In this document: one piece after another, positions 1-60,898 of the stretch
How the letters are laid out: every line of letters starts with the position of its first letter
How positions within the stretch are numbered: position 1 is the stretch's first letter
IMG/VR virus record: IMGVR_UViG_3300030328_000942
Location: 1-60,898 of that record
Length of the DNA stretch: 60,898 nt
Reading direction: 5' to 3' (one strand)
From: a virus
Program-made: the position numbers and the translations under genes
The notes under the pieces: model-generated
The model's input: only the letters and a program-made list of their open reading frames with translations
Told to the model about the DNA's origin: nothing
Databases searched by the model: none

Positions 1-1
1 A

Positions 2-86
2 GTGGTATGACGAGATAAAAGAAACGGATGTATTAATTTTCAAGCACAGAACAAGTGGGTTTGTTCCACGATTAAGTAGTAAGGAT
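2..86. repeat. Terminal direct repeat, left copy
   Basis: These 85 bases are identical to 60814-60898. The base before them differs (A at 1, G at 60813). The protein frame runs through the repeat and continues correctly on both sides, so this is an assembly overlap of a circular or terminally redundant molecule rather than a true duplication inside one genome. Confidence 0.9.
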
Positions 87-281
87 GATACTCAAGTTTT
101 TAATTGGATGGACATCTACATCATAAGATATACTGAGGCGAATGGGCGAAAGTATGTAGTGGATGTTACTAATAATAAAGAGAAGTGGATACTCGAAAAC
201 AATTCCACAAGAGATGAAGACCAATTCGAAAAGTTGTCAGACTTTGACATCGAAAGACGAACAATTAAAATTTATAATTAA
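3..281 (+). CDS. 3' part of a 160-residue unknown protein that crosses the join
   Basis: An open frame enters from the left edge (WYDEIKETDVLIFK...) and stops with TAA at 279-281. Joined to 60611-60898 it makes one 160-residue protein. The 5' part starts at the ATG at 60611, and the overlap 3-86 repeats its last codons. The protein is charged and mixed alpha/beta in composition, with no motif I recognise. It ends just before the next gene at 288, in the same direction as its neighbours. No function can be assigned. Confidence 0.75.
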   Translation, partial: WYDEIKETDVLIFKHRTSGFVPRLSSKDDTQVFNWMDIYIIRYTEANGRKYVVDVTNNKEKWILENNSTRDEDQFEKLSDFDIERRTIKIYN

Positions 282-287
282 AATGAT

Positions 288-674
288 ATGGAAAATTCAC
301 AAACAAAAGAAACGCAAAAAAACTTTAACGCAATACAAAAAAATATTGCAAACAATTTAGAAAAAAAAGAACAAAGAAAAATGGATACTATGAAAGTAAA
401 AATTCAACAACGAAGTGTCTACCACAAATTTGCTGAGGTAGAGGTAGAAGTACCAAACAATTTAACAGACGACAAAATTCTTGATTACCTTTGGGACAAC
501 GAAGACTTATATGTAGACAAGATAGATGAGGCGATGAGCAAAGCATCTTACGAGTATGGCTTTGGCACAGATTCAGATGCCAATGCAGAATACAATTCTT
601 GTATGGATGAAGATGATTCAGAATCTGAATGGAGATTTGAATGTGAGGAATTAAAGATAGGTGGACATCTATAA
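288..674 (+). CDS. Unknown acidic protein
   Basis: 128 residues from the first ATG. The first 31 residues are low-complexity (N, K, Q, E) and look unlike the rest, so the true start may be the ATG at 382 or 391 (MKVKIQQRSVYHKF...), which begins a plausible folded domain. The C-terminal third is very acidic, with repeated D/E near residues 100-120 and Cys at about 105 and 119. It is followed by a palindromic hairpin at 684-709. I do not recognise the family. It belongs to a run of small + strand genes, probably early phage accessory proteins. Confidence 0.6.
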   Translation: MENSQTKETQKNFNAIQKNIANNLEKKEQRKMDTMKVKIQQRSVYHKFAEVEVEVPNNLTDDKILDYLWDNEDLYVDKIDEAMSKASYEYGFGTDSDANAEYNSCMDEDDSESEWRFECEELKIGGHL

Positions 675-683
675 TATAAATCA

Positions 684-709
684 GAGCGGTGTCTTCAAAG
701 ACACTGCTC
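684..709 (+). other. Intergenic hairpin built on the 16-base palindrome
   Basis: The core palindrome 689-704 (centre CA) is extended by G.T, C-G, G-C, A-T and G-C pairs to a 12-bp stem (GAGC...GCTC). It lies between the stop at 674 and the start at 726. No T-run follows, so it is a poor intrinsic terminator. An RNA hairpin or protein-binding site is equally possible. Confidence 0.75.
689..704. repeat. Palindrome GTGTCTTYRAAGACAC, copy 1
   Basis: Perfect copy with centre CA, intergenic, inside the 684-709 hairpin. Confidence 0.9.
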
Positions 710-725
710 ATAAAATTAAATTAAA

Positions 726-1124
726 ATGAAAGTAGAAGTAATTAGTACAGAGGGATTGGACAAAAAAACTATCGAGAAGATAGAGAGTCCAATGACATTT
801 AATCAATGGTGGTTTGAAAACGAAACCACTTTTGTAGAGATACAAAATTCTAAAGGAGAAATCATTAGGGTGTTTCCCGAAAGAATTATCCCATCTCTTA
901 AAGAAGTATCAAGCGAAGACTTGAGACAAGAACTAAAGCTGAGAGGTTACCAAACAGATAACCTATGGCAAGTGGATGATGTAATGCAGAACTATGATTG
1001 TGAAAGTGAAGAGGCACAAGAAGTATTGATTAAAGCATTAGACAATGAAGCCACGATGGAACAAGTTTATCTTGCGATAGACATTATAGCAGACGAAGTG
1101 TTTAACTTAAAAAAGAAATCATAA
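726..1124 (+). CDS. Unknown protein, 132 aa
   Basis: Begins MKVEVISTEGLDKKTIEKIE after an AT-rich leader (aaattaaattaaaatg), the usual start context in this genome. The stop overlaps the next ATG by one base (TAATG at 1122-1126), so the two are probably translated together. It is acidic with amphipathic helices near the C-terminus and has no cysteine pair, transmembrane segment or recognised motif. Probable early accessory gene of unknown function. Confidence 0.7.
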   Translation: MKVEVISTEGLDKKTIEKIESPMTFNQWWFENETTFVEIQNSKGEIIRVFPERIIPSLKEVSSEDLRQELKLRGYQTDNLWQVDDVMQNYDCESEEAQEVLIKALDNEATMEQVYLAIDIIADEVFNLKKKS

Positions 1125-1438
1125 TGGCAATGTATATAACTAAAGACAATTTTGTTTGGTTGGATGTAACCGACAGAATGAAATACGCACAAGGAAATGA
1201 GCGTGATGAGATATGGGTAGGCAACGACTTGTATGTAATTCACGAGGATGATAGCGAATCCCTGCTTGAGTCACACGATGAGATAGATGAGGCACTGAAG
1301 TTAGGACTAAAGATTGGTATCGAAGTGGGATTCCTACCAAAAAAGAAACCAACATCATTGCTCAATTGGGAGGAAGTAGATAAAAAAATAATCAATGGAC
1401 ATTGGTGGGTAAAATATGGCTCCCAAAAATTTGGATAG
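1124..1438 (+). CDS. Unknown acidic protein, 104 aa
   Basis: Starts MAMYITKDNFVWLDVTDRMKYA at an ATG overlapping the previous stop. Rich in D and E around residues 25-60, with a Trp-rich C-terminal end (NGHWWVKYG). No family recognised. The 3' end overlaps the -33 box of a promoter at 1431-1461, so an internal transcript starts right after it. Confidence 0.65.
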   Translation: MAMYITKDNFVWLDVTDRMKYAQGNERDEIWVGNDLYVIHEDDSESLLESHDEIDEALKLGLKIGIEVGFLPKKKPTSLLNWEEVDKKIINGHWWVKYGSQKFG

Positions 1439-1461
1439 TATAAATAAATGTACTATCTTTG
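1431..1461 (+). promoter_or_regulatory. Bacteroidetes-type promoter
   Basis: TTG at 1431-1433, 20-base spacer, TATCTTTG at 1454-1461, matching TTG-N~20-TAnnTTTG. It lies 36 bases upstream of the gene at 1497 and shares its spacing with promoters at 2599 and 58996. Confidence 0.75.
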
Positions 1462-1496
1462 AACAGAAATCAAACATTAATTAAATATAAAAGACA

Positions 1497-1760
1497 ATGG
1501 CAAAATTAATAAAATCAAACGGAGAAGTTATCGAGAACTATAAAGCTATAGGACTTAAAGCAAAACAAAAAGCAGTAGGCGGATACATTGAAGCAGTGTA
1601 TACCGACAAGTATGTAATCTTTTGTAATGAAGAAGGATTGCTTTACCAACTCCCAATGAACTTAGAAGTGTCTGCGTTATGCGGGAAAGTAATAGTAGGA
1701 GATTGCGTAGTGATGACACAGAAAGAATCTATGGAGGAAGAAAGGGGGATGGACTCGTGA
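1497..1760 (+). CDS. Unknown protein, 87 aa
   Basis: Starts MAKLIKSNGEVIENYKAIGL, 36 bases after a good promoter and with an AT-rich leader. Alternating hydrophobic residues (KYVIFCNEEGLLYQLPMNLEV) suggest a small beta-rich fold. This style of small protein, in which a short sequence is expressed to a numerical setting, is common in Bacteroidetes phage early regions, but I cannot name a domain. Its stop TGA overlaps the GTG start of the next gene (GTGA). Confidence 0.65.
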   Translation: MAKLIKSNGEVIENYKAIGLKAKQKAVGGYIEAVYTDKYVIFCNEEGLLYQLPMNLEVSALCGKVIVGDCVVMTQKESMEEERGMDS

Positions 1761-1894
1761 ACATAAAAGCGTGGAGTATAGAAATCATATGGGAGGACGG
1801 AACAATTGAAAGATTGGATAGCGTCCCTCATTATGTGTCAAGAGAAGTAAACAATCATCTTGATATAATAGAAGAAGTTAAAAATTTAAATTAA
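1757..1894 (+). CDS. Unknown small protein, 45 aa (GTG start)
   Basis: The same frame is open from 1679, but the GTG at 1757 overlaps the preceding stop in the GTGA arrangement seen elsewhere here, and it gives a compact protein beginning with N-I-K-A-W-S-I-E-I-I-W. I prefer that start. The sequence WSIEIIWEDGTIERLDSVPHY is a plausible small beta hairpin. No function recognised. Confidence 0.55.
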   Translation: MNIKAWSIEIIWEDGTIERLDSVPHYVSREVNNHLDIIEEVKNLN

Positions 1895-1899
1895 ATAAA

Positions 1900-2238
1900 A
1901 TGAAAGCAATATATTTAAAAGAAGCAACGGCAGAAAAATTAAGACCAAATTCTGATTCGAATTTTATCAGACGAATGCAACAACTTGCAGACAAAGAAAA
2001 AGAATTTACATTGAGTGTCTTCAAAGACACGGGTAGGTTAATGAATCGACTTGACTTTGTAAAGAACTTTAGCTTTGATTCCTTAAACGATAACACAGAT
2101 ATGGTGATGACTTATATCGATGGGTTATACATTGAGAAGTTAAAGGATGGTACTTGGTACACACAAGGAGTGCAGGACACAGATATAAATGTGATAGAAG
2201 AAATTCTTTTCAACTCCATAGGGGGTTATGATGAATAG
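1900..2238 (+). CDS. Unknown protein, 112 aa
   Basis: Starts MKAIYLKEATAEKLRPNSDS. Mostly helical and acidic. It contains a perfect copy of the 16-base palindrome in frame as S-V-F-K-D-T (2015-2030). The C-terminal coding sequence overlaps the next small membrane protein gene by 8 bases. No domain recognised. Confidence 0.65.
   Translation: MKAIYLKEATAEKLRPNSDSNFIRRMQQLADKEKEFTLSVFKDTGRLMNRLDFVKNFSFDSLNDNTDMVMTYIDGLYIEKLKDGTWYTQGVQDTDINVIEEILFNSIGGYDE
2015..2030. repeat. Palindrome copy 2
   Basis: Perfect, centre CA, inside the gene at 1900-2238 and read as SVFKDT (frame 2 of the palindrome). The flanking bases do not extend the stem. Confidence 0.9.
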
Positions 2239-2323
2239 TTTCGAGCAAACAATGATAGCAATAATCCTCGTTCAATTTATTGGATGGGGATTAATTTATT
2301 TATGGACTAAAACAAATAAGTAA
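2231..2323 (+). CDS. Small single-pass membrane protein, 30 aa
   Basis: ATG at 2231 overlaps the end of the previous gene, and the stop TAA at 2321-2323 overlaps the next ATG (TAATG). The protein has a short polar N-terminus, then a hydrophobic span (MIAIILVQFIGWGLIYLW, residues 8-25) and a Lys end. The tight two-sided overlap supports a real gene. Function unknown. Confidence 0.6.
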   Translation: MNSFEQTMIAIILVQFIGWGLIYLWTKTNK

Positions 2324-2613
2324 TGAGTAAAGAAAAGACAGAAGAACTAATAAAAGAAGAGGCGAGAAAAATAGTAATGCTCCTCCTTGAAAAGAACAAA
2401 GCGTATGGCGACACCGCAAACAATCCTCCGAAAATATTCAGCAAGTTAGAGGCAGTGGAAGGTTTGTGTGCAAGGATAGATGACAAGCTATCAAGAATAA
2501 AGATGCGTGGAATAACTGACGCAACTGAAGATAGCGTCAGCGACTTAATCGGATACTTAATTTTATTGAAAGTACAACTCAAAAAGAATAGAAAAAATTT
2601 GGACAAGAAATAA
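2323..2613 (+). CDS. DUF1599/Nmad1-like protein
   Basis: 96 residues. The pattern of K-x-x-AYGDT near residues 26-31, a helix with ARIDDKLSRI at about 48-57, and ED-SVSDLIGYLILLK at about 68-83 matches the DUF1599 / nucleotide modification associated domain 1 family as I know it from phages and Bacteroidetes. These are small helical proteins resembling the MazG/dUTPase-like fold and often sit near nucleotide metabolism genes. Here the neighbours are early genes. Role in nucleotide handling is inference. Confidence 0.6.
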   Translation: MSKEKTEELIKEEARKIVMLLLEKNKAYGDTANNPPKIFSKLEAVEGLCARIDDKLSRIKMRGITDATEDSVSDLIGYLILLKVQLKKNRKNLDKK

Positions 2614-2629
2614 ACATTGTTTATATTTA
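2599..2629 (+). promoter_or_regulatory. Probable promoter
   Basis: TTG at 2599-2601, 20-base spacer, TATATTTA at 2622-2629 (one change from TAnnTTTG), 27 bases before the ATG at 2657. Confidence 0.5.
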
Positions 2630-2656
2630 CCTAATCAAAAATCAAATTAAATTATT

Positions 2657-2857
2657 ATGTCAAAATCAAAAAGAATGTTCACCGAAATGCGTGAACAAAG
2701 CCAAGACTCACACATCGATGCAGAGTATCGATACGACCAATGGATGAGTCAGTTAAATCAAAAACAAAATCACAAGTCTAACTCAGCAGTAGAAATTCTC
2801 GATGAAGTATTTAAATCATACGGGGAAATCTTCGGCTCTAAATCTAATGAAGAATGA
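2657..2857 (+). CDS. Unknown protein, 66 aa
   Basis: Starts MSKSKRMFTEMREQSQ downstream of the promoter at 2599-2629. Polar and Gln/Asn-rich, with an amphipathic C-terminal helix (AVEILDEVFKSYGEIF). Its stop overlaps the following DnaA-like gene by 4 bases (ATGA), so it may act with it. No domain recognised. Confidence 0.6.
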   Translation: MSKSKRMFTEMREQSQDSHIDAEYRYDQWMSQLNQKQNHKSNSAVEILDEVFKSYGEIFGSKSNEE

Positions 2858-3147
2858 AACAAGTAGCTTTCGATGAGTACCTAAAAGTAGTGTGCGAAAT
2901 GTTCGGTATTACACAAGAAGATTTGATGACCAAATCTAAGCGAAGAGATATTGTAGATGCACGACATCTTCTATATTATCTGTGCTACCACAGACCAATG
3001 CAAATAAGATACATCCAAGAGTATATGGGGAAGTATGGTTATAAGGTTGGGCATTCTACAATTATACACGGTATCGATACGGTATCCGATAAAGTAGAGG
3101 TAGATGTGGACTACCAAAAGATAGTAACTCAAATGAATATTATCTAA
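2854..3147 (+). CDS. DnaA domain IV-like DNA-binding protein
   Basis: 97 residues. The helices FDEYLKVVCEMFGITQEDLM, then SKRRDIVDARHLLYYLCY, then VGHSTIIHGIDTV correspond to the C-terminal DNA-binding domain of DnaA, where the signature helix carries a G-HSTV-H pattern (here GHSTIIHG, residues about 70-77). There is no AAA+ ATPase part. Known family members bind DnaA boxes. A phage protein with only this domain could mark an origin, or compete for or recruit host DnaA. A second protein of this type is at 10095-10628. Overlaps the next ATG by one base (TAATG). Confidence 0.75.
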   Translation: MKQVAFDEYLKVVCEMFGITQEDLMTKSKRRDIVDARHLLYYLCYHRPMQIRYIQEYMGKYGYKVGHSTIIHGIDTVSDKVEVDVDYQKIVTQMNII

Positions 3148-3578
3148 TGACTTATACTATGCAAGACATAATGAATCAAGCAATGGAAGACGAGTTTAGT
3201 GCAAACTTAAATGGGAAAACCTACACTGCAAGGTTGCTTTATGGATGTAAGATAAGTCAAGACGCAGAAACAAAAGAGATTCAAATCCTCAACACCTCAT
3301 TGGGTGGAGAGTGGTATTCCAAAGTCGACAACAATCAAATAAATATTTTTTTAGAAAAAGGTTGGAGAATTGGAGTGTATGAATTATCTTTGTCTAACTA
3401 TCGTTTAAAACTTGACAAGATTGAATTGTCGGTAAAGAAAGAAATGAATGGTAGGCGAAATCCTAAACAGATTCAGTCATTAAAATCTGCGAGGGAAAAT
3501 ATACTAAGGAAGTATAGTAAAATTAAATATAAATTAAATCAAGAATCAAATGGCAAAATTAAAAACGGTAAACATTAA
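3147..3578 (+). CDS. Unknown protein, 143 aa
   Basis: Starts MTYTMQDIMNQAMEDEFSAN. The central part (TARLLYGCKISQDAETKEIQILN) looks beta-rich, and the C-terminal 40 residues are strongly basic with a helical pattern (RRNPKQIQSLKSARENILRKYSKIKYKL), which would suit nucleic-acid binding. It overlaps the next gene by 29 bases. It lies between a DnaA-like protein and the recombination cassette, so a replication role is possible. No family recognised. Confidence 0.6.
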   Translation: MTYTMQDIMNQAMEDEFSANLNGKTYTARLLYGCKISQDAETKEIQILNTSLGGEWYSKVDNNQINIFLEKGWRIGVYELSLSNYRLKLDKIELSVKKEMNGRRNPKQIQSLKSARENILRKYSKIKYKLNQESNGKIKNGKH

Positions 3579-4077
3579 AGGTAAAGAATATGTTGAAGTA
3601 AATGAAAGACTAAAGTATTTCAGAAAAACATATTCCAATTATTCTCTAACATCAGAAGTGATAGAGAAGACAGACAAGACAATCCTAATCCTCGCATCTA
3701 TTATAAATGAAGATGGTAGAGTCATAGCTAATGGTATGGCAGAGGAAGAGAAAGGGAGTACCTTCATTAATAAAACATCATATGTAGAGAACTGCGAAAC
3801 ATCTGCTTGGGGTAGAGCGTTAGCTAACTTTGGTATCGGACTTGATACCTCAGTCGCATCAGCAGAGGAAGTGCAGAATGCTATTAAGAACCAAGACAAA
3901 GTGTCTTCAAAGACACCGACTAATATAGTGTTAGATATTGGTGATGATAATTGGGAAAAGGTTTTAAGCTATGTGGTTGCTAATAAAGAAAAAGGATTAG
4001 GGGCTATCGTTAAAACTTTACAGACCAAATATCAAATAGCAAATAAAGTTAAAACTGAAATCAAAAAACATCTATAA
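3550..4077 (+). CDS. Probable single-strand annealing (Erf/Rad52-type) recombination protein
   Basis: 175 residues. The stretch INKTSYVENCETSAWGRAL (about residues 76-94) matches the N-K-T-S-x-x-E-N-C-E-T-S-A-x-G-R-A-L signature of phage ERF-like/annealing proteins as I know it. The C-terminal 50 residues look like a small helical DNA-binding tail. The next gene is a RecE-like exonuclease and the one after that an SSB-like protein, the usual exonuclease/annealing set. It carries a perfect palindrome copy read as VSSKT. The family is fairly sure; the exact subtype is not. Confidence 0.65.
   Translation: MAKLKTVNIKGKEYVEVNERLKYFRKTYSNYSLTSEVIEKTDKTILILASIINEDGRVIANGMAEEEKGSTFINKTSYVENCETSAWGRALANFGIGLDTSVASAEEVQNAIKNQDKVSSKTPTNIVLDIGDDNWEKVLSYVVANKEKGLGAIVKTLQTKYQIANKVKTEIKKHL
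3901..3916. repeat. Palindrome copy 3
   Basis: Perfect, centre CA, inside the annealing-protein gene and read as VSSKT (frame 0). It falls in the linker between the conserved core and the C-terminal tail. Confidence 0.9.
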
Positions 4078-4078
4078 T

Positions 4079-4834
4079 ATGACAACACAAAAAATTATCG
4101 AGACACTAAAGGATGATAATGAATACTATAATGGATTGGGTAGAAAGTATCTATCCAATTCAGATATAGGAACTCTCCTCAAAAATCCACGAGACTTTGG
4201 TAGAAAATTAGAAGACTCAAAAGAATTTGCAATGGGAAGATATTTCCATCAACTTTTTCTTGAGCCGTCTAAAGCTAAGGAGTGGGAATTTATTGATGTA
4301 TCATCTCGTAATACTAAGAAGTATAAAGAGTATGTCGCAGAACTACAAGAGAGTAGTAATAGAGAAAGAAACTTTGCTTTACTCCAAAAAGAAAAGGAGG
4401 ATGTAGAAAGATGGGTTGATGCAATGAAAACTAACATTGACTTTTTCGATTATATCAATGACTCTTCTAACAAGTACGAGGTACCTAACATTAAAGAGAT
4501 ATGTGGTGAAACTTGGAAAGGGAAGGCAGATATTGTAGGCAAAGATTTTATCTACGATTTGAAAACAACAAGTAATATTTTTGATTTTAAATGGAACTCT
4601 CGTAAGTATAATTACGATAGTCAAGCGTATATCTATCAAGAATTATTTGGTAAACCTATGGTCTTCTTAGTTATTGATAAGACTAACTTAATGATGGGAT
4701 TCTTTTCAGTAAGTGAGGAATCATTAGACAGAGGTAAACAGAAAGTAGAAAGAGCAATAGAGGTGTATAGAAAATTCTATGGAGAGAATCCATCAGAAGA
4801 TATAAACCAATATTATTTATATGAAGAAGTTTAA
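4079..4834 (+). CDS. RecE-like exonuclease, PD-(D/E)XK fold
   Basis: 251 residues. The N-terminal YLSNSDIGTLLKNPRDFG and AMGRYFHQLFLEP resemble the start of the exonuclease VIII / DUF3799 family. The catalytic part is visible as GKADIV (D at about 151) followed by IYDLKTT (D about 160, K about 162), then QAYIYQELFG (Q motif, about residues 180-192). This is the usual D-(D)xK-Q arrangement. It would digest dsDNA ends for annealing by the preceding gene. The next gene begins within its last codons. Confidence 0.8.
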   Translation: MTTQKIIETLKDDNEYYNGLGRKYLSNSDIGTLLKNPRDFGRKLEDSKEFAMGRYFHQLFLEPSKAKEWEFIDVSSRNTKKYKEYVAELQESSNRERNFALLQKEKEDVERWVDAMKTNIDFFDYINDSSNKYEVPNIKEICGETWKGKADIVGKDFIYDLKTTSNIFDFKWNSRKYNYDSQAYIYQELFGKPMVFLVIDKTNLMMGFFSVSEESLDRGKQKVERAIEVYRKFYGENPSEDINQYYLYEEV

Positions 4835-4985
4835 AAAATTTATAGTGTCTTTAAAGACACGACTATTTAAAAGAAACCGAATCTCAATAGTGGAAGTTCC
4901 AAACACTTGTGAGAGTCGTGCCGAAAAAAATAAAGTAATAAAGGCAACATTAAAATTCTTGGAACAACACATTATAATAAATTAA
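4821..4985 (+). CDS. Small basic protein, 54 aa
   Basis: ATG at 4821 overlaps the exonuclease end by 14 bases, and the stop TAA at 4983-4985 is three bases before the next ATG. It starts MKKFKKFIVSLKTRLFKRNR. The N-terminus is strongly basic and amphipathic; the rest is a helix ending HIIIN. A perfect palindrome copy lies in its 5' part and is read as VSLKT. Either a real basic peptide or a spacer holding the palindrome. The tight packing favours a gene. Confidence 0.5.
   Translation: MKKFKKFIVSLKTRLFKRNRISIVEVPNTCESRAEKNKVIKATLKFLEQHIIIN
4845..4860. repeat. Palindrome copy 4
   Basis: Perfect, self-complementary centre TA, inside the small gene 4821-4985 and read as VSLKT. Confidence 0.9.
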
Positions 4986-4987
4986 TT

Positions 4988-5266
4988 ATGGCAAATGAAA
5001 ACAACGATGAGAAAATATTTGCGGATGGTTTCTCATTTAAGCGTCAAGAAAACTCTCCCGACTTTGTAGTAGGAAGAGTATCAGTTAAGTGTGATGAAGC
5101 AATAGCTTTTATGAAAAAGCACACAAAGAATGGTTGGTTAAACCTAAACATCAAGTACGCTAAAAGCGGTAAACCCTATATGGAACTTGATACTTGGGAG
5201 CCAACTAATAAAACTCAGGCGGTTAAAGAGCCCGTTGCACAAGCATCGGATGACTTACCGTTTTAG
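4988..5266 (+). CDS. SSB-like protein with acidic DDLPF tail
   Basis: 92 residues. A short beta-type core (FADGFSFKRQ, VVGRVSVKCDEAIAFMKKH, GWLNLNIKYAKSGKPYMELDTW) is followed by a flexible stretch and ends exactly in DDLPF. Phage and bacterial single-strand binding proteins commonly end in such an acidic D-D-x-P-F tip, which recruits partner proteins. With the annealing protein and exonuclease it makes a replication/recombination unit. A palindrome-based terminator follows at once. Confidence 0.7.
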   Translation: MANENNDEKIFADGFSFKRQENSPDFVVGRVSVKCDEAIAFMKKHTKNGWLNLNIKYAKSGKPYMELDTWEPTNKTQAVKEPVAQASDDLPF

Positions 5267-5292
5267 TTGAGTGTTAATCATTTTTTAATTGT

Positions 5293-5323
5293 GAGGGGTG
5301 TCTTCAAAGACACCTCTCTTTTT
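5293..5323 (+). terminator. Intrinsic terminator containing the palindrome
   Basis: Palindrome 5298-5313 extended by G-C, G.T, G-C, A-T and G-C to a 12-bp stem, followed by TTTTT at 5319-5323. It is 26 bases after the stop of the SSB-like gene, so it should end the left early transcript. Confidence 0.8.
5298..5313. repeat. Palindrome copy 5
   Basis: Perfect, centre CA, forms the stem of the terminator at 5293-5323. Confidence 0.9.
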
Positions 5324-5328
5324 GACCA

Positions 5329-5400
5329 ATGAGTGACAAGATTAGAAAGCTTTTAGTTATATTATTTATTATATCTCTTTTATTTTTTTTTATAGTATGA
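5329..5400 (+). CDS. Possible 23-residue hydrophobic peptide
   Basis: ATG at 5329 to TGA at 5398-5400 gives MSDKIRKLLVILFIISLLFF plus three residues: a basic start and one hydrophobic span. It sits in the gap after the terminator. Leaky AT-rich DNA gives such frames by chance, so this is only a possibility. Confidence 0.25.
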   Translation: MSDKIRKLLVILFIISLLFFFIV

Positions 5401-5462
5401 TAGAAAAAAGTTAACAAAGTAAGCAACTCATTGATAATCAGCAACAAACCAAACACAAACTC

Positions 5463-5481
5463 GACACTAAGTCAACACTAA
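5463..5481 (+). repeat. Iteron-like repeat before the primase-helicase
   Basis: GACACTAAGTCAACACTAA. The unit ACACTAAGTCA matches the tandem units at 54603-54632 on the other side of the genome map. It ends 11 bases before the primase-helicase ATG. Confidence 0.55.
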
Positions 5482-5491
5482 AATTAAATTT

Positions 5492-7906
5492 ATGACATCA
5501 AAGATTACAATATTCAGAAACATTAAGGAGACAGATGCTCCTTTTCACAGAGAGGTAGAACACATTATAGAACGAATAAAGAATGGGGCAAGTAAAGATT
5601 TAGTAAAGCGTATCCGTTTAGAACAACGCAAGGCAGAGCGTAATGAACTAAAGAAACAACTACCCGCTATTTGTTTTAGTGGATACTTCACTAAAAGAAA
5701 CGATAATTCAATTCAGGAACATTCAGGTCTTATTTGTTTAGACTTCGATGGGTACGAGAAGAATAAAGAATTATTACAAGACAAAGAAAACATAACCAAA
5801 TCACCCTATACTTATTCAGTATTTATTTCTCCAAGCGGTAAAGGTTTAAAGGTATTAGTTAAGATACCTCAAGATGTAGACAACCACGTTAACTACTTTA
5901 ATAGTTTAGAAAAACATTTTAATAACGACAAGTTTGATATAGCTTGTAAAAATCTTTCTCGTGTTTGTTACGAATCATACGACCCGTTGATATACGTTAA
6001 TGAGAACTCTTCTATATGGGATAAGATAGAAGAAAAAGAATACCAAGAGAAACATCAATACAGAGATACTCCTACGATACCAATCACAGATGAGAATAGA
6101 ATTGTAGATATTCTAATTAAGTGGTGGACTAAAAAGTATCCAATGAATGAAGGCAGTCGAAATAATAACTGCTATGTTCTTGCCGCAGCCTTTAATGATT
6201 TTGGTATAAACAAATCGTTAGCGGGTTATGTAATGTCAAACTACCAAACCTCAGACTTTAATGAGGCAGAGATAAATCGGACTATAGATTCAGCATATGC
6301 AAACACACAAAACTTTGGAACTAAATACTATGAGGATGAAGAGCGTGTTCAGAATCTAAAAATAAAACTGAAGCGAGGTGCTTCAAAAAAAGAACTCCGT
6401 TCTCAACTCGAAGAGTCTCAAGTAGAGGACGAAGTAATAGAGGCAGTGCTTACTCGTATAGATGAAGAAGCACAAGAGACTCAGTTTTGGACTAAGAATG
6501 AAAAAGGTGTAATCAAAATTGTACACATTCTTTTTAAACAATTCTTAGAAGACAATGGTTTCTATAAGTATTGTCCCGAAGGAAGTAAGAATTATGTATT
6601 TGTTAAGGTAACCAACAACTTAATAGACCATACAGATGAGAAAGAAATAAAAGACTTTATTCTGAATCACCTCATCGAGATAGATGACTTAAGTATTTAC
6701 AATTACTTTGCAGATAAAACAAGATTCTTTGAGGAGAGATTTTTAACTCTATTAAATACAATAGATATTTATTTTATAGAAGACAATAAAGACACCTCCT
6801 ATTTATACTTTAGAAACTGTGCGGTTAAGATTACCAATAACGAAGTGGTGATGATTGACTACATAGACTTAGGCGGGTACGTATGGAAAGACCACGTTAT
6901 TAATAGAAGCTTTTCATTATGTGATTCAAACACAGATTATAAAAAATTTATATCTAACATTTGTAAAGGAGAAGAAGATAGGATTAAGTCTATGGAATCT
7001 ACAATTGGATTTATGATGCACGGACATAAGAATCTTTCTTACTGCCCCGCAGTTATATTAAACGATGAGGTTATCTCTGATAATCCTGAAGGCGGTACGG
7101 GAAAAGGAATCTTTATGAACGCATTAGCCCAAATGAAAAAGGTGGTTACGATAGATGGAAAGTCTTTCACTTTTGAAAGGTCGTTTGCTTATCAACTTGT
7201 TAGTGCTGACACACAGATACTTGTGTTCGATGATGTAAAAAAATACTTTGACTTCGAAAGATTATTCTCAGTTGTAACCGAAGGATTAACTCTTGAAAAG
7301 AAAAACAAAGATGCGATTAAGATACCATTTGAAAAGTCTCCGAAGATAGCTATCACTACGAACTACGCTATAAAAGGAAGCGGTAATTCTTTTGCTCGTA
7401 GAAAATGGGAATTAGAATTACATCAGCATTATACTAAAAACTTTACACCATTAGATGAATTTACTAAACTCTTCTTTGGAGATTGGAATGATGATGAGTG
7501 GTGTGCGTTTGATAACTATATGATTGAATGTTTACAAGGATACCTCAACACAGGGTTAGTCGAAAGTAAGTTTGTAAATTTAAAGATAAGACAACTGAGT
7601 GCAGAAACTTCCCACGACTTCATCGAATGGTGTGGATTAATAAACGGTAGCCAAGCTAACGACTTACTTGTCATTGATTATAAGATAAGATTACACGAGG
7701 CTTACTTAGATTTCATAGAGCAGTATCCTGACTATGCACCAAAGGCAAAGCTAACTATTAGTAGAATTAGATTTAATAAATGGATGTCTGCTTTTGCAAG
7801 ATTCAAGACAGGTGTAAACGCTGAAGAGGGAAGAGACAACACGGGAAGATGGATGCGATTAAAAAGAATAGATGAGGTTAATACACAAACAAACTTGAAT
7901 GTCTGA
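5492..7906 (+). CDS. Primase-helicase: VirE-N/BT4734-like N-terminus plus SF3-like helicase
   Basis: 804 residues. Residues about 1-180 (ITIFRNIKETDAPFHREVE, AICFSGYF, LICLDFDGYE, SPSGKGLKVLVKI) match the BT4734/VirE N-terminal domain of Bacteroidetes elements, a primase-type fold. A middle region (WWTKKYPMNEGSRNNNCYVLAAAFNDFGI) resembles a primase C-terminal helical domain. The helicase shows Walker A GGTGKG at about 534-539, Walker B ILVFDD near 575-580 and a sensor ITTNYAI near 628. It would prime and unwind DNA at the replication fork. It starts 11 bases after iteron-like repeats, which may be part of the origin. Confidence 0.85.
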   Translation: MTSKITIFRNIKETDAPFHREVEHIIERIKNGASKDLVKRIRLEQRKAERNELKKQLPAICFSGYFTKRNDNSIQEHSGLICLDFDGYEKNKELLQDKENITKSPYTYSVFISPSGKGLKVLVKIPQDVDNHVNYFNSLEKHFNNDKFDIACKNLSRVCYESYDPLIYVNENSSIWDKIEEKEYQEKHQYRDTPTIPITDENRIVDILIKWWTKKYPMNEGSRNNNCYVLAAAFNDFGINKSLAGYVMSNYQTSDFNEAEINRTIDSAYANTQNFGTKYYEDEERVQNLKIKLKRGASKKELRSQLEESQVEDEVIEAVLTRIDEEAQETQFWTKNEKGVIKIVHILFKQFLEDNGFYKYCPEGSKNYVFVKVTNNLIDHTDEKEIKDFILNHLIEIDDLSIYNYFADKTRFFEERFLTLLNTIDIYFIEDNKDTSYLYFRNCAVKITNNEVVMIDYIDLGGYVWKDHVINRSFSLCDSNTDYKKFISNICKGEEDRIKSMESTIGFMMHGHKNLSYCPAVILNDEVISDNPEGGTGKGIFMNALAQMKKVVTIDGKSFTFERSFAYQLVSADTQILVFDDVKKYFDFERLFSVVTEGLTLEKKNKDAIKIPFEKSPKIAITTNYAIKGSGNSFARRKWELELHQHYTKNFTPLDEFTKLFFGDWNDDEWCAFDNYMIECLQGYLNTGLVESKFVNLKIRQLSAETSHDFIEWCGLINGSQANDLLVIDYKIRLHEAYLDFIEQYPDYAPKAKLTISRIRFNKWMSAFARFKTGVNAEEGRDNTGRWMRLKRIDEVNTQTNLNV

Positions 7907-8144
7907 TATAAACCGAGCAATGATTAATTCTTTAAATGTTTTTACAGGACATAAAACTTTAATTGAATTAATATTAAGTGATGAAGGATACTTTGTATTC
8001 AACCCTGAAAAGCCCGTGTCTTTAAAGACACTACAAATTATGCTTGATTACTTTGTCTCGGTAGAAGATTATGAAAGATGTGGTATAGTGCAGAAACTAA
8101 TTAAAGATGGAAGTATAATAGGTAAAGACTTAAGAGATGTTTAA
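7899..8144 (+). CDS. Unknown protein, 81 aa
   Basis: ATG at 7899 overlaps the primase-helicase end by 8 bases, and its own end overlaps the SNF2-like helicase start by 8. Contains GYFVFNPEKPVSLKTLQIMLDYFVSVEDYERC; the VSLKT part is encoded by a palindrome copy. Helical, no recognised domain. Its position between two helicases suggests a small replication accessory role, which is inference. Confidence 0.6.
   Translation: MSDINRAMINSLNVFTGHKTLIELILSDEGYFVFNPEKPVSLKTLQIMLDYFVSVEDYERCGIVQKLIKDGSIIGKDLRDV
8016..8031. repeat. Palindrome copy 6
   Basis: Perfect, centre TA, inside the gene at 7899-8144 and read as VSLKT (frame 0). Confidence 0.9.
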
Positions 8145-9372
8145 ATACAGAGAGTACCAATGGAGAATAATAGACGAGGCTGCGGAGATATGTGCGAAAT
8201 ATAAATTCGTTTACTTAGCTATGCAGGTACGTACAGGTAAAACTCTTACAAGTCTTGGTTTAGCTAACTCCTTGCAAAGTAAAAATGTATTGTTTGTTAC
8301 CAAGAAAAAAGCCATACCAAGTATTCAAGATGATTACTTTACCCTTAACCCTGCTTTTGAAATTTGTATTATTAATTATGAATCATTACATAAGGTGAGT
8401 GACCTTGATTATGATATGATAATTTTAGACGAAGCTCATACGCTTGGTGCGTATCCTAAACCAAGCAAGAGAGCGAAGCAAGTTAAAGAGCTAATTAAAA
8501 AATATAAAAAATCATATGTGTGTTTGATGTCAGGAACCCCAACACCTGAGAGTTACAGTCAGATGTTTCATCAGGTGTATGGGATTCCAAATAACCCTTT
8601 CAAAAACTACGTTAATTTTTACAAGTTTGCTAAAGACTATGTGAATATAAAACAAAGAAAGATTAATGCTTTATGGGTGAACGATTACTCACGAGGTTTA
8701 AAAACTATTCTTGACAAAGTTCAACCAATGACTATCTCTTTCACGCAACAAGAAGCGGGATTTGTAAATAAAATAAACGAAGAAGTCTTGCAAGTAAAAA
8801 TGAAACCCTCCACTTATTATACGGCTAATCAACTAAAAAAATACAGAGTAGTAGAAGGTAAAGAAGAAGTTATATTAGGAGATACCCCTGCTAAAATGAT
8901 GCAAAAGTTACATCAGATATTTTCCGGAACTTGTAAGTTTGAGTCAGGCAACTTTAAAGTATTTGATTTAAGTAAAGCAGAATTTATTAAGAGTTATTTT
9001 GCTGATAAAAAGATTGCTATCTTTTATAAATTTAAAGCGGAGTATGAAGCAATGAAAGAAGTTTTTGGAGATAAGCTATGTAATAATTTAAAAGACTTTG
9101 TTATTAGCGAAAGACATATTGCTTTACAAATTGTGAGCGGAAGAGAAGGAATCTCTTTAAAACAAGCAGACGCTTTGGTTTATTATAACATTGACTTTAG
9201 TGCCACAAGTTATTGGCAGTCAAGAGATAGGATGACTACTAAAGATAGAAAACAAAGTAAAGTATATTGGATATTTTCTGAAGGAGGAATTGAAAAAGAC
9301 ATTTATAAAGCAGTTGTAAAGAAAAAAGACTACACGGTAACTCACTTTAAAAGAGATTTATTAATTTTGTAA
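8137..9372 (+). CDS. SNF2/SF2-type DNA helicase
   Basis: 411 residues. Motif Q region FKYREYQWRIIDEA at the start; motif I QVRTGKT at residues 30-36; motif II LDEAH at about 97-101; motif III LMSGTP near 130; a C-terminal RecA-like half with ISERHIALQIVSGREGISLKQADALVYYN and motif VI QSRDR. It is short, as in phage SNF2-like proteins that remodel or unwind DNA at forks or recombination intermediates. Follows the primase-helicase directly, so replication or recombination is likely. Confidence 0.8.
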   Translation: MFKYREYQWRIIDEAAEICAKYKFVYLAMQVRTGKTLTSLGLANSLQSKNVLFVTKKKAIPSIQDDYFTLNPAFEICIINYESLHKVSDLDYDMIILDEAHTLGAYPKPSKRAKQVKELIKKYKKSYVCLMSGTPTPESYSQMFHQVYGIPNNPFKNYVNFYKFAKDYVNIKQRKINALWVNDYSRGLKTILDKVQPMTISFTQQEAGFVNKINEEVLQVKMKPSTYYTANQLKKYRVVEGKEEVILGDTPAKMMQKLHQIFSGTCKFESGNFKVFDLSKAEFIKSYFADKKIAIFYKFKAEYEAMKEVFGDKLCNNLKDFVISERHIALQIVSGREGISLKQADALVYYNIDFSATSYWQSRDRMTTKDRKQSKVYWIFSEGGIEKDIYKAVVKKKDYTVTHFKRDLLIL

Positions 9373-9374
9373 AG

Positions 9375-9605
9375 ATGAAAAAGTTTATTAACTTTTTGGT
9401 CATATGGATAAGTCAGAATCTCGCAATGCCCTTTTGGATTGTAGGACACATTCATTTATCTCACAATGTTTATGGTGATATAAAAGAAATTTTAGCCTCC
9501 GTTGGGATGAATATAATTGTATTAGCAGGATTCATAATGGATTATCGAAACAGTATTAAAGGTGACCGAACAACAGATACAAAAGAAAAGGATACAAGAA
9601 CTTGA
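9375..9605 (+). CDS. Small two-span membrane protein, 76 aa
   Basis: Starts MKKFINFLVIWISQNLAMPF. Hydrophobic segments at residues about 4-25 and 40-56 (SVGMNIIVLAGFIMDY), then a polar basic tail. Its last 44 bases overlap the VRR-NUC gene. Likely an inner-membrane protein. No family recognised. Confidence 0.6.
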   Translation: MKKFINFLVIWISQNLAMPFWIVGHIHLSHNVYGDIKEILASVGMNIIVLAGFIMDYRNSIKGDRTTDTKEKDTRT

Positions 9606-9801
9606 AAGTCAAGGATACTATGTAATCAAATTAGTAAAGACCAATAAGAATGGGATACCTGATTTGATAGCCATACCTCCTAACTCTGATGTATTGTTCA
9701 GTGAAGTAAAGAAACCTACAGGAAAAGTTTCTAAGCTTCAAGAGTATCGCTTAAAAGAACTAAACGAGTATGGAATCAAAACAGAAATATATACAGGATA
9801 A
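9562..9801 (+). CDS. VRR-NUC domain nuclease
   Basis: 79 residues from a GTG at 9562. Nearly the whole protein is one VRR-NUC module: E-Q-Q-I-Q-K-K-R-I-Q-E-L-E near the start, then GIPDLIAIPP (catalytic D), SEVKKPTGKVSKLQ (E-x-K, then the K/Q helix). This is the PD-(D/E)XK fold known to resolve branched DNA in phages. It overlaps the membrane protein before it and the next gene by 32 bases. The function as junction or flap nuclease is inferred from the family. Confidence 0.8.
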   Translation: MTEQQIQKKRIQELESQGYYVIKLVKTNKNGIPDLIAIPPNSDVLFSEVKKPTGKVSKLQEYRLKELNEYGIKTEIYTG

Positions 9802-10141
9802 TTACTACTATGAAGTAGATGATTGGTTTGTAGATAGATTAAAATCTTTACCAAGACAACACGGTATTGAAATAGCATCAATGATTGATTTCAACTTTGA
9901 TATTTTACCTGACCGAATAGGGTGGACTCAACACGTAGGAGGAGTGTGTACCAAATATAAAGACCCAATTTATTTTGAAGTAGAATATTTAAAAGAACCA
10001 ATGCAACCTCCTATCTTTTTAGATATAGACCTCATTGAGGTAGATGATTACCTCGACTATATATTAGATAAAAATATACTTATAATTAACTCCAATGATA
10101 AAACCGATTGTCCAACACCAAGTCAAGCAGACGCTCCTTAA
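9770..10141 (+). CDS. Unknown acidic protein, 123 aa
   Basis: ATG at 9770 within the VRR-NUC 3' end. Rich in D, Y and I (YYYEVDDWFVDRLK, FFLDIDLIEVDDYLDYIL), with strongly alternating acidic/hydrophobic residues. No catalytic motif or membrane span. Overlaps the next DnaA-like gene by 47 bases, a long overlap suggesting that one of the two starts may be further downstream. Confidence 0.55.
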   Translation: MESKQKYIQDNYYYEVDDWFVDRLKSLPRQHGIEIASMIDFNFDILPDRIGWTQHVGGVCTKYKDPIYFEVEYLKEPMQPPIFLDIDLIEVDDYLDYILDKNILIINSNDKTDCPTPSQADAP

Positions 10142-10628
10142 TTTAATAGAAAAATACTTAGACGTTAACTTGCTTTCCAAATCACGTAAGCAGGAAAATG
10201 TATTTGGAAGAATGATTTACTACAAGATTCTTAGAGAACAACGTCACGGTTTCCAAGCCATCGCTCACTCCCTAAATAAAAACCACGCCACTGTTATTCA
10301 CGCCATTAAAACCTTTGATAACTTATATGATTCAGAAAAAGAATTAAGACAGTCTTATGAAATAATTAAAGAGATATATTTCGACATTGAAGGCAATCAT
10401 CCACTGACTTTTACTACTCGCCCTGAATTAATTGAGAAGGTGATTAGTTTGGAAAAACAAAATAAAAGTTTAAATTTGTCAAATGAAATGTTGAAAGATA
10501 GTCTAAAAAATTATCAACAGTACGATGAGTTTATTGAATTAATTAAAGAAAGATGTCTTGCTGATGAAACCAAAGAGTATGTCTATAAAAAATTAAATAT
10601 GATATTAAATGGAATACACCGTAAATGA
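10095..10628 (+). CDS. Second DnaA domain IV-like protein with coiled coil
   Basis: 177 residues. The N-terminal part (LIEKYLDVNLLSKSRKQENVFGRMIYYKIL, then AIAHSLNKNHATVIHAI) has the helix-turn-helix and the N/D-H-A/S-T-V-x-H signature of DnaA domain IV. The rest (about 110-170) is a predicted coiled coil (KVISLEKQNKSLNLSNEMLK). No ATPase domain. Likely binds a DnaA-box-like site as a dimer. Compare 2854-3147. The true start may be an internal Met in view of the long overlap upstream. Confidence 0.7.
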   Translation: MIKPIVQHQVKQTLLNLIEKYLDVNLLSKSRKQENVFGRMIYYKILREQRHGFQAIAHSLNKNHATVIHAIKTFDNLYDSEKELRQSYEIIKEIYFDIEGNHPLTFTTRPELIEKVISLEKQNKSLNLSNEMLKDSLKNYQQYDEFIELIKERCLADETKEYVYKKLNMILNGIHRK

Positions 10629-10845
10629 TTTGGAAAAAATAATGAGCTTTACTTCTTGGAATGCCAAGAAAAAAATAGACGAGCTTCTTCGAATAGACTG
10701 CACGATGTATACCACATTGGGGTGTGACTCAACAGAAAAAGAAAAAGCTCAGGTTAAATCTCGTTCCCGCAAAATATATAATCATATAAAAAAACTCGAC
10801 CATAGAATGGGAGAAGAGTTTTTAATAGCTATGGATAAGAGGTGA
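10609..10845 (+). CDS. Unknown protein, 78 aa
   Basis: Starts MEYTVNDLEKIMSFTSWNAKKKIDELL at an ATG inside the DnaA-like 3' end. Helical, basic C-terminal half (KSRSRKIYNHIKKLDHR). The size and the helix pattern NDLEKIMSF-TSWNAKKKIDELLRI would suit a small DNA-binding helix-turn-helix, but this is not convincing. Its stop overlaps the GTG of the next gene (GTGA). Confidence 0.6.
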   Translation: MEYTVNDLEKIMSFTSWNAKKKIDELLRIDCTMYTTLGCDSTEKEKAQVKSRSRKIYNHIKKLDHRMGEEFLIAMDKR

Positions 10846-11036
10846 GAAACAACGTGTCATCCATAGAAAACGAAAGACTTACTTACATCAATCTCACGAT
10901 GGATGGATTACACAACCGACTCGATAATGTTTATGAGGGATTAGTAGACAGAGAAATAAAAGAAACTCAAACAGAAATTAAATCCTTAATGGAAGAGCTT
11001 AAGTCTCTTCACGATTCAATGGAGGATGACTTATAA
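10842..11036 (+). CDS. Small coiled-coil protein, 64 aa
   Basis: GTG start at 10842 overlapping the preceding TGA. Residues 12-60 are heptad-rich (NRLDNVYEGLVDREIKETQ...IKSLMEELKSLHDSM), a coiled coil. It overlaps the HNH gene by 11 bases. No enzymatic motif. Confidence 0.6.
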   Translation: MRNNVSSIENERLTYINLTMDGLHNRLDNVYEGLVDREIKETQTEIKSLMEELKSLHDSMEDDL

Positions 11037-11415
11037 GGTATGCAGTGGATGTGGTAAGAAAAAAAAAGAATCTTGCTATTATCTTACAGGTCACGTAACA
11101 AAAGAAGGGCGTAATATTCCACGAAGAAAATGTAAGAAATGTGTACAAGGAGTCAAACAAAAGAGAAGAGAAAATATTAGGGCGTGGTTAAAACAATATA
11201 AAAGAAATAGTGCTTGTGCTAAATGCGGTTACTCTAAAGAAACACACGCTTCGTTTAACATTAAAGCATTAGAGTTTCATCACCCCCAAGATAATAAAGA
11301 GTTTAATATAGCTGATGCAGCAAGTAGAGGAATGAAGATAGACAACCTACTTAAAGAAATAGATAAATGTGTATTACTTTGTGCTCGGTGTCATATTGAA
11401 ATACATAGTAAATGA
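11026..11415 (+). CDS. HNH-type endonuclease
   Basis: 129 residues. An N-terminal zinc knuckle (CSGCGKK, then RKCKKC) is followed by a second Cys pair (CAKCGYS), the HNH core LEFHHPQDNKEFNI at about residues 84-97, and C-terminal LLCARCHIEIH. This order, zinc ligands around an HH-N-H nuclease, is typical of phage HNH proteins. Phage HNH nucleases act in packaging with the terminase or as homing nucleases. Its distance from TerL makes homing or replication-linked cutting more likely here. Confidence 0.75.
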   Translation: MTYKVCSGCGKKKKESCYYLTGHVTKEGRNIPRRKCKKCVQGVKQKRRENIRAWLKQYKRNSACAKCGYSKETHASFNIKALEFHHPQDNKEFNIADAASRGMKIDNLLKEIDKCVLLCARCHIEIHSK

Positions 11416-11822
11416 GATTCGAATCTAATAAAGATTTAAGTAGGGAGAAAAAGGCTATAGAAAAATTTGTTTCTAAGTTCAAAGGCACCTACAAAAAACT
11501 CGGAGAAAATGATGTAGACTACAGGGTCTTCGATGAATCAGGTAAGCTTATCGCTTACGTAGAAGTTAAAGGAAGATATAAAACCCTATCAATGGCTTAT
11601 CCGTTACCTGTTGCTGCACGTAAAGTGGTAAAGCTATGTGATAAAAGATTGAATCCTGTTTTGATATGGGCGTGTGAGGATGGAATTATCTACGGTAAAC
11701 CCACACACTTAAAGGGCTCGGTTAGATGGGGTGGTAGGAAACCACGAGAAGGTTCCGTTAATGATGAAGAGCTGATGATTTACTACGACAAACAAAAAGA
11801 GTTTAGATACTTTAGATACTAA
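11412..11822 (+). CDS. Small PD-(D/E)XK-type nuclease-like protein
   Basis: 136 residues. VDYRVFDESGKLIAYVEVKGR (about residues 36-56) gives the D-x(n)-E-x-K pattern of restriction-type or resolvase-type nucleases. The following PLPVAARKVVKLCD helix and the C-terminal Trp/Arg-rich strand fit a compact fold. Last + strand gene before the convergence; its stop lies directly on the palindrome at 11823. Nuclease activity is inferred from the motif only. Confidence 0.65.
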   Translation: MRFESNKDLSREKKAIEKFVSKFKGTYKKLGENDVDYRVFDESGKLIAYVEVKGRYKTLSMAYPLPVAARKVVKLCDKRLNPVLIWACEDGIIYGKPTHLKGSVRWGGRKPREGSVNDEELMIYYDKQKEFRYFRY

Positions 11823-11838
11823 GTGTCTTTGAAGACAC
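11823..11838. repeat. Palindrome copy 7, at the convergence of the two arms
   Basis: Perfect, centre TG. It fills exactly the gap between the stop of the + gene (11820-11822) and the stop of the giant - strand gene (11838-11840). It could act as a two-way terminator, though there is no T-run on either side. Confidence 0.9.
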
Positions 11839-14800
11839 TAATCTATTTTATAAAGCTTACCGTTTCTTTCTACGTAACCTCTTTTTCTAAGAGCTTCTTT
11901 TCTAATTTCTCTTTTTTCTTTTTCTATCGCATCCCTTCTACCATATATTTTTTCGTATAGTTCAGGGTCGTATCTTTTTAATTGTGTTTTGGTTCTTATT
12001 CCTCCTTCAGGAATTACGCCTTCCAAGTTTGGACCTCTTCTACCGTGACCCGGTCTGTAAGATGGAGTAACACCTAATAATTCATATATGTTTTCATAAA
12101 ACTCTTTTTCACTAACATCTCCAAACGTACCATCTTGTATGGCATTATAAAGAGCAACCATTGGGTCTAATTGTGTTTTTAATACAATTTCTGCTATTGG
12201 CTGAACATATTTTTCAAAAGCATTATCTGACTCCATAAGCTTAGTAACCTTTCTGTCAATCGATTTAATAGGGTTAACAACATCGTCTACCTTTCTCGGT
12301 TTGTCATACATCCACTTAGCATTCAACTCTTCTATATATGCTCCAAATAAAGGTATCTGATACAGTAAATTCATTCCCATTAAAGCCTCTCCCACTTTTT
12401 TGTAGAATAAATCTTGGTCATCTTTATCTCCTCGTGTTAATAGTGCAAGGTTAGATACCCCAACAAACAATGCGTTAGCTACGGCAGCGTTTAAATAAAA
12501 ACTTCTTATGTCTTCTTTTTGGATTCCTTTTTTCCCAAAGAAACTTTCTTTCTTATCGATTGCATCTCTAAAAGCTCTACGCATATTAGTTGCATTTTGC
12601 ATTACGTTATTCATTTGCAAGAATAATGTACTACCAAACATAGTAAATACACGAGATTGAAAATCTCCTTGTAATTGCAGTGGAACTTTTTCCGTATTAC
12701 TTCTTGTTTGCTGAGTAGATTCATATGCATTAAACGCTTCTAACGCTTCTGCCTCAGTCATTCCGTTAGCGATATTTCTTTTGTAGTTAATGTAGTAACC
12801 CATCACCCCAAGTATATCCCCCAAAATAGTAGGAGCCGCAGCGATTTGTTTTACTTTTCTTCTAATTCGTGCTAAGTAGGAAGTCCCCTGACCGGCTTCT
12901 TTATAAGTTTGGCTACCTGATTCAAGACCATAGATATCCCCTTCTAAACCTTCCCGTATACGTTGGTCAAACAATGCAGATTTTTCTCTCATCTTAGCGA
13001 TAGCCCCTTTCTTTCCTAACAAACCCTTACCTATATCTAAAAGAACTCCTACCAAATCTACAGGGAACATTACTGCGTCCACTGCACTTTGTACCACACT
13101 TGGAATATTACTATTTTTTGGAAAATAATTATACTTAGAGTATGCATTTACAAAAGATGTGGCTTGTTTAGGTATTTGCACTAATTTCAAACCTAATGCC
13201 CACGAGGTAAAGAAGCTCTGAAATTTGCTCAATATGTCTCGTCCAACTCTTCCTGCTTTGGTTTTACTCATCATTGATGCTTGAGCTGCTGCTCTTGGAT
13301 TTACCGCAGCATTTACAAGCATTCTTGTTAATCCCGCCATACCCGTTTCTTCCAACAACACATTAACAGATTCTACTTTAAAGAAGTTGTTTATTTCTTT
13401 TACCGGCATTGCATAAGCTTTGTACGTTTCCATAGTTTCCATATGGTTCATAAGCACACCGGTAAAGGTTCCTCCTTTTAAATCTATATCACTACCAAAG
13501 TCTGTCCTATCTTTAAATGCAGGTGCAGTTTCAGCGTTGAATATTTTACTAAAGTCTCCATCTACTAACATATTTCCGTCAACCTTTGGCTTGATAATTT
13601 TAGTTGGAAAATAATTTTCTACAAACCCTAAACTGACTCCATTAGCTTGTTTATATACGGAGTTAACTTCATTAAAATAATCGGTACTTAAATAGTTAAC
13701 CATCTTATCTGCAAAGCTTAGCAGTTCAGGACCAAGCGTTGCTTCTATTTCCGCCATTACTTCCGGAGTAATTCCTTGATTAATTAGTTTCTTTCTCTGA
13801 ACATCATTTTTATACAACGCATAGAGTCGAAGCATTTGATTTGCATTAAGCTCGGTTTTATATTCATTAACCTGTCTTTTACCTTTTCTAACTACGTTTT
13901 CTTTTAGGTTAAAAGTTTTGGTGTTAATAATACCTCTGTAATTAAACCCTAATAAACTGTTTAATTTTCTTTCTACTCCTAAGAATCCATTTTCAATACC
14001 TGACTCTGTCGCAAAATCATTAAGAGTCTGCTTCATTGTTCTTATATTTTGTAAAGAAACTTCTCTTGTACGTGTTAATTTTCTATATACTTTATCTGTA
14101 AACAAGGTAAGTTTTCTATTCTTATTGTCTAAGAAATTGGTTACGGTCTGTAAGTTGGTAAGCGAATTTTTAAATGAGCTTAGAGCAGAATTAGTACGCC
14201 CAAATAATGCGTCTGTTATTTTATCAACAACATTACGAATACCACGTTTGATAAAATTTTGTCTTATCTGCTCTTTGTCAGCAGTTCTTTGTGCTTCACC
14301 TTTTAATGTACCATCCTCATTAAATAAATCAGGATTAGTCTCTTGGATTTGAGTATCTAACTCTTCCTTTAAAGAAGCAGCATCCGCTTGTTCTTGTAGT
14401 CTACGATTATTCATTCTAAGAATAGACTCCTTTGCTACCCCTTTCATATCGTTTAAAACTTGTTGTGCCTCTTCCAAACTTGCAGTTTCTAAATCGGCAA
14501 ACATATCAAAGGCAGCTTGTTTTTGCACAAGGTTTTCTTGTTCAGCAGTAAGCTCTTGGTCATTCATCATTAACTCATAAGCGGCTGCTAATTCATCTTG
14601 TCTTGCCTCTAAATCAGTTTTAACTTCTTGAATCGCTATAGCTCTTGCTTCAGGGTCTGTTAAACTCAGAGCTTTTAAAATTTGTTTTGCGTTTTCAAAA
14701 AATAAAACCCCAACATTATCTAAACCTTTTGGTCTACGCTTCCCTGATTGTTTACGTGTAGAAGATTTTTTCTTTGCCGTTGATATTATCTCTCTAATAA

Positions 14801-17800
14801 TACTACGTTTCATTTTAGCTCTTTGCTCATCCACAAGACGCATAACCTTTTCCATTTGCCTCTGCATCTGCTCAGGTGTTTTTATGTCATTCACGGCATT
14901 AATAAACCTATTTATCTGTGCTTGAGTATAATCTTGTGACTTAGGTAGTACAGTTCTAATATAATTTTTTAGTTGGGTTTTTAATTCTTGTAAGTTTTGA
15001 GCCCCTATAGTTCTGTCCTTTAAGGTTTTCTTTAATTGGGAAATTTGTTGAGATACATTTTTATTTCCTCTATACCCAAGACTTCTATCTAAACCTACAC
15101 GTAGTTCCATTTGAACTGTGTCAGTTTGTTGTTTGTATGTTGGGTGTGCTTGAATTAACTCTTGAGCTTTTTGTCTTATCTCTGAAAAAGTTTTCACTCT
15201 CTTCTTGCCAATTATATTAGCTCTTCCTGATGTAGCAAATTTTTCTAATGCTATTTTAATGTCATTAAACATTTGAGCCGCCACTTGTATACCGCCCTCA
15301 ACTCTTTGAAACTCAGAAGGCATTTCACCAAACACATCTACTTTATATGTTAAAGCAGTATCTATGTCTGCTTTTTTAAATCCTCTTCCTTTTAAAACCT
15401 CACGAATAGTTGCATCTGAAAACCCATTTTCTCTACCCTTCTTTACTACATCAGTTATAGATAAGTCTGTACTAAATGCTACTTCGGGATTCTTCATCTT
15501 CTTTAACTGACTATCAGTCATAGGTAATTTTTTCCCTGCGAATATATCTGCAAGAGCGGACCCAATAAATTCATCAAGGGTTAAGGCTTGTATTTCTTCT
15601 GCACTTAAGTCTTGGGTTTGTTTAAACTGTGACTTGATATAGTTCCACATACCAAGAAGCCATTCTTTGAACTTAGATTTAATGGAAGCATCCGCTATAG
15701 TTTGACCTTTATTTCCAATCAGAATAGCCATTGTTTCATTAGCTGCTCTTGCTTTATCTCCGTCAAACTTTTTTAGTTGTCGCTGATACTCTTCTGTTTG
15801 TTCTACAAGAGTAACCCCTTTTGCGTAGATAGTTCTACCTTTCTTTGTGGTCTTTAAATAATCTGTCCACACGTGTCCCATCTCGTGAATAGAAGTGTTA
15901 TGCAGTGCAGAAGTGGAATTATGTACGTCAGGATTGATGTATATATCTCCATCCACTGTGACACCATAAACTGTTTGACCACCTTTCTTATACTTCATTA
16001 CATTATCTTGAGACATTACTGTTTCAAAAGTAGCTTTGTCAGTAGTAATATTAGTTTGTGGAAATGATAGATTCATAAATGCAGTTAGCTTAGTTGCATT
16101 GTCTACATTACCTTGTGATATAGCTCCTACAAATTCAAGGTTAGGCATACCGATTTGTACACCAAGCGTTTCGGTAAGTATACTTCCTACACTTGACGGT
16201 GCAAGTTCACCCGCTTCCGGCATAGTTTTTCTATCTTCTACCGATGCCCGTTCTCTTTGTTTCTGCGTAACTTTTTTTCCTTTCGCCTCTGATTTAATTA
16301 ATCCTCCCATAGCATTTTGATATGCTTGAGGAAATGCCTTTACAAGGGAAACAGGATTTTCTAATATTCCTATACTTTTTCCTTTAACACCAAATGGATA
16401 ATTAGGATGAGTGCTTTCTAACACTTCAGGATTTAACACATCTACTCCTTGTAAAGCCACGATGCTTCGATTAGGTACGTTAGCTAACTGTGGTTCTGTA
16501 AGTATATCTGTTATCTCTGCAAGGTGAACTAATTTAAAGGCATCTTTTTCCATACCCTCTATTAATATATTAGGTATAAGTTTTTGTCCTTTAGTTGCCG
16601 TCTTTTTTGTTCCCGGCTTATTTGGTTCACCAAACGTAAATGTTTTAAGAAACTCTGTACGAGTAGGTAAGTTTAGTTTTTGTAAGAACTCTACTGATAC
16701 CACATCATCTAAAGTTTCAGGTTGTTGTTCGTTAATTAATTCTATAACATTTTTAAGTCCCGCTATTTCTTTAGCATAATTTTTATTGGTTAATGGAGAT
16801 TTTTTCCCTGAATCAATAGCTGCTTGTTTAGTTGCAATCTTTTTGTTTATCGCCCCTACAAGAGCCTCTAACGCCTTTTTACGGTTAACCTCAGGTATCT
16901 TACTTAAGTTGTCTCTAAACACTCTAAAAGTAGCCTCATTTGAAAGGATAGAACCTTCACCCATTTTTACTACCGGCATTGGAACAAGACCGTTGTATTC
17001 CGGATTGGCTGCCCAAAACTCTTCAAAGGTTGGTTTGTTTGCTTCGTAAACTGCAGTAGCTTTCTCTATTATATTACTTGCCTCTGTGTCTGTGGTGTTT
17101 GCCCAAGCTAAGTTTTGATTACCTTCAGTTCCTGTAAATCCTATACCTCCTTTTAAATTATCAATCGTGGTATTAGTTTGAGGATTCACAACATTACCTG
17201 TAGTAAGTTGGTCTGATATAGTAAATATAACAGGGACTCCATTAATAATTTCTAAAGACCCAATACTATTTATATCTGAATCAGTCCTTTGGTTTATATC
17301 ATTTACATCTATTGTAGACTCACTAACTGTTTCATCTAAATTAGTTTCTACATTTCCGGATGCTAACTCATTTATAGCCTCAGTAATTTGTGCTACCTCA
17401 TCTGTGTTAGGAACAAACTTACCTTCTTGCTTAAACTGTACATTACCATCTTCAATACGAGTACGTTTATTTCTTAACTCTTCAATTAAAGCTACTTTAG
17501 TTGCTCTGTTTCTTTTAGATTTTTTTATCTCCTCAATTTCAGCATCTATCTTATTTAATTCTTTTTGAATTGTTTTATTTTTTTGCTTATTGATTTTATT
17601 TACACGAGCTACTTCTGCTTTATATTCTCTCTTTAATTCTTTTATATCCTCTTTGTAGTTATCGATTTCCGCTTTTGCATCTTGTCTTAAGTCTGCTTTT
17701 TCTGCACTTGTTAGTCCTTTCTTTGCAAGGTCTTTTTTTAGTTGTTGTTTAGTATTTTCAATCTCAACATTTATATCTTCAATTTCTCCATCAAGCTCAG

Positions 17801-20800
17801 CTTTCGCATCTGCTTTAATCTCTGCCGGAGTAACCGGAGTGCTAAAAGTATATTCATCTCCAAACCCCTCTTCGGTTTCTGCTTCTTCTTTTGTTGCAGC
17901 TCTTTTCCCTTTCTTTGTAGACACCTCTACAGGTGGGGTAACTTCTTCTGTAGTTACTTCTTCTGTAGTAACCTCTTGTGTAGGTGTAACCTCTTCGGTA
18001 GCTACATCTTCTGTCGCTACATCTTCTTGGAATTTCGGAGGTGTTTTATAGTCTTGATACAAATGTTCCGCATTTTTTTCTGCTTGTTTTTTGGTAGGAA
18101 AATATTCAATGATATACGCCTCTTCCAATCCTCTTACGGGACTATCAAAACCGGTATCATCAAAATCCTCCGTGACCTCCATAGTTACACTCCATCTTCC
18201 ATCAGGGTTAACCGCTTCTCCCACTTCATTTATTTTCCCTCTATTTTCAATTGTAAACTTATAAAGAGGTGTTGTCGCTACATATACCCCTGCTCTTTGT
18301 TTCTTCCACTTTAGCTTCTTAGGTTGTTTTTTTATTGCCGCTTCTATCTTCGCTTTTTTCTCAGCCGGAGTAAGCTCGGTAGTAGATTCAACAACAGTTT
18401 CTCCCTCTAACATAGCCTCCATTTCAGCAACTGATTCTGCTTGTGTCTTTGAAGACACCATTTCATCTACACGCAATTGATTTGCACGAGTTTTTACAAC
18501 TCGTTTTTGAAATTCAGAAAGTTTTTGATTGGCTATTTGTTTGTCTGCAATACCTGCAAGTATTCTATCAAGACGGGATTGGTCAATAGTTTTATTATCA
18601 TAAGCTTGAACATCAGCTATAGTGGGTTGCTTAAGAGATTTAGGAACAACAATAGTTTCTGATTCTGTATCTACTGACACCTCCGCAGCTTTACGTTGTT
18701 TGTTTTCTTTGAAGATTCTTGCTGCTTCATTCATATTAGCAAAACTTTCTTCACGCAACTCAACTGCTTCTTCATTGGTTATATCACCATTGTTTAGAGC
18801 TTGTGTAATAGCTTTTGTTTTTTCTCTTCTTTGTTTACCTGTATCTTCATTTACTTCTATGGATGATAAAGGGTTATTCCCCACCACCTGTGGTGTTTCT
18901 ACCTCACTCTCCTGAGTGGTCGTAGATTCTGTGGTTTGTTCTTGAACGCCCCGTAACGATTCTTCCATCGTTTCCATATTTCCGGTTTGTTGATTTTCAT
19001 CCACTGTTCCTGTTTCTTGCTTTGAAATGGCATCTTGTCCAAATTTATCGGTTACTAATTCACTTACTTTTTCATCGTTGTCTATCGTTATGTTTGCTGC
19101 TTTTAATTCTTTAGGGGACATATCCATTATACGGCTCAAAAATTTTGAACGCTTCAGTGATTTCCCGTCTATTGTATATTTTGATTTTGCATCTGTTCTA
19201 ATGTCTACACCGGAAGTTTGATTCTCATTTAGACCTACAATCCCTGCGAGGTTAGTTTGAAATCCTTGTCCAAAAGTATTGCCTTGTTCTATTTGTGTAT
19301 CAGTAGCTGACTCAATATTTGGTCTAACAGTTTTAGTCTCTACCAACTCATTAAGCTCGGCTTTTATTTCTTTTAATTTACCTGAGAAAACTTCCCTTCT
19401 ATTAGATGAAGATTCAAGCTCTTGTTTTGCTGCCATCAACTCCATCGTTCTATTCAATACTTCAGGTGAAGATTTACCTTCTGTGGCGTTTAAAACATTT
19501 TGTGCGTCTTGCCTTAAGCCTAAGTTTACCTGTATTCTTTGGTTAGTTTCTGTGCTTATCTGTCCAAGCTTGTGCATATTGTTTGCCCAACTTGAAACCT
19601 TTGTAGGACTTGGAGCAAAAAATCCTTTAAGCTCATTATTTAAACCTCTTATAGAAGAGATGTCATTAGCTATAGTAGTGTTGTTTTGTGCACGTAAATC
19701 TAAAGCCGTATTTAGAGCCGCAAATGGAGCGTTGTTTCCAAGACCACCCATTGCTTCTGCAAATATCTCCTTCATCTCTATTTTATCTCCGGCTGAAATT
19801 TGTGCTGCTAATTCACCTGTCGCTTCTGCAAAAGGGTCAAACACTACACGTTCTCCTAATTGCACCGCTACTCTTCGTCCAAAAGAAGCAGTCTTTCCTG
19901 CGTTAAATACTCTACCGGCTAAACCTGAAGACAACATATCTACCACCGCAATTGGAATACCTCTTTGTGCTCCTCTCACATTTCCTTTCTTCCACACTAA
20001 AGGGTCGTTTAAAGCGGCAGTCATATCTTCAGGGTCATTTATATTATAACCCTCTTTACGAGCTACATCTAAAATAGCATTCGTGTATTCTAATGCGTAG
20101 GATGTGGCTGCAAATCCTGTCCTTAAACCCCATATAGCTCCGGCTGCTGCACCACCTCCCGTAGTAACTACACCACCGGGTCCTGTAACAAAACCTGTAG
20201 CACCTATACCTGCACCTATACCTGTTCCGGTTGCAGTTGTAGCTGCAATAATTTTAGTACCATACGGCAGCATTTGGTTTATACTATTAGCCGCCATACT
20301 AAACATCAACTCTGCGGGATTATCAGAGAATGCATCCCAAGCCTCACGAAAACCTTTAGCTCTATGCCATCTTCCCATAGCTCTACTTGTTTCTTCTGTA
20401 TTACTTGCATCTAAATAATCTACTATTCTTTGTGCAAGTTCAGCCGTGCTTTCATCGTCATCACCTTCAAGACCTAATGCCATTTTTAATATTTCATTAC
20501 CGGCTTTACCTCTATACCATCCTTCATCTACTTGCTGCATAAAACCTCCCCAATTATCTACAAGCTCTCCTCTTAAATTTTCATCAAACTTTCCGCTTAA
20601 ATAGGTTTGGGCTACTTCATATTCATTAGCAGCCAATGATGATACATCTTTAGTTGCTTTATAAGATGTAAGAATTGCATCTTGCATCTCTTTACCATCA
20701 TCATCTGTGGCGTTGTAATCTTTTAATTCATCTATGGTTAGTCCAAACTCTGCTAAAGATTTAGCCTCTAATTCATTACTAACATATTTTGCAGATGCGT

Positions 20801-22373
20801 TAGACCTTGCTGCATTACGAGATAATTTTTGATATTGTTTATCTATATAAACATCAAAATCTTCTTGGACCTCTTGAAGGTCATCATCTAAATACACATC
20901 TTTTAAAGCATTAAACTTATCCTCTTCAATTTTTAAAAGCTCTTCTGCGTCTTGTCTTAAATAACCTTTTGAATTATAAAAGTCTCCAAACATCTCTTGC
21001 TCTTCTTCGGTAAGGCTATCATAATTCCTTGCACCCCACTTTATTTCATCTTGTAAATGATAAAATCTCTCACGTGCATTTTCGTATGCTTCATATTGGT
21101 TTTTAATATTTAGGTAATCATAACCTCTGTCTTGAAAAAATCGTTGTCCTTCTGCATCTATATTTCTTACATCTTTCCAACTACCTTTTGCAAACTCTTT
21201 AGCTTCCTTATCTGTTTTAAAAATAAAAACCTCGTTTCTTTTTAACGCCTCTTCATAAGCATCCATACCATCTAACTCGTTCCAATATCGTGGGTCCGCA
21301 TTTGATATTTCAGGATTTATCGGAAATAAAGTGGGGTATACTACAAACTTTCCATCAACTTCTCCTGATTCAAACAGTACAGTAGACTCAGTACCATCAT
21401 TATTTAAACGAGGTGTATCTCTTAAATGTTGAGCTTTTATAGCTGAAGTTACAAAATCACTTTCTGCTTGTTCTCGGTTTTCATCCGGATTTTGAGCGTA
21501 TTGTTTAACGAAATTTTTTAATTTTTCTGATTCTTCGGCAGCAGTAGAGTCAAAGAAAGGGTCTAAATCTATTTCAATTTTTTTAACATCACCATTGGGT
21601 AAAACAATAGAACCTTCCATTGCGTCCCCTATGCTTATTTCCCTAAAATTAAACCCGTACTTTCCGTAAATAGAATTAAAATAAGGAACTGCATCTTCTT
21701 CCTGTAAGTTTATTTTTGCAGCATCAGTAGCGTTAAGTGCTTGTTGAAATCCCTCATCAACTTGAGCCATCTCATTACTCGCTATAGTATCTTCTCCCTT
21801 TCCTTTACGGGTTGCTTTCTCTTTAGCTTGGGTAGCTAATAGCTCCGGATTTTCTTCTTGAATTTTTTTGGAAGTATATTCAATGTCAGCACGTTGTTGT
21901 GCATAAGCTCTTGTGTATGCATCTTCCCCTCCTTCAGGGTACATACCAAGTGCTCTTATAGGGTCTCTATAATCATCATCTCTTGTGTCTTTAGGGATAA
22001 TTTGGTCGGGGTCATAATTAATTTTGAAATCATCCCAATTAGTTATTATTCCAACTTCAGTTTCGGATGAATCCGAAGAACCAATTTCCGAAGGAGAGAC
22101 CGTATCGTCTTTTTTTTTTACTTCAGGATTTAAAGGGTCTAAATCTACAACTTCTTCCTCTTGAGTAGTAATTCCAATATCCCCTAAAAACGTAGTAATG
22201 TCTACTTCAAATTTAAAAGACTCATCAAGTGAGCCTAAGTATTGATATATCTGAGCCGCATATTGCTTATCTGCCATATCCGCTATAAATTGGTCTTTAC
22301 TTACATCGCCTTGAAAAGTAGCGTCATTAGTACCAAGATAATCGTACAACTCAACTAAGTATTCTTCATTCAT
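11838..22373 (-). CDS. Giant internal virion/ejection protein (3511 aa) with metallopeptidase motif
   Basis: The last gene of the structural arm. Domains by eye: residues about 345-400 have the D-A-Y-x-x-A-x-x-x-x-E-V-F-x-F...EAKEFAKGSWK pattern of phage polyvalent/internal virion proteins; about 770-830 is glycine/alanine-rich and membrane-compatible; about 1455-1490 has TEEVT-type linker repeats followed by long coiled coils; HEMGH at about 2163-2167 is a zinc metallopeptidase HEXXH motif; about 3010-3080 resembles the LPD38 type of large polyvalent protein. Such proteins are packed in the head and ejected with the DNA. It contains no DFDGD RNA polymerase motif. One palindrome copy lies in it (VSSKT). 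Start ATG at 22373. Confidence 0.8.
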   Translation of the reverse strand: MNEEYLVELYDYLGTNDATFQGDVSKDQFIADMADKQYAAQIYQYLGSLDESFKFEVDITTFLGDIGITTQEEEVVDLDPLNPEVKKKDDTVSPSEIGSSDSSETEVGIITNWDDFKINYDPDQIIPKDTRDDDYRDPIRALGMYPEGGEDAYTRAYAQQRADIEYTSKKIQEENPELLATQAKEKATRKGKGEDTIASNEMAQVDEGFQQALNATDAAKINLQEEDAVPYFNSIYGKYGFNFREISIGDAMEGSIVLPNGDVKKIEIDLDPFFDSTAAEESEKLKNFVKQYAQNPDENREQAESDFVTSAIKAQHLRDTPRLNNDGTESTVLFESGEVDGKFVVYPTLFPINPEISNADPRYWNELDGMDAYEEALKRNEVFIFKTDKEAKEFAKGSWKDVRNIDAEGQRFFQDRGYDYLNIKNQYEAYENARERFYHLQDEIKWGARNYDSLTEEEQEMFGDFYNSKGYLRQDAEELLKIEEDKFNALKDVYLDDDLQEVQEDFDVYIDKQYQKLSRNAARSNASAKYVSNELEAKSLAEFGLTIDELKDYNATDDDGKEMQDAILTSYKATKDVSSLAANEYEVAQTYLSGKFDENLRGELVDNWGGFMQQVDEGWYRGKAGNEILKMALGLEGDDDESTAELAQRIVDYLDASNTEETSRAMGRWHRAKGFREAWDAFSDNPAELMFSMAANSINQMLPYGTKIIAATTATGTGIGAGIGATGFVTGPGGVVTTGGGAAAGAIWGLRTGFAATSYALEYTNAILDVARKEGYNINDPEDMTAALNDPLVWKKGNVRGAQRGIPIAVVDMLSSGLAGRVFNAGKTASFGRRVAVQLGERVVFDPFAEATGELAAQISAGDKIEMKEIFAEAMGGLGNNAPFAALNTALDLRAQNNTTIANDISSIRGLNNELKGFFAPSPTKVSSWANNMHKLGQISTETNQRIQVNLGLRQDAQNVLNATEGKSSPEVLNRTMELMAAKQELESSSNRREVFSGKLKEIKAELNELVETKTVRPNIESATDTQIEQGNTFGQGFQTNLAGIVGLNENQTSGVDIRTDAKSKYTIDGKSLKRSKFLSRIMDMSPKELKAANITIDNDEKVSELVTDKFGQDAISKQETGTVDENQQTGNMETMEESLRGVQEQTTESTTTQESEVETPQVVGNNPLSSIEVNEDTGKQRREKTKAITQALNNGDITNEEAVELREESFANMNEAARIFKENKQRKAAEVSVDTESETIVVPKSLKQPTIADVQAYDNKTIDQSRLDRILAGIADKQIANQKLSEFQKRVVKTRANQLRVDEMVSSKTQAESVAEMEAMLEGETVVESTTELTPAEKKAKIEAAIKKQPKKLKWKKQRAGVYVATTPLYKFTIENRGKINEVGEAVNPDGRWSVTMEVTEDFDDTGFDSPVRGLEEAYIIEYFPTKKQAEKNAEHLYQDYKTPPKFQEDVATEDVATEEVTPTQEVTTEEVTTEEVTPPVEVSTKKGKRAATKEEAETEEGFGDEYTFSTPVTPAEIKADAKAELDGEIEDINVEIENTKQQLKKDLAKKGLTSAEKADLRQDAKAEIDNYKEDIKELKREYKAEVARVNKINKQKNKTIQKELNKIDAEIEEIKKSKRNRATKVALIEELRNKRTRIEDGNVQFKQEGKFVPNTDEVAQITEAINELASGNVETNLDETVSESTIDVNDINQRTDSDINSIGSLEIINGVPVIFTISDQLTTGNVVNPQTNTTIDNLKGGIGFTGTEGNQNLAWANTTDTEASNIIEKATAVYEANKPTFEEFWAANPEYNGLVPMPVVKMGEGSILSNEATFRVFRDNLSKIPEVNRKKALEALVGAINKKIATKQAAIDSGKKSPLTNKNYAKEIAGLKNVIELINEQQPETLDDVVSVEFLQKLNLPTRTEFLKTFTFGEPNKPGTKKTATKGQKLIPNILIEGMEKDAFKLVHLAEITDILTEPQLANVPNRSIVALQGVDVLNPEVLESTHPNYPFGVKGKSIGILENPVSLVKAFPQAYQNAMGGLIKSEAKGKKVTQKQRERASVEDRKTMPEAGELAPSSVGSILTETLGVQIGMPNLEFVGAISQGNVDNATKLTAFMNLSFPQTNITTDKATFETVMSQDNVMKYKKGGQTVYGVTVDGDIYINPDVHNSTSALHNTSIHEMGHVWTDYLKTTKKGRTIYAKGVTLVEQTEEYQRQLKKFDGDKARAANETMAILIGNKGQTIADASIKSKFKEWLLGMWNYIKSQFKQTQDLSAEEIQALTLDEFIGSALADIFAGKKLPMTDSQLKKMKNPEVAFSTDLSITDVVKKGRENGFSDATIREVLKGRGFKKADIDTALTYKVDVFGEMPSEFQRVEGGIQVAAQMFNDIKIALEKFATSGRANIIGKKRVKTFSEIRQKAQELIQAHPTYKQQTDTVQMELRVGLDRSLGYRGNKNVSQQISQLKKTLKDRTIGAQNLQELKTQLKNYIRTVLPKSQDYTQAQINRFINAVNDIKTPEQMQRQMEKVMRLVDEQRAKMKRSIIREIISTAKKKSSTRKQSGKRRPKGLDNVGVLFFENAKQILKALSLTDPEARAIAIQEVKTDLEARQDELAAAYELMMNDQELTAEQENLVQKQAAFDMFADLETASLEEAQQVLNDMKGVAKESILRMNNRRLQEQADAASLKEELDTQIQETNPDLFNEDGTLKGEAQRTADKEQIRQNFIKRGIRNVVDKITDALFGRTNSALSSFKNSLTNLQTVTNFLDNKNRKLTLFTDKVYRKLTRTREVSLQNIRTMKQTLNDFATESGIENGFLGVERKLNSLLGFNYRGIINTKTFNLKENVVRKGKRQVNEYKTELNANQMLRLYALYKNDVQRKKLINQGITPEVMAEIEATLGPELLSFADKMVNYLSTDYFNEVNSVYKQANGVSLGFVENYFPTKIIKPKVDGNMLVDGDFSKIFNAETAPAFKDRTDFGSDIDLKGGTFTGVLMNHMETMETYKAYAMPVKEINNFFKVESVNVLLEETGMAGLTRMLVNAAVNPRAAAQASMMSKTKAGRVGRDILSKFQSFFTSWALGLKLVQIPKQATSFVNAYSKYNYFPKNSNIPSVVQSAVDAVMFPVDLVGVLLDIGKGLLGKKGAIAKMREKSALFDQRIREGLEGDIYGLESGSQTYKEAGQGTSYLARIRRKVKQIAAAPTILGDILGVMGYYINYKRNIANGMTEAEALEAFNAYESTQQTRSNTEKVPLQLQGDFQSRVFTMFGSTLFLQMNNVMQNATNMRRAFRDAIDKKESFFGKKGIQKEDIRSFYLNAAVANALFVGVSNLALLTRGDKDDQDLFYKKVGEALMGMNLLYQIPLFGAYIEELNAKWMYDKPRKVDDVVNPIKSIDRKVTKLMESDNAFEKYVQPIAEIVLKTQLDPMVALYNAIQDGTFGDVSEKEFYENIYELLGVTPSYRPGHGRRGPNLEGVIPEGGIRTKTQLKRYDPELYEKIYGRRDAIEKEKREIRKEALRKRGYVERNGKLYKID
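18443..18458. repeat. Palindrome copy 8
   Basis: Perfect, centre TG, inside the giant gene; on the - strand read as MVSSKTQ (frame 0). Confidence 0.9.
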
Positions 22374-22375
22374 AA

Positions 22376-24292
22376 CTATTTCTTTTTACGAGGAACACTA
22401 CTTGCCGCTCCCGGATTACCATTTGGCTTAGGATTTTTCTTTACTTTCCCGTAATCTTCTACATATTGTTTTTTAGCATCCTCATCCATCAAGATGTTAT
22501 TATTTAATGAATGATTAATTAAAGCCTTTCTAATAACTTCGATTTCTTCAGCAACTTTATCAGGCTTCTCAAGACTTATATACAAGTCATCTTGTCCTTC
22601 AATTTCAACCTTAATTCCTCTTCCACCTGCAGCCCATTCTTTTACTTCAACACCTTCCATATTTGGAATACTCTTAACCATTGTTTGTACAACTTTTACC
22701 GCCTCGTCTTCTTTGTCAGCGTCTATAGTTGTAGAAGCAAAAGCAGCTATAGCTGCCGCATCAATTTTAGCACCTTCTCTTTGTTTGAATGTTTCTTCAA
22801 ATGGAAGGGTGGTAGTTACATCTCCCATAGATTCAAACACATAGTCTGAACCTGATAACTTAGGTTTGGTTAGGTCTATATTACCACGCTTAATAACTTC
22901 GTTTATATCACCAATCTTATCGTCACCCGATAATATAAAGTTCATTCCTGATTCTACGAAACTCTGTTGGTCATCTCCAAATGATAGTGTTTCAGGCGGT
23001 AGTCCTGATTTTTCTGTAAATGTTAATACAACAGATTCTCCATCTTCTGATAAACTAACAGATTCAACATTAGGATTGTATGCTCGTATAGAATCTGCAG
23101 CATCTTCCTTCATTGCTTTATCACCATACCATAGTTTAGCAAAATTACTAACAATAGATACTTGGTTAGATTCAGTATTTCCTCTTGAAATATCTGTAGC
23201 ACTATCTTTTGGCGTGAATCCTGCACCTTTGGTTTGCATCTTCTCGTCAATAGCAGCACGAATACCTGTTTTTAATATTGCTCTTGCTGCTTCCTCTTGC
23301 TCAGCATTCAATACCGGAACTCCATCAGCAGTTGCACCAATTGTAGGGTCTAAATAAATTTCATTAGGCTTTCTTTTTTTTGCGTCAGGCTCATTAGTAA
23401 AAGTATACTGTTCACCGTTAGAAGCTTTTAAAGCTCTGTCTACTAAAATAGAAGCCGCATCATTAGGGTTTTCCATACCAACATCAATTTGGTCTTTCTC
23501 CCAAGTTAAATAGGTTGATGCGAATGCATCACCCTCAACTCCATAATTACCTTCTTTAGCATCTATCTTTGTTAATATGGTATTTAAGTTTCCTTTCGAT
23601 GCATACTTTACGACTGAAGTTTCCACCGCTCCAAGTTGTCCTGCAGCTCCCGTAGTAAATTTATTTACATCCATACGGTCAATCTTTTGTTTGAGACGGT
23701 CACGCATTTCTGCAACTGTTACAACATCATTAGGGTTATTCGATAAAGTAGTGGTTTGTTGTGCACCCGTACCTGTGGTTTGATATTTACCAAGACTTAC
23801 AACTCCATTGGTAGGATTAATCCAAGCACCAACTTCACGTAAGTTTGCTAAGCCCTCAGCTTGTTCCATCTTGTATACTTCTTGATAAGAAGAGATTTTA
23901 TCTCCGTATCTTTTCATTTTATCCGCAAATTCAGCCTCATATTCTTTAGCTAAAGCAAACATCTGTGTAGTTCCATCTTTACCATTCTGTCGGTTACGAG
24001 TATAATCTCTTAGGGATAGTTGACCGCTTTGAAACATTCGGTCTTGCATTAATCTATATTCTTGTTGGTCTTTAGAATAATTAGCGGCAAAAGTATTTGC
24101 TACATCATAGTCTCCCGTAGGAGCGTCTGATAACGTCTTACCGTAGTTTCTTGAGTCTTCTGCTAACTGTTGTTTTTTTAACTCACGAGAAGCTGCTTCA
24201 CTTTGAAGCATATCACTCATACTCTTACCTACTTCAGCCCAATTTATTTGGTCTTCAGCATTTCTTTCTACATACTTATAATACGTTGCCAT
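22376..24292 (-). CDS. Internal virion protein, 638 aa
   Basis: Starts MATYYKYVERNAEDQINWAE, two bases before the giant gene. Low-complexity helical N-terminal third (KSMSDMLQSEAASRELKKQQL), an alpha/beta middle and a Pro/Lys-rich end (KKNPKPNGNPG...PRKKK). Together with the Ala-rich 300-residue protein upstream and the giant protein downstream it forms the three-gene set usual for podovirus ejection proteins. No enzymatic motif seen. Confidence 0.65.
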   Translation of the reverse strand: MATYYKYVERNAEDQINWAEVGKSMSDMLQSEAASRELKKQQLAEDSRNYGKTLSDAPTGDYDVANTFAANYSKDQQEYRLMQDRMFQSGQLSLRDYTRNRQNGKDGTTQMFALAKEYEAEFADKMKRYGDKISSYQEVYKMEQAEGLANLREVGAWINPTNGVVSLGKYQTTGTGAQQTTTLSNNPNDVVTVAEMRDRLKQKIDRMDVNKFTTGAAGQLGAVETSVVKYASKGNLNTILTKIDAKEGNYGVEGDAFASTYLTWEKDQIDVGMENPNDAASILVDRALKASNGEQYTFTNEPDAKKRKPNEIYLDPTIGATADGVPVLNAEQEEAARAILKTGIRAAIDEKMQTKGAGFTPKDSATDISRGNTESNQVSIVSNFAKLWYGDKAMKEDAADSIRAYNPNVESVSLSEDGESVVLTFTEKSGLPPETLSFGDDQQSFVESGMNFILSGDDKIGDINEVIKRGNIDLTKPKLSGSDYVFESMGDVTTTLPFEETFKQREGAKIDAAAIAAFASTTIDADKEDEAVKVVQTMVKSIPNMEGVEVKEWAAGGRGIKVEIEGQDDLYISLEKPDKVAEEIEVIRKALINHSLNNNILMDEDAKKQYVEDYGKVKKNPKPNGNPGAASSVPRKKK

Positions 24293-24307
24293 AAACTAAT
24301 TTATTTA

Positions 24308-25210
24308 TTAACTATCCCCAAGAAGACCCATTTGTTTCATCATCAAATATTTTTGAAACTCTTCATTATTTGCTCCGGCTCCTCCTGCGGCAAAGTTGCC
24401 TCCCCACATATTTCCAAAGTTGGATTGTAGTTTGCTATCTAACCCTGTCTTATAAGCCTCAGAACCAAAAATCAATCCTGATTGAGTCGCATCAAGACCT
24501 CCTTTAAATTGTCTAAATTCTTTGTTAGACATATTTGCAAAATCAATTTGGTCTAATGTTTTACCACCCAACGAATAACCTTTAAACGCATCATTTCCTG
24601 CGGTAGTAGATAAGTCCAATCCACCAACTACACCTCTTTGTGTTGCGGCAGAACCGGATTGCATTAATGGAACCATACCAAGTCCTTGTTGTAGTGCGGA
24701 ACCTGCACTTTGAATACCTTGTTGAATTGAAGCAGCTCTCATCGCCTCAGCATCGGCTGCGGCTTGTTGAGCACCTTCTACTTCTGCTAAATCTAACTGA
24801 ACACCTAAGTCTCTTAAACGACCTTCTTCTTTAGCCACCATACCTTCTATCTCATTAACCCTTGCTTCTTGACTTATTCGGGTTTTAGCTTGTGCATCTT
24901 GAGCAGCTAATTGTATTCTTCCTGCCGTTGCTGCTGCACCTCTTTGGTCTCCTTCTTGTCCTGCTTGTAATGCTAATTGAGCTGATTCATTGATACGGTC
25001 TTGCTCTTGTGTATATAATTCTTTGTTAACATCTAAATCTTCAAAAACATTAACCTCTAATTTCTTTCGTGCCTCTAACATCATTTCCTCAGCTTTCTTG
25101 TTAGCTTCTTCCATTTTTTTTCTTTGCTTAGCTGCTTGACTAAACGAGACTGCGGAAGTTCCTGCGGCTACTATTAAAGACCCTGCTGCGAGTGCGGTTG
25201 CTGCTGCCAT
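24308..25210 (-). CDS. Ala-rich internal/ejection protein, 300 aa
   Basis: N-terminus MAAATALAAGSLIVAAGTSA is a hydrophobic Ala-rich segment like those of podovirus ejection proteins (T7 gp14, P22 gp7). Then a long coiled coil (QAAKQRKKMEEANKKAEEMM...), Ala/Gln-rich helices to about residue 180 and a Gly/Asn-rich end. Likely packed in the capsid and inserted in the host envelope during DNA entry. Family named from composition and position, not from a strict motif. Confidence 0.7.
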   Translation of the reverse strand: MAAATALAAGSLIVAAGTSAVSFSQAAKQRKKMEEANKKAEEMMLEARKKLEVNVFEDLDVNKELYTQEQDRINESAQLALQAGQEGDQRGAAATAGRIQLAAQDAQAKTRISQEARVNEIEGMVAKEEGRLRDLGVQLDLAEVEGAQQAAADAEAMRAASIQQGIQSAGSALQQGLGMVPLMQSGSAATQRGVVGGLDLSTTAGNDAFKGYSLGGKTLDQIDFANMSNKEFRQFKGGLDATQSGLIFGSEAYKTGLDSKLQSNFGNMWGGNFAAGGAGANNEEFQKYLMMKQMGLLGDS

Positions 25211-25211
25211 A

Positions 25212-25622
25212 TTATATTTTTTTTATTAGTTCTGATGTGTAAGCAGCACCTTGATTAAATCCAAGTTTCTCATACACCTCTATTAATCCTTTATGTTTTA
25301 CAAGAGCATACACATATTTATGTCCTGTTTTGATTGCTAAATTTTCTAAACTAACTATAAGCCACTCAAGAGCATTTTTGCGTTGAGGTTTTTTGCGGTA
25401 TGTCTTTGAAGACACTATCCAATCTACCCAAGCTACTCCTGAATTAGTGGTATAAATAAATCCTGCACATACAGGAATATCTCCATCTAAAACCATCAAA
25501 CCACCGGTACCATTTTGAGGTAAAAAATCCTGTTGAGGAGGCTCCCATTTCCAATCACTCCACCATTTACATAAAATAGTTTCGTAATCAGTGTCTAATA
25601 ATGGTCTTATAGTTAATTCCAT
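25212..25622 (-). CDS. GNAT-type acetyltransferase
   Basis: 136 residues. MELTIRPLLDTDYETI at the start, GGLMVLDGDIPVCAGFIY, VDWIVSSKTYRKKPQRKNALEWLI (CoA-binding Q/R-x-x-G/A region degenerate) and YEKLGFNQG match the GNAT fold. These small enzymes sit among structural genes in many phages, perhaps acetylating virion or host proteins. The coding sequence includes an imperfect palindrome copy (VSSKTY). A TATCTTTG box lies 7 bases before the start. Confidence 0.7.
   Translation of the reverse strand: MELTIRPLLDTDYETILCKWWSDWKWEPPQQDFLPQNGTGGLMVLDGDIPVCAGFIYTTNSGVAWVDWIVSSKTYRKKPQRKNALEWLIVSLENLAIKTGHKYVYALVKHKGLIEVYEKLGFNQGAAYTSELIKKI
25400..25415. repeat. Palindrome copy 9, one base changed
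   Basis: ATGTCTTTGAAGACAC: the first base is A instead of G. Inside the GNAT gene, read on the - strand as IVSSKTY. Confidence 0.85.
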
Positions 25623-25629
25623 TTAACTA

Positions 25630-25637
25630 CAAAGATA
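25630..25637 (-). promoter_or_regulatory. -7-type box TATCTTTG
   Basis: On the - strand TATCTTTGTA, 7 bases before the ATG at 25622. No TTG at the proper distance. One of a set of TA(T/A)CTTTGYA boxes before - strand genes. Confidence 0.45.
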
Positions 25638-25643
25638 ATAAAT

Positions 25644-26471
25644 TTAAGGGAAAGATTTCATTACTTCGGATTCTACTGCAAATAACTCTGATGCCGTAAT
25701 TGCTTCACCAACCGGCAGAGTTAAAGTAAATTCACAATAGTGCCCTAAAACCCCGTGTGATTCTGCAATAGGGTTTTTAATATATAAGTAGTAAGCGTCA
25801 TCTATTGGTATAGGGAATGTTGCACCCGCAACAGAAGAATCAATAATTAATTGATTAACTCCATTAGGTAAGTCTACATTTATTGCAGTTACTACTCCTG
25901 CATACTCAGGGGTATAAGTAGTAACAGGTAAGACCGGAGGTTCAGCATAGTATAAATCATCACCTATACTAATAATACTACCCACACTAACTGTTAAAGG
26001 AAAATTAATTTCTTGAGCAGCCTGTACTCCACCTATAGAAACACTGTTACCAATACCATTTAAAGACCTTAATTCAAATTCAGTTTCAGGTACATTCGCT
26101 CCTGTTGGTGCATCGTTTCTTACAAAAGCAAACCACGCTGCTTCTTTTAATTCAAAATATTCTGCGTTGATAACACCGGTATTCTGAATATCAGTAGTTA
26201 GAGTTGCACCCCACGCATCATCAGACTCAAGGTTTAATGTTTTAAATAATTTATTTTCTAAAGGTTGGTCGTTAAAGACGCTTGTCATTTGAGACACGTA
26301 AGCAGTACCATAAAAAGTATTATATGCAGGATTAACATTATGACGATAAAGATTGCCTCCTTTAAATGTATAAAGGAATTGATTCATTCCTATTATGTAA
26401 TCAGGAAAAAATGAATAAAAAGAGGGAAACCCTTTTGAACCTTCGCTATATGTTAATGTATAATTTGGCAT
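25644..26471 (-). CDS. Virion (tail) protein, 275 aa
   Basis: Starts MPNYTLTYSEGSKGFPSFYSFFPDYIIGMNQFLYTFKGG; this S-F-Y-S-F-x-P-D-x-x-I-G-M-N-x-x-x-Y-T-F-x-x-G-x-L-Y-x-H-N pattern recurs in Bacteroidetes and crAss-like podovirus structural proteins. The remainder is beta-rich with many Gly and Pro. Probable tail or capsid-vertex protein; the exact role is not known. Confidence 0.65.
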   Translation of the reverse strand: MPNYTLTYSEGSKGFPSFYSFFPDYIIGMNQFLYTFKGGNLYRHNVNPAYNTFYGTAYVSQMTSVFNDQPLENKLFKTLNLESDDAWGATLTTDIQNTGVINAEYFELKEAAWFAFVRNDAPTGANVPETEFELRSLNGIGNSVSIGGVQAAQEINFPLTVSVGSIISIGDDLYYAEPPVLPVTTYTPEYAGVVTAINVDLPNGVNQLIIDSSVAGATFPIPIDDAYYLYIKNPIAESHGVLGHYCEFTLTLPVGEAITASELFAVESEVMKSFP

Positions 26472-26472
26472 A

Positions 26473-27414
26473 TTATGGACAGTTAACTATGTTTGTTATT
26501 ACGCTATATTGATTTACTGTGAGTATTTGTTCATCTCCATTAATGTTTTCAATACAAAAATCACCTGCGTTTGCGGGGGATGTAGCTACATCCAAATCGC
26601 CATCACTTGTTCGCACAAAAAATTCATTTACTGCAGGAACACCGGGTTGTCCACTTCTATTCGGTACATTGTAAAAAGTTTGAGGTTTAGGGTCACCACA
26701 TACACCACCTAAAAGAGAAGATGATACACCTGTTAAGGTAACCGGACACGGTATTTCTATATCCCAATCTGCACTTGCACACACCGAAGCTATCTCTGCT
26801 AAAATAGTATTTGATATACCCGGAGTAAAAGAGGTAAAAAATGTACACCAACCCATATTGGCTGCTTCTGTTTGCACATCGGCAGCATTACCTGTAACCA
26901 CTCCTGCTGCTGCTGCAAGATTAAAGTTGGTTCCATCAAAAACAAATTCGTCTAATCCCGCATATCCACCGGCTCCTAATTGAGCTGCAATTCCACAGTC
27001 ATCCGCATTCAACCCTAAGTACACAAAGTTTGATTGGGTGGCAGCAGTAAAGAACCCATAGTTCTCTGAAGTACCTCTATTAAACTCATTACTATCATAA
27101 GTCATTCTAACTCCGCTTACACTACCCGCATTTGGTTTAAACCATATTACTAAACATCCTGCATTATTACCCGCATCATAGCTTAATTCATAAATACCTT
27201 GAGTGCTATTAACACCTATAGCGTTATTACACGCAAATAAACAATTAGGACAATTTATCGCATTACCTAATATACCATTACTTTGTAGTCTATTAATTGT
27301 ACCATCAGAATAGTAACCATCTGCTGCTGCAGTAGTTAAAGCTGCATCGATAAATACAGTAGTAGCTGCTGAAAAAGTAGTGGCATTAATAAAAAAGTTT
27401 CCTAATTGTGGCAT
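26473..27414 (-). CDS. Virion protein with Cys-rich patches, 313 aa
   Basis: Starts MPQLGNFFINATTFSAATTV. Beta-rich, with cysteines in ILGNAINCPNCLFACNNAIG and near the end. Similar secondary-structure style to the C-terminal part of the 1798-residue protein upstream. Tail-tip or host-binding role likely from position and composition. No family name. Confidence 0.6.
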   Translation of the reverse strand: MPQLGNFFINATTFSAATTVFIDAALTTAAADGYYSDGTINRLQSNGILGNAINCPNCLFACNNAIGVNSTQGIYELSYDAGNNAGCLVIWFKPNAGSVSGVRMTYDSNEFNRGTSENYGFFTAATQSNFVYLGLNADDCGIAAQLGAGGYAGLDEFVFDGTNFNLAAAAGVVTGNAADVQTEAANMGWCTFFTSFTPGISNTILAEIASVCASADWDIEIPCPVTLTGVSSSLLGGVCGDPKPQTFYNVPNRSGQPGVPAVNEFFVRTSDGDLDVATSPANAGDFCIENINGDEQILTVNQYSVITNIVNCP

Positions 27415-27427
27415 AATTTAATTTTTA

Positions 27428-30400
27428 CTACGGACATCCGCAATTTGATAATGTTACTGTTATGAATGGACTCAAAGATACGAATTGTGACGCACATACA
27501 AAATTCGAACCTCCACCCGCTATAGTAATTACTTGTGCACCGTTACTACAATCTACATAATCTACTGCAGTAGGTCCCGGTGAAGCATTCTCCAATAGAT
27601 AATATTGACAGACTGACGAACACCCTCTTATAAATAACTGTTGTAAAACTGTTTCCGTTGCAGGTCCCGCACTTAATTGTGTCACTTCAAAAGTACAACT
27701 TACATAATTACTTATTTCTACATAATCACCTATATTCAACGAATTAGAGAAATCTTGAATTATTTCGGTATTAACAACACCATCTTGTCTACATTGTGTT
27801 ACTTCATAAAATTGTAAATCTCCACCCGAACAACCGCACTCATCTAAATTTATTGTTAAATTACCTGATAAAGAAGTAATATCTTTTAAACAGAGAGTTG
27901 TGTTTCTACCCGGTTGTAGCGTGACACTTTGCGGGTCATCATTACAATCAATGAAGTTAATGGTAGCAGCATTTGCTAAAAAATTATCTATTCGATATTT
28001 ATAACATAAGTCATCGCAATCAGTTACAAGAGGTCTTGCCGCAGATATAACCGCATTTGTAGGGTCGGAGGTTACTCCGAGTATTTCAAACACACAATCT
28101 CCAAATCCTTGCAATTCACAAAAATCTCCTGTCGTTAATCCAAACGCTAATGCTACCGAATATTGTACATTAACTGCATCTTGTCTACATTGTTTTGCAA
28201 TATAGTTTTCGCTAAATGCTCCACATTCACAACACGCTGCAAAAGAAGTATTGGCATCATAACATAACTGAACTTCTTCAGCCGCCCTGTAGTCATATAT
28301 TAAATATAAATATTCGTCAGTAGTGTTTGGCATTACAAAGTTAGCTCTATAAGTATTACCACCACCTAAAATTGGAGTAGCATTATTAGAAGCAGCCAAT
28401 AAGTTTGCAATATTACCCGGAGTATTTACGTATAATGTACTCGTTCTTAAATACCTTAAATTATCTACCGTAGGGTCGAAAATATAATCATCGTTTGGAG
28501 CAATACGATTACTTTGTATTGTGACAGTAGCCCCATTACTTGGAGCAATACTTCCTTGTAGACCGGTCACCACACTGTATTGAGATATTAAAGGATTCGT
28601 AGTTCCTGAAGCTAATTGGACACCTACACTTGTAGTTGGAGATTGAACTACTCCATCATTCCAATCATATTCATTATGAATAAGCTCTCCTGCATTTTGG
28701 TCTCGTGAAACACACACTTGAATTATACTTATAGAATCTGCATTTGGACAAAGAACTGTAACTTCTAACACCACGTCTCCTCCACCTACCATCTCAATAA
28801 ATACACCTAAAGTTTCCGGAGTAACAGAATTTTTGTTAACCGGAAGGGTTCCACTTACTGCGGTATTTCCACTTGAATCTACTACATTATTGTATGCGAC
28901 TTCTACTTTAAAGTCATCACCACTCCCACCTAATACAGTCCAATTTACATCAACTTGTCCTACGGAGCTTCCTACGTCTACACAAAAATTAGAAGGAGCG
29001 ACATCACTAATATTTAAGGTACGTGTAACTCCACACTCAATACAATCCACTACTTGAGGGATATCTATTTCGTTAGAGCTTAATACGTACTCATTCATAT
29101 ATGGGTCATATCCGCCAAGCTTTTGAGTAGTGAAATTATCAATAAATAAATCTCTAAACCAAGAACGCATTCCCGCTTCTGAGATTACCGCAAGTTGTTC
29201 ATTTTGTGCTGAGGTTCCTTTTAGTTGTAATACCGCTCCTCTTTTTGCGTCAGTAAAGAATTTATTACTTCCCCATTTAGCAAAACTTTCGGGATTAAAA
29301 CTAATACCATATTCTTCTATTCGAGCTATCTGTGTACCAAGAACTTCAGGAACAGAGGTTACTGCTCCACCACCTACTGCGTCAGATAGTAAATTTTTCC
29401 CTGATAATATGTAAGAGATTTTATCTTCTTGTAAACAAAGTATATCTGTCTCTCTTCCGTCTAACTTCATTACCAATCCAAACTCTTCTTCTAAAGCTTT
29501 AAAATTTAATAAACCTAAATTAAATTCATTTAGTTTATTTACGTTGGATTCATCATTAAATACACCACTGTAAGTTAAATCCGCAAACCTTAATACTTCT
29601 TTATATTCTTGTGCCGATGTACTTGTAACTTGGTTTCCAAGTGTTAATGATTGTCCGGCAATTTCATCTCGTATTAAATAACTTTCAATTCCATTTCCAA
29701 ATGAATAGCAATTAAAAAATGCAGTATTAATAATACCTGTGTTAGTCCCCCCTGCTCCACCAAATTGGTTCTGTACATTACCTATGTGAGCTCCTTGTGG
29801 AAGCGGATAACTATCAATAGTAGTAAAAGAGGGGTTGTCGGGAGGAGTAGATGGACTAACCACCATTGTTGTACATTCTCCTATTACTATCGTAGTTTCT
29901 CCCGGTGCTACTACTATATTGGCAGGATTGCCATTTACATCAACATAATCAAACTGTATTGGGGTTGATTGAGATGAAGATACGGTTGCTTCAAACTCAC
30001 ACGAATTAGCTTTAGCTAAAGGATAAGAGTCTGAACTTAAATACCATAAATCAGGAACTGCATCTGTAGGTTTAGTTTCCCACGCTATAAAAGAAGTGGC
30101 TCTAATAACTTCTATAAGAACTCGTAATCGAACATTTTTTTTATTACCACTATATCCTTCAGAACTTTTTACTTTTAACCATAATGAACCCGCAGGGGCA
30201 ATCGTGTCATAAAAAGAACACGAAATAGCACAACAATTACAACTTGCTATACTATTCATCGCAGAGTTATATCCAATTCCACTTACTCCTGTTCCGCTAT
30301 CACTCCCTTGTGCAGATAGAGATGAAGCAATTTGTTGACCATCAAACCAATCTTTGAAATTAGGGTAGTCTTGATTAGCGGTAAAATTTTCATCTACTAA

Positions 30401-32824
30401 ATATTTACGTTCAGGAACTCCGGCTTTTCCTTGTCTATAATTATCAATACGTATTCTAATTTTACTTCCTGCCGGTATGTCATAGTTTTCATACAAAGGT
30501 GCGACTGTAGTAGATATATGTACCGGATAGTTTATGGTTCTACACCCACTCCCTTTTGAACTTCTTTCTCCAAAATTTATAACTGAATTTTCCTCAAATG
30601 TTGCTGAAAACTCATTGGGTCTCATTTTCATATAAACCCCTGTTGGAATAGGGATAGCGTCTGATGTGCCGGGAATAATGGGAGGATTGTCCTCGCCTAA
30701 AAAGTTTGCAACTTGAGATTTTTTTTCTAATACCGTAGCAAAAGCACATCTTTCAAGAGGTCCTGTCGAATCAGCTTTTACTTGTAAGATATCACCCTCT
30801 TCTACTTTTTGAGCGTTTTGTCCTTCTAATAAAAAATATGTTGCTGAACTGACAGGGTCAGTAAAGAAGAATGAACTATAAATATTAAAGTAATTTTCTT
30901 TATCTTGTTTAATGCACAACTTATATCGAGTAGCCCAATCAGGAGCAATTTGAGTAGTAGGTATTGTAACTTGAATAGAGTTTTTAGAATCAGACTCTGA
31001 ACAAGGAACGTGTACTGTATTATTTTGACTTACTAAAGCAGTGGAAGCTCTATTAAACTCATCCATATAAATTATACCAACCTCATAACTTCTATTACTT
31101 TTTAAAGACTTAGGGTCTCCAATGGTTTGAAAAGTACACGAAGCACTTGCTACTTGATAATCCTCATAAGCTTCTTGAGTTATCGCAACCCCTGTAGGGT
31201 CATCTACAAAACGCATTCTCAACAAGGTAAATCCTATATTAGGATTACCCGCAGAAGCTATAACTGTCATAGGTTGATTGGCTCCACTAACTCCACTTTC
31301 ATATTTTGTTAAAGCCCCTAACGTATTTGGAATTACGCAATTAAATTTATCAGTAGTTGTAACACCATCACACGCATCAGGTACCAATTGAATATTAGCT
31401 ATCGTCCCCATTTGGTCTAAAAACTCTTGGCTTGAAGCCATATCAAATGCAGAACCATAATCACGAGGACAGATAAAAGTAAAATTTATTGCAACTAATG
31501 GAGTGTCAGCAGCCGGAGGATTAGGACCCGTCCATCCTTGATGCTCAAAATTAATTTCAAAATCAAATATAGAACCCGCTTGTATATCTAATGAATCTAT
31601 GTCAAGAAATATAATCGCTCCATTTTGTACGGTAGAAGAAGTAGGTCCAAAAGTATAGGATGTGGTAGCCGTTTGTTCTTCTACGTCTTCTACACCTATA
31701 TCTTCTGATATTAAATCAGTGGTGTAATTTAATTGGACGGGAGCACCCGCAGCCGTAAGTAAATCATATTGTTCTAAATAGTTTCCATAAATTAATCGGT
31801 TCCCCATTAAAGTTTGAGCTTGAGCTAATCGAGGAACATTGTCATATAGTCTTAGTATTTCGCTACTTGGTAATACCGTAAATATTTTGCTATCTGAAAA
31901 CTCATAAGTGTATTCAGTATTATCAGTTATGTTTAATAAGCTTTTATCTAATTTTTCTATTACTCGAATACTTCCATTATTCATATCCTTCCATAGTAAT
32001 TCTATAGCTACTACTAATGGACCTCCTGAGTCATATCTAATGTTAGCTACATTAATAGCGTTTAACATTCCTTCATTTAACCCTACGCCAAAGTCATATG
32101 AAAAAGGTGAAGGAATAAATGCAGGTTCTGAAAACTGTGAAGTGGCTGAAAACTCTCCGTCAGCATATTGATATCTATAAGCAAAACAAACAAACCTATC
32201 TTCTAAAAAATTATTTTGAGAAGCGGCTGAAATAAACTGTAACGATGGAGAAGTTCTCGGTGGCTTTTTAATTACAAGTAAAGACTCGGCATCAAACCCA
32301 TCTATGTTTGCAACAGGATTAGGATAGTTTCTTTGTACATTTATAAAACGTGGAGGATTAATGTTGTCAGTAAAAAACAAAAGCTTTGAATCAACAAGGC
32401 TTATTCCTGTGATTAAGTATGAAGGGTTAAAATTTAACTTAGTTCCACTCCCTGTATCATCACTAATACTAATTACGTGATAAGTAATTACTTGAGTTTG
32501 GACGTTATAAGAAACAATTAAATCAATTGTGTTAGTAGGACTTGAGGGGTAATCGCCATCGTGTATAAACCAATATATAGTTTCATTACCTCCATCTTCA
32601 AAAGCACCAATACATCGAGCTGAACTTGATAAAGCAATACCGTCATATTCTAATGTGGTTAAAGCCACATTTCCTTTAGTGTTCTCTACTGAACCTACTT
32701 CAGTTTCTTCAGTAGAACCTAAACGCACATTTAACGCATCAACATATTGTCCATTAGGTAAAAGCCTTTCATCAAGACTTTTATTCATTATACCCGCTAT
32801 AAAATTTCTTTGCAAATTTGCCAT
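27428..32824 (-). CDS. Very large tail tube/nozzle (muzzle-like) protein, 1798 aa
   Basis: Starts MANLQRNFIAGIMNKSLDER, and the G-x-M-N-K-x-L-D-E-R-L-L-P-N-G-x-Y-x-D-A-L-N pattern is the start of tail tubular B/muzzle-type proteins of podoviruses. A beta-propeller-like N-terminal half (ARCIGAFEDGGNETIYWFIHDG, LLFFTDNINPPRFINVQ), then Cys-rich repeats from about residue 1250, with several DC-x-N or CxxC strings (VVDCIECGVTR, ACCECGAF, ISNYVSCTFEVTQL). The repeats look like Ig-like/adhesin modules. It would form the tail tube end and bind the host. Confidence 0.7.
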   Translation of the reverse strand: MANLQRNFIAGIMNKSLDERLLPNGQYVDALNVRLGSTEETEVGSVENTKGNVALTTLEYDGIALSSSARCIGAFEDGGNETIYWFIHDGDYPSSPTNTIDLIVSYNVQTQVITYHVISISDDTGSGTKLNFNPSYLITGISLVDSKLLFFTDNINPPRFINVQRNYPNPVANIDGFDAESLLVIKKPPRTSPSLQFISAASQNNFLEDRFVCFAYRYQYADGEFSATSQFSEPAFIPSPFSYDFGVGLNEGMLNAINVANIRYDSGGPLVVAIELLWKDMNNGSIRVIEKLDKSLLNITDNTEYTYEFSDSKIFTVLPSSEILRLYDNVPRLAQAQTLMGNRLIYGNYLEQYDLLTAAGAPVQLNYTTDLISEDIGVEDVEEQTATTSYTFGPTSSTVQNGAIIFLDIDSLDIQAGSIFDFEINFEHQGWTGPNPPAADTPLVAINFTFICPRDYGSAFDMASSQEFLDQMGTIANIQLVPDACDGVTTTDKFNCVIPNTLGALTKYESGVSGANQPMTVIASAGNPNIGFTLLRMRFVDDPTGVAITQEAYEDYQVASASCTFQTIGDPKSLKSNRSYEVGIIYMDEFNRASTALVSQNNTVHVPCSESDSKNSIQVTIPTTQIAPDWATRYKLCIKQDKENYFNIYSSFFFTDPVSSATYFLLEGQNAQKVEEGDILQVKADSTGPLERCAFATVLEKKSQVANFLGEDNPPIIPGTSDAIPIPTGVYMKMRPNEFSATFEENSVINFGERSSKGSGCRTINYPVHISTTVAPLYENYDIPAGSKIRIRIDNYRQGKAGVPERKYLVDENFTANQDYPNFKDWFDGQQIASSLSAQGSDSGTGVSGIGYNSAMNSIASCNCCAISCSFYDTIAPAGSLWLKVKSSEGYSGNKKNVRLRVLIEVIRATSFIAWETKPTDAVPDLWYLSSDSYPLAKANSCEFEATVSSSQSTPIQFDYVDVNGNPANIVVAPGETTIVIGECTTMVVSPSTPPDNPSFTTIDSYPLPQGAHIGNVQNQFGGAGGTNTGIINTAFFNCYSFGNGIESYLIRDEIAGQSLTLGNQVTSTSAQEYKEVLRFADLTYSGVFNDESNVNKLNEFNLGLLNFKALEEEFGLVMKLDGRETDILCLQEDKISYILSGKNLLSDAVGGGAVTSVPEVLGTQIARIEEYGISFNPESFAKWGSNKFFTDAKRGAVLQLKGTSAQNEQLAVISEAGMRSWFRDLFIDNFTTQKLGGYDPYMNEYVLSSNEIDIPQVVDCIECGVTRTLNISDVAPSNFCVDVGSSVGQVDVNWTVLGGSGDDFKVEVAYNNVVDSSGNTAVSGTLPVNKNSVTPETLGVFIEMVGGGDVVLEVTVLCPNADSISIIQVCVSRDQNAGELIHNEYDWNDGVVQSPTTSVGVQLASGTTNPLISQYSVVTGLQGSIAPSNGATVTIQSNRIAPNDDYIFDPTVDNLRYLRTSTLYVNTPGNIANLLAASNNATPILGGGNTYRANFVMPNTTDEYLYLIYDYRAAEEVQLCYDANTSFAACCECGAFSENYIAKQCRQDAVNVQYSVALAFGLTTGDFCELQGFGDCVFEILGVTSDPTNAVISAARPLVTDCDDLCYKYRIDNFLANAATINFIDCNDDPQSVTLQPGRNTTLCLKDITSLSGNLTINLDECGCSGGDLQFYEVTQCRQDGVVNTEIIQDFSNSLNIGDYVEISNYVSCTFEVTQLSAGPATETVLQQLFIRGCSSVCQYYLLENASPGPTAVDYVDCSNGAQVITIAGGGSNFVCASQFVSLSPFITVTLSNCGCP

Positions 32825-32825
32825 A

Positions 32826-33749
32826 TTACTTTAGCCATTTATCCTTACCTCTCATATTCATTAAAAGTCTTCCCGGATGTATGTTACTTATTCTAATTTT
32901 TGCATTTCTTAATAATGCACTTTTTCTTTTACGTGCTCTATTAACAAGATATTCTTGAGTTCCTTGTTTAGAATTAAGTATTGCATACTCAATGTAAGCA
33001 TATATATAGTCTTCAAATAGTTTGTTTACCGTAATTGCTGACACATCTCCATTCTCCATTCCATCAGAAACATACTCTAAGACAACTGATTGATTAGCTA
33101 TTTGGGAACTAAAGTTTATTACTCCTCCTTTTTTATCAATACTAAAAGTAGGATTTGAATTAGCAGTCTCTGTGTTTAAACCAAATCGTGCTCCAATTCT
33201 ATAATCAAAATACCAATACCCATCACAACACCAACCTTCCATTCCATTAAAAGGACTATTAGAATTTAAATAAATACTTCTTTCTCCTCCCGTAATTCTA
33301 TCAAAGTCTAACTCAGAAAATTGAGGACTTAAAGCCTCACCTGTATGGTCAAACAATATTCTACAATTGTTGTCTTGTAGGTACGCACTACTCCAATTAG
33401 TTTGGATGTTTTCAGTTAATGGGAAAAGCAATCCATCTTTATGCATTGAGATTCTAACCCAATTCACATAATCAGATGGTAATACATATCTTAATGTGTT
33501 ACATACGGTAAGTTGTAATATTTTAATTTCCTTAAATGCATCGTAGTTTAATTCTTGTATTCCACGTTTTGCGTGAAATAAAATCTTATATCTCTCCTCG
33601 TTGTTTACAAGACTATGATTACCTGCATACATCAACATAAAATTATTTACTATATCATATAAAGACACATACTGATAAGAACCCCAATTAGCATTCTCAG
33701 GTTGGCTTCCACCATTTTCGTAATATTGATATTGTGATATATAAGGCAT
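32826..33749 (-). CDS. Head-tail ring/adaptor protein (R2-type), 307 aa
   Basis: Starts MPYISQYQYYENGG. The helix QYVSLYDIVNNFMLMYAGNHSLVNNEERYKILFHAKRGIQELNYDAF followed by LPSDYVNWVRISMHKDGLLFPL is typical of podovirus tail tubular A/ring proteins, and comparable genes in crAss-like phages follow the capsid gene in this way. A C-terminal basic helix (NRARKRKSALLRNAKIR). Assembles the neck under the portal. Confidence 0.7.
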   Translation of the reverse strand: MPYISQYQYYENGGSQPENANWGSYQYVSLYDIVNNFMLMYAGNHSLVNNEERYKILFHAKRGIQELNYDAFKEIKILQLTVCNTLRYVLPSDYVNWVRISMHKDGLLFPLTENIQTNWSSAYLQDNNCRILFDHTGEALSPQFSELDFDRITGGERSIYLNSNSPFNGMEGWCCDGYWYFDYRIGARFGLNTETANSNPTFSIDKKGGVINFSSQIANQSVVLEYVSDGMENGDVSAITVNKLFEDYIYAYIEYAILNSKQGTQEYLVNRARKRKSALLRNAKIRISNIHPGRLLMNMRGKDKWLK

Positions 33750-33756
33750 AATTTAT

Positions 33757-34722
33757 TTATTTTTCTTCTTGGTCTTCTTTTGCTTCTAATCCTTGTCCAA
33801 ATTGTACCGCAGCTACTTCTCTAATAGACATACCTGCATACTGTAATATTTTTAAAACCAAAGTTGGTTCATCAGATATGGATAATTCAAAATCTTGATA
33901 GTCAGTTTGAGATTGGTCAAATGATGGTTCACCTCCAACTAAGTTTACATAAGTCCATTTAGGGTCTTCAGGATATCTTATGTATTGACATTGCACTGCT
34001 CCCAAAGTATTTATACTTGCAGGGAATAAAGTCAGTAATGGTTCTTGCTGAGTGTATGCAGGAAACAAAGTTGAAGGTGCAGTTAACATTGAATTGTTAA
34101 GCATTGTTATTTTACTTTGCGTAACTTTTTCTGCCTCATTTACTATAGCATCATCATATATAGCATATCCTTCCGGAGTTGCAGTAAAAATATCAGCAAC
34201 AGTTCCGTCTTCGTTTATTAACTCTAACTCTTGTGAGCTAAGTACCGCACCCACATAAGCCACCTGTCCTGTTGTGGTATTAGCAACTATATCTCCTACT
34301 TGAACTCCATCTGCAATAAAATCTGCAGAGGTTAAATCTTCTAACACACCTACTGATACACCATCGTTTACTCCTGAAGCTAATAACCTTGTATACGCTA
34401 AAACTTTATTGAGTAAGTAATAATTATCATTAGTGGTTAAGGGACTTGGAGTAAAGAACCTATTATTAAACTGATGAGCTAAAAACTTAGTTTCCGAAAA
34501 AATGTTTATCACCTCTTCATAGTTCTTCACTATATCCGCATACCCTGTTCCGGACTGTCTTACATTTTCCTTATTAAGTTGGTAGTTATACTGATAAAAA
34601 TAATCTTCAAATATATCTAACTGAGCTTGTTTTGCAAACAAGTTAAAATCTGCAGGAGATATGTATCCGTAGTTATTCTTATTAAGTATAGATAATACTG
34701 TGTTTCTTACCGAGTTTATCAT
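33757..34722 (-). CDS. Head-tail ring protein (R1-type), 321 aa
   Basis: Starts MINSVRNTVLSILNKNNYGYISPADFNLFAKQAQLDIFEDYF; this N-K-x-x-x-G-x-I-S-P-x-D-F-N-x-F-A-x-Q-A-Q-L-x-I-F-E helix pair is the conserved start of ring proteins in crAss-like and other Bacteroidetes podoviruses. Residues about 125-195 contain an inserted beta module (DFIADGVQVGDIVANTTTG...TPEGYAIYD) that reappears in the 157-residue protein at 50168. A TATCTTTG box lies 17 bases before the start. Confidence 0.7.
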   Translation of the reverse strand: MINSVRNTVLSILNKNNYGYISPADFNLFAKQAQLDIFEDYFYQYNYQLNKENVRQSGTGYADIVKNYEEVINIFSETKFLAHQFNNRFFTPSPLTTNDNYYLLNKVLAYTRLLASGVNDGVSVGVLEDLTSADFIADGVQVGDIVANTTTGQVAYVGAVLSSQELELINEDGTVADIFTATPEGYAIYDDAIVNEAEKVTQSKITMLNNSMLTAPSTLFPAYTQQEPLLTLFPASINTLGAVQCQYIRYPEDPKWTYVNLVGGEPSFDQSQTDYQDFELSISDEPTLVLKILQYAGMSIREVAAVQFGQGLEAKEDQEEK

Positions 34723-34739
34723 CTGTTAATACTTTGTTA

Positions 34740-34747
34740 CAAAGATA
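34740..34747 (-). promoter_or_regulatory. -7-type box TATCTTTG
   Basis: TATCTTTGTA on the - strand, 17 bases before the ATG at 34722 and right after the terminator of the previous gene. Confidence 0.5.
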
Positions 34748-34750
34748 AGC

Positions 34751-34783
34751 AAAAAAAAAAGAGGACTCTTTTTAAGCCCTCTT
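34751..34783 (-). terminator. Intrinsic terminator after the 81-residue head protein
   Basis: On the - strand GAGGGCT, loop, AGTCCTC (one A.C mismatch), followed by at least ten T. It separates 34809-35054 from 33757-34722, so the ring gene probably starts its own transcript. Confidence 0.75.
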
Positions 34784-34808
34784 CTTAATTTCTTCAATAA
34801 AACAATTG

Positions 34809-35054
34809 TTATGCAACTGTTGTTATTGCTTGACTTAAAGTTACATCAATGGTGGAATCAGTATAAGATTGTCCCCATACCGCTACAAGAGCATCTTCAA
34901 CTGCAGTTTTATCTGCCGCTCCAAAACTTCCTGCTCCGGTAAGGTTAATTTGCTTGTCATCATAATTGAGAGTTAATGTTCCCCCGCTTACGCCAACATA
35001 TACTACACTACCTCCAAAAACATAATCTCCGATTTTTAAAAATTTATTCATCAT
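34809..35054 (-). CDS. Small head-associated protein, 81 aa
   Basis: Starts M-M-N-K-F-L-K-I-G-D-Y-V-F-G-G (ATG at 35054; the second Met is equally possible). Beta-rich with a C-terminal helix (DKTAVEDALVAVWGQSY). It lies between the capsid-linked genes and the ring proteins, as do small head fibre/decoration proteins in crAss-like phages. A sequence-related neighbour follows at 35067, both beginning M-N-K. Confidence 0.6.
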   Translation of the reverse strand: MMNKFLKIGDYVFGGSVVYVGVSGGTLTLNYDDKQINLTGAGSFGAADKTAVEDALVAVWGQSYTDSTIDVTLSQAITTVA

Positions 35055-35066
35055 AGTTTCTAAGGT

Positions 35067-35342
35067 TTAAAAGGTGAATGTTACTGCGTTTACGTCTTCG
35101 CTTAATGCCGGTATCGTATACTTTACCGTGCTCCATTTATGTTGCTGAGAACTCTTGATAACACCAAATACGATGTCTGCGTCTCCTTGTACTAACGCTG
35201 ATGCTGATGCAATAGCGATACTCGAACCATTATTATAATCAATGATTACATCATCATTTGCGTCAATATAGCAAGATGCAACATTCATTAATGAAATAAG
35301 TCCTGAACCACCTGTAGTGGTTATTTCTCCATACTTGTTCAT
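35067..35342 (-). CDS. Small head-associated protein, 91 aa
   Basis: Start at the ATG at 35342 (MNKYGEITTTGGSGLISLMN). A longer frame begins at 35375, but it overlaps the TATCTTTG box at 35373-35380, so the shorter start is preferred. Beta-rich. Probably a decoration or stabilising protein like its neighbour. Confidence 0.6.
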   Translation of the reverse strand: MNKYGEITTTGGSGLISLMNVASCYIDANDDVIIDYNNGSSIAIASASALVQGDADIVFGVIKSSQQHKWSTVKYTIPALSEDVNAVTFTF

Positions 35343-35372
35343 AATAAAAAAATTTATGAGGTTAATAAAGTA

Positions 35373-35380
35373 CAAAGATA
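35373..35380 (-). promoter_or_regulatory. -7-type box TATCTTTG
   Basis: TATCTTTGTAC on the - strand, 30 bases before the start at 35342. It decides the start choice for this gene. Confidence 0.45.
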
Positions 35381-35403
35381 AACAAAAAAACTATGCACTA
35401 TTT

Positions 35404-36141
35404 CTACATTTGCTTTTCTAAAAACGCTAACACTTCTACACCATCATCGGTTGTAAACCACTGAGATAAAAACTCATTACGTTCTATACCAAAAGGTATT
35501 TTAATCATACGTTTTTTGTTACCTGTTAAGTTAAAATATACCTCTCTGTTTTTAGGTCTATACACGAGAAGTTTCTCATCAAAGAACTTTTGTACAGAAG
35601 ATTGTAATTTTAAGTTAGGGTCATTGATAGCATTTAAAAAAGCCGAAGGATTTCTACGAGCAAAAATCATTACATCTCTACGAAGCTCGGCTGATGTCAT
35701 AATAGATACATCTTTTGAAAACAAAACTCTTCCGATACTTTCTAATTGCTCCACACCCATTGCTTTAGCTTCAACCAATGCGTCTACTTCTACATTGATA
35801 GCCTCTACTACTTCGGCAGCATCTTTACCATAATCTACCTCAACAAACCTTTTGCCTCGCAAAGGGTGGTAGTGTAAAAACTCTTGAAGTATAGGATTGT
35901 TTTTTGCAACTCTAAGAAGACCGTCTGTAAAGATAACCGGTTCTACTATTGCCTTTCCATCTTGCTCATCCTCGAAAGGTGACTTTTGATTTCTTGCATA
36001 TCTTAAAGCTCTATTGTAACCTTTTTCTTCATCAAAATAAAGTAAAGGATTTCTTGGGGTATTTCTTGAAGGGATAATACACGACAGAGGGGCTCTGTCT
36101 CTTGTGAGTTTATAAACTCTATCTTTTATTTCTAATTTCAT
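35404..36141 (-). CDS. Head-module protein, 245 aa
   Basis: Starts MKLEIKDRVYKLTRDRAPLS. Residues about 40-75 (EEKGYNRALRYARNQKSPFEDEQDGKAIVEPVIFTDGLL), then VAKNNPILQEFLHYHPLRG, correspond to a conserved protein found just after the major capsid gene in crAss-like and other Bacteroidetes phages. Two long helices follow (AAEVVEAINVEVDALVEAKAM). No known enzyme. Likely needed for head assembly. Confidence 0.6.
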   Translation of the reverse strand: MKLEIKDRVYKLTRDRAPLSCIIPSRNTPRNPLLYFDEEKGYNRALRYARNQKSPFEDEQDGKAIVEPVIFTDGLLRVAKNNPILQEFLHYHPLRGKRFVEVDYGKDAAEVVEAINVEVDALVEAKAMGVEQLESIGRVLFSKDVSIMTSAELRRDVMIFARRNPSAFLNAINDPNLKLQSSVQKFFDEKLLVYRPKNREVYFNLTGNKKRMIKIPFGIERNEFLSQWFTTDDGVEVLAFLEKQM

Positions 36142-36168
36142 TTTAATTAAATTTAATTTTTAAACAAT

Positions 36169-36202
36169 AAAAAAAAGGGAAGTGTCTTTAAAGACACTCC
36201 CT
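36169..36202 (-). terminator. Terminator after the capsid gene, containing the palindrome
   Basis: On the - strand GGGAGTGTCTTTAAAGACAC is followed by an imperfect right arm (one mismatch) and then eight T (A-run at 36169-36176). It lies 15 bases after the capsid stop. The palindrome gives the stem and the flanks add pairs. Confidence 0.75.
36182..36197. repeat. Palindrome copy 10
   Basis: Perfect, centre TA, stem of the terminator at 36169-36202. Confidence 0.9.
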
Positions 36203-36216
36203 CTTTTCAATAACTA

Positions 36217-37686
36217 TTAGTTGTCAAACAACACGAAGTTGTTAGCACCTAATACACACACACATCTTTCAGATAAGTAGTTAACTCTCATCTCATCAAC
36301 ATCTGTCGTAGCTGCTCCACCTGCTGAACCTGTAATCCACGTTTTGTAACGTCTGTCTTCAGTTTCAGAAGCTCTATATCTAACGTGTAGATAAGGTCTC
36401 TTAGCGTTTTTACCAAGAACTTGGTCATAAACACTTGTAGAACCTGCAGGTACTAATAGACCGTTGATACTTCCTGAACCAACTCCTGTAGGTAAATCAC
36501 CTCTCATTGTTGGGTCGTTTAAGTATTTCCAATCTGTTTTGTAGAAGTCATATCCTCTACGGAAACCTGTAAATCCTAAGTTAAGAGCCATCTCTGTATC
36601 GTTGTCAAATAGACCATAAGATGTACCACCTACTCCATAAGAGTTTTGTTCTGCTAACATATCATCGATAGCGAAACTAAACTGTCTGTCAAGGAATAAT
36701 ACATTCTCTTCGATAGCACCCTGTGCATCTAATCTACCAATGATAGTATCAAAGTCAGCTAATGTGTCAGGCACTCCGCCTGTCCATAAGTTACCTCTGT
36801 CAGCAACTACAAAGAATACACCGTCAGAACCTTTATTACCAAAGTTCGGGTTAACTGCAGGGTCAACAACACCTGAGTTAGCCTCAGCCGGTACTGCTTC
36901 AACCATTGCAGTTTCTAAGTAATCATCGAATCTTAGTCTTGTTTCGTGCTCAGACTTCATATACCAAAGGTATCCTGATGCTCCGTTTTCAGTTGTGATT
37001 TCAATCCAACCGATTTGAGCCATATCTGAACCATTAACAAGGTAAGTATCTTTTACGATAATTGGTGAATTATCAAAGATGTAGTCATCAGATTCTAATG
37101 AACCTGCCATACCTGCAGTTCCTTTTCTAAATTCAGAACCGTAGATAAAGATAGTATAAGCTGCTGCTGCAACTAAACCTGCACCTTCGTAAAATGCTAC
37201 TGTACACGTACTGTTCGCTAAGTCAGTCCCGGTAACAATACCTTTGTTTTCTCCTGACCCATCGTTAGCAACGACAACAACTGTCTGACCTTCTCTAATT
37301 GCAATCCCGTTTGCCGCTCCAAATGCTGCAGCCCCTGTAGTTTGTATAGGGTTACCTTGTGCATCAAGAGGTTGAGACGGGTCATTAATAGTGAAAGTAG
37401 CGACATCGTCACCACCAACTGCTGCAGTTGTACAGTTTATGTATTTAATATGCAATCTTCCTTGCTCTGCCCACTTTATAAGGTCAGAGTTAGAAGGCAT
37501 TTCTGCTCCTACTAAACGTAGGAATGAACTAATTGTTCTATTACCATATCTTTCAAATTCTTTCTCATATGTATCAGGAAGATACTGATTCAAGAAATCG
37601 AAATTGGTAATATAATTTGTGCTTAGCGGCACTTGTTGTGCCGATGGCTGTAAGTCGAAACCTACGCCGCCTAATGCTCCTGCCAT
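36217..37686 (-). CDS. Major capsid protein
   Basis: 489 residues, near the usual length in crAss-like phages. Starts MAGALGGVGFDLQPSAQQVP. The N-arm is followed by SYKN-like FDFLNQYLPDTYEKEFERYGNRTISSFLR and SDLIKWAEQGRLH; the middle has an inserted domain (AIREGQTVVVVANDGSG...IYGSEF, about 130-195). GNKGSDGVFFVVADRGN, DRQFSFAIDDMLAEQNSYG, GYDFYKTDWKYLNDPT and RYKTWITGSAGG are typical of this HK97-fold family. Located between scaffold and head-associated genes as expected. Confidence 0.85.
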   Translation of the reverse strand: MAGALGGVGFDLQPSAQQVPLSTNYITNFDFLNQYLPDTYEKEFERYGNRTISSFLRLVGAEMPSNSDLIKWAEQGRLHIKYINCTTAAVGGDDVATFTINDPSQPLDAQGNPIQTTGAAAFGAANGIAIREGQTVVVVANDGSGENKGIVTGTDLANSTCTVAFYEGAGLVAAAAYTIFIYGSEFRKGTAGMAGSLESDDYIFDNSPIIVKDTYLVNGSDMAQIGWIEITTENGASGYLWYMKSEHETRLRFDDYLETAMVEAVPAEANSGVVDPAVNPNFGNKGSDGVFFVVADRGNLWTGGVPDTLADFDTIIGRLDAQGAIEENVLFLDRQFSFAIDDMLAEQNSYGVGGTSYGLFDNDTEMALNLGFTGFRRGYDFYKTDWKYLNDPTMRGDLPTGVGSGSINGLLVPAGSTSVYDQVLGKNAKRPYLHVRYRASETEDRRYKTWITGSAGGAATTDVDEMRVNYLSERCVCVLGANNFVLFDN

Positions 37687-37714
37687 AATTTCTAATTTTT
37701 AAATGGTTATTACT

Positions 37715-38881
37715 TTATTTTTTATTACTTCTAATCTTCAAGCCTCTACTACTTGGTGTAGATATAGACTTGATTTGCAATCCATCCTTGTTTTGTCTTG
37801 TAATCTGTGGAGTTCTACGCTCAGACATATCAACATTTTTCATCTTACGTGTAACATCCTCAGTTGCATCTGACTTTCCTTGCTCATAAAAAAACTGAGC
37901 AAATCTTTCCGGATTCATTGCGATGGCTAATGCCCTATGGTAACCTGCTGCATCATTTAATAATCCACTCTCTTTATCAACAAACTTCTTCACAAAGGAA
38001 GAAGAGTCTAATTGAGCTTCTTTAATTTTGCTTGGGTCACCGGGATTAAAAGTTAAAGTAGTATCACCTATTTTGAAATCAAAACCTTTGAAATCCGTGA
38101 ATACTTCGTTGGTCTTATTTAAGAACCAATCTCTTTTTCTTTTTATTTCCTGTTCATTGCTTTTAGCCTCAGCTAAATATTGCTTATAAGTCTCAAATTT
38201 TTCTTGGTCCTCTGAAGAAATTCCAACCGTACTTGACTCAAGGGGTTGTTTATACATTTCTTTTTGTTCCTCAAAAAACTTTTTGGCTTTAGCAATAGCT
38301 TTTTTCTTAGACATCTTTATTTTCTTAATATCTTTTTCTTCGTCAAGGTCTTCATCAAAAGTGTAGTCATCCATAAGGACTTCTACATCTTCTGAATCTG
38401 TTGCCTCTCCTGAAGCCAAAAGATATTCTTCTAATAAATTGTCTTCATCCATAGTAGAAAAATCTCGATTAAGTTTTATATAATCATCCATTCCTCTACC
38501 GGTGGTCTTTTTATATTCGAAATAAGCTTTTACATCTTCAGGTAAATCTTCATTCTCCGACTTTTGGTCAAAGAGTTGGTCTACTGATGTAAAATCCTTT
38601 TCGTATCTATTCTTAATAAATGAAAGAACGTCTTCCTCTTTTAACTCTGAGGATTGAGTTGTTTCTTCTTGTGTTTCGTCTTGCGACTGTACACCTTCTT
38701 GCTCTTCTGTGGCGGGGGTGTTCGGATTGCCGATAACCACTCGCTCCACGTTAGAGTCAGTTGTTTTAGTTTCTTTAACTTCTTGTTGTTCATTTTTTTC
38801 ATTATGCTTATCAAGAAGTTCTTGCTCTATTTCCTGTTTAGACTTTTGGGTAGCCTCAACCGTTTTTACTTTAATTTCCAT
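37715..38881 (-). CDS. Scaffolding-type protein, 388 aa
   Basis: Starts MEIKVKTVEATQKSKQEIEQ. Almost entirely acidic/helical: E/Q/T-rich to about residue 150, acidic LMDDYTFDEDLDEEKDIKKI, then basic coiled coil (MSKKKAIAKAKKFFEEQKEMY), and a basic C-terminal tail (RGLKIRSNKK). Position directly before the capsid gene and composition fit a scaffold. A TAACTTTG box with TTG 16 bases upstream precedes it at 38898-38924. Confidence 0.75.
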   Translation of the reverse strand: MEIKVKTVEATQKSKQEIEQELLDKHNEKNEQQEVKETKTTDSNVERVVIGNPNTPATEEQEGVQSQDETQEETTQSSELKEEDVLSFIKNRYEKDFTSVDQLFDQKSENEDLPEDVKAYFEYKKTTGRGMDDYIKLNRDFSTMDEDNLLEEYLLASGEATDSEDVEVLMDDYTFDEDLDEEKDIKKIKMSKKKAIAKAKKFFEEQKEMYKQPLESSTVGISSEDQEKFETYKQYLAEAKSNEQEIKRKRDWFLNKTNEVFTDFKGFDFKIGDTTLTFNPGDPSKIKEAQLDSSSFVKKFVDKESGLLNDAAGYHRALAIAMNPERFAQFFYEQGKSDATEDVTRKMKNVDMSERRTPQITRQNKDGLQIKSISTPSSRGLKIRSNKK

Positions 38882-38897
38882 TAGATTAGATTTTGTA

Positions 38898-38924
38898 CAA
38901 AGTTAATAAATAATTTTCGTTCAA
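38898..38924 (-). promoter_or_regulatory. Probable promoter before the scaffold gene
   Basis: - strand TTG (38922-38924), 16-base spacer, TAACTTTG (38898-38905), 17 bases before the ATG. The spacing is shorter than the usual 17-23. Confidence 0.45.
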
Positions 38925-38933
38925 TTTATTCAG

Positions 38934-41369
38934 TTATCTTGGCGAGAACTCAGCTAAGTCAAATCCGTCTAAACTGTCCTCATTAGATTCGAATATTTGT
39001 GGTGGTGTGTTGTTCTTTCTCTGATTAATTAATCGAGATTGTTGTGTGTTTTGTTGATTGATTCGTTTAGCTTTAGCTTCTTCTCTTTGAGTCTCTCGGC
39101 TTTGTAAAGCGTTTTCCGATATATCACGCAACTGTTGATTATAATTAAACTCTTCCGCCATCAGTTGAGATTTAAGTTGTGCCTCATTATTCATCTTTTC
39201 AATTTCAAATGCAACCTTCGCTTGTTCTAATTGCATCTTACCTTGCATCTCCATTTGCATTTTTTGTGCAGCAACTTGTGCAGCCATCTCTTGAGCCTTC
39301 ATATTTTGTTGTGCAGTCATAGCTTGTTTCTGCATCATTAGTTGCTCTTCTTTATCTTGCTTTTGTTGACGCTTAAGTTTTAATAATTGATTAGCAAGTT
39401 TTAAGTTTTTTAATTCTCGTATATCAATTGCATCTTCTAAGTTAATATCTTGTTTAGATAAAGCCATCTGAATATTTTGTTCAAGTAAAGCTTTTTCTTC
39501 TTCATCAGGTGCTACCTCTATAAATATACCAAAGTCATAAATGTATAAATCTCTTATCTCGTGAAGTATAGATACATTATACTTTCCTATCTTATTAGCA
39601 AAATCATCTTTAAAGTCAGCGTATTCTAAAATATCCGCTACTCTATAAGTTAAAGCTTCTGCTATACTTCTGAATATATATAAACTTCCATCAAGAATAT
39701 GACGAGTAGCTACATTAGAATTTAAAGCAGCAAGTTTTTGTAAGCCTACTAATGAATTAGGGTCCGGGTCACTACCGTCACGTGCTTCATTTAATCCTGT
39801 TACCGTTCTAATCATATTAAGATAATGATTGTAATTAGTAATAAGCATTTGAGTTTTAGAAGCTCCGGAGTTAGATGTAAGTTCTTTAATAGGTACTTTG
39901 CCTTGATTGTAATCTCCATCTTGAGTATAAGACCTACCAATAACAGAACCTGTTTGAAAATAAAGTCTTAATGCATCTTCAGGATTATATGCTTGACCCG
40001 TACCTAAATCTACTTCACTAAGTCCATCTGCATCAATATAAACACCGTCAGGTACAACACGTGAAATAACTTGTTGTAATTTTAAATGAGTCATTTGAAT
40101 TAAGTCTGCAAAAGGAATCATTCTTCTAACTAAAGATTCTAAAGCTCCCTTATACATTCTTGGGGCACACGCTACATAGTTTGGTAATGCGTGTTGACTT
40201 GTTGATTTAGGTCTTACCATATTACGAGCAAGTTCCCACTTAAGTATAATATTAGTACCCATTACCATTACACCATCATACCATACATCAATAGTTTTTT
40301 CAAACTTTTCAAAATTCCCTTCTTCCATTACTTCTACCGGTGGGTCAAATTGGTCATCTTTTTCAATAACCTTATCTCCTCCTGATGAAGTTACTTTCTT
40401 TTTATAAACCATCTTTTTAGTGGTCTTATAATTAAAGTATAATAATGTACAAGTATCTCTATAAAATATATCATTTTGATAAAACTGTGCTACGTTATAA
40501 TAATCAAACCACGTTTGACTATACTGTGATATTTCTTCTAAATCTGCATTAGTAAGAGATGGGTCAATCTTCATCAATTCCGTAATAGGAATAGTTTTAA
40601 CTTCACCCCAATAAAAACAATCTTTAAAGTAAGGGTCTTCAGTATAACTATATACTACATTTGCAGGGTCTACATATTTAATTTCTACTCCTGCTCCTTT
40701 TAAAAACTGATGTCTTGTTATCCCAATACCTAAAGTTGTAATATCTAAATCACATCTTTTACGGACATCCCAATAGTGATTTTCATCAAGTATAGTATTG
40801 ATAGCCTCTTCTTCTGCTATCTCAATAGCAGGTTTATAATTAAGTTGCATATATAATGAAAGTTCTTCATCACTTGCGGGAAGTTCCTCTTCGGGAATTA
40901 CAAAAGGGTCATACCCTCCTTGTTTTTGTACAATACTTAGGATATCTTTAGCAGCCATTTGTCCTTCTACCATATCTTGATATTTAGAACGCTTAGCTTG
41001 AGACATAGCATCTTGTGCGTATGCTTTAACTTTAAAGAGTCGGTCAGACATTCCATTTACCACAATGTCCACAAATTTTGGAATAATAGGCACAGGAGTC
41101 CAATCTAAGTTTAAATAAGATAAATCGCCATCAATAGCTAATTCATTTTTATATTTACTTATGGATTGTTCGCCTCTTGCGTATAATCTTAACCTATGAA
41201 ACTCTCGCCATTGGTCATAGAATCTGCAGCCATTTCCATCTTTACGAAACCATTCATATTGAATAGCTTGTCCTATCATCAATCCATATTGGTCCGTAGC
41301 CTTTTCAGCATCGGATACAAACTGTGTGGGAAACCCTGCAGATGAAATATTTATTTTTACGTCTTTCAT
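38934..41369 (-). CDS. Portal protein, 811 aa
   Basis: Long portal of the crAss-like type. GNGCRFYDQWREFHRLRLYARGEQ near the start, DWTPVPIIPKFVDIVVNGMSDRLFKVKAY, and a central stretch DPANVVYSYTEDPYFKDCFYWGEVK are conserved in these portals. Residues about 700-790 form a Gln/Lys-rich coiled coil (KRQQKQDKEEQLMMQKQAMTAQQNMKAQEMAAQ), as expected at the barrel/crown. It overlaps TerL by 4 bases (ATGA), consistent with the packaging module. Confidence 0.85.
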   Translation of the reverse strand: MKDVKINISSAGFPTQFVSDAEKATDQYGLMIGQAIQYEWFRKDGNGCRFYDQWREFHRLRLYARGEQSISKYKNELAIDGDLSYLNLDWTPVPIIPKFVDIVVNGMSDRLFKVKAYAQDAMSQAKRSKYQDMVEGQMAAKDILSIVQKQGGYDPFVIPEEELPASDEELSLYMQLNYKPAIEIAEEEAINTILDENHYWDVRKRCDLDITTLGIGITRHQFLKGAGVEIKYVDPANVVYSYTEDPYFKDCFYWGEVKTIPITELMKIDPSLTNADLEEISQYSQTWFDYYNVAQFYQNDIFYRDTCTLLYFNYKTTKKMVYKKKVTSSGGDKVIEKDDQFDPPVEVMEEGNFEKFEKTIDVWYDGVMVMGTNIILKWELARNMVRPKSTSQHALPNYVACAPRMYKGALESLVRRMIPFADLIQMTHLKLQQVISRVVPDGVYIDADGLSEVDLGTGQAYNPEDALRLYFQTGSVIGRSYTQDGDYNQGKVPIKELTSNSGASKTQMLITNYNHYLNMIRTVTGLNEARDGSDPDPNSLVGLQKLAALNSNVATRHILDGSLYIFRSIAEALTYRVADILEYADFKDDFANKIGKYNVSILHEIRDLYIYDFGIFIEVAPDEEEKALLEQNIQMALSKQDINLEDAIDIRELKNLKLANQLLKLKRQQKQDKEEQLMMQKQAMTAQQNMKAQEMAAQVAAQKMQMEMQGKMQLEQAKVAFEIEKMNNEAQLKSQLMAEEFNYNQQLRDISENALQSRETQREEAKAKRINQQNTQQSRLINQRKNNTPPQIFESNEDSLDGFDLAEFSPR

Positions 41370-43597
41370 CTAATTATCTGACTTAATTTTCCATCATTAC
41401 TATACCTTGCAAAGTTAATCATAATTCTTGACTCTTTTTTTTCAGGCATATATAAATGTTTTTGACACGCCATAATAGCTAAACCCGAGCTAATTGATGC
41501 ATCATACGAAGTTCTATTGCTAATATCGAACCTTGCCCAATCCTCTAAGGTACGATTAAAATACATACCACTCATATTCTCATTATCACCTAATCCCACG
41601 TGTGCTTCTATAAAAGACTCTATAGCTGCAGCGTGAGCTTGTTTTACGGCTTCACTTGAGTTAGGAATACCCCCTAATTCTTTTTCGGTTTTAGAGAGCT
41701 TTGTATAATGTTTATCCGGTCTATTGATACAATAATGTCTATATCCTCTATTTTTAAAATGATATAATAATCGAGGTTTGTTATTTTCAATAAGTATTGG
41801 CATTCCATAAAAAACACACGCCATTAAAACATCTTCAAAAAATATTTCAGCCGTTTGAGGTCTTGCAATGTATTCTAAAAAAAATTCATTACTTGGAGCC
41901 TCTTCCATATTAAATTTAGTTAATCCGTGTAATGCTCCATTAGAACCTCCTCCTCCTACAGTTCCTGAAATGTCATAGCTATCACAACCAAAGGCTCCAA
42001 TGTGTTCGTTGCCCGGATATAATTTACCGTGCTTGGTATAACAATTATTCTGTAATCCTTTATTTGGTGCCCACGTAATAATAAATCTTCCTCGCTTATC
42101 GGGAGTAAAATAAACTTTAGTATCCTTTACTCCATTTTCCCAATGAAAAGAACCTTTAGTTAAATGTTGTTCTGTTATCATTGAATCGTTATAATCTATC
42201 TGTTGATATATCTTTGTAAGATTAAATAAAGATTGTTTACTTTCATCTCTAAATGCGTGTGACTCAGTGCGTGGAAATTGACGATAGTATTCATTTAATG
42301 CATCAGGGTCGTGCTTTAAAGAGTCTACTTCATTTTTCCAATATTGTAAAGAGCTTTGAGTAATGTATTCATTATCAATACCTCTTATTTTTTCTACTAC
42401 ATCATCTATAACCGGATGACCATACCTGTCAATAAAACCCTCCATATTCCATTCCATCGGAATAAATAAAGAATATAATCCTGATTTTGTTTGTCCATTA
42501 GCATTACGTGATAACACATCAGAGTCGGTATATAGTTTTTTAAAATTTCCTCCTCCTTTATTTAATGCATTAGATGTAGAACCCATCATACATTTACCAA
42601 TAATTCTACTTCCTAATCTAAGACAAGTTTTTGTAACACGCCAATTGTTTAATATATTATTGGGCTTCAACCATTTACCGCTCTCATCGTGAACTAATAA
42701 TAATAATTTTTCCCCATCATAAGAGTTATCGTCTGTGTTTTTCCAATCTATTGTGGTATCTAATCCTTCTATTTCTTCTTCATCTAATTCATACATATTT
42801 TTTTTAGTAATCTTAGACGCAGGAACACGATAAGCTAATTCAGTTTTAGGTTTATCCATTCCATCCATAATAGGTTTAAAAAAGAAAGGTAAGCGACTAT
42901 TGATAGGAACAACTTTGTCTGTAAACATTTTCTTTGCATCTGACCCTGTTTTAGAAAGTATACCTACTCGTGAATCTTTTACAAGAGTACCGGTGTTTAC
43001 GCATTCTGATGAAGACATAAATGAAAACCCTGAACGTCTTATCTTTAAATATATCATTCCAAAACTTCTCTTGTCGGCTTTACAAGCTTCCCAAAAGATG
43101 TATAAAATTCTATTTGCTTCTCTAAATTCAGGATAGCCAATATCAATATTAGTCCATTGCAAATACATATAATGAGCTCCCGTAATATAAGTAGGTACTC
43201 CATTATTCATAAACCAAAAACCATACTCTCTATTATCAAACTCGGCTTCTATATAATCCACCCATCTTGATTTAAATTGTGATGGCATTTCATTCCATTG
43301 AAAGATGGATGATATTTTAGATAAAGGTTTTGGAAGTTCTTCTCTTTCCCAATATTGTTCGGTGGAAGTGGAGTGTCTTTGAAGACACTCTTTAGGAGTT
43401 TTAGGTAATGCAATGTATAGTCCGGAAATATAAAGTACCTCACCTATTTCTCCGGATTTAGATATAACAATAAGGTCATACTTTTCATTATACCCATACA
43501 CCCAAGAACGATTACGATTTTTATTCGTCAATACACTCTTCGGTACGTAGTCTTTCACTACTCGATATAATATACTATTTTGACCTTCGTTCTGCAA
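41366..43597 (-). CDS. Large terminase subunit, 743 aa
   Basis: ATPase: degenerate Walker A KIRRSGFSFMSS near residues 185-196 and Walker B LLLLVHDES near 298-306. Nuclease: IGAFGCDSYDIS near 533-544, with a later acidic set (FFEDVLMACVFYG). This R-R-x-G-F-S/T version of Walker A is the one in crAss-like terminases. It cuts and packages DNA through the portal encoded next. A palindrome copy lies near its N-terminus, read as CLQRHS. No separate small terminase gene is obvious; 43575-43850 may fill that role. Confidence 0.85.
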   Translation of the reverse strand: MQNEGQNSILYRVVKDYVPKSVLTNKNRNRSWVYGYNEKYDLIVISKSGEIGEVLYISGLYIALPKTPKECLQRHSTSTEQYWEREELPKPLSKISSIFQWNEMPSQFKSRWVDYIEAEFDNREYGFWFMNNGVPTYITGAHYMYLQWTNIDIGYPEFREANRILYIFWEACKADKRSFGMIYLKIRRSGFSFMSSSECVNTGTLVKDSRVGILSKTGSDAKKMFTDKVVPINSRLPFFFKPIMDGMDKPKTELAYRVPASKITKKNMYELDEEEIEGLDTTIDWKNTDDNSYDGEKLLLLVHDESGKWLKPNNILNNWRVTKTCLRLGSRIIGKCMMGSTSNALNKGGGNFKKLYTDSDVLSRNANGQTKSGLYSLFIPMEWNMEGFIDRYGHPVIDDVVEKIRGIDNEYITQSSLQYWKNEVDSLKHDPDALNEYYRQFPRTESHAFRDESKQSLFNLTKIYQQIDYNDSMITEQHLTKGSFHWENGVKDTKVYFTPDKRGRFIITWAPNKGLQNNCYTKHGKLYPGNEHIGAFGCDSYDISGTVGGGGSNGALHGLTKFNMEEAPSNEFFLEYIARPQTAEIFFEDVLMACVFYGMPILIENNKPRLLYHFKNRGYRHYCINRPDKHYTKLSKTEKELGGIPNSSEAVKQAHAAAIESFIEAHVGLGDNENMSGMYFNRTLEDWARFDISNRTSYDASISSGLAIMACQKHLYMPEKKESRIMINFARYSNDGKLSQIIR
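43373..43388. repeat. Palindrome copy 11
   Basis: Perfect, centre TG, inside TerL; - strand reading ECLQRHS, the third possible frame of the palindrome. The flanks add two pairs and a G.T. Confidence 0.9.
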
Positions 43598-43850
43598 ATC
43601 CCTGTTTTGTATCTACCTTATTATCTGTTGTACCTCCTTCTATAGCTTCTCGTTCTTCTTCTATTTTTTTTAGTATTTCAAATGCATCAAAAATACAAAG
43701 CTTTTTAGTAGCTGCCGCATTTTTTAATCTGTCCGCAGAGATATCATCTTCAGGGTCAGGCTTTATAATTTTTTCTTTAGCTACCTTTATAAGTTGCTCA
43801 ACTGCTTGATGTCCGGCTTCTATTATTTTTAATTTAGTTTCTTTACTCAT
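43575..43850 (-). CDS. Unknown helical protein next to TerL (91 aa)
   Basis: Starts MSKETKLKIIEAGHQAVEQL. Two long helices (KIIEAGHQAVEQLIKVAKEKI and FDAFEILKKIEEEREAIEGG) with a Lys-rich segment. It overlaps TerL by 23 bases, is small and helical, and could be the small terminase subunit, though no helix-turn-helix is clear. Shares an 8-base overlap with the SET-domain gene. Confidence 0.6.
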   Translation of the reverse strand: MSKETKLKIIEAGHQAVEQLIKVAKEKIIKPDPEDDISADRLKNAAATKKLCIFDAFEILKKIEEEREAIEGGTTDNKVDTKQGFAERRSK

Positions 43851-44235
43851 AGTATTCTTTTTTATAAGTATGATGTCTATAATTAGTTACAATTTCTTCG
43901 CCTTCATTTATTATTTTATCAGCAATTAAAATCATATTATCATTATTTCTAAAGAAATAAAACTTTGCATTTGGTACTGCTGAATGATTTACATATCTCC
44001 CTGCTAATGTTCTTGTATTGTTAATAATGCCATAACCAATCTGCTCTCCTTTTATTATTTGTCTTTCAGCAAAAATACCTACTCCTTCTATAGCCGATTC
44101 TTTTACTGTATAGTTTTTATTTTTATCATCAACAACCGGTCCTGCTTTTAATTCAAATTCCTTTGAATTAATATAATTATTTAAATCATCTAAGTTAATA
44201 TTATGCTCTTTAAGCATATTTAAAAAATCACTCAT
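43843..44235 (-). CDS. SET-domain protein (putative protein lysine methyltransferase)
   Basis: 130 residues. SAIEGVGIFAERQIIKGEQIG (about 48-67), GRYVNHSAVPNAKFYF (79-94) and MILIADKIINEGEEIVTNYR (101-120) give the SET motifs, with N-H-S and the catalytic-type Y at about 119. SET proteins transfer methyl from SAM to lysine. The N-terminal 35 residues are helical. In phages such proteins could modify capsid or host proteins. Clustered with a 2OG-Fe(II) oxygenase and a GroES-like protein. Confidence 0.75.
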   Translation of the reverse strand: MSDFLNMLKEHNINLDDLNNYINSKEFELKAGPVVDDKNKNYTVKESAIEGVGIFAERQIIKGEQIGYGIINNTRTLAGRYVNHSAVPNAKFYFFRNNDNMILIADKIINEGEEIVTNYRHHTYKKEYYE

Positions 44236-44704
44236 CTTTTAATTTTAAAAACAAAACTTGCACCATCCTTGCATCATTTTGAGAACCAAAGTTTAACTTT
44301 ATATTTCTTGAGTGTTTCACATTAGATTCAAAAATAAAAGCACTATTATATTGTGCTTGGTTTATTAAAATAGGAGTTTCGTTATTGTCATAAAGCGTAG
44401 TTCCATATCCTTCAGGATAAGTTTTATTTAAATATAATATTACGGTTCTATCTCCGTGCATATCATCGGTGTGAATATAATGAGGCTCTTCTTGATGTAA
44501 AGGAGATTTACGTACAAAATTTAATGTAATCTCATACTCCGGAAATAAAACGGTAGCTAATTCAGCTAATTCATCCATTCCTCTTTCTTGGATACCTCTA
44601 AATTCTCCGGCTTCTGCCTCTATCACTTTCCACCCACCGCTTTCTATTTCTTCCACATAAGCATCGGGGTCAGCTAATACATTAAAAAAATTCATTGTTA
44701 TCAT
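44228..44704 (-). CDS. 2OG-Fe(II) oxygenase
   Basis: 158 residues. H-x-D iron ligands at H78 and D80 (PHYIHTDDMHGDR), second histidine near H131 (NVKHSRNIKLNFG) and 2-oxoglutarate-binding R near 146 (DARMVQVLF). The core of a prolyl/lysyl hydroxylase-like jelly-roll is complete. N-terminal half is helical (AYVEEIESGGWKVIEAEAGEF). It could hydroxylate a protein or another phage product. Located next to SET and GroES-like genes, so a protein substrate is the best guess. Confidence 0.75.
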   Translation of the reverse strand: MITMNFFNVLADPDAYVEEIESGGWKVIEAEAGEFRGIQERGMDELAELATVLFPEYEITLNFVRKSPLHQEEPHYIHTDDMHGDRTVILYLNKTYPEGYGTTLYDNNETPILINQAQYNSAFIFESNVKHSRNIKLNFGSQNDARMVQVLFLKLKDE

Positions 44705-45264
44705 AGAACCAAAGTAATACAGTGGTCGTATAATCTATACAAAGTTTGATTATCCACTTTAAATTCATATTCTTGATTGGGTTTGTAACAAACCTTATCT
44801 CCAATCTTTACTCCTTTGTTTTGAAGGGTTTCATTTAAGATAGCCACCTCCCCCATTAAAGGTTCTTTACTTAGGGGTTTATATATATAACTTTCCTCTA
44901 CAGGAATAGGTTTTAAAAAACAATACCTATCATACCCTATCCACTCGTTGTCTTTTTTATATGCAAAGAACTGTTCATCATCTACAAGAAATAGATTGTC
45001 TTTTAAAAAACTTCTACCGCTCTGTCTGTTTCCATACATATCATTATAAAACTTAAAGACATTATGGTGTACTAATAAAGTATCTCCTTTTTCAATAGGA
45101 CCCTCGTAGTTTATAGGGGTCTCAATAACCGTAGCTTCACGATTAGATGTGGTATAATTTTCTTCCGATGTACTAACGACTAAATCAATATTACCTATCT
45201 GTTTAGTGTTATTATATCTTTTTCCCTTTACAGGAGTTACAAGGAATGAGTATGGTGATTGCAT
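44701..45264 (-). CDS. Tandem GroES-like (Cpn10-like) protein, 187 aa
   Basis: The C-terminal part (LMGEVAILNETLQNKGVKIGDKVCYKPN, then VDNQTLYRLYDHCITLVL) matches the second half of GroES, where G-V-K-V-G-D-x-V and the terminal ILAVL-type strand are characteristic. The N-terminal half also has a GroES-like pattern (GNIDLVVSTSEENY, REATVIETP, EGPIEKGDTLLVHHNVFK). This suggests two Cpn10-type folds in one chain. It could be a specialised co-chaperonin of the phage GroEL, or a structural protein with the same fold. Overlaps the oxygenase gene (ATGA). Confidence 0.6.
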   Translation of the reverse strand: MQSPYSFLVTPVKGKRYNNTKQIGNIDLVVSTSEENYTTSNREATVIETPINYEGPIEKGDTLLVHHNVFKFYNDMYGNRQSGRSFLKDNLFLVDDEQFFAYKKDNEWIGYDRYCFLKPIPVEESYIYKPLSKEPLMGEVAILNETLQNKGVKIGDKVCYKPNQEYEFKVDNQTLYRLYDHCITLVL

Positions 45265-45295
45265 TTAATTTCATTTTATTTAACTTCTAATAGAT

Positions 45296-45667
45296 TTATG
45301 ATGCACGAAAGTTTTGTGTTACTCTTGCTCTGTTTCTATTAATTCGAGTTTTACCATTTCTCGAAGTAACTTTTTTAACATCTTTTGCTATGACTTTACC
45401 GTCAGCATCTCTTACAATAAACTTTTCTTTAACTTTAGTTTTAGTTTTAGTCTTGCCTCTTCGGTTAGTTTTTGTTTTATCTTTTTGAGTAGTAATTTTG
45501 GTAGAGGTTTCTCCCGTCTTTAAATTAGTAACTACCGAATCTTCGGTATACTTTTTTTTAGTCTTTTCTTTGGCACCTCTTTTATTAACCTTCTTTTTTG
45601 ACTTTGTTGACATTGATGCAGTTGATTGAACCAATGATGGGTCTAAAGATTTATCTCCGTTAGGCAT
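45296..45667 (-). CDS. Very basic Lys/Thr-rich protein, 123 aa
   Basis: Starts MPNGDKSLDPSLVQSTASMS. Lys, Arg and Thr dominate (KSKKKVNKRGAKEKTKKKYT, RRGKTKTKTKVKEKF), with few hydrophobic residues. This could be a disordered DNA-binding or virion-condensing protein. The middle contains FIVRDADGKVIAKDVKKV, one likely beta hairpin. No family assigned. Confidence 0.6.
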   Translation of the reverse strand: MPNGDKSLDPSLVQSTASMSTKSKKKVNKRGAKEKTKKKYTEDSVVTNLKTGETSTKITTQKDKTKTNRRGKTKTKTKVKEKFIVRDADGKVIAKDVKKVTSRNGKTRINRNRARVTQNFRAS

Positions 45668-45669
45668 AA

Positions 45670-45897
45670 TTAAAAGTTTATATTATATTCAATACTAATA
45701 GGCATTGTGTTGGTAAATTCTTTCCAACAAACAATCTCTCCTCCCTCATTTTCTATCCATATTTTTATAGAATCAGATTCTTCGTAATATTTAATAAGGT
45801 GGATATTGTATGCCGAACCTAATACGTTTTGCCCTACAATGTAGTGCATTGCTCCTGATTTATAATCAGGACCTATAGAGATTTTCCTAATATCCAT
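45670..45897 (-). CDS. Unknown protein, 75 aa
   Basis: Starts MDIRKISIGPDYKSGAMHYI. Beta-rich (HLIKYYEESDSIKIWIENEGGEIVCWKEF), looks like a small adaptor. Small proteins with the start M-D-I-R-K-I-S-I-G-x-D-Y-K occur in Bacteroidetes phages. Lies between fibre and basic protein genes. Confidence 0.55.
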   Translation of the reverse strand: MDIRKISIGPDYKSGAMHYIVGQNVLGSAYNIHLIKYYEESDSIKIWIENEGGEIVCWKEFTNTMPISIEYNINF

Positions 45898-45907
45898 TTA
45901 ATTAAAT

Positions 45908-47263
45908 TTACTTTCCTGCCTTACAAGAGTCAAGTTCTTTTTTAAGCTCTTGTATAGCTTTTACCAATACAGGTATTAAAGCTGCATTACCAACCTCCCA
46001 CGCTTCATTATTGTTTTTATTTAACAATGAAGGAAGAACGTCTTCTGCGTCCCAATCCTGAATTACTTCATCCAACTCTTGTGCAACAAAGCCTGAATCT
46101 TTTTTTCCTGACATTGTGCCATCACGTCTGTCCCAATCCCAAGATACCGGTTCTAAATCCATTATGAATTGTAGTCCTAATTCTAACTCTTCAATGTTAT
46201 CTTTATCTCTTACGTCTGAAAGACCTGAAATAACTTGAGTATTACATCTTAGTGTAGTTACATTATTATCTCCTAATACAACTTCATTATCGGCTTGTGC
46301 TTGAGAGTTGTGACCTAAGTTGGTGGTATTAATAAACCCTACTACTGTAGAACCTGCAGCTTTTCCAATCGCAGTATTTGTAGTACCTGTTTGTAATTGT
46401 TGTAAAGCATCATTACCTATGGCTACATTATAGTCTCCACCTGTTTGACTCTGACAAGCATTTGTTCCGACTGCAACATTAAAGTATCCAAGATTGGAGT
46501 TTGTTCCTGCTGACGTTCCAATTCCGATGTTGTGTTGACCGTTTGCATTTAGACCTGCGTTGTTTCCAATATAGACACAGTCTGTTATTTCACTAACCCC
46601 TGCATTACCTACATTGCCTCCGGCATTTGGTCCAATCATTACATTGCTAACTAATTGTTGTCCATTATTACCTGCACTTTTTGCAACACCAAAACCAATC
46701 ATAGTGTTATTAGTAGATGGTACATCCATATCTCTTGCTACTTCGTATCCTATAGCAACAGTCTTATCTACATCCTCAGTTGCATTTTGAAATACTTTAC
46801 TTCCTACAAGAACAGAACCTGTTAATGTTTGAGCATTTACCATTTGGTCATACCCTACTAAAACAGATTGGGCTACAGTAGGTAGAGTTGTAGCTAACTG
46901 TATTCCAACTGCTACTGTTGCAGCAGGGCTTTGTGTTTCTACTACTCCTTTTCCTAAAGTTAATGAAGTGTCATTATTAGAATTTGTTGCATTACAAATT
47001 AATGTCCCTCCAATTACTGTGGTGTCTTCAGGAATAATTCCTTGACCTCCTACAATATATGTTAAGGTGTTTGTTTCAGCAACTACTGAAGCAGCATCTC
47101 CATAAAACATTTTTGTTGGAGATAAAGTTGGGGGTGGGACTAAACCTACAATATCACCAATTAGATAATTTTTAGTTATGTCATTATCGGTTACATCCGT
47201 TCCAATAACTTTATCAGTTAATTGCGGTGTGCTATCAATGATATATGAAGATATTTTAGCCAT
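45908..47263 (-). CDS. Tail fibre/spike with C-terminal S74 (endosialidase-type) chaperone
   Basis: 451 residues. N-terminal anchor MAKISSYIIDSTPQLTDKVI...KNYLIGDIVGL resembles that of the 274-residue fibre at 49174. The middle (about 130-340) consists of Gly/Asn-rich repeats (GNNAGLNANGQHNIGIGTSAG, NVAIGNDALQQLQTG), a YadA-head-like left-handed beta roll. The C-terminus starts with LSDVRDKDNIEEL near 346 and includes GFVAQELDEV, the Peptidase_S74 self-cleaving chaperone. Likely the receptor-binding or polysaccharide-binding protein. Confidence 0.8.
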   Translation of the reverse strand: MAKISSYIIDSTPQLTDKVIGTDVTDNDITKNYLIGDIVGLVPPPTLSPTKMFYGDAASVVAETNTLTYIVGGQGIIPEDTTVIGGTLICNATNSNNDTSLTLGKGVVETQSPAATVAVGIQLATTLPTVAQSVLVGYDQMVNAQTLTGSVLVGSKVFQNATEDVDKTVAIGYEVARDMDVPSTNNTMIGFGVAKSAGNNGQQLVSNVMIGPNAGGNVGNAGVSEITDCVYIGNNAGLNANGQHNIGIGTSAGTNSNLGYFNVAVGTNACQSQTGGDYNVAIGNDALQQLQTGTTNTAIGKAAGSTVVGFINTTNLGHNSQAQADNEVVLGDNNVTTLRCNTQVISGLSDVRDKDNIEELELGLQFIMDLEPVSWDWDRRDGTMSGKKDSGFVAQELDEVIQDWDAEDVLPSLLNKNNNEAWEVGNAALIPVLVKAIQELKKELDSCKAGK

Positions 47264-47269
47264 CAGTAT

Positions 47270-47494
47270 TTATTTTTTTTGTTGGACTTCTCCTGTTTGT
47301 ATATTGATAACAGAATCTTTCCCGTATTTGTCAATTAATGTTTTTTCATTCTGAGCGAACTTCATTTTCAATGCTCCTATCTCAGAAATGATTGCTGCTT
47401 TTTGAATCTCTAAATCTCCAAGCATCATTTTCTTTTTTGTGTATTCAGTGTTTAACGACTGAACTTCTTCTAATTCTTCTTTACTTAATTTCAT
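47270..47494 (-). CDS. Coiled-coil protein, 74 aa
   Basis: Starts MKLSKEELEEVQSLNTEYTK. Heptads from residue 3 to 50 (KKMMLGDLEIQKAAIISEIGALKMKFAQ). Small coiled-coil proteins at this place are common in Bacteroidetes phages. A TAACTTTG box lies 23 bases before the start at 47518-47525. Confidence 0.6.
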   Translation of the reverse strand: MKLSKEELEEVQSLNTEYTKKKMMLGDLEIQKAAIISEIGALKMKFAQNEKTLIDKYGKDSVINIQTGEVQQKK

Positions 47495-47517
47495 TTTAAT
47501 TTGATTTTAGTTTGTTA

Positions 47518-47525
47518 CAAAGTTA
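47518..47525 (-). promoter_or_regulatory. -7-type box TAACTTTG
   Basis: TAACTTTGTAAC on the - strand, 23 bases before the ATG at 47494. A TTG lies 24 bases upstream, too far for a standard -33. Confidence 0.4.
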
Positions 47526-47529
47526 CGAA

Positions 47530-47928
47530 TTATTTTCTTTTAATCTTTTCAAACGACCTTCCGCCAAAATAAGCTGAAATCACCGTAATCAAAGTAAGCT
47601 GCAAAAGGTCTGTCCATTTATCTTCTACAGAAAACTGAATTACTCCTGCATCTATATAAACTAACAATACAGTGGATATAACTAAAAATATTAAAACCAT
47701 AGGTCTTACATTTTTACTTAACCACGAATCAGCATTCGTATCTGATTTCCATCGTTCCGTTATATTCTTTTGCATTTCTGTTTCAGCCTCAATAAATATC
47801 TCTGTGAGTTCTTTTTCAAATTGAGCTTTTTCATCTTTAGTCTGAACAAACTTGTCGACTACACCGCTAACGCTATCTACTATTCCGCCTCCGGCTTTTC
47901 CAAATAATTTTAAAAATATTTCTTTCAT
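47530..47928 (-). CDS. Holin (3TM GTA-type)
   Basis: 132 residues. An N-terminal amphipathic part KLFGKAGGGIVDSVSGVVDKF, then Lys/Glu helices, and two hydrophobic segments at about 79-95 (RPMVLIFLVISTVLLVY) and 108-120 (LLQLTLITVISAYFGG). K-x-V-R-P-M-V-L-x-F is typical of the holin of 3TMs family. Directly upstream of an amidase with a 4-base overlap, so lysis function is well supported. Confidence 0.75.
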   Translation of the reverse strand: MKEIFLKLFGKAGGGIVDSVSGVVDKFVQTKDEKAQFEKELTEIFIEAETEMQKNITERWKSDTNADSWLSKNVRPMVLIFLVISTVLLVYIDAGVIQFSVEDKWTDLLQLTLITVISAYFGGRSFEKIKRK

Positions 47929-48344
47929 AGGTTTTTATATTCTTCTGTTGCATCAAAACTTGGACACGCTTTATTTGCATAATCTCGATGTCCATTTATA
48001 CTTGCCTGTGGAGCAAGTAGTTTTAAAAAGTATAATAAATATTCTAATGATTCTTTTTGTTTATCTGTTCGTGTATCCTTTGGGGTTTTACCATCTTTCT
48101 CTACACCTCCAATATAACATACACCCCACGACTTACAATTCAATCCTCTCGTGTGAGCTCCACATTCATTTATCTTTCTTCCTGTTTCTATTGTTCCATC
48201 CATCAACACGATGAAATGGTATCCGCATCCTTTCCATCCCCTTGCTTTATGCCATCTATCAATAACTTCTGTATCTATACTATCATCACCTTCTCTTGTT
48301 GCTGAACAATGTATTATTATATTTTTTATATCTGTTGTTTTCAT
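47925..48344 (-). CDS. N-acetylmuramoyl-L-alanine amidase (endolysin)
   Basis: 139 residues, near the length of T7 lysozyme. Zinc ligands H12 (IIIHCSATREG), H119 (INGHRDY) and C127 (KACPSF) are all present. The Tyr of W-K-G-C-G-Y-H-F fits the catalytic Y. Amidase_2 family. It cuts the amide bond between muramic acid and L-Ala in peptidoglycan. No signal peptide, so it needs the holin next to it. Confidence 0.85.
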   Translation of the reverse strand: MKTTDIKNIIIHCSATREGDDSIDTEVIDRWHKARGWKGCGYHFIVLMDGTIETGRKINECGAHTRGLNCKSWGVCYIGGVEKDGKTPKDTRTDKQKESLEYLLYFLKLLAPQASINGHRDYANKACPSFDATEEYKNL

Positions 48345-48466
48345 CTTCCTTGTCCTCTGTATTTTAATTTGTAACCTGTCTGTCCTTTAGAAGCATTTTT
48401 AGAATGTACTCCCGGTCTTTTCTTGTGGGACTTCTCTCTGTATGTAGGGATGAATATCTTAGCCAT
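48341..48466 (-). CDS. Small very basic protein, 41 aa
   Basis: Starts MAKIFIPTYREKSHKKRPGV and ends ...GYKLKYRGQGR. The start overlaps the stop of the next upstream gene (TAATG), and its stop overlaps the amidase start (ATGA). The K-R-P-G-V-H-S-K-x-x-S-K pattern recurs in small proteins of Bacteroidetes podoviruses in my experience. Likely a nucleic-acid-associated or structural peptide. Function unknown. Confidence 0.65.
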   Translation of the reverse strand: MAKIFIPTYREKSHKKRPGVHSKNASKGQTGYKLKYRGQGR

Positions 48467-48804
48467 TATTGAAGTTCGTTTAAAACCTCTTGAATCTCTT
48501 CTATAGTTACAGTGGGTTCAAACATTATATTACCCTCCCAAACTCGTACAGGCTCATTACCTTTCTTTAAAGCTATAACAGGGATTTTGCTAAATTTTTC
48601 TTGAACACTTTTGGGTTGTTCTTCAAGAATTGCCCATTCAAGATTACAACCATTTAAGGTTTGAATAGGTAGGGAGTTGTCTTTATTCCAATTTGCATTT
48701 AAATGAAGCACGGTATAATCATAATCTAAATCTATTTTATTTGCATTCTCAACTGTTGAAGAGAAGGCTAATAGTAATAATAGACTAAGAATTAGATTTT
48801 TCAT
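48466..48804 (-). CDS. Exported thioredoxin-fold-like protein without CxxC
   Basis: 112 residues. Signal peptide MKNLILSLLLLLAFSSTVENA (basic start, Leu core). Then YTVLHLNANWNKDNS, LEWAILEEQPKSVQEKFSKIPVIALKKG and a C-terminal helix, the beta-alpha-beta order of a thioredoxin fold. The W-x-x-x position lacks the Cys pair; only one Cys remains in the mature part. It is next to lysis genes, so a periplasmic role in lysis or superinfection is possible, but that is inference. Confidence 0.55.
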   Translation of the reverse strand: MKNLILSLLLLLAFSSTVENANKIDLDYDYTVLHLNANWNKDNSLPIQTLNGCNLEWAILEEQPKSVQEKFSKIPVIALKKGNEPVRVWEGNIMFEPTVTIEEIQEVLNELQ

Positions 48805-49106
48805 TTTCGTTTATTTTCATAGAGTCGTGCTTCTAATGTTTTTAATGTTTCTTTGATTTCCTTAATATCATCTTTCATTGCGTCCACATCTTGTTGTGTA
48901 AGCATTATAGTTTTTCTTACCACTTCATCTTTATAGTGATACTCTTGTTCTGAAATAACAGGCTCCGGTTTTTCCATTGCTAAAGCAATGTCAGATTTTA
49001 AAGTAAAATAAACTGTCATTATACTTACGAGTACAAATCCTAATCCTGCTGCGTCTTTAAGCGTTAACTTGAAAGTTGTATCTTTGTCTATCTGAGTCAT
49101 CTTCAT
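48801..49106 (-). CDS. Single-span membrane protein with coiled coil, 101 aa
   Basis: Starts MKMTQIDKDTTFKLTLKDAA. A hydrophobic segment GLGFVLVSIMTVYFTL at about 21-36, then a coiled coil (DVDAMKDDIKEIKETLKTLEARLYENKRK). The topology, anchored with a long periplasmic coil, resembles an i-spanin-like or structural anchor protein. Its start overlaps 49057-49170. Confidence 0.6.
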   Translation of the reverse strand: MKMTQIDKDTTFKLTLKDAAGLGFVLVSIMTVYFTLKSDIALAMEKPEPVISEQEYHYKDEVVRKTIMLTQQDVDAMKDDIKEIKETLKTLEARLYENKRK

Positions 49107-49170
49107 TTACTATTTCATATGTTATTTCAATATCTTTAATGTCTAATGTTATAGATGTTTGATACTCCAT
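49057..49170 (-). CDS. Possible small protein, 37 aa
   Basis: ATG at 49170, stop 49057-49059: MEYQTSITLDIKDIEITYEI then acidic residues. It overlaps the next gene by 50 bases. The coding sequence is a strong alternating beta pattern and the position (4 bases before the fibre stop) is well packed, so it may be real. No function. Confidence 0.4.
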   Translation of the reverse strand: MEYQTSITLDIKDIEITYEIVNEDDSDRQRYNFQVNA

Positions 49171-49173
49171 ATA

Positions 49174-49998
49174 TTAATTTACATATTCAATTAACACTGA
49201 ATTTGTTACATCTCCATTTGTTGATGGATATACGTTAGGGGTGTTGGTTCCTCCTGAACATATAAGTTGGATTTCAAATACATCACCTGCCGTTGCAGCA
49301 ACTATATTAGAACCTGTCATAACTCTTTTGTTTTGACCACCACCAACTGAACCTGTTTGAAATAATCCAATATCATATATGATTCCGGTAGTTACACCTG
49401 CAGTTGTATTAACTGCAACTTGTTGAATTATCATTCCTTCATTTTGGTCAAATAGATTTAGATTAAGAGTTATCTTATAAGCTCCTGTTTTTGGCATAGT
49501 AAATTGTGTAACACCATTTGAACCGGTAAGTCCATTCCAATTAAAAGTTATAGCCCCACCAACAGAGTCGGTAGAGATATTTGTACTTGCCGTATTAAAG
49601 GGAACATTTTTCAAGCCCCCACCTGAAGAACCATTGGTGAAATTAAAATAATTTACATTAGCGGCTCCCGGCTCCCAAGTCGCATACAATACTGTACGAA
49701 TAGGAACTCCCGGAAGTTGAGAGGGATTAATAAGTGCAGCTACATTACTTGCACCTGAACCATCTATATATAGAACATCATTGGCAACTTGGTTAGCAGC
49801 ATCAGTCAAAGCATCTAAAGCTAAAGGTTGAGTAATTTGCCCTGTACCTCCATTTTGAATTGATAAAGGTAGTCCTGTAAGATTACTTACATCTATATCT
49901 CCTACTGCAAACTTTGCATTAACACCACCCTCTAATCCTACTATCTCGGTAGTTGCTGATGGACCTACTGCGTTAAACTGTGAAAATTTTGTTGCCAT
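49174..49998 (-). CDS. Fibre-type protein with jelly-roll end, 274 aa
   Basis: The N-terminus MATKFSQFNAVGPSATTEIVGLE...AKFAVGDIDV has the same anchor style as 45908-47263. Then I-Q-N-G-G-T-G-Q-I-T (the NGGTG hinge of phage fibres). Residues 100-274 are beta-rich and Gly/Asn/Thr-rich (QFTMPKTGAYKITLNLNLFD), like a C1q/TNF-type head. Second adhesin, or an alternative tip for the fibre at 45908. Confidence 0.7.
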   Translation of the reverse strand: MATKFSQFNAVGPSATTEIVGLEGGVNAKFAVGDIDVSNLTGLPLSIQNGGTGQITQPLALDALTDAANQVANDVLYIDGSGASNVAALINPSQLPGVPIRTVLYATWEPGAANVNYFNFTNGSSGGGLKNVPFNTASTNISTDSVGGAITFNWNGLTGSNGVTQFTMPKTGAYKITLNLNLFDQNEGMIIQQVAVNTTAGVTTGIIYDIGLFQTGSVGGGQNKRVMTGSNIVAATAGDVFEIQLICSGGTNTPNVYPSTNGDVTNSVLIEYVN

Positions 49999-50007
49999 AA
50001 TTTTATT

Positions 50008-50166
50008 TTATTCTGTTGTTAAATCTACACCATTCTCATCGACTATTTGGTCATTAGCAGGAACGAATGTAGCTTCCGTTATCAAAAGTGAGGGTGAGGG
50101 TGCCGCACCGCCTCCACTCATTATAGTGGTTAGTATTGCATTCCCTATAGCTATTATACTACCCAT
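50008..50166 (-). CDS. Small protein, 52 aa
   Basis: ATG at 50166, just before the previous stop, and end at 50008, ten bases before the next start. M-G-S-I-I-A-I-G-N-A-I-L-T-T-I-M then GGGAAPSPS linker and ITEATFVPANDQIVD. The hydrophobic first 16 residues and Pro/Gly linker suggest a short membrane or virion peptide. No function recognised. Confidence 0.5.
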   Translation of the reverse strand: MGSIIAIGNAILTTIMSGGGAAPSPSLLITEATFVPANDQIVDENGVDLTTE

Positions 50167-50167
50167 C

Positions 50168-50641
50168 TTACCATAATGCTATTATTCCACTTGCAGTTGT
50201 TCCTGTGGCTTGTACACACTTAACCATAATTGGAATAAACGATGCATTAGCTACATTAGTTAATTGTACTGTATCTCCGCCTACTGTTGTGATAGCAAGT
50301 GTTCCGCCTGTTCCTACGAACAATACAGGACCTTCACTATTATTAGTATTGTAGACTGCATAACCTTCAGGTTGTGCAGCAAAGATATTAGCACTCAAAC
50401 TTAACGTAGTATTGCTATCTACATTAGTAACTGTTGCTACTGCGTTTGTCGTAGTATTATAAACCGTTGCTCCGGGAATAATACTCTTCGTTAAAAACAA
50501 TGCAGTGGAGTCAACTAATTTATTGGCAGTGTTAGCATCTGTAGTTCCTTCATCTGCTTTATCTCCCGGTGACGGGATGATAATATCATCTGTTGGATAT
50601 ACAGGTATAGCTCTTCGACCTTGTAATTTTTGATACGCCAT
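50168..50641 (-). CDS. Virion surface/decoration-type protein, 157 aa
   Basis: Starts MAYQKLQGRRAIPVYPTDDI, a pattern with R-R-A-I-P-V-x-P-x-D-D-I-x-I-P common in Bacteroidetes phage virion proteins. The middle module (DSTALFLTKSIIPGATVYNT, then EGYAVYN) matches the inserted module of ring protein 33757-34722. The C-terminal half is a beta barrel (GGTLAITTVGGDTVQLTNV). Probably a head decoration or spike protein. Confidence 0.6.
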   Translation of the reverse strand: MAYQKLQGRRAIPVYPTDDIIIPSPGDKADEGTTDANTANKLVDSTALFLTKSIIPGATVYNTTTNAVATVTNVDSNTTLSLSANIFAAQPEGYAVYNTNNSEGPVLFVGTGGTLAITTVGGDTVQLTNVANASFIPIMVKCVQATGTTASGIIALW

Positions 50642-50646
50642 AATTT

Positions 50647-50814
50647 TTATTTTTGATAGGGTATTATTCTGTTTAAGGTATCACGCCTTTTATCGCAACC
50701 ACAGTCCGACCCTAACTTTTTCGACACTGTATCTACTGCTGACTTAATCCCTGTTATACGTGTAACCTTTGCGATTGTGTCACCAAAACCTTTTGATTTC
50801 TCTTTCAGTTTCAT
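50647..50814 (-). CDS. Small Cys-rich protein, 55 aa
   Basis: Starts MKLKEKSKGFGDTIAKVTRI and has the C-G-C-D-K-R-R-D-T-L-N-R-I-I-P-Y motif at 38-53. The two cysteines and K-R-R could form a zinc- or nucleic-acid-binding tip. Start ATG at 50814 overlaps the upstream gene's stop (ATGA). This motif is known to me from small Bacteroidetes phage proteins, function unknown. Confidence 0.65.
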   Translation of the reverse strand: MKLKEKSKGFGDTIAKVTRITGIKSAVDTVSKKLGSDCGCDKRRDTLNRIIPYQK

Positions 50815-50951
50815 TTTTTACAAACGCACTTTGAGATAGGGCATTCATCGACTTTTACAATTAGTTTGGAAATTAACCAATTCCATTTGCATAGAGTTTT
50901 TCTCCAAACCTTTTGCATCCATAAACCTATCTTTACTAATAGCTTACCCAT
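50811..50951 (-). CDS. Small Trp/Cys-rich protein, 46 aa
   Basis: MGKLLVKIGLWMQKVWRKTL then CKWNW and C-x5-C-x-C end. An amphipathic helix with four Trp and a Cys-rich tail. It overlaps the following gene by 4 bases (ATGA). No recognised family, but tight packing supports it. Confidence 0.55.
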   Translation of the reverse strand: MGKLLVKIGLWMQKVWRKTLCKWNWLISKLIVKVDECPISKCVCKK

Positions 50952-50952
50952 A

Positions 50953-51153
50953 TTATTTTTTGCTTATGATTCTATCATTAGAACCTAAATGCTCTTCGTA
51001 CTTCATAGAGTGGTCTCCACTATAAGCGTGACCTGTCATTTTTTTAGCCATTCCTTTAGACTCATCTCTTCTATCTTTCATAGATTGTTTATGAGCACCT
51101 CTGTGCTTCATTCCTAAAGACTCATCTAATCTTGCATTATAACCTTGTTTCAT
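50953..51153 (-). CDS. Small basic His/Lys-rich protein, 66 aa
   Basis: Starts MKQGYNARLDESLGMKHRGA. Repeated D-E-S-x-G-M-x-x-x short blocks (RLDESLGMKHR, RRDESKGMAKK). Such D-E-S-x-G-M peptides occur in crAss-like and related phages, function unknown. Next to 51168 with a 14-base gap. Confidence 0.6.
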   Translation of the reverse strand: MKQGYNARLDESLGMKHRGAHKQSMKDRRDESKGMAKKMTGHAYSGDHSMKYEEHLGSNDRIISKK

Positions 51154-51167
51154 AACTTTACTTTTAA

Positions 51168-51362
51168 TTAGTTTTTGCAGCCAAAGTTGTTTGCGAAATT
51201 CGCCATCTTGACTACGTTGGGTTTATACTTCTTTTTATTTTTCATTACTGCACCTGCAGCAGCACATACCGATTTACCCGGCATATTCTTTTTAACCCAA
51301 TTGGTAAATTTACCTTCATTGGATTCTTTGATTTTTATATCATCTTTTTTCTTTCTTGCCAT
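51168..51362 (-). CDS. Small Lys-rich protein, 64 aa
   Basis: Starts MARKKKDDIKIKESNEGKFT. FTNWVKKNMPGKSVCAAAGAVMKNKKKY and a C-terminal FANNFGCKN. Similar small proteins occur in other Bacteroidetes phages. A TATCTTTG box lies 20 bases before the start. Function unknown. Confidence 0.6.
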   Translation of the reverse strand: MARKKKDDIKIKESNEGKFTNWVKKNMPGKSVCAAAGAVMKNKKKYKPNVVKMANFANNFGCKN

Positions 51363-51382
51363 AACGGTACGTATTTAAGTTA

Positions 51383-51409
51383 CAAAGATACTAATATTTT
51401 CCTTTTCAA
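51383..51409 (-). promoter_or_regulatory. Probable promoter before 51168-51362
   Basis: - strand TTG (51407-51409), 16-base spacer, TATCTTTG (51383-51390), followed by TAAC. Spacing as for the scaffold promoter. Confidence 0.5.
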
Positions 51410-51426
51410 TTTTTCGCATCTATGGA

Positions 51427-51588
51427 TTAGTAACCAATTTTAGGGGTATACATATTTGGGTTCTTCTTAAGTGAGCCTCCCATTACTTTAGCAAACTCTA
51501 CTGCTTGAGCTTTTCCCATTGCATTATAAGGAAACTCTTTAGTTTTCGTTTTTCCTGTTTTCCCGCATTTGTATTTTACTGTTGGCAT
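51427..51588 (-). CDS. Small protein with zinc-type start, 53 aa
   Basis: MPTVKYKCGKTGKTKTKEFP then YNAMGKAQAVEFAKVMGGSL. K-C-G-K-T-G-K at the N-terminus and an Ala-rich helix. Overlaps the next upstream gene by about 50 bases. Small, conserved-looking, unknown function. Confidence 0.55.
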   Translation of the reverse strand: MPTVKYKCGKTGKTKTKEFPYNAMGKAQAVEFAKVMGGSLKKNPNMYTPKIGY

Positions 51589-51688
51589 ATCTAATCTTTT
51601 TATTTAATTCATCTATAGTGTTCACCCAATCTTCTTGTAATCGATTTCTATTGTATTGTTCGATTAACCATTTATCACTGAACGTCAC
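51539..51688 (-). CDS. Possible small protein, 49 aa (GTG start)
   Basis: GTG at 51688 overlaps the TGA of the previous gene (GTGA), supporting it. VTFSDKWLIEQYNRNRLQED is an acidic/basic amphipathic helix. It overlaps 51427-51588 by 50 bases, so one of the two frames may be unused. Confidence 0.45.
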   Translation of the reverse strand: MTFSDKWLIEQYNRNRLQEDWVNTIDELNKKIRYANSKIQMRENRKNEN

Positions 51689-51864
51689 GAGTAACTACCG
51701 AACCTTCCTTTTTTAGGATTTAAAAAAGAGAGCCCTGCAAGACCGCTTGGGTTTTTGGACTTCCTTTTATTATTCCTACCATAATTGTTTGGCTTGTTCT
51801 TTACAATCTTGGCTGCTTGTGAATTTTTAAAAGCAGTGCTATTAAAATCTAAGTTGTCCGGCAT
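51685..51864 (-). CDS. Small basic protein, 59 aa
   Basis: MPDNLDFNSTAFKNSQAAKI then KNKPNNYGRNNKRKSKNPSG and a C-terminal GLAGLSFLNPKKGRFGSYS. Asn/Lys-rich. First gene of this small-protein run, with a TAACTTTG box 16 bases upstream at 51881-51888. Function unknown. Confidence 0.55.
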   Translation of the reverse strand: MPDNLDFNSTAFKNSQAAKIVKNKPNNYGRNNKRKSKNPSGLAGLSFLNPKKGRFGSYS

Positions 51865-51880
51865 AATTATTACTTTTGTA

Positions 51881-51888
51881 CAAAGTTA
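51881..51888 (-). promoter_or_regulatory. -7-type box TAACTTTG
   Basis: TAACTTTGTAC on the - strand, 16 bases before the ATG at 51864. No properly placed TTG. Confidence 0.45.
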
Positions 51889-51909
51889 ATAAATTAAATC
51901 TATTATATT

Positions 51910-52344
51910 TTGAACAACGACTATTTAAAATATTGGCGAGTAATACGTCAATATATAAAAATAAAATACGGACTAACTCAGTCTGATTTAGATGTAATAC
52001 TTTTTTTAAATTCCGAAGATTACTTTTCCAAAGATAAGTTTGAAGAGTTTGATAGAATCTTATCTTGGGATGAGAATCGATTTAATAAGCTATTAAGAGA
52101 TGGATGGGTAGAGGTATTTAGAAAACGAAAAGGAAAGACTAAAGGATTATACAATCTATCTTATAAAGCAAAAAGAGTTATTACTTCAGTATATAAAAAA
52201 CTTAATGGGGAAGAACTCCCTACATCTCCTTCGCAGAACCCTATGTTCTTAAAGAATGTTTCCTATAGCGATAGAAGGTATAGAGAAGCTATTATAAATA
52301 TGAATGAGTTTATAAGACAACAACGACATCTCTCTCCTGAATAA
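51910..52344 (+). CDS. Winged helix-turn-helix (MarR-like) regulator
   Basis: 144 residues from a TTG at 51910; no ATG gives a better start. The order LKYWRVIRQYIKIKYGLTQSDLDVILFLNSEDYFSKDKFEEFDRILSWDENRFNKLLRDGWVEVFRKRKGK...YNLSYKAKRVITSVYKKLNG is a winged HTH (MarR-type): a helix pair, recognition helix with W-D-x-x-R-F, and wing. The only + strand gene in the - arm, at the boundary between the chaperonin block and the late genes. Its 3' end overlaps GroES by 35 bases, a convergent overlap. Likely controls early/late switching, which is inference. Confidence 0.7.
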   Translation: MNNDYLKYWRVIRQYIKIKYGLTQSDLDVILFLNSEDYFSKDKFEEFDRILSWDENRFNKLLRDGWVEVFRKRKGKTKGLYNLSYKAKRVITSVYKKLNGEELPTSPSQNPMFLKNVSYSDRRYREAIINMNEFIRQQRHLSPE

Positions 52345-52567
52345 TTGTAACAGTCTCACTGTTGATTATTAAAGTGTAAGAGTTTCGTGTGTCATAATAG
52401 ATGAGGTCATCTTTTTTTAAATTACAACATTCAGAACCCGGTAAAATAATTTTACCCTTTTGATATCTAAAAGATTGTGCATCTTCATTAGATAATAACA
52501 AACCGCTTTCGGTTTTAATCTCTTCTTCTATCTTTTGTATTACTACGTTTTTTCCTATTGCTTTCAT
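52310..52567 (-). CDS. groES: Co-chaperonin GroES (Cpn10)
   Basis: 85 residues, slightly shorter than the usual 95-97. N-terminus MKAIGKNVVIQKIEEEIKTESGLLL corresponds to the GroES start through the mobile-loop region, and RYQKGKIILPGSE...CCNLKKDDLIYYDTRNSYTLIINSETVTIIQERDVVVVL to the barrel and final strand. It would cap the phage-coded GroEL at 52796. Gene order is GroEL first, the reverse of most bacterial groESL operons, and two small genes lie between them. Confidence 0.75.
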   Translation of the reverse strand: MKAIGKNVVIQKIEEEIKTESGLLLSNEDAQSFRYQKGKIILPGSECCNLKKDDLIYYDTRNSYTLIINSETVTIIQERDVVVVL

Positions 52568-52646
52568 TAGATTTAATTTTATTCTCTTCAGGAAATGATT
52601 TTTCTAAAAACTTTATTGTTGCGTTATTTAATTTTCTCTTTCTCAT
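52515..52646 (-). CDS. Possible small protein, 43 aa
   Basis: ATG at 52646: MRKRKLNNATIKFLEKSFPE followed by a basic end. It overlaps the GroES start by 53 bases. The frame is compact, but such a long overlap makes it uncertain. Confidence 0.35.
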   Translation of the reverse strand: MRKRKLNNATIKFLEKSFPEENKIKSNESNRKKRSNTKDRRRD

Positions 52647-52770
52647 TTCTATTTATGTACTCACCGTCTTTATATACTACGTATTTATTTTTTCTAAGAA
52701 GGTTAATAGCTTTTTTTATCTGTCTTTCATTTTCACGAAAGGCTTCAAAAATCTGATTATGTATTGGCAT
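52624..52770 (-). CDS. Small helical protein, 48 aa
   Basis: ATG at 52770, stop at 52624: MPIHNQIFEAFRENERQIKK AINLLRKNKYVVYKDGEYIN then a basic end. Looks like a helix and small beta wing (a half HTH or DnaJ-type appendix). Sits between GroEL (26 bases downstream of its stop) and GroES. Function unknown. Confidence 0.5.
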   Translation of the reverse strand: MPIHNQIFEAFRENERQIKKAINLLRKNKYVVYKDGEYINRNEKEKIK

Positions 52771-52795
52771 ATACTTGTATTAGTTAAACTTACTT

Positions 52796-54400
52796 TTATT
52801 TGGTGTCATAACTACGTGCCATTGTTACAATTGCATTGGTAGATAAAATAGTAACCGCTACCGATACTGCATTCTGTAAAGCTTGTCTTGTAACCTTAAC
52901 AGGGTCAATCACCCCAAGAGTCATTAGATAGCCATACTTTTCTTTTTTTACATCATATCCATATAGAGCTCCTTTACAATCATCATAGATTACATCAGCA
53001 TCTAATCCTGCGTTCTCTAAGATTTGATAAAGCGGTGCTTTAAGGGATTCAGCTAAAACTGCGTAAGCAGTTTTTTTTGCGTAATCTTTTTCAGAAGATT
53101 CTTTTATAGAATAACTTTTATGAAAGTTGTATAATGATAATCCACCTCCCGGTAGTATACCTTCTTCAAGTGCAGAGCGTACTGCACATACCGCATCATC
53201 TACACGGTCATATAATTCTTTCTGCTCAAGGTCAGTGTTACCTCCCACATATACCACTCCTATCCCACCGGATAGCGAAGCAATACGTTGGTTAATAAAC
53301 TCACGGTTTGTTTTATCTTTTTCATTTTTGTGAGCCTCCTGAAGTTGAGCTATTCTTTCAGTTACTTCTTCTGTCGTCTCTTCATCATCCTTGACGATGA
53401 CCGTTGAGTCCCGGCTAACTATCACCTTAGCACAGTGACCCAAATCGTTGAAATTAATCAAACTCAAGTCATCGCCTGTCTTTTCACTAAAATACTTAGC
53501 ACCTACACTTATCGCAATATCTTGCATAAGCTCGTGTTGCCTGTATCCAAAGTCAGGAGGGTTTATCGTACAAACCTTTAATCCATTCTTAATTACATTA
53601 GCCGCTAAAGTATTTACTACATTAGTTGAGCAATGACCAATCAATAAAAGTTTTTTACCTTCATTGATAATTGGTTTAAGAACATTTTCAATTTGTAATA
53701 TGTTATTTATCTCAGTGTCGCATACTAATACATAAGTGTCTTCAAAGACACACTCGTCTCTCTTTTGGTCATTGATAAATAAGTTAGATGCATATCCTCT
53801 TTTTACCTTAATCCCTTTTGTGGTTTCATAATAGGTTGAGGAGGTTTTACTTTTCTCTACTGTTACTACACCATCTTTACCTACACTCTCATACACATCA
53901 GCTATGATATCACCCACTTGCTTATCATTGTTCGCTGAGATAATAGCTACGTCACGTAATCTTTTTGGGTCAAGTGTTTTACCTTTTACCTTTAGCGACT
54001 TCGATATCTGTTTGGTTTCTTCTACGATGTGTCTTAATACTTCGGTTCGATTGTCGTTATCAATTAATTCGGTTCCTGCATTTACTAATGCCTCTGCTAA
54101 TACAATAGCAGTTGTGGTTCCATCACCGGCTGAGGATGCAGTTCTATCGGCTGCCTCTTTCATCATCCTAACCGCAAGGTTCTCTACCGGGTCTAATAAT
54201 GAAATAGACTTCGCTACAGTCACACCGTCTTTTGTTACAGTGATTCCGTGTAAGTGTTCGGGTGATTCTATTAATACAGTATTACCTCTTGGACCTAATG
54301 TTGACTTAACTGCATTAGCTATTTTATTTATACCGCTTATAAGTTTGGTTCTACCTTCATCAGAAAAATGAAGTTCTTTGGGAGTGAATCCTTGTTGCAT
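52796..54400 (-). CDS. groEL: Chaperonin GroEL (Hsp60)
   Basis: 534 residues. ATP-binding motifs: LGPRGN (about 35-40), TKDGVTVAK (56-64) and AGDGTTTA (91-98). Apical domain GYASNLFIND, lacking the usual length of loops; intermediate LSGGIGVVYVGG near 373-384; LEEGILPGGG near 409-418. The C-terminal GGM tail is missing (ends TMARSYDTK). Phage chaperonins of this kind help fold capsid or tail proteins. A perfect palindrome copy lies in the apical domain coding region (CVFEDT, residues 217-222). Transcribed first, GroES last. Confidence 0.9.
   Translation of the reverse strand: MQQGFTPKELHFSDEGRTKLISGINKIANAVKSTLGPRGNTVLIESPEHLHGITVTKDGVTVAKSISLLDPVENLAVRMMKEAADRTASSAGDGTTTAIVLAEALVNAGTELIDNDNRTEVLRHIVEETKQISKSLKVKGKTLDPKRLRDVAIISANNDKQVGDIIADVYESVGKDGVVTVEKSKTSSTYYETTKGIKVKRGYASNLFINDQKRDECVFEDTYVLVCDTEINNILQIENVLKPIINEGKKLLLIGHCSTNVVNTLAANVIKNGLKVCTINPPDFGYRQHELMQDIAISVGAKYFSEKTGDDLSLINFNDLGHCAKVIVSRDSTVIVKDDEETTEEVTERIAQLQEAHKNEKDKTNREFINQRIASLSGGIGVVYVGGNTDLEQKELYDRVDDAVCAVRSALEEGILPGGGLSLYNFHKSYSIKESSEKDYAKKTAYAVLAESLKAPLYQILENAGLDADVIYDDCKGALYGYDVKKEKYGYLMTLGVIDPVKVTRQALQNAVSVAVTILSTNAIVTMARSYDTK
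53736..53751. repeat. Palindrome copy 12
   Basis: Perfect, centre CA, inside groEL (apical domain), - strand reading CVFEDT, a different frame from most gene-internal copies. Confidence 0.9.
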
Positions 54401-54426
54401 AGTTTTATTTGATTTGAATTATTATG

Positions 54427-54434
54427 CAAAGATA
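54427..54434 (-). promoter_or_regulatory. -7-type box TATCTTTG before groEL
   Basis: TATCTTTGCA on the - strand, 26 bases before the GroEL ATG. The -33 position has TTA rather than TTG. Confidence 0.5.
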
Positions 54435-54602
54435 TAAAAAATAATAATGGTAACCTATGGTGCTTAGTTTTAATGTTCCTATACTACTACTACTACTTTA
54501 TATGTAATAATATTATTTCCCCTATGATAGCTTTAAAGTTGTCAAACTTAACACTTTTATAGTTAACTAATTGATTTACAATAACTTAACTAATTTAAAC
54601 TT

Positions 54603-54632
54603 AACACTAAGTCAACACTAAGTCAACACTAT
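54603..54632 (+). repeat. Tandem iteron-like repeats
   Basis: AACACTAAGTC twice followed by AACACTA. The same unit is present once and a half before the primase-helicase (5463-5481). Eleven-base spacing, one helical turn. Confidence 0.6.
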
Positions 54633-54649
54633 AATAAAAAACAAGACAC

Positions 54650-54676
54650 AAAAAAAGAGAGTCGGGGAGACTCTCT
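54650..54676 (-). terminator. Intrinsic terminator after 54725-54931
   Basis: GAGAGTC (54657-54663), loop of 5, GACTCTC (54669-54675), then a run of seven A on the + strand (54650-54656), which is a T-run on the - strand. Perfect 7-bp stem plus an A-T pair. Confidence 0.85.
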
Positions 54677-54724
54677 CTTTCAATCAAACATCAAACACTA
54701 TAATTTACGACACACTATAGTTTC

Positions 54725-54931
54725 TTAAATATCTCTTTTAAATAAGTCAATGTTAGCATTAGCTAATTCATTTCCTTCTGCAATCATTTGCACCTTCTCA
54801 AATCTATCCTTTGCCTTTTTCATCATAGCAAGTCTTTGGATTCCCATTTCAGGTGAAGGAGCGTCATTGATTAACCTGCCCCCTTTAACTTCATAACCCA
54901 TCATTGATGGTGGTACACTAAACTTTTTCAT
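54725..54931 (-). CDS. Unknown protein, 68 aa
   Basis: Starts MKKFSVPPSMMGYEVKGGRL. MGYEVKGGRLINDAPSPEMGIQRLAMMKKAKDRFEKVQMIAEGNEL: short beta start, Pro-rich turn, then a helix. First - strand gene, right after the divergent region, with its own -7 box (54951-54958) and terminator (54650). Independently transcribed. No family recognised. Confidence 0.65.
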   Translation of the reverse strand: MKKFSVPPSMMGYEVKGGRLINDAPSPEMGIQRLAMMKKAKDRFEKVQMIAEGNELANANIDLFKRDI

Positions 54932-54950
54932 ATCTGTAGTTTTCTTTATA

Positions 54951-54958
54951 CAAAGATA
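54951..54958 (-). promoter_or_regulatory. -7-type box TATCTTTG
   Basis: TATCTTTGTAT on the - strand, 19 bases before the ATG at 54931. Leftmost box of the divergent region. Confidence 0.5.
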
Positions 54959-55121
54959 ATAAAATTTTATTAGATATGTGGAGTCTTTGGGTTCCCCTTG
55001 AAAAATTAAAAAGCCCCCCCCTACCGAAAGTCAAAAAAAAAACTGATGGGGGGTAGTGTTTTCGGTGGTGAGGTTCCAAATTTTTTCGCTTTTTTCCTGT
55101 TACCTGTTGCCCTCCTGTAGT

Positions 55122-55160
55122 CCTCCGCTCCTCCGCTCCGCTCCTCCGCTCTGCTCTCGT
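55122..55160 (+). repeat. GC-rich tandem repeats (CTCCGCTC units)
   Basis: Overlapping copies of CCTCCGCTC/CTCCGCTCCG. It is G+C-rich against an AT-rich background and lies between the two diverging arms, so it may be of foreign origin or a binding array. Confidence 0.6.
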
Positions 55161-55228
55161 TCTACCTCTGCTCTTGCTATGCATTCCCTCTGTTGATGAG
55201 GTACATCCATAGATAGAAAGTAAATAGA

Positions 55229-55244
55229 GTGTCTTTAACGACAC
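55229..55244. repeat. Palindrome copy 13, one base changed
   Basis: GTGTCTTTAACGACAC: one A to C change in the right arm. Intergenic, in the divergent control region. Confidence 0.8.
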
Positions 55245-55407
55245 TAAATGAGTAATCTACTGATAGACATACAGAGATTCCTCTTAACCTCTGCTTGACA
55301 TTTATTTGCCCATTACAAACCATAGTGAACAGAGTGTTTGTAATCTATTGAAACACAAAGAGAACAAAAGAATTAGACTAAGGATGAAAGAAAATTGAAA
55401 TTTATAG

Positions 55408-55437
55408 TTGATAATCCAAAATAATGTTGTATTATTG
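55408..55437 (+). promoter_or_regulatory. Probable promoter for the ribozyme-containing operon
   Basis: TTG at 55408-55410, 19-base spacer, TATTATTG at 55430-55437 (one change from TAnnTTTG), 62 bases before the ATG at 55499. A long leader would follow. Confidence 0.5.
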
Positions 55438-55498
55438 AACTATGGATGAACGAGGAATAAACCTTTAGTAAACATAAACACTTAAAAATCAAACAATT

Positions 55499-56146
55499 AT
55501 GAGAAATTTAATGCAAATCGAGGCAGACTTTTTAGCATCTGCACAAGTTCGTAGCCAAGTTAACTTTGCTACAATCGAGAATCTAATCACTGAGGTAGCT
55601 GATGCGAAGAAATCGAAGTTCGACAAATCACTGAAGTTAGCGAAGTTAGTACACGAATCTGTAGTATGGTTTAACGAAGATAGAACTAAGACTCAGTTAG
55701 AGGAGGAAGGAATCGAATGGAGCAATGTAGAAGTATTTTTTAACAGAGTATTTGGATGGCAAAAGTCGTTTGGCTACAAGATGGCTAAGGCAGGTAAATT
55801 ACAATTTACTGAGCCATCTGTGGTTACGAAGTTCAAGAGAAAATGTACTACTGCAGAGAACAATGGCGAGGATGTAAGAAGAAGTATTGAAGCTTTATTG
55901 AAGTTCGCTAAAAATGAGGAGAATGGTACAGAGGGAGAGAATGAGGTTAGCAGAGGGAAAGCATTGGCAACATTCAGTATCGCTAAAGATGGATTGAATG
56001 GTGACAAAGGAGTTTCTGCAAGACTTACGAGAGATGGTCAAGTATCTATTAGTGGTGAATTTGAAAATGAGGATGTTTCAAGAAGAGTAGCGGGTTTATT
56101 CGCTGAGTTGAAATTGGAGTTAGAGAGATACAATCTCAATCAGTAA
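55499..56146 (+). CDS. Unknown protein, 215 aa
   Basis: Starts MRNLMQIEADFLASAQVRSQ. N-terminal 120 residues mostly helical (FATIENLITEVADAKKSKFDKSLKLAKLVHESVVWF...VEVFFNRVFGWQKSFGYKMAKAGKLQ); GWQKSFGYKMAKAGKL resembles a helix-turn-helix recognition segment. The C-terminal 90 residues are acidic and beta-type. Also, this start MRNL and its leader are repeated in the next gene, 56259. First gene of the ribozyme-punctuated operon. Probably a regulator or DNA-binding protein; not certain. Confidence 0.6.
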   Translation: MRNLMQIEADFLASAQVRSQVNFATIENLITEVADAKKSKFDKSLKLAKLVHESVVWFNEDRTKTQLEEEGIEWSNVEVFFNRVFGWQKSFGYKMAKAGKLQFTEPSVVTKFKRKCTTAENNGEDVRRSIEALLKFAKNEENGTEGENEVSRGKALATFSIAKDGLNGDKGVSARLTRDGQVSISGEFENEDVSRRVAGLFAELKLELERYNLNQ

Positions 56147-56154
56147 TCAAACAA

Positions 56155-56182
56155 GGGGTAGTGTCTTCAAAGACACTATCCT
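56155..56182 (+). other. Palindrome hairpin directly before ribozyme 1
   Basis: Palindrome 56161-56176 extended by A-T, T-A, G.T, G-C, G-C and G.T to a 13-bp stem. Its last base (56182) is also the first base of ribozyme stem III, so the two structures abut and share one base. Confidence 0.75.
56161..56176. repeat. Palindrome copy 14
   Basis: Perfect, centre CA, in the hairpin at 56155-56182. Confidence 0.9.
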
Positions 56183-56232
56183 CTGTCCACAGATGAGTGT
56201 CTGTGCTGATGAGTTCAAAAGAACGAAACAGA
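56182..56232 (+). ncRNA. Hammerhead ribozyme 1 (type III)
   Basis: Stem III TCTG/CAGA (56182-56185 with 56229-56232), GUC cleavage triplet ending at C56187, stem I CACAGA/TCTGTG with loop TGAGTG, core CTGATGA (56206-56212), stem II GTTC/GAAC with loop AAAA, core GAAA (56225-56228). All invariant core bases are present. Cleavage expected between 56187 and 56188, leaving the amidoligase mRNA with a 5'-OH, about 71 bases before its ATG. Confidence 0.9.
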
Positions 56233-56258
56233 AAACCAACAAATAATTAAATTAAATT

Positions 56259-57266
56259 ATGAGAAATTTAAGTCAAAATGGAGTTACTTTCACTACTCAC
56301 GATGAGCCATCGAGAGCGAGAGTTTCTTCTTATGGGAGCAAACCGCTACCATACAAAATTAACAAAGCTGAGTCTGTTGATATCAATGGGCTACCGAGCA
56401 GTGCAAGAAAAAACTTGTACACTGCTGATGGCGGAACAGAGTCATTGTTCACTATCGGTATGGAGTTCGAAAAAGTTCGCTTTCATAGAGGAGCAGTGCA
56501 AGAGTATGCATTGTTCTGCGGATTTGAACACGATGGTAGTTGTGGAGCTGAAGCAGTTACTCACATCTTACCATTGGTAGATAAGTCAATGTGGAGAACG
56601 AAAGTTTTCAATATGTTTGCTGAAGCGAAGAAAATCATTGAGGATGAGTATTCTCCATCTAATGTGAAGTGCGGTGGTCACATTACATTGGGAGTTAAAA
56701 ATGTAAGTGGTAGAGAGTTATCTGATAGACTGAAGAAGTTCAGTGGATTAGTGATGGCTATCTACAGACACAGAGTCTGTAACTACTACTGCAGAGGTAA
56801 CTTTAGAATGGACACATCTGATGAGTATGGTAGTAAGTATACTATTGCTAACTACAAGACTCTTGGTGATGATGGAGTAGTTGAGTTTAGAGTTCCATCG
56901 AGATTCACATCAGTGAAGCAGACAATCCGAAGATATGAGTTCTTTTATCAGATGGTTGACTTTGCGATGAACAAACAAAATTCATCTCTACATCATTTCT
57001 GTAATGCGGTTAGACCAATCCTAATGTCTATGTATGATAACGACACTGAGAAAGTTAACAAGACCATCGAGTTAGCAAAGGAGTTTCAAAAGGTTATCAA
57101 TGGTGGTAAGATTGATGAGAAGACTTGCGGATGGTTTGAGGGATGGTGGAGTTCTAATACTCAGTTAAACTATTTCTTCGGTGGAAGAAGAAGTGACTAC
57201 AAAAGGAATTTCAGTCCATCTGAATACACAGATGTAAGGAAGTTCAAAGAGGAGCAATACTTTTAA
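56259..57266 (+). CDS. Amidoligase-like enzyme
   Basis: 335 residues. Features of the amidoligase family (COOH-NH2 ligases of the glutamine-synthetase/GCS fold): an N-terminal FTIGMEFEKVRFHRG (E-x-E metal site near residues 70-72), HDGSCGAEAVTHILPL (D-x-S-x-G-x-E-V/A-x-x-P-L type), KCGGHITLGVKN (the C-G-x-H-x-H/T site, about 147-158) and VEFRVPSRF (E-x-R). It would form an amide or isopeptide bond using ATP. Flanked by ribozymes on both sides and by a GAT-II/GGCT fusion further on, the setting known for phage amidoligase systems. Substrate unknown. Confidence 0.75.
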   Translation: MRNLSQNGVTFTTHDEPSRARVSSYGSKPLPYKINKAESVDINGLPSSARKNLYTADGGTESLFTIGMEFEKVRFHRGAVQEYALFCGFEHDGSCGAEAVTHILPLVDKSMWRTKVFNMFAEAKKIIEDEYSPSNVKCGGHITLGVKNVSGRELSDRLKKFSGLVMAIYRHRVCNYYCRGNFRMDTSDEYGSKYTIANYKTLGDDGVVEFRVPSRFTSVKQTIRRYEFFYQMVDFAMNKQNSSLHHFCNAVRPILMSMYDNDTEKVNKTIELAKEFQKVINGGKIDEKTCGWFEGWWSSNTQLNYFFGGRRSDYKRNFSPSEYTDVRKFKEEQYF

Positions 57267-57301
57267 CCTCAACACATCCTAAGCAAGATGTAAAACTGCT
57301 T

Positions 57302-57352
57302 TCTGTATGGTAGTGAGTGCTACCACTGATGATGCCAAAAGGTTGAAACAGA
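57302..57352 (+). ncRNA. Hammerhead ribozyme 2 (type III)
   Basis: Stem III TCTG/CAGA (57302-57305 with 57349-57352), same as ribozyme 1; GUA cleavage triplet ending at A57307; stem I TGGTAG/CTACCA with the same loop TGAGTG; CTGATGA at 57326-57332; stem II weak (C-C/G-G plus G.T, T.T closing), loop AAAA; GAAA at 57345-57348. Expected cut 57307/57308. A short hairpin ACATC/GATGT (about 57274-57292) precedes it instead of the palindrome. Confidence 0.85.
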
Positions 57353-57376
57353 TAAATAAATTTAAATTAAATAAAA

Positions 57377-57595
57377 ATGAAAACATTTAACACATTTCAA
57401 AACGCAACGCTTAACCTAATCACATTAATGGTCTATTCAATGGCAGTTAGAGTTCTAATTGACATATGGGTAAACAATGTAAATGATTTTAGGTGGATAG
57501 AACTAACCTATGCAAGTGCATCGAGCATCTTTGTAGCGATACTTGGTTGGTTTCTGCTATTGATAAACATCTCAGTATGGAAAGAAAATAAGTAA
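57377..57595 (+). CDS. Small two-span membrane protein, 72 aa
   Basis: Starts MKTFNTFQNATLNLITLMVY. Hydrophobic segments at about 12-30 (LNLITLMVYSMAVRVLIDIW) and 47-65 (YASASSIFVAILGWFLLLI). Sits between two ribozymes; its stop TAA is directly next to the first base of ribozyme 3. Role unknown, but membrane localisation between an amidoligase and other genes suggests envelope modification. Confidence 0.65.
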   Translation: MKTFNTFQNATLNLITLMVYSMAVRVLIDIWVNNVNDFRWIELTYASASSIFVAILGWFLLLINISVWKENK

Positions 57596-57659
57596 GGCAT
57601 ACTGATGAGTTCTCAATGAACGAAAGGGTGGTGTCTTCAAAGACACTACTCTCTATGTC
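57596..57659 (+). ncRNA. Hammerhead ribozyme 3 (type I) with the palindrome as stem III
   Basis: Stem I GGCATA/TATGTC (57596-57601 with 57654-57659, one G.T), CTGATGA 57602-57608, stem II GTTC/GAAC, loop TCAAT, GAAA 57622-57625, stem III 12-13 bp (A57625 to U57652), made of the palindrome 57631-57646 plus five outer pairs, then H17 = C57653. Cleavage between 57653 and 57654. The ribozyme starts on the base after the stop codon of the membrane protein. Confidence 0.9.
57631..57646. repeat. Palindrome copy 15
   Basis: Perfect, centre CA, forms the distal part of stem III of ribozyme 3. Confidence 0.9.
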
Positions 57660-57686
57660 AAACATTAAAATAAGAAACGATTAAAT

Positions 57687-58052
57687 ATGAAAACTTTAAC
57701 ACAATTACAAGAAGATTTTAAAGCATTAAACGATAGCTATAAAGCCAATCCATTACCTGCAGGAAAAGAATACAATGCATTTGTTAAGAAATGGAAGAGA
57801 CTTGAAGCTAAAATTAGAAACTACAATAACTCTACTAACATTATGAAAAGAGATGGACTTAAAGTTACTAAGCAATTCGCTGATTATAAAGTTGAATTTA
57901 AAGGAGTTGTTGCTCTAGTTTTTTTAGATGGATGTGTGACAGACTATTGGGCAGTTAATGTAATAGAAGGAAATGTAGAGTTTGAAATTGAAACTTTTGA
58001 AACTAAAGCCGAAGCAATTTGGTACATATATTCAGAATTAAGAAACGATTAA
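57687..58052 (+). CDS. Unknown protein, 121 aa
   Basis: Starts MKTLTQLQEDFKALNDSYKA. N-terminal basic coil (FVKKWKRLEAKIRNYNNSTN), then a beta sheet (DYKVEFKGVVALVFLDGCVTDYWAVNVIEGNVEFEIETFE) and a final helix. Resembles small phage early proteins; no recognised function. Starts 28 bases after ribozyme 3. Confidence 0.6.
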   Translation: MKTLTQLQEDFKALNDSYKANPLPAGKEYNAFVKKWKRLEAKIRNYNNSTNIMKRDGLKVTKQFADYKVEFKGVVALVFLDGCVTDYWAVNVIEGNVEFEIETFETKAEAIWYIYSELRND

Positions 58053-58075
58053 ATAACAATTAAAATCAAATAACT

Positions 58076-58489
58076 ATGGAAACAATTAAATTTAAAAATG
58101 TAGAGCCAAGTCACGAAGTTGAAAGAGACTTTGACTTGAAGTACGAAAGAATCAAATCTGTTTACAAAGGCAGAATAGATGCTTGTACTTGTGGGTGTGA
58201 GGGAGAGTTCCATTACACTAAACACTTTGCTGAGTACAAATCTAAAGTTGAGGGCAACGACTTACTACTACCATTGGCAGACGATGGTGAAGTTGAGTTT
58301 CTAATCCAAGATGCTTTAGTTTATTCTGACACTGCAAGATTCTTTGTGCAGATGAGTGGTGGATACTGCATCAAAGTTCCTACTCACACTGAGTGGAAAG
58401 ATGCAGAGGGTGGATATGTTCAAATGGGTTACATCATTGACTTACATTGGAAGGACATCAAATTAAATCAAACTAAAATAAATTTATAA
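58076..58489 (+). CDS. Unknown protein with Cys/His site, 137 aa
   Basis: Starts METIKFKNVEPSHEVERDFD. CTCGCEGEFHYTKHFAEYKSK (about 38-58) has three Cys and two His that could bind zinc. The rest is beta-rich and acidic, ending DLHWKDIKLNQ. No family recognised. Next gene begins two bases after its stop. Confidence 0.6.
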   Translation: METIKFKNVEPSHEVERDFDLKYERIKSVYKGRIDACTCGCEGEFHYTKHFAEYKSKVEGNDLLLPLADDGEVEFLIQDALVYSDTARFFVQMSGGYCIKVPTHTEWKDAEGGYVQMGYIIDLHWKDIKLNQTKINL

Positions 58490-58491
58490 TT

Positions 58492-58821
58492 ATGGAAACT
58501 AAATTCGAATGGACTGATGAAGCAGTCAAATCATTTACACAAGTCTACTCTTCAAACTTTAGTAGCAAACTTGTAGACTTTCCTTGTAGCTACAAGGACT
58601 ATAGTGGAAAGAACATCCACGAGAAGATGGAGCAGTTCAAGTTGGACTACAAGCCACAAGAGAAAGTAACATATTGCATCACAATTAAATCTGTGTATGG
58701 TAACTATGGAACAAATGTCAAAGAGTTCAACAACGAAAAGCATTTCGAGAATTGGTATGCAATGATGAGTCGAAAGGGACACAAGATAGTTGGAGTTGAA
58801 TTATTAAAAGGCGAGGAATAA
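58492..58821 (+). CDS. Unknown protein, 109 aa
   Basis: Starts METKFEWTDEAVKSFTQVYS. The C-terminal half (VTYCITIKSVYGNYGTNVKEFNNEKHFENWYAMMSRKGHKIVGVELL) is an alpha/beta segment seen in small phage proteins of Bacteroidetes. Its stop overlaps the ATG of the next gene (TAATG). Function unknown. Confidence 0.6.
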   Translation: METKFEWTDEAVKSFTQVYSSNFSSKLVDFPCSYKDYSGKNIHEKMEQFKLDYKPQEKVTYCITIKSVYGNYGTNVKEFNNEKHFENWYAMMSRKGHKIVGVELLKGEE

Positions 58822-58982
58822 TGGAAAGACAGAAATACTTTAAGGTCAGATATGCAGGGAAGCTAATTCAAGTTATCCCTGCTCACACGAAATGGGAAGC
58901 AATCGATAGGGTGTACCACGAGAACATCGGAAAGTACAAATGGATTGTCAGAGAAAAATTTACTGCCGTAATCAGTAGATAG
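58821..58982 (+). CDS. Small basic protein, 53 aa
   Basis: ATG at 58821 overlaps the previous stop; TAG at 58980-58982. MERQKYFKVRYAGKLIQVIP then AHTKWEAIDRVYHENIGKYK and a short basic end. Two strands and a helix, like many Bacteroidetes phage small proteins with K-W-E-A-I-D-x-V-Y. Function unknown. Followed by a promoter at 58996. Confidence 0.65.
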   Translation: MERQKYFKVRYAGKLIQVIPAHTKWEAIDRVYHENIGKYKWIVREKFTAVISR

Positions 58983-58995
58983 ATAAAAAAAAGAT

Positions 58996-59026
58996 TTGGT
59001 AGTGTCGATTTATTGTCGTATCTTTG
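58996..59026 (+). promoter_or_regulatory. Bacteroidetes-type promoter
   Basis: TTG 58996-58998, 20-base spacer, TATCTTTG 59019-59026. It drives the GAT-II/GGCT gene with a leader of about 60 bases containing a palindrome hairpin. Confidence 0.75.
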
Positions 59027-59046
59027 TCTAAATCAAACATTAATCA

Positions 59047-59076
59047 GTAGTTCTGTGTCTTCAAAGACACTGCTAC
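59047..59076 (+). other. Leader hairpin built on the palindrome
   Basis: Palindrome 59055-59070, internal loop, then outer GTAG/CTAC (59047-59050 with 59073-59076). It lies in the 5' leader, 15 bases before the ATG at 59092; a role in translation control is possible. Confidence 0.55.
59055..59070. repeat. Palindrome copy 16
   Basis: Perfect, centre CA, in the leader hairpin at 59047-59076. Confidence 0.9.
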
Positions 59077-59091
59077 ACAAACAGAAACACT

Positions 59092-60165
59092 ATGTGTATT
59101 ATTATTGTAAAACAAAAAGGTCAAGATGTACCAAGAGAAATTCTCAAAACATCTGCCCGTATTAATCCTCACGGATTAGGAATCGTATGGCTCGATACAT
59201 ACGAAGTAACTTATCACAAATCAAAGGAGTATAATTTACTTGACAACAACAGACCATACATCGCACACTTTAGATATGCGACCATTGGTAAAATCTGTAA
59301 AGAAAATACTCATCCGTTTGTATGCGGGAATAATAAAGATGAGTTACTAATGATGAACGGAACTGCTCACGGATATGGAAGTAAGGCGATGACAGATACA
59401 GAAGACTTAGCAATCAGACTTGGTAAATCATCAAGACAAAGTTGGGCTAAGCAGTTGAAGAAGTTCGATGCGAGATTCGTATCCATCAACACAAGAACGA
59501 GGTCGTTTCAAATCTACAACAAGTTGGCTTGGAAAAAGAGAGATGGTGTATGGTATTCAAAAGGCAATGTGTTGGAAGATAATCTTGTCGCAGTATATGG
59601 CACACTAAAGAAAGGTTATGGAAATTACTATAGCTACCTTACCTCATCCAAGCATCTTGGTAATGGAACAACAAAAGAGAAGTATCCATTGGTGGTCGAT
59701 GGACTACCTTACCTCATCGAAGAAAAAGGAAAAGGGTACAATGTAAAGGTTGATGTGTTTAAGGTCAGCGATGACAAGCTAAAACATTTAGACCAATTGG
59801 AATCTCATCCACGATGGTATGTGAGAAAACAAGTTCCAATCATAGTGAAAGGTAAAGAGTTACTATGTTGGGTGTACTTTAATCCATCTGCTAAATCAAG
59901 ATGGAATGGCTCAAACCATACTGAGTCTTACGAATATCAAAGACCAAATAATTATTTCAGATATGTGGAGGAGCCACAGATAGTTGTGGATGATAGGCAA
60001 ACGAATATGTTTGATGACTTAGGTGAGTGTGATGTAGAATCATCCTCTCCTTACTGCATCGAATGTTTCAATGACTTAGTATACGATGGCTTAGGAAACG
60101 ACTACCAATGTGTAGGGTGTGGTGCGGTATACGAGAAGTCAATGATAGAAAGTACAAATTGTTAA
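59092..60165 (+). CDS. Fusion: class II glutamine amidotransferase + gamma-glutamylcyclotransferase + zinc ribbon
   Basis: 357 residues. N-terminus MCIIIVKQKG has the Cys2 nucleophile of Ntn-type class II amidotransferases, with YIAHFRYATIG near 59-69 and MMNGTAHGYGSK near 90-101. Residues about 160-280 are AIG2/GGCT-like: LVAVYGTLKKGYGNY and KHLDQLESHPRWYVRKQV (E in the catalytic position). The C-terminal CIECFND...CVGCGAVYE (about 322-345) is a zinc ribbon. GAT-II gives ammonia from glutamine or cuts gamma-glutamyl links; GGCT cleaves gamma-glutamyl amides. Works with the amidoligase upstream, by inference. Start ATG chosen for Cys2. Confidence 0.8.
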   Translation: MCIIIVKQKGQDVPREILKTSARINPHGLGIVWLDTYEVTYHKSKEYNLLDNNRPYIAHFRYATIGKICKENTHPFVCGNNKDELLMMNGTAHGYGSKAMTDTEDLAIRLGKSSRQSWAKQLKKFDARFVSINTRTRSFQIYNKLAWKKRDGVWYSKGNVLEDNLVAVYGTLKKGYGNYYSYLTSSKHLGNGTTKEKYPLVVDGLPYLIEEKGKGYNVKVDVFKVSDDKLKHLDQLESHPRWYVRKQVPIIVKGKELLCWVYFNPSAKSRWNGSNHTESYEYQRPNNYFRYVEEPQIVVDDRQTNMFDDLGECDVESSSPYCIECFNDLVYDGLGNDYQCVGCGAVYEKSMIESTNC

Positions 60166-60174
60166 TTGTTGGTT

Positions 60175-60204
60175 GGGGGTGGTGTCTTTAAAGACACTGC
60201 TCCC
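60175..60204 (+). other. Palindrome hairpin directly before ribozyme 4
   Basis: Palindrome 60182-60197 extended by G.T, T.G, G-C, G.T, G-C, G-C and G-C. It ends at 60204, the first base of ribozyme stem III; same one-base sharing as at 56182. Confidence 0.75.
60182..60197. repeat. Palindrome copy 17
   Basis: Perfect, centre TA, in the hairpin at 60175-60204. Confidence 0.9.
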
Positions 60205-60254
60205 GTGTTTACGGATGAGTGTCCGTACTGATGATTCCGAAAGGATGAAACACG
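60204..60254 (+). ncRNA. Hammerhead ribozyme 4 (type III)
   Basis: Stem III CGTG/CACG (60204-60207 with 60251-60254); GUU triplet ending at U60209; stem I TACGGA/TCCGTA with loop TGAGTG (as in ribozymes 1 and 2); CTGATGA 60228-60234; stem II TCC/GGA with GAAA loop (closing T.T); GAAA 60247-60250. Stem III differs from ribozymes 1 and 2, but pairs are kept on both sides. Cut expected 60209/60210. GUU is a permitted, usually slower, triplet. Confidence 0.85.
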
Positions 60255-60275
60255 AAACATTAAAACACAAATCAA

Positions 60276-60608
60276 ATGAAAGACACAATAGAACATCTAA
60301 GTGTAGAGCAAATCGAATCTCTTTACGAGAAAACTTTTGGAAATCCAATAGACCATTATCCAAGTATGGAAGTATCTCAAATGATAGAGGAGATTGTAGA
60401 AGAACACTTATCACTAAAGACTATGAATAAAGACTATGTTATTTACGACCAAGCTAACGACAGAATGTTATGCTTTGGTAACGGGGATGTAATTTTATTT
60501 GCAGACCGCACAGAAGCAGTTGAAGATTTGTATGGCAATGAAGTTGTTGTACAATTCCAAGACTTATCAAAAGAGAATCAATTAATAATTTTAAATCAAA
60601 TCAAATAA
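60276..60608 (+). CDS. Unknown protein, 110 aa
   Basis: Starts MKDTIEHLSVEQIESLYEKT. EQIESLYEKTFGNPIDHYPSMEVSQMIEEIVEEHL helical, then beta-type YVIYDQANDRMLCFGNGDVILFADRTEAVEDLYG. No recognised family. 22 bases after ribozyme 4 and two bases before the gene at 60611. Confidence 0.6.
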   Translation: MKDTIEHLSVEQIESLYEKTFGNPIDHYPSMEVSQMIEEIVEEHLSLKTMNKDYVIYDQANDRMLCFGNGDVILFADRTEAVEDLYGNEVVVQFQDLSKENQLIILNQIK

Positions 60609-60610
60609 TT

Positions 60611-60898
60611 ATGGAAGCACTTGCACAATTTACAATGAATCAAATCTTGGAGTTAAAAATTATTCAAGATGAATTTTCAGACGCAGACCAAAAAACTGAA
60701 GACTATCTGATTAAGCAGATAGATAACCTATACCATCAGCTACATCTAATGTATGACGGGAAGTGTAAAAGAGAACACGATGAGGTAGAGGGGAAAGACT
60801 ACTACATTGAAAGGTGGTATGACGAGATAAAAGAAACGGATGTATTAATTTTCAAGCACAGAACAAGTGGGTTTGTTCCACGATTAAGTAGTAAGGAT
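60611..60898 (+). CDS. 5' part of a 160-residue unknown protein that crosses the join
   Basis: ATG at 60611: MEALAQFTMNQILELKIIQD, helical, acidic. The frame is open to the last base and continues at position 87, ending at 281. See the entry at 3-281. Confidence 0.75.
   Translation, partial: MEALAQFTMNQILELKIIQDEFSDADQKTEDYLIKQIDNLYHQLHLMYDGKCKREHDEVEGKDYYIERWYDEIKETDVLIFKHRTSGFVPRLSSKD
60814..60898. repeat. Terminal direct repeat, right copy
   Basis: Identical to 2-86. Upstream base differs (G here, A at 1). Confidence 0.9.

Follow-up and report, generated by a model that had tools for sequence, protein, structure and literature searches.

The 60,898-base IMG/VR virus record analysed here, hereafter the window, carries four hammerhead ribozymes, three of type III and one of type I, each lying between genes on the same (+) strand (Table 1). 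In a comparison with more than 100 related viral sequences, the ribozymes are associated more closely with the gene before them than with the gene after, making the upstream family the conserved partner, and a hairpin or pseudoknot usually ends a few nucleotides ahead of the predicted cut. This arrangement suggests that the hammerheads form mRNA 3' ends by cleavage instead of by transcription termination, tuned by their position, a reading to which we give somewhat better than an even chance.

The best match to the terminase of the virus is Podoviridae sp. ctfjg026 (73%), followed by Flavobacterium phages (genus Elemovirus) and Cellulophaga phages, affinities that point to a Bacteroidetes-type, podophage-like virus. 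The phage also encodes its own GroEL (52796-54400 on the (-) strand; PHROG 5725, E 1.3e-135), and GroES/GroEL are annotated in relatives too.

Table 1. Ribozymes, flanking genes and associated structures in the window
Feature	Position	Strand	Remarks
Gene upstream of ribozyme 1, 215 aa	55499..56146	+	ORF; cluster 3
Hairpin GGGGTAGTGTCTTCAAAGACACTATCCT, 12 bp	56155..56182	+	Ends 5 nt ahead of cut 1
Type III hammerhead 1	56181..56233	+	Predicted cut 56187/56188 (GUC); 10.1-11.1 is G-C; 77.3 bits with R1
Amidoligase-like gene, 335 aa	56259..57266	+	Named by analogy only; no Pfam family
H-type pseudoknot ACATC-ct-AAGCA-a-GATGT-aaaac-TGCTT	57274..57301	+	Replaces hairpin; ends 6 nt ahead of cut 2
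Type III hammerhead 2	57301..57353	+	Predicted cut 57307/57308 (GUA); U-U mismatch at 10.1-11.1; 69.3 bits with R1
Small protein gene, 72 aa, hydrophobic	57377..57595	+	Between ribozymes 2 and 3; cluster 5
Type I hammerhead 3	57594..57662	+	Predicted cut 57653/57654 (CUC); 84.3 bits with R2
Stem III of type I hammerhead	57625-57652	+	Same GGTGTCTTCAAAGACAC hairpin
Gene downstream of ribozyme 3, 121 aa	57687..58052	+	
Possible internal promoter TTG-N20-TATCTTTG	58996..59026	+	Upstream of 59092 gene; weak evidence
Class II glutamine amidotransferase / gamma-glutamyl cyclotransferase fusion (GATase-GGCT), 357 aa	59092..60165	+	
Hairpin TGGGGGTGGTGTCTTTAAAGACACTGCTCCCG, 14 bp	60174..60205	+	Ends 4 nt ahead of cut 4
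Type III hammerhead 4	60203..60255	+	Predicted cut 60209/60210 (GUU); U-U mismatch at 10.1-11.1; 71.7 bits with R1
Gene downstream of ribozyme 4, 110 aa	60276..60608	+	

Hammerheads in the window and in related viruses

All four elements contain the core C3 U G A N G A ... G12 A A and the A15.1-U16.1 pair, with an N-U-H cut site between stems III and I, and the string CTGATGA-N12-GAAA occurs three times in the window against 0.07 occurrences expected from shuffles. Each type III copy has a perfect 6-bp stem I around the loop TGAGTG and a stem III of 5 bp. The type I element, which overlaps at its 5' edge with the stop codon of the gene before it, folds with stems I, II and III of 6, 4 and 12 bp. 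All four are hammerhead ribozymes, with cleavage itself predicted from sequence; their permutations, cut sites and coordinates, and the stem I loop shared by the type III copies, are as a preliminary description of this DNA had given them.

A scan of the window with Rfam, a check that the same description had proposed, found none of the four hammerheads at the gathering threshold. At E<=10 RF00008 matched two of them, 56180-56234 at 42.4 bits with an E-value of 6.6e-7 and 60202-60256 at 35.1 bits with an E-value of 7.8e-5, scores that fall short of the 48.5-bit cut-off; the type III element at 57302 and the type I element were not matched at that setting. Because Rfam scans alone understate the hammerhead set, custom models were built from relatives, R1 for type III and R2 for type I, whose scores in the window (69-84 bits) are not independent, since the window sequences sat in both training alignments. 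As the Rfam hammerhead cut-offs miss most of the group, phage annotation probably undercounts hammerheads.

The preliminary description had also proposed comparing related genomes for pairing conserved despite changed bases, and this is what the relatives contain. When 2.9 million viral contigs were scanned for a pattern of loop and core, in which no stem was specified, 66 stretches were found, and all six stem I pairs are present in 81 of 83 occurrences (a few contigs being counted twice, and the window included). In the type III alignment (n=55), 92% of stem cells pair, the covariation score is 0.736 as against 0.22 in shuffled alignments, and 13 of 16 pairs have double changes, far above shuffled and slid controls. 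In the type I alignment (n=16) 99.3% of stem cells pair, in a set found by a search that required pairing. All three helices are thus backed by covariation in both type III and type I. Among 143 type III ribozymes, 113 have TGAGTG or TGTGTG as loop I, a proportion partly imposed by the search patterns, and loop II is A-rich; these are the loops between which a hammerhead tertiary contact would form.

Between one and five type III copies were found in 50 of the 51 records searched, most of which had been chosen via a ribozyme, and among such records the window's set of four loses the unusual character first ascribed to it. The type III copies of a record lie on a single strand, within about 6 kb in most multi-copy records, and in some records type I copies are interspersed, the strong ones numbering as many as about four in a single record. 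The Elemovirus genomes searched have one type III and one type I copy each (in elemoA_7-9A, NC_055852, predicted at 19084-19138 and 17287-17349, respectively, both on the minus strand), and Cellulophaga phage phi18:3 has one type I copy between gp050 and gp049 (NC_021794:21901-21960, minus strand). In MW202828, a relative with the same genes, the hammerhead search found none, so the module is dispensable. One further hammerhead match, in L014, was discarded for its stem I of four pairs out of six and its missing stem II.

The type III pattern was also found in bacterial-genome stretches, 20 of 29 of which are in assemblies of Patescibacteria (Saccharibacteria, Paceibacterota and others), where contamination by phage contigs is possible. 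All members of this set (L111, L112, L115-L120, L122, L125, L126, L129-L136 and L138) have six of six stem I pairs, and some also carry a structure ahead of the cut.

Upstream genes and structures ahead of the cut

When the flanking ORFs of 108 ribozymes were clustered, the chance that two ribozymes share a family was 0.113 for the upstream gene versus 0.018 for the downstream gene, the latter figure being approximate because the downstream ORF was picked mechanically. The recurrent upstream families are the amidoligase-like family, the GATase-GGCT fusion (PF06094, E 3.3e-21; PF13230 weak) and the family of the 55499 gene, and the downstream gene usually differs. The product of the 55499 gene had no match in Pfam and PHROG searches; in nine of the array loci examined, a member of its family is followed by a hammerhead of type III or type I. 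In a second sample, for which loci were fetched by the two proteins alone, disregarding ribozymes, a type III hammerhead comes immediately after 60 of 79 amidoligase-like genes, and a hammerhead immediately after 46 of 80 GATase-GGCT genes.

The region between the upstream stop codon and the cut is also structured. Of 143 unique type III ribozymes, 105 are preceded by a stem that has 6 bp or more and ends no more than 8 nt from the cut, as against 13% in dinucleotide shuffles, and in 86 of these 105 it ends 4-6 nt before the cut, directly against stem III. Some of the remaining type III copies have H-type pseudoknots, one being ribozyme 2 of the window, whose pseudoknot is near-identical in sequence to that of its closest relative, L248; neither hairpin nor pseudoknot is found in 29 of the 143 by the definitions applied. 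Stem III itself serves as the hairpin in the type I ribozymes, so that both permutations would leave the upstream message with a hairpin-capped 3' end. Hairpin sequences vary widely, which argues that structure is what is kept.

Ahead of ribozymes 1 and 4 the hairpin is GTGTCTTCAAAGACAC or its TTTAAA variant, lengthened to 12-14 bp. This near-palindrome, or a close variant, occurs genome-wide and also within coding genes, with sites in the window at 689, 2015, 3901, 4845, 5298, 8016, 11823, 18443, 25400, 36182, 43373, 53736, 56161, 57631, 59055 and 60182. Inside ORFs across the viral loci, its asymmetric form is found 40 times in the sense and 14 times in the antisense orientation. At 5298 the 16-mer hairpin is followed by a U-tract and makes a terminator, and the related site at 36182 also has a U-tract. 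The palindrome was rejected as the sole explanation of the junctions, since other junctions have unrelated hairpins or pseudoknots.

If the hammerheads do form 3' ends, which is the most economical account, polymerase would read on through the junction without terminating, a hairpin or pseudoknot would fold just past the stop codon, and the ribozyme would cut a few nucleotides beyond. The upstream message would then end in a hairpin, which should block 3'-to-5' exonucleases, and the downstream message would start with a 5'-OH about 20 nt ahead of its start codon, carrying either the spent ribozyme (type III) or a short open leader (type I). The device would amount to a terminator-like hairpin with a cutter in place of the U-tract. 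Cleavage, protection of the 3' end and tuning of the rate we infer alike from sequence. That a polycistronic message is cut into units, as the preliminary description proposed, is well supported by the position and conservation of the ribozymes. Its assignment of all four to one early operon is weakened by the possible internal promoter at 58996-59026, itself a weak match of a kind (Bacteroidetes-like) that occurs 14 times in the window versus 9.4 expected, with no clear enrichment over shuffles; timing is not readable from sequence.

The ribozymes might instead serve mainly the downstream unit, their 5'-OH ends resisting 5'-dependent decay or uncoupling expression. The next start codon often lies 11-25 nt past the ribozyme, and a type III ribozyme would stay attached to the downstream message, giving it a structured leader. 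The type III copy of Elemovirus, moreover, is an operon leader, placed ahead of the first gene with no obvious upstream gene or hairpin; 3'-end formation cannot explain this copy, which may have a downstream-side role. As a general account, however, a downstream function is improbable, at roughly one chance in five by our estimate, since the downstream families are diverse where the upstream ones recur, the hairpin beside the cut is left unexplained, and the type I ribozyme would stay on the upstream message. Protection of downstream units by 5'-OH ends, as first proposed, thus fits less well than formation of upstream 3' ends, given a conserved upstream family, a hairpin that adjoins the cut, and the replacement of the ribozyme by tRNA-like minihelices at some junctions (below).

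Another reading of the hairpin is that it only aids the ribozyme, and has no role in message stability: it could do no more than stack against stem III, which is short at 4-6 bp, or insulate it. In most type III copies the hairpin does abut stem III, the gap of 4-6 nt being the 5' strand of that stem, and some ribozymes in Patescibacteria assemblies have such structures too. Hairpins nevertheless persist without a ribozyme at the same junctions (L168, L184, L201 and L224) and also precede minihelices, and are thus independent of the ribozyme; a hairpin of the same sequence also forms a terminator. A role confined to assisting the ribozyme is accordingly rather unlikely.

Junction-specific mismatches and possible alternative processing elements

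The first pair of stem II, 10.1-11.1, which in hammerheads is commonly but not obligatorily Watson-Crick, is so in the 56181 and 57594 elements and U-U in those at 57301 and 60203. Across the relatives this pair follows the upstream gene: it is U-U or A-A in 34 of 44 ribozymes after GATase-GGCT versus 6 of 60 after the amidoligase-like gene (Fisher 1.3e-12, uncorrected for ancestry and with some contigs near-duplicates), and G-C in 54 of these 60. Median pairwise identity among the upstream proteins is about 45% for one family and 54% for the other, and the stem I sequences are varied. The counted sets contain neither of the intermediate pairs, U-A and A-U, at 10.1-11.1. Nucleotide 17 varies with the same pair, the 143 ribozymes including 64 with C17 and G-C, 34 with A17 and U-U, and four with U17 and A-A; U-U occurs with C17 in none of 40 in this set and in one case in the protein-fetched sample. 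Strict complementarity between N17 and N10.1 was rejected on account of U17 with U-U, A17 with G-C, and the one C17 with U-U.

The U-U mismatch is not a new core variant, as it was already described as a natural one by Perreault et al. (PMC3088659), where it allows more cleavage than other mispairs; the 57301 and 60203 elements are classed as variant hammerheads because U-U is such a known and better-tolerated variant. We read the mismatch ribozymes as probably attenuated but working. In the 3'-end model, the junction would then set the rate, with G-C after the amidoligase-like gene and U-U or A-A after GATase-GGCT. The mismatch ribozymes could alternatively be slow, regulated switches, activated by a condition or factor, with cutting at the GATase-GGCT junction delayed or only partial. 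The junction specificity of U-U and A-A and the exclusion of C17 from U-U among the 143 ribozymes would suit a switch, as would the suggestion of Perreault et al. that slow phage variants respond to conditions (PMC3088659). Yet no ligand-binding domain or additional conserved structure was seen, and U-U is the best tolerated mismatch in the same source, so that these ribozymes are perhaps simply somewhat slower; regulation in this sense seems distinctly unlikely, with about one chance in eight.

At the 19 amidoligase-like junctions not scored as hammerhead, the sequences were inspected by eye. Three have hammerheads in which A9 is followed by an additional U (L248, L253 and L277, which read CTGATGA-U-GACC...GGTC-GAAAC, the extra U falling between A9 and stem II), one has a core change (L288), eight have a tRNA-like minihelix and two are pseudoknot-like, with the last five having other structure, a hairpin only, or nothing. 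That some relatives have only a hairpin, or nothing, at these junctions counts against the 3'-end model. Downstream of the amidoligase-like gene in L269 and L300, two similar structured sequences (CAGAAACGG...GGATTTGGTGGTAGAAAC) occupy the position of the ribozyme and are possibly another processing RNA.

The minihelices are 40-45 nt long and consist of an acceptor-like stem, a linker of 9-13 nt that usually contains AUGGU, and a T-arm with a TTCGA loop; the acceptor and T-stem add up to 11-13 bp, and there is no D-stem and no anticodon arm. A scan for this pattern gave 54 matches versus 2 in shuffled sequence, 32 of which are clean after tRNA fragments and long linkers are dropped, and no such element in the window. 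A hairpin lies within 12 nt upstream of 31 of the 54, often the same 16-mer at a distance of 1-3 nt, and several of the minihelices at amidoligase-like junctions sit right behind this hairpin. Examples, often directly behind the GTGTC hairpin, are L275:3104-3148, L314:3610-3654, L273:5041-5080 and L245:3640-3682. ARAGORN and Rfam called none of the minihelices tested, and full tRNA genes were rejected as occupants of the ribozyme-less junctions since ARAGORN calls none there. Matches in Maribacter phage Panino were set aside because their fold is not that of the minihelix, and a covariance model was abandoned because variable splits between acceptor and T-stem throw rows out of register.

RNase P recognises acceptor/T-arm helices, a specificity by which the minihelix would be a processing site. 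If cut by RNase P, it would be expected to yield a 5'-phosphate, and equivalent junctions would then have different 5' ends, which again speaks against a function centred on the downstream message. Taken more broadly, the 3'-end reading becomes one of a modular device, in which a protective hairpin or pseudoknot is joined to an interchangeable cutter (a hammerhead of either type, or a minihelix on which RNase P or RNase Z of the host would act) and the speed is set per junction via 10.1-11.1. This extended version is offered tentatively, as it has, in our view, only about one chance in three.

The role of phage hammerheads has been a question since at least 2011, and becomes testable in cultured phages, as the Flavobacterium phage elemo group and Cellulophaga phage phi18:3 are carriers whose laboratory hosts are named in their records (Flavobacterium sp. 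BAL314 for elemoA_7-9A and Cellulophaga baltica #18 for phi18:3). The phage group provides many natural replicates at the same gene junctions, natural rate variants, and a possible protein-enzyme substitute for the ribozyme. The specific role open to test is 3'-end formation and message dosage within the operon.

Comparison with known systems

Contrary to the initial statement that hammerheads are known singly in phages, clusters of them in prophages were reported, with tests of activity, in 2011. Perreault et al. described prophage hammerheads flanking single genes or short blocks, for which message processing was proposed, and showed cleavage of triple arrays both in vitro and in E. coli (PMC3088659). 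In those arrays, as in the window, several hammerheads flank genes on one strand of a phage genome, and U10.1-U11.1 variants are included. According to that paper the flanking genes vary in identity, and the parts of it drawn on here describe no hairpin beside the cut, whereas here the upstream genes recur within one phage group, together with the placement of the hairpin and junction-specific 10.1-11.1 mismatches. The same source bears on whether paired cuts might release RNA for circularisation or splicing by a ligase. In the window two cuts around one gene would give matching 5'-OH and cyclic-phosphate ends, but spliced or circular products were sought for the published arrays and not found (PMC3088659), and no RNA ligase was found among the approximately 20 window proteins scanned; excision of this kind is very improbable.

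The window elements have the core, permutation, cut sites and stems of RF00008 (Hammerhead_3) and of type I hammerheads, differing in that the copies score under the curated cut-off, two have U-U at 10.1-11.1, and the type I copy is unmatched by Rfam. An analogy to a different system is provided by the eukaryotic lncRNA MALAT1 and its mascRNA, where RNase P cuts before a tRNA-like element and a protective structure lies at the new 3' end. As would be the case here, a protective RNA structure stands just ahead of the processing site and transcription termination is unneeded; RNase P takes the place of the ribozyme, however, and the analogy extends only to the minihelix junctions of the relatives.

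Theta ribozymes are small, self-cleaving RNAs found next to tRNA genes in phages of Bacteroidota and others (PMC10879173). As in the reading preferred here, the proposal for them is that RNA 3' ends are made with no need of host enzymes, but they have an HDV-like fold and act on the 3' ends of tRNAs, whereas here the fold is that of a hammerhead and the substrates would be messages. Because prophage clusters were described by Perreault et al. (PMC3088659), an array of hammerheads is not new as a kind. The architecture, in which a hairpin and cutter are combined with a particular upstream gene and a junction-specific first pair of stem II, looks new.
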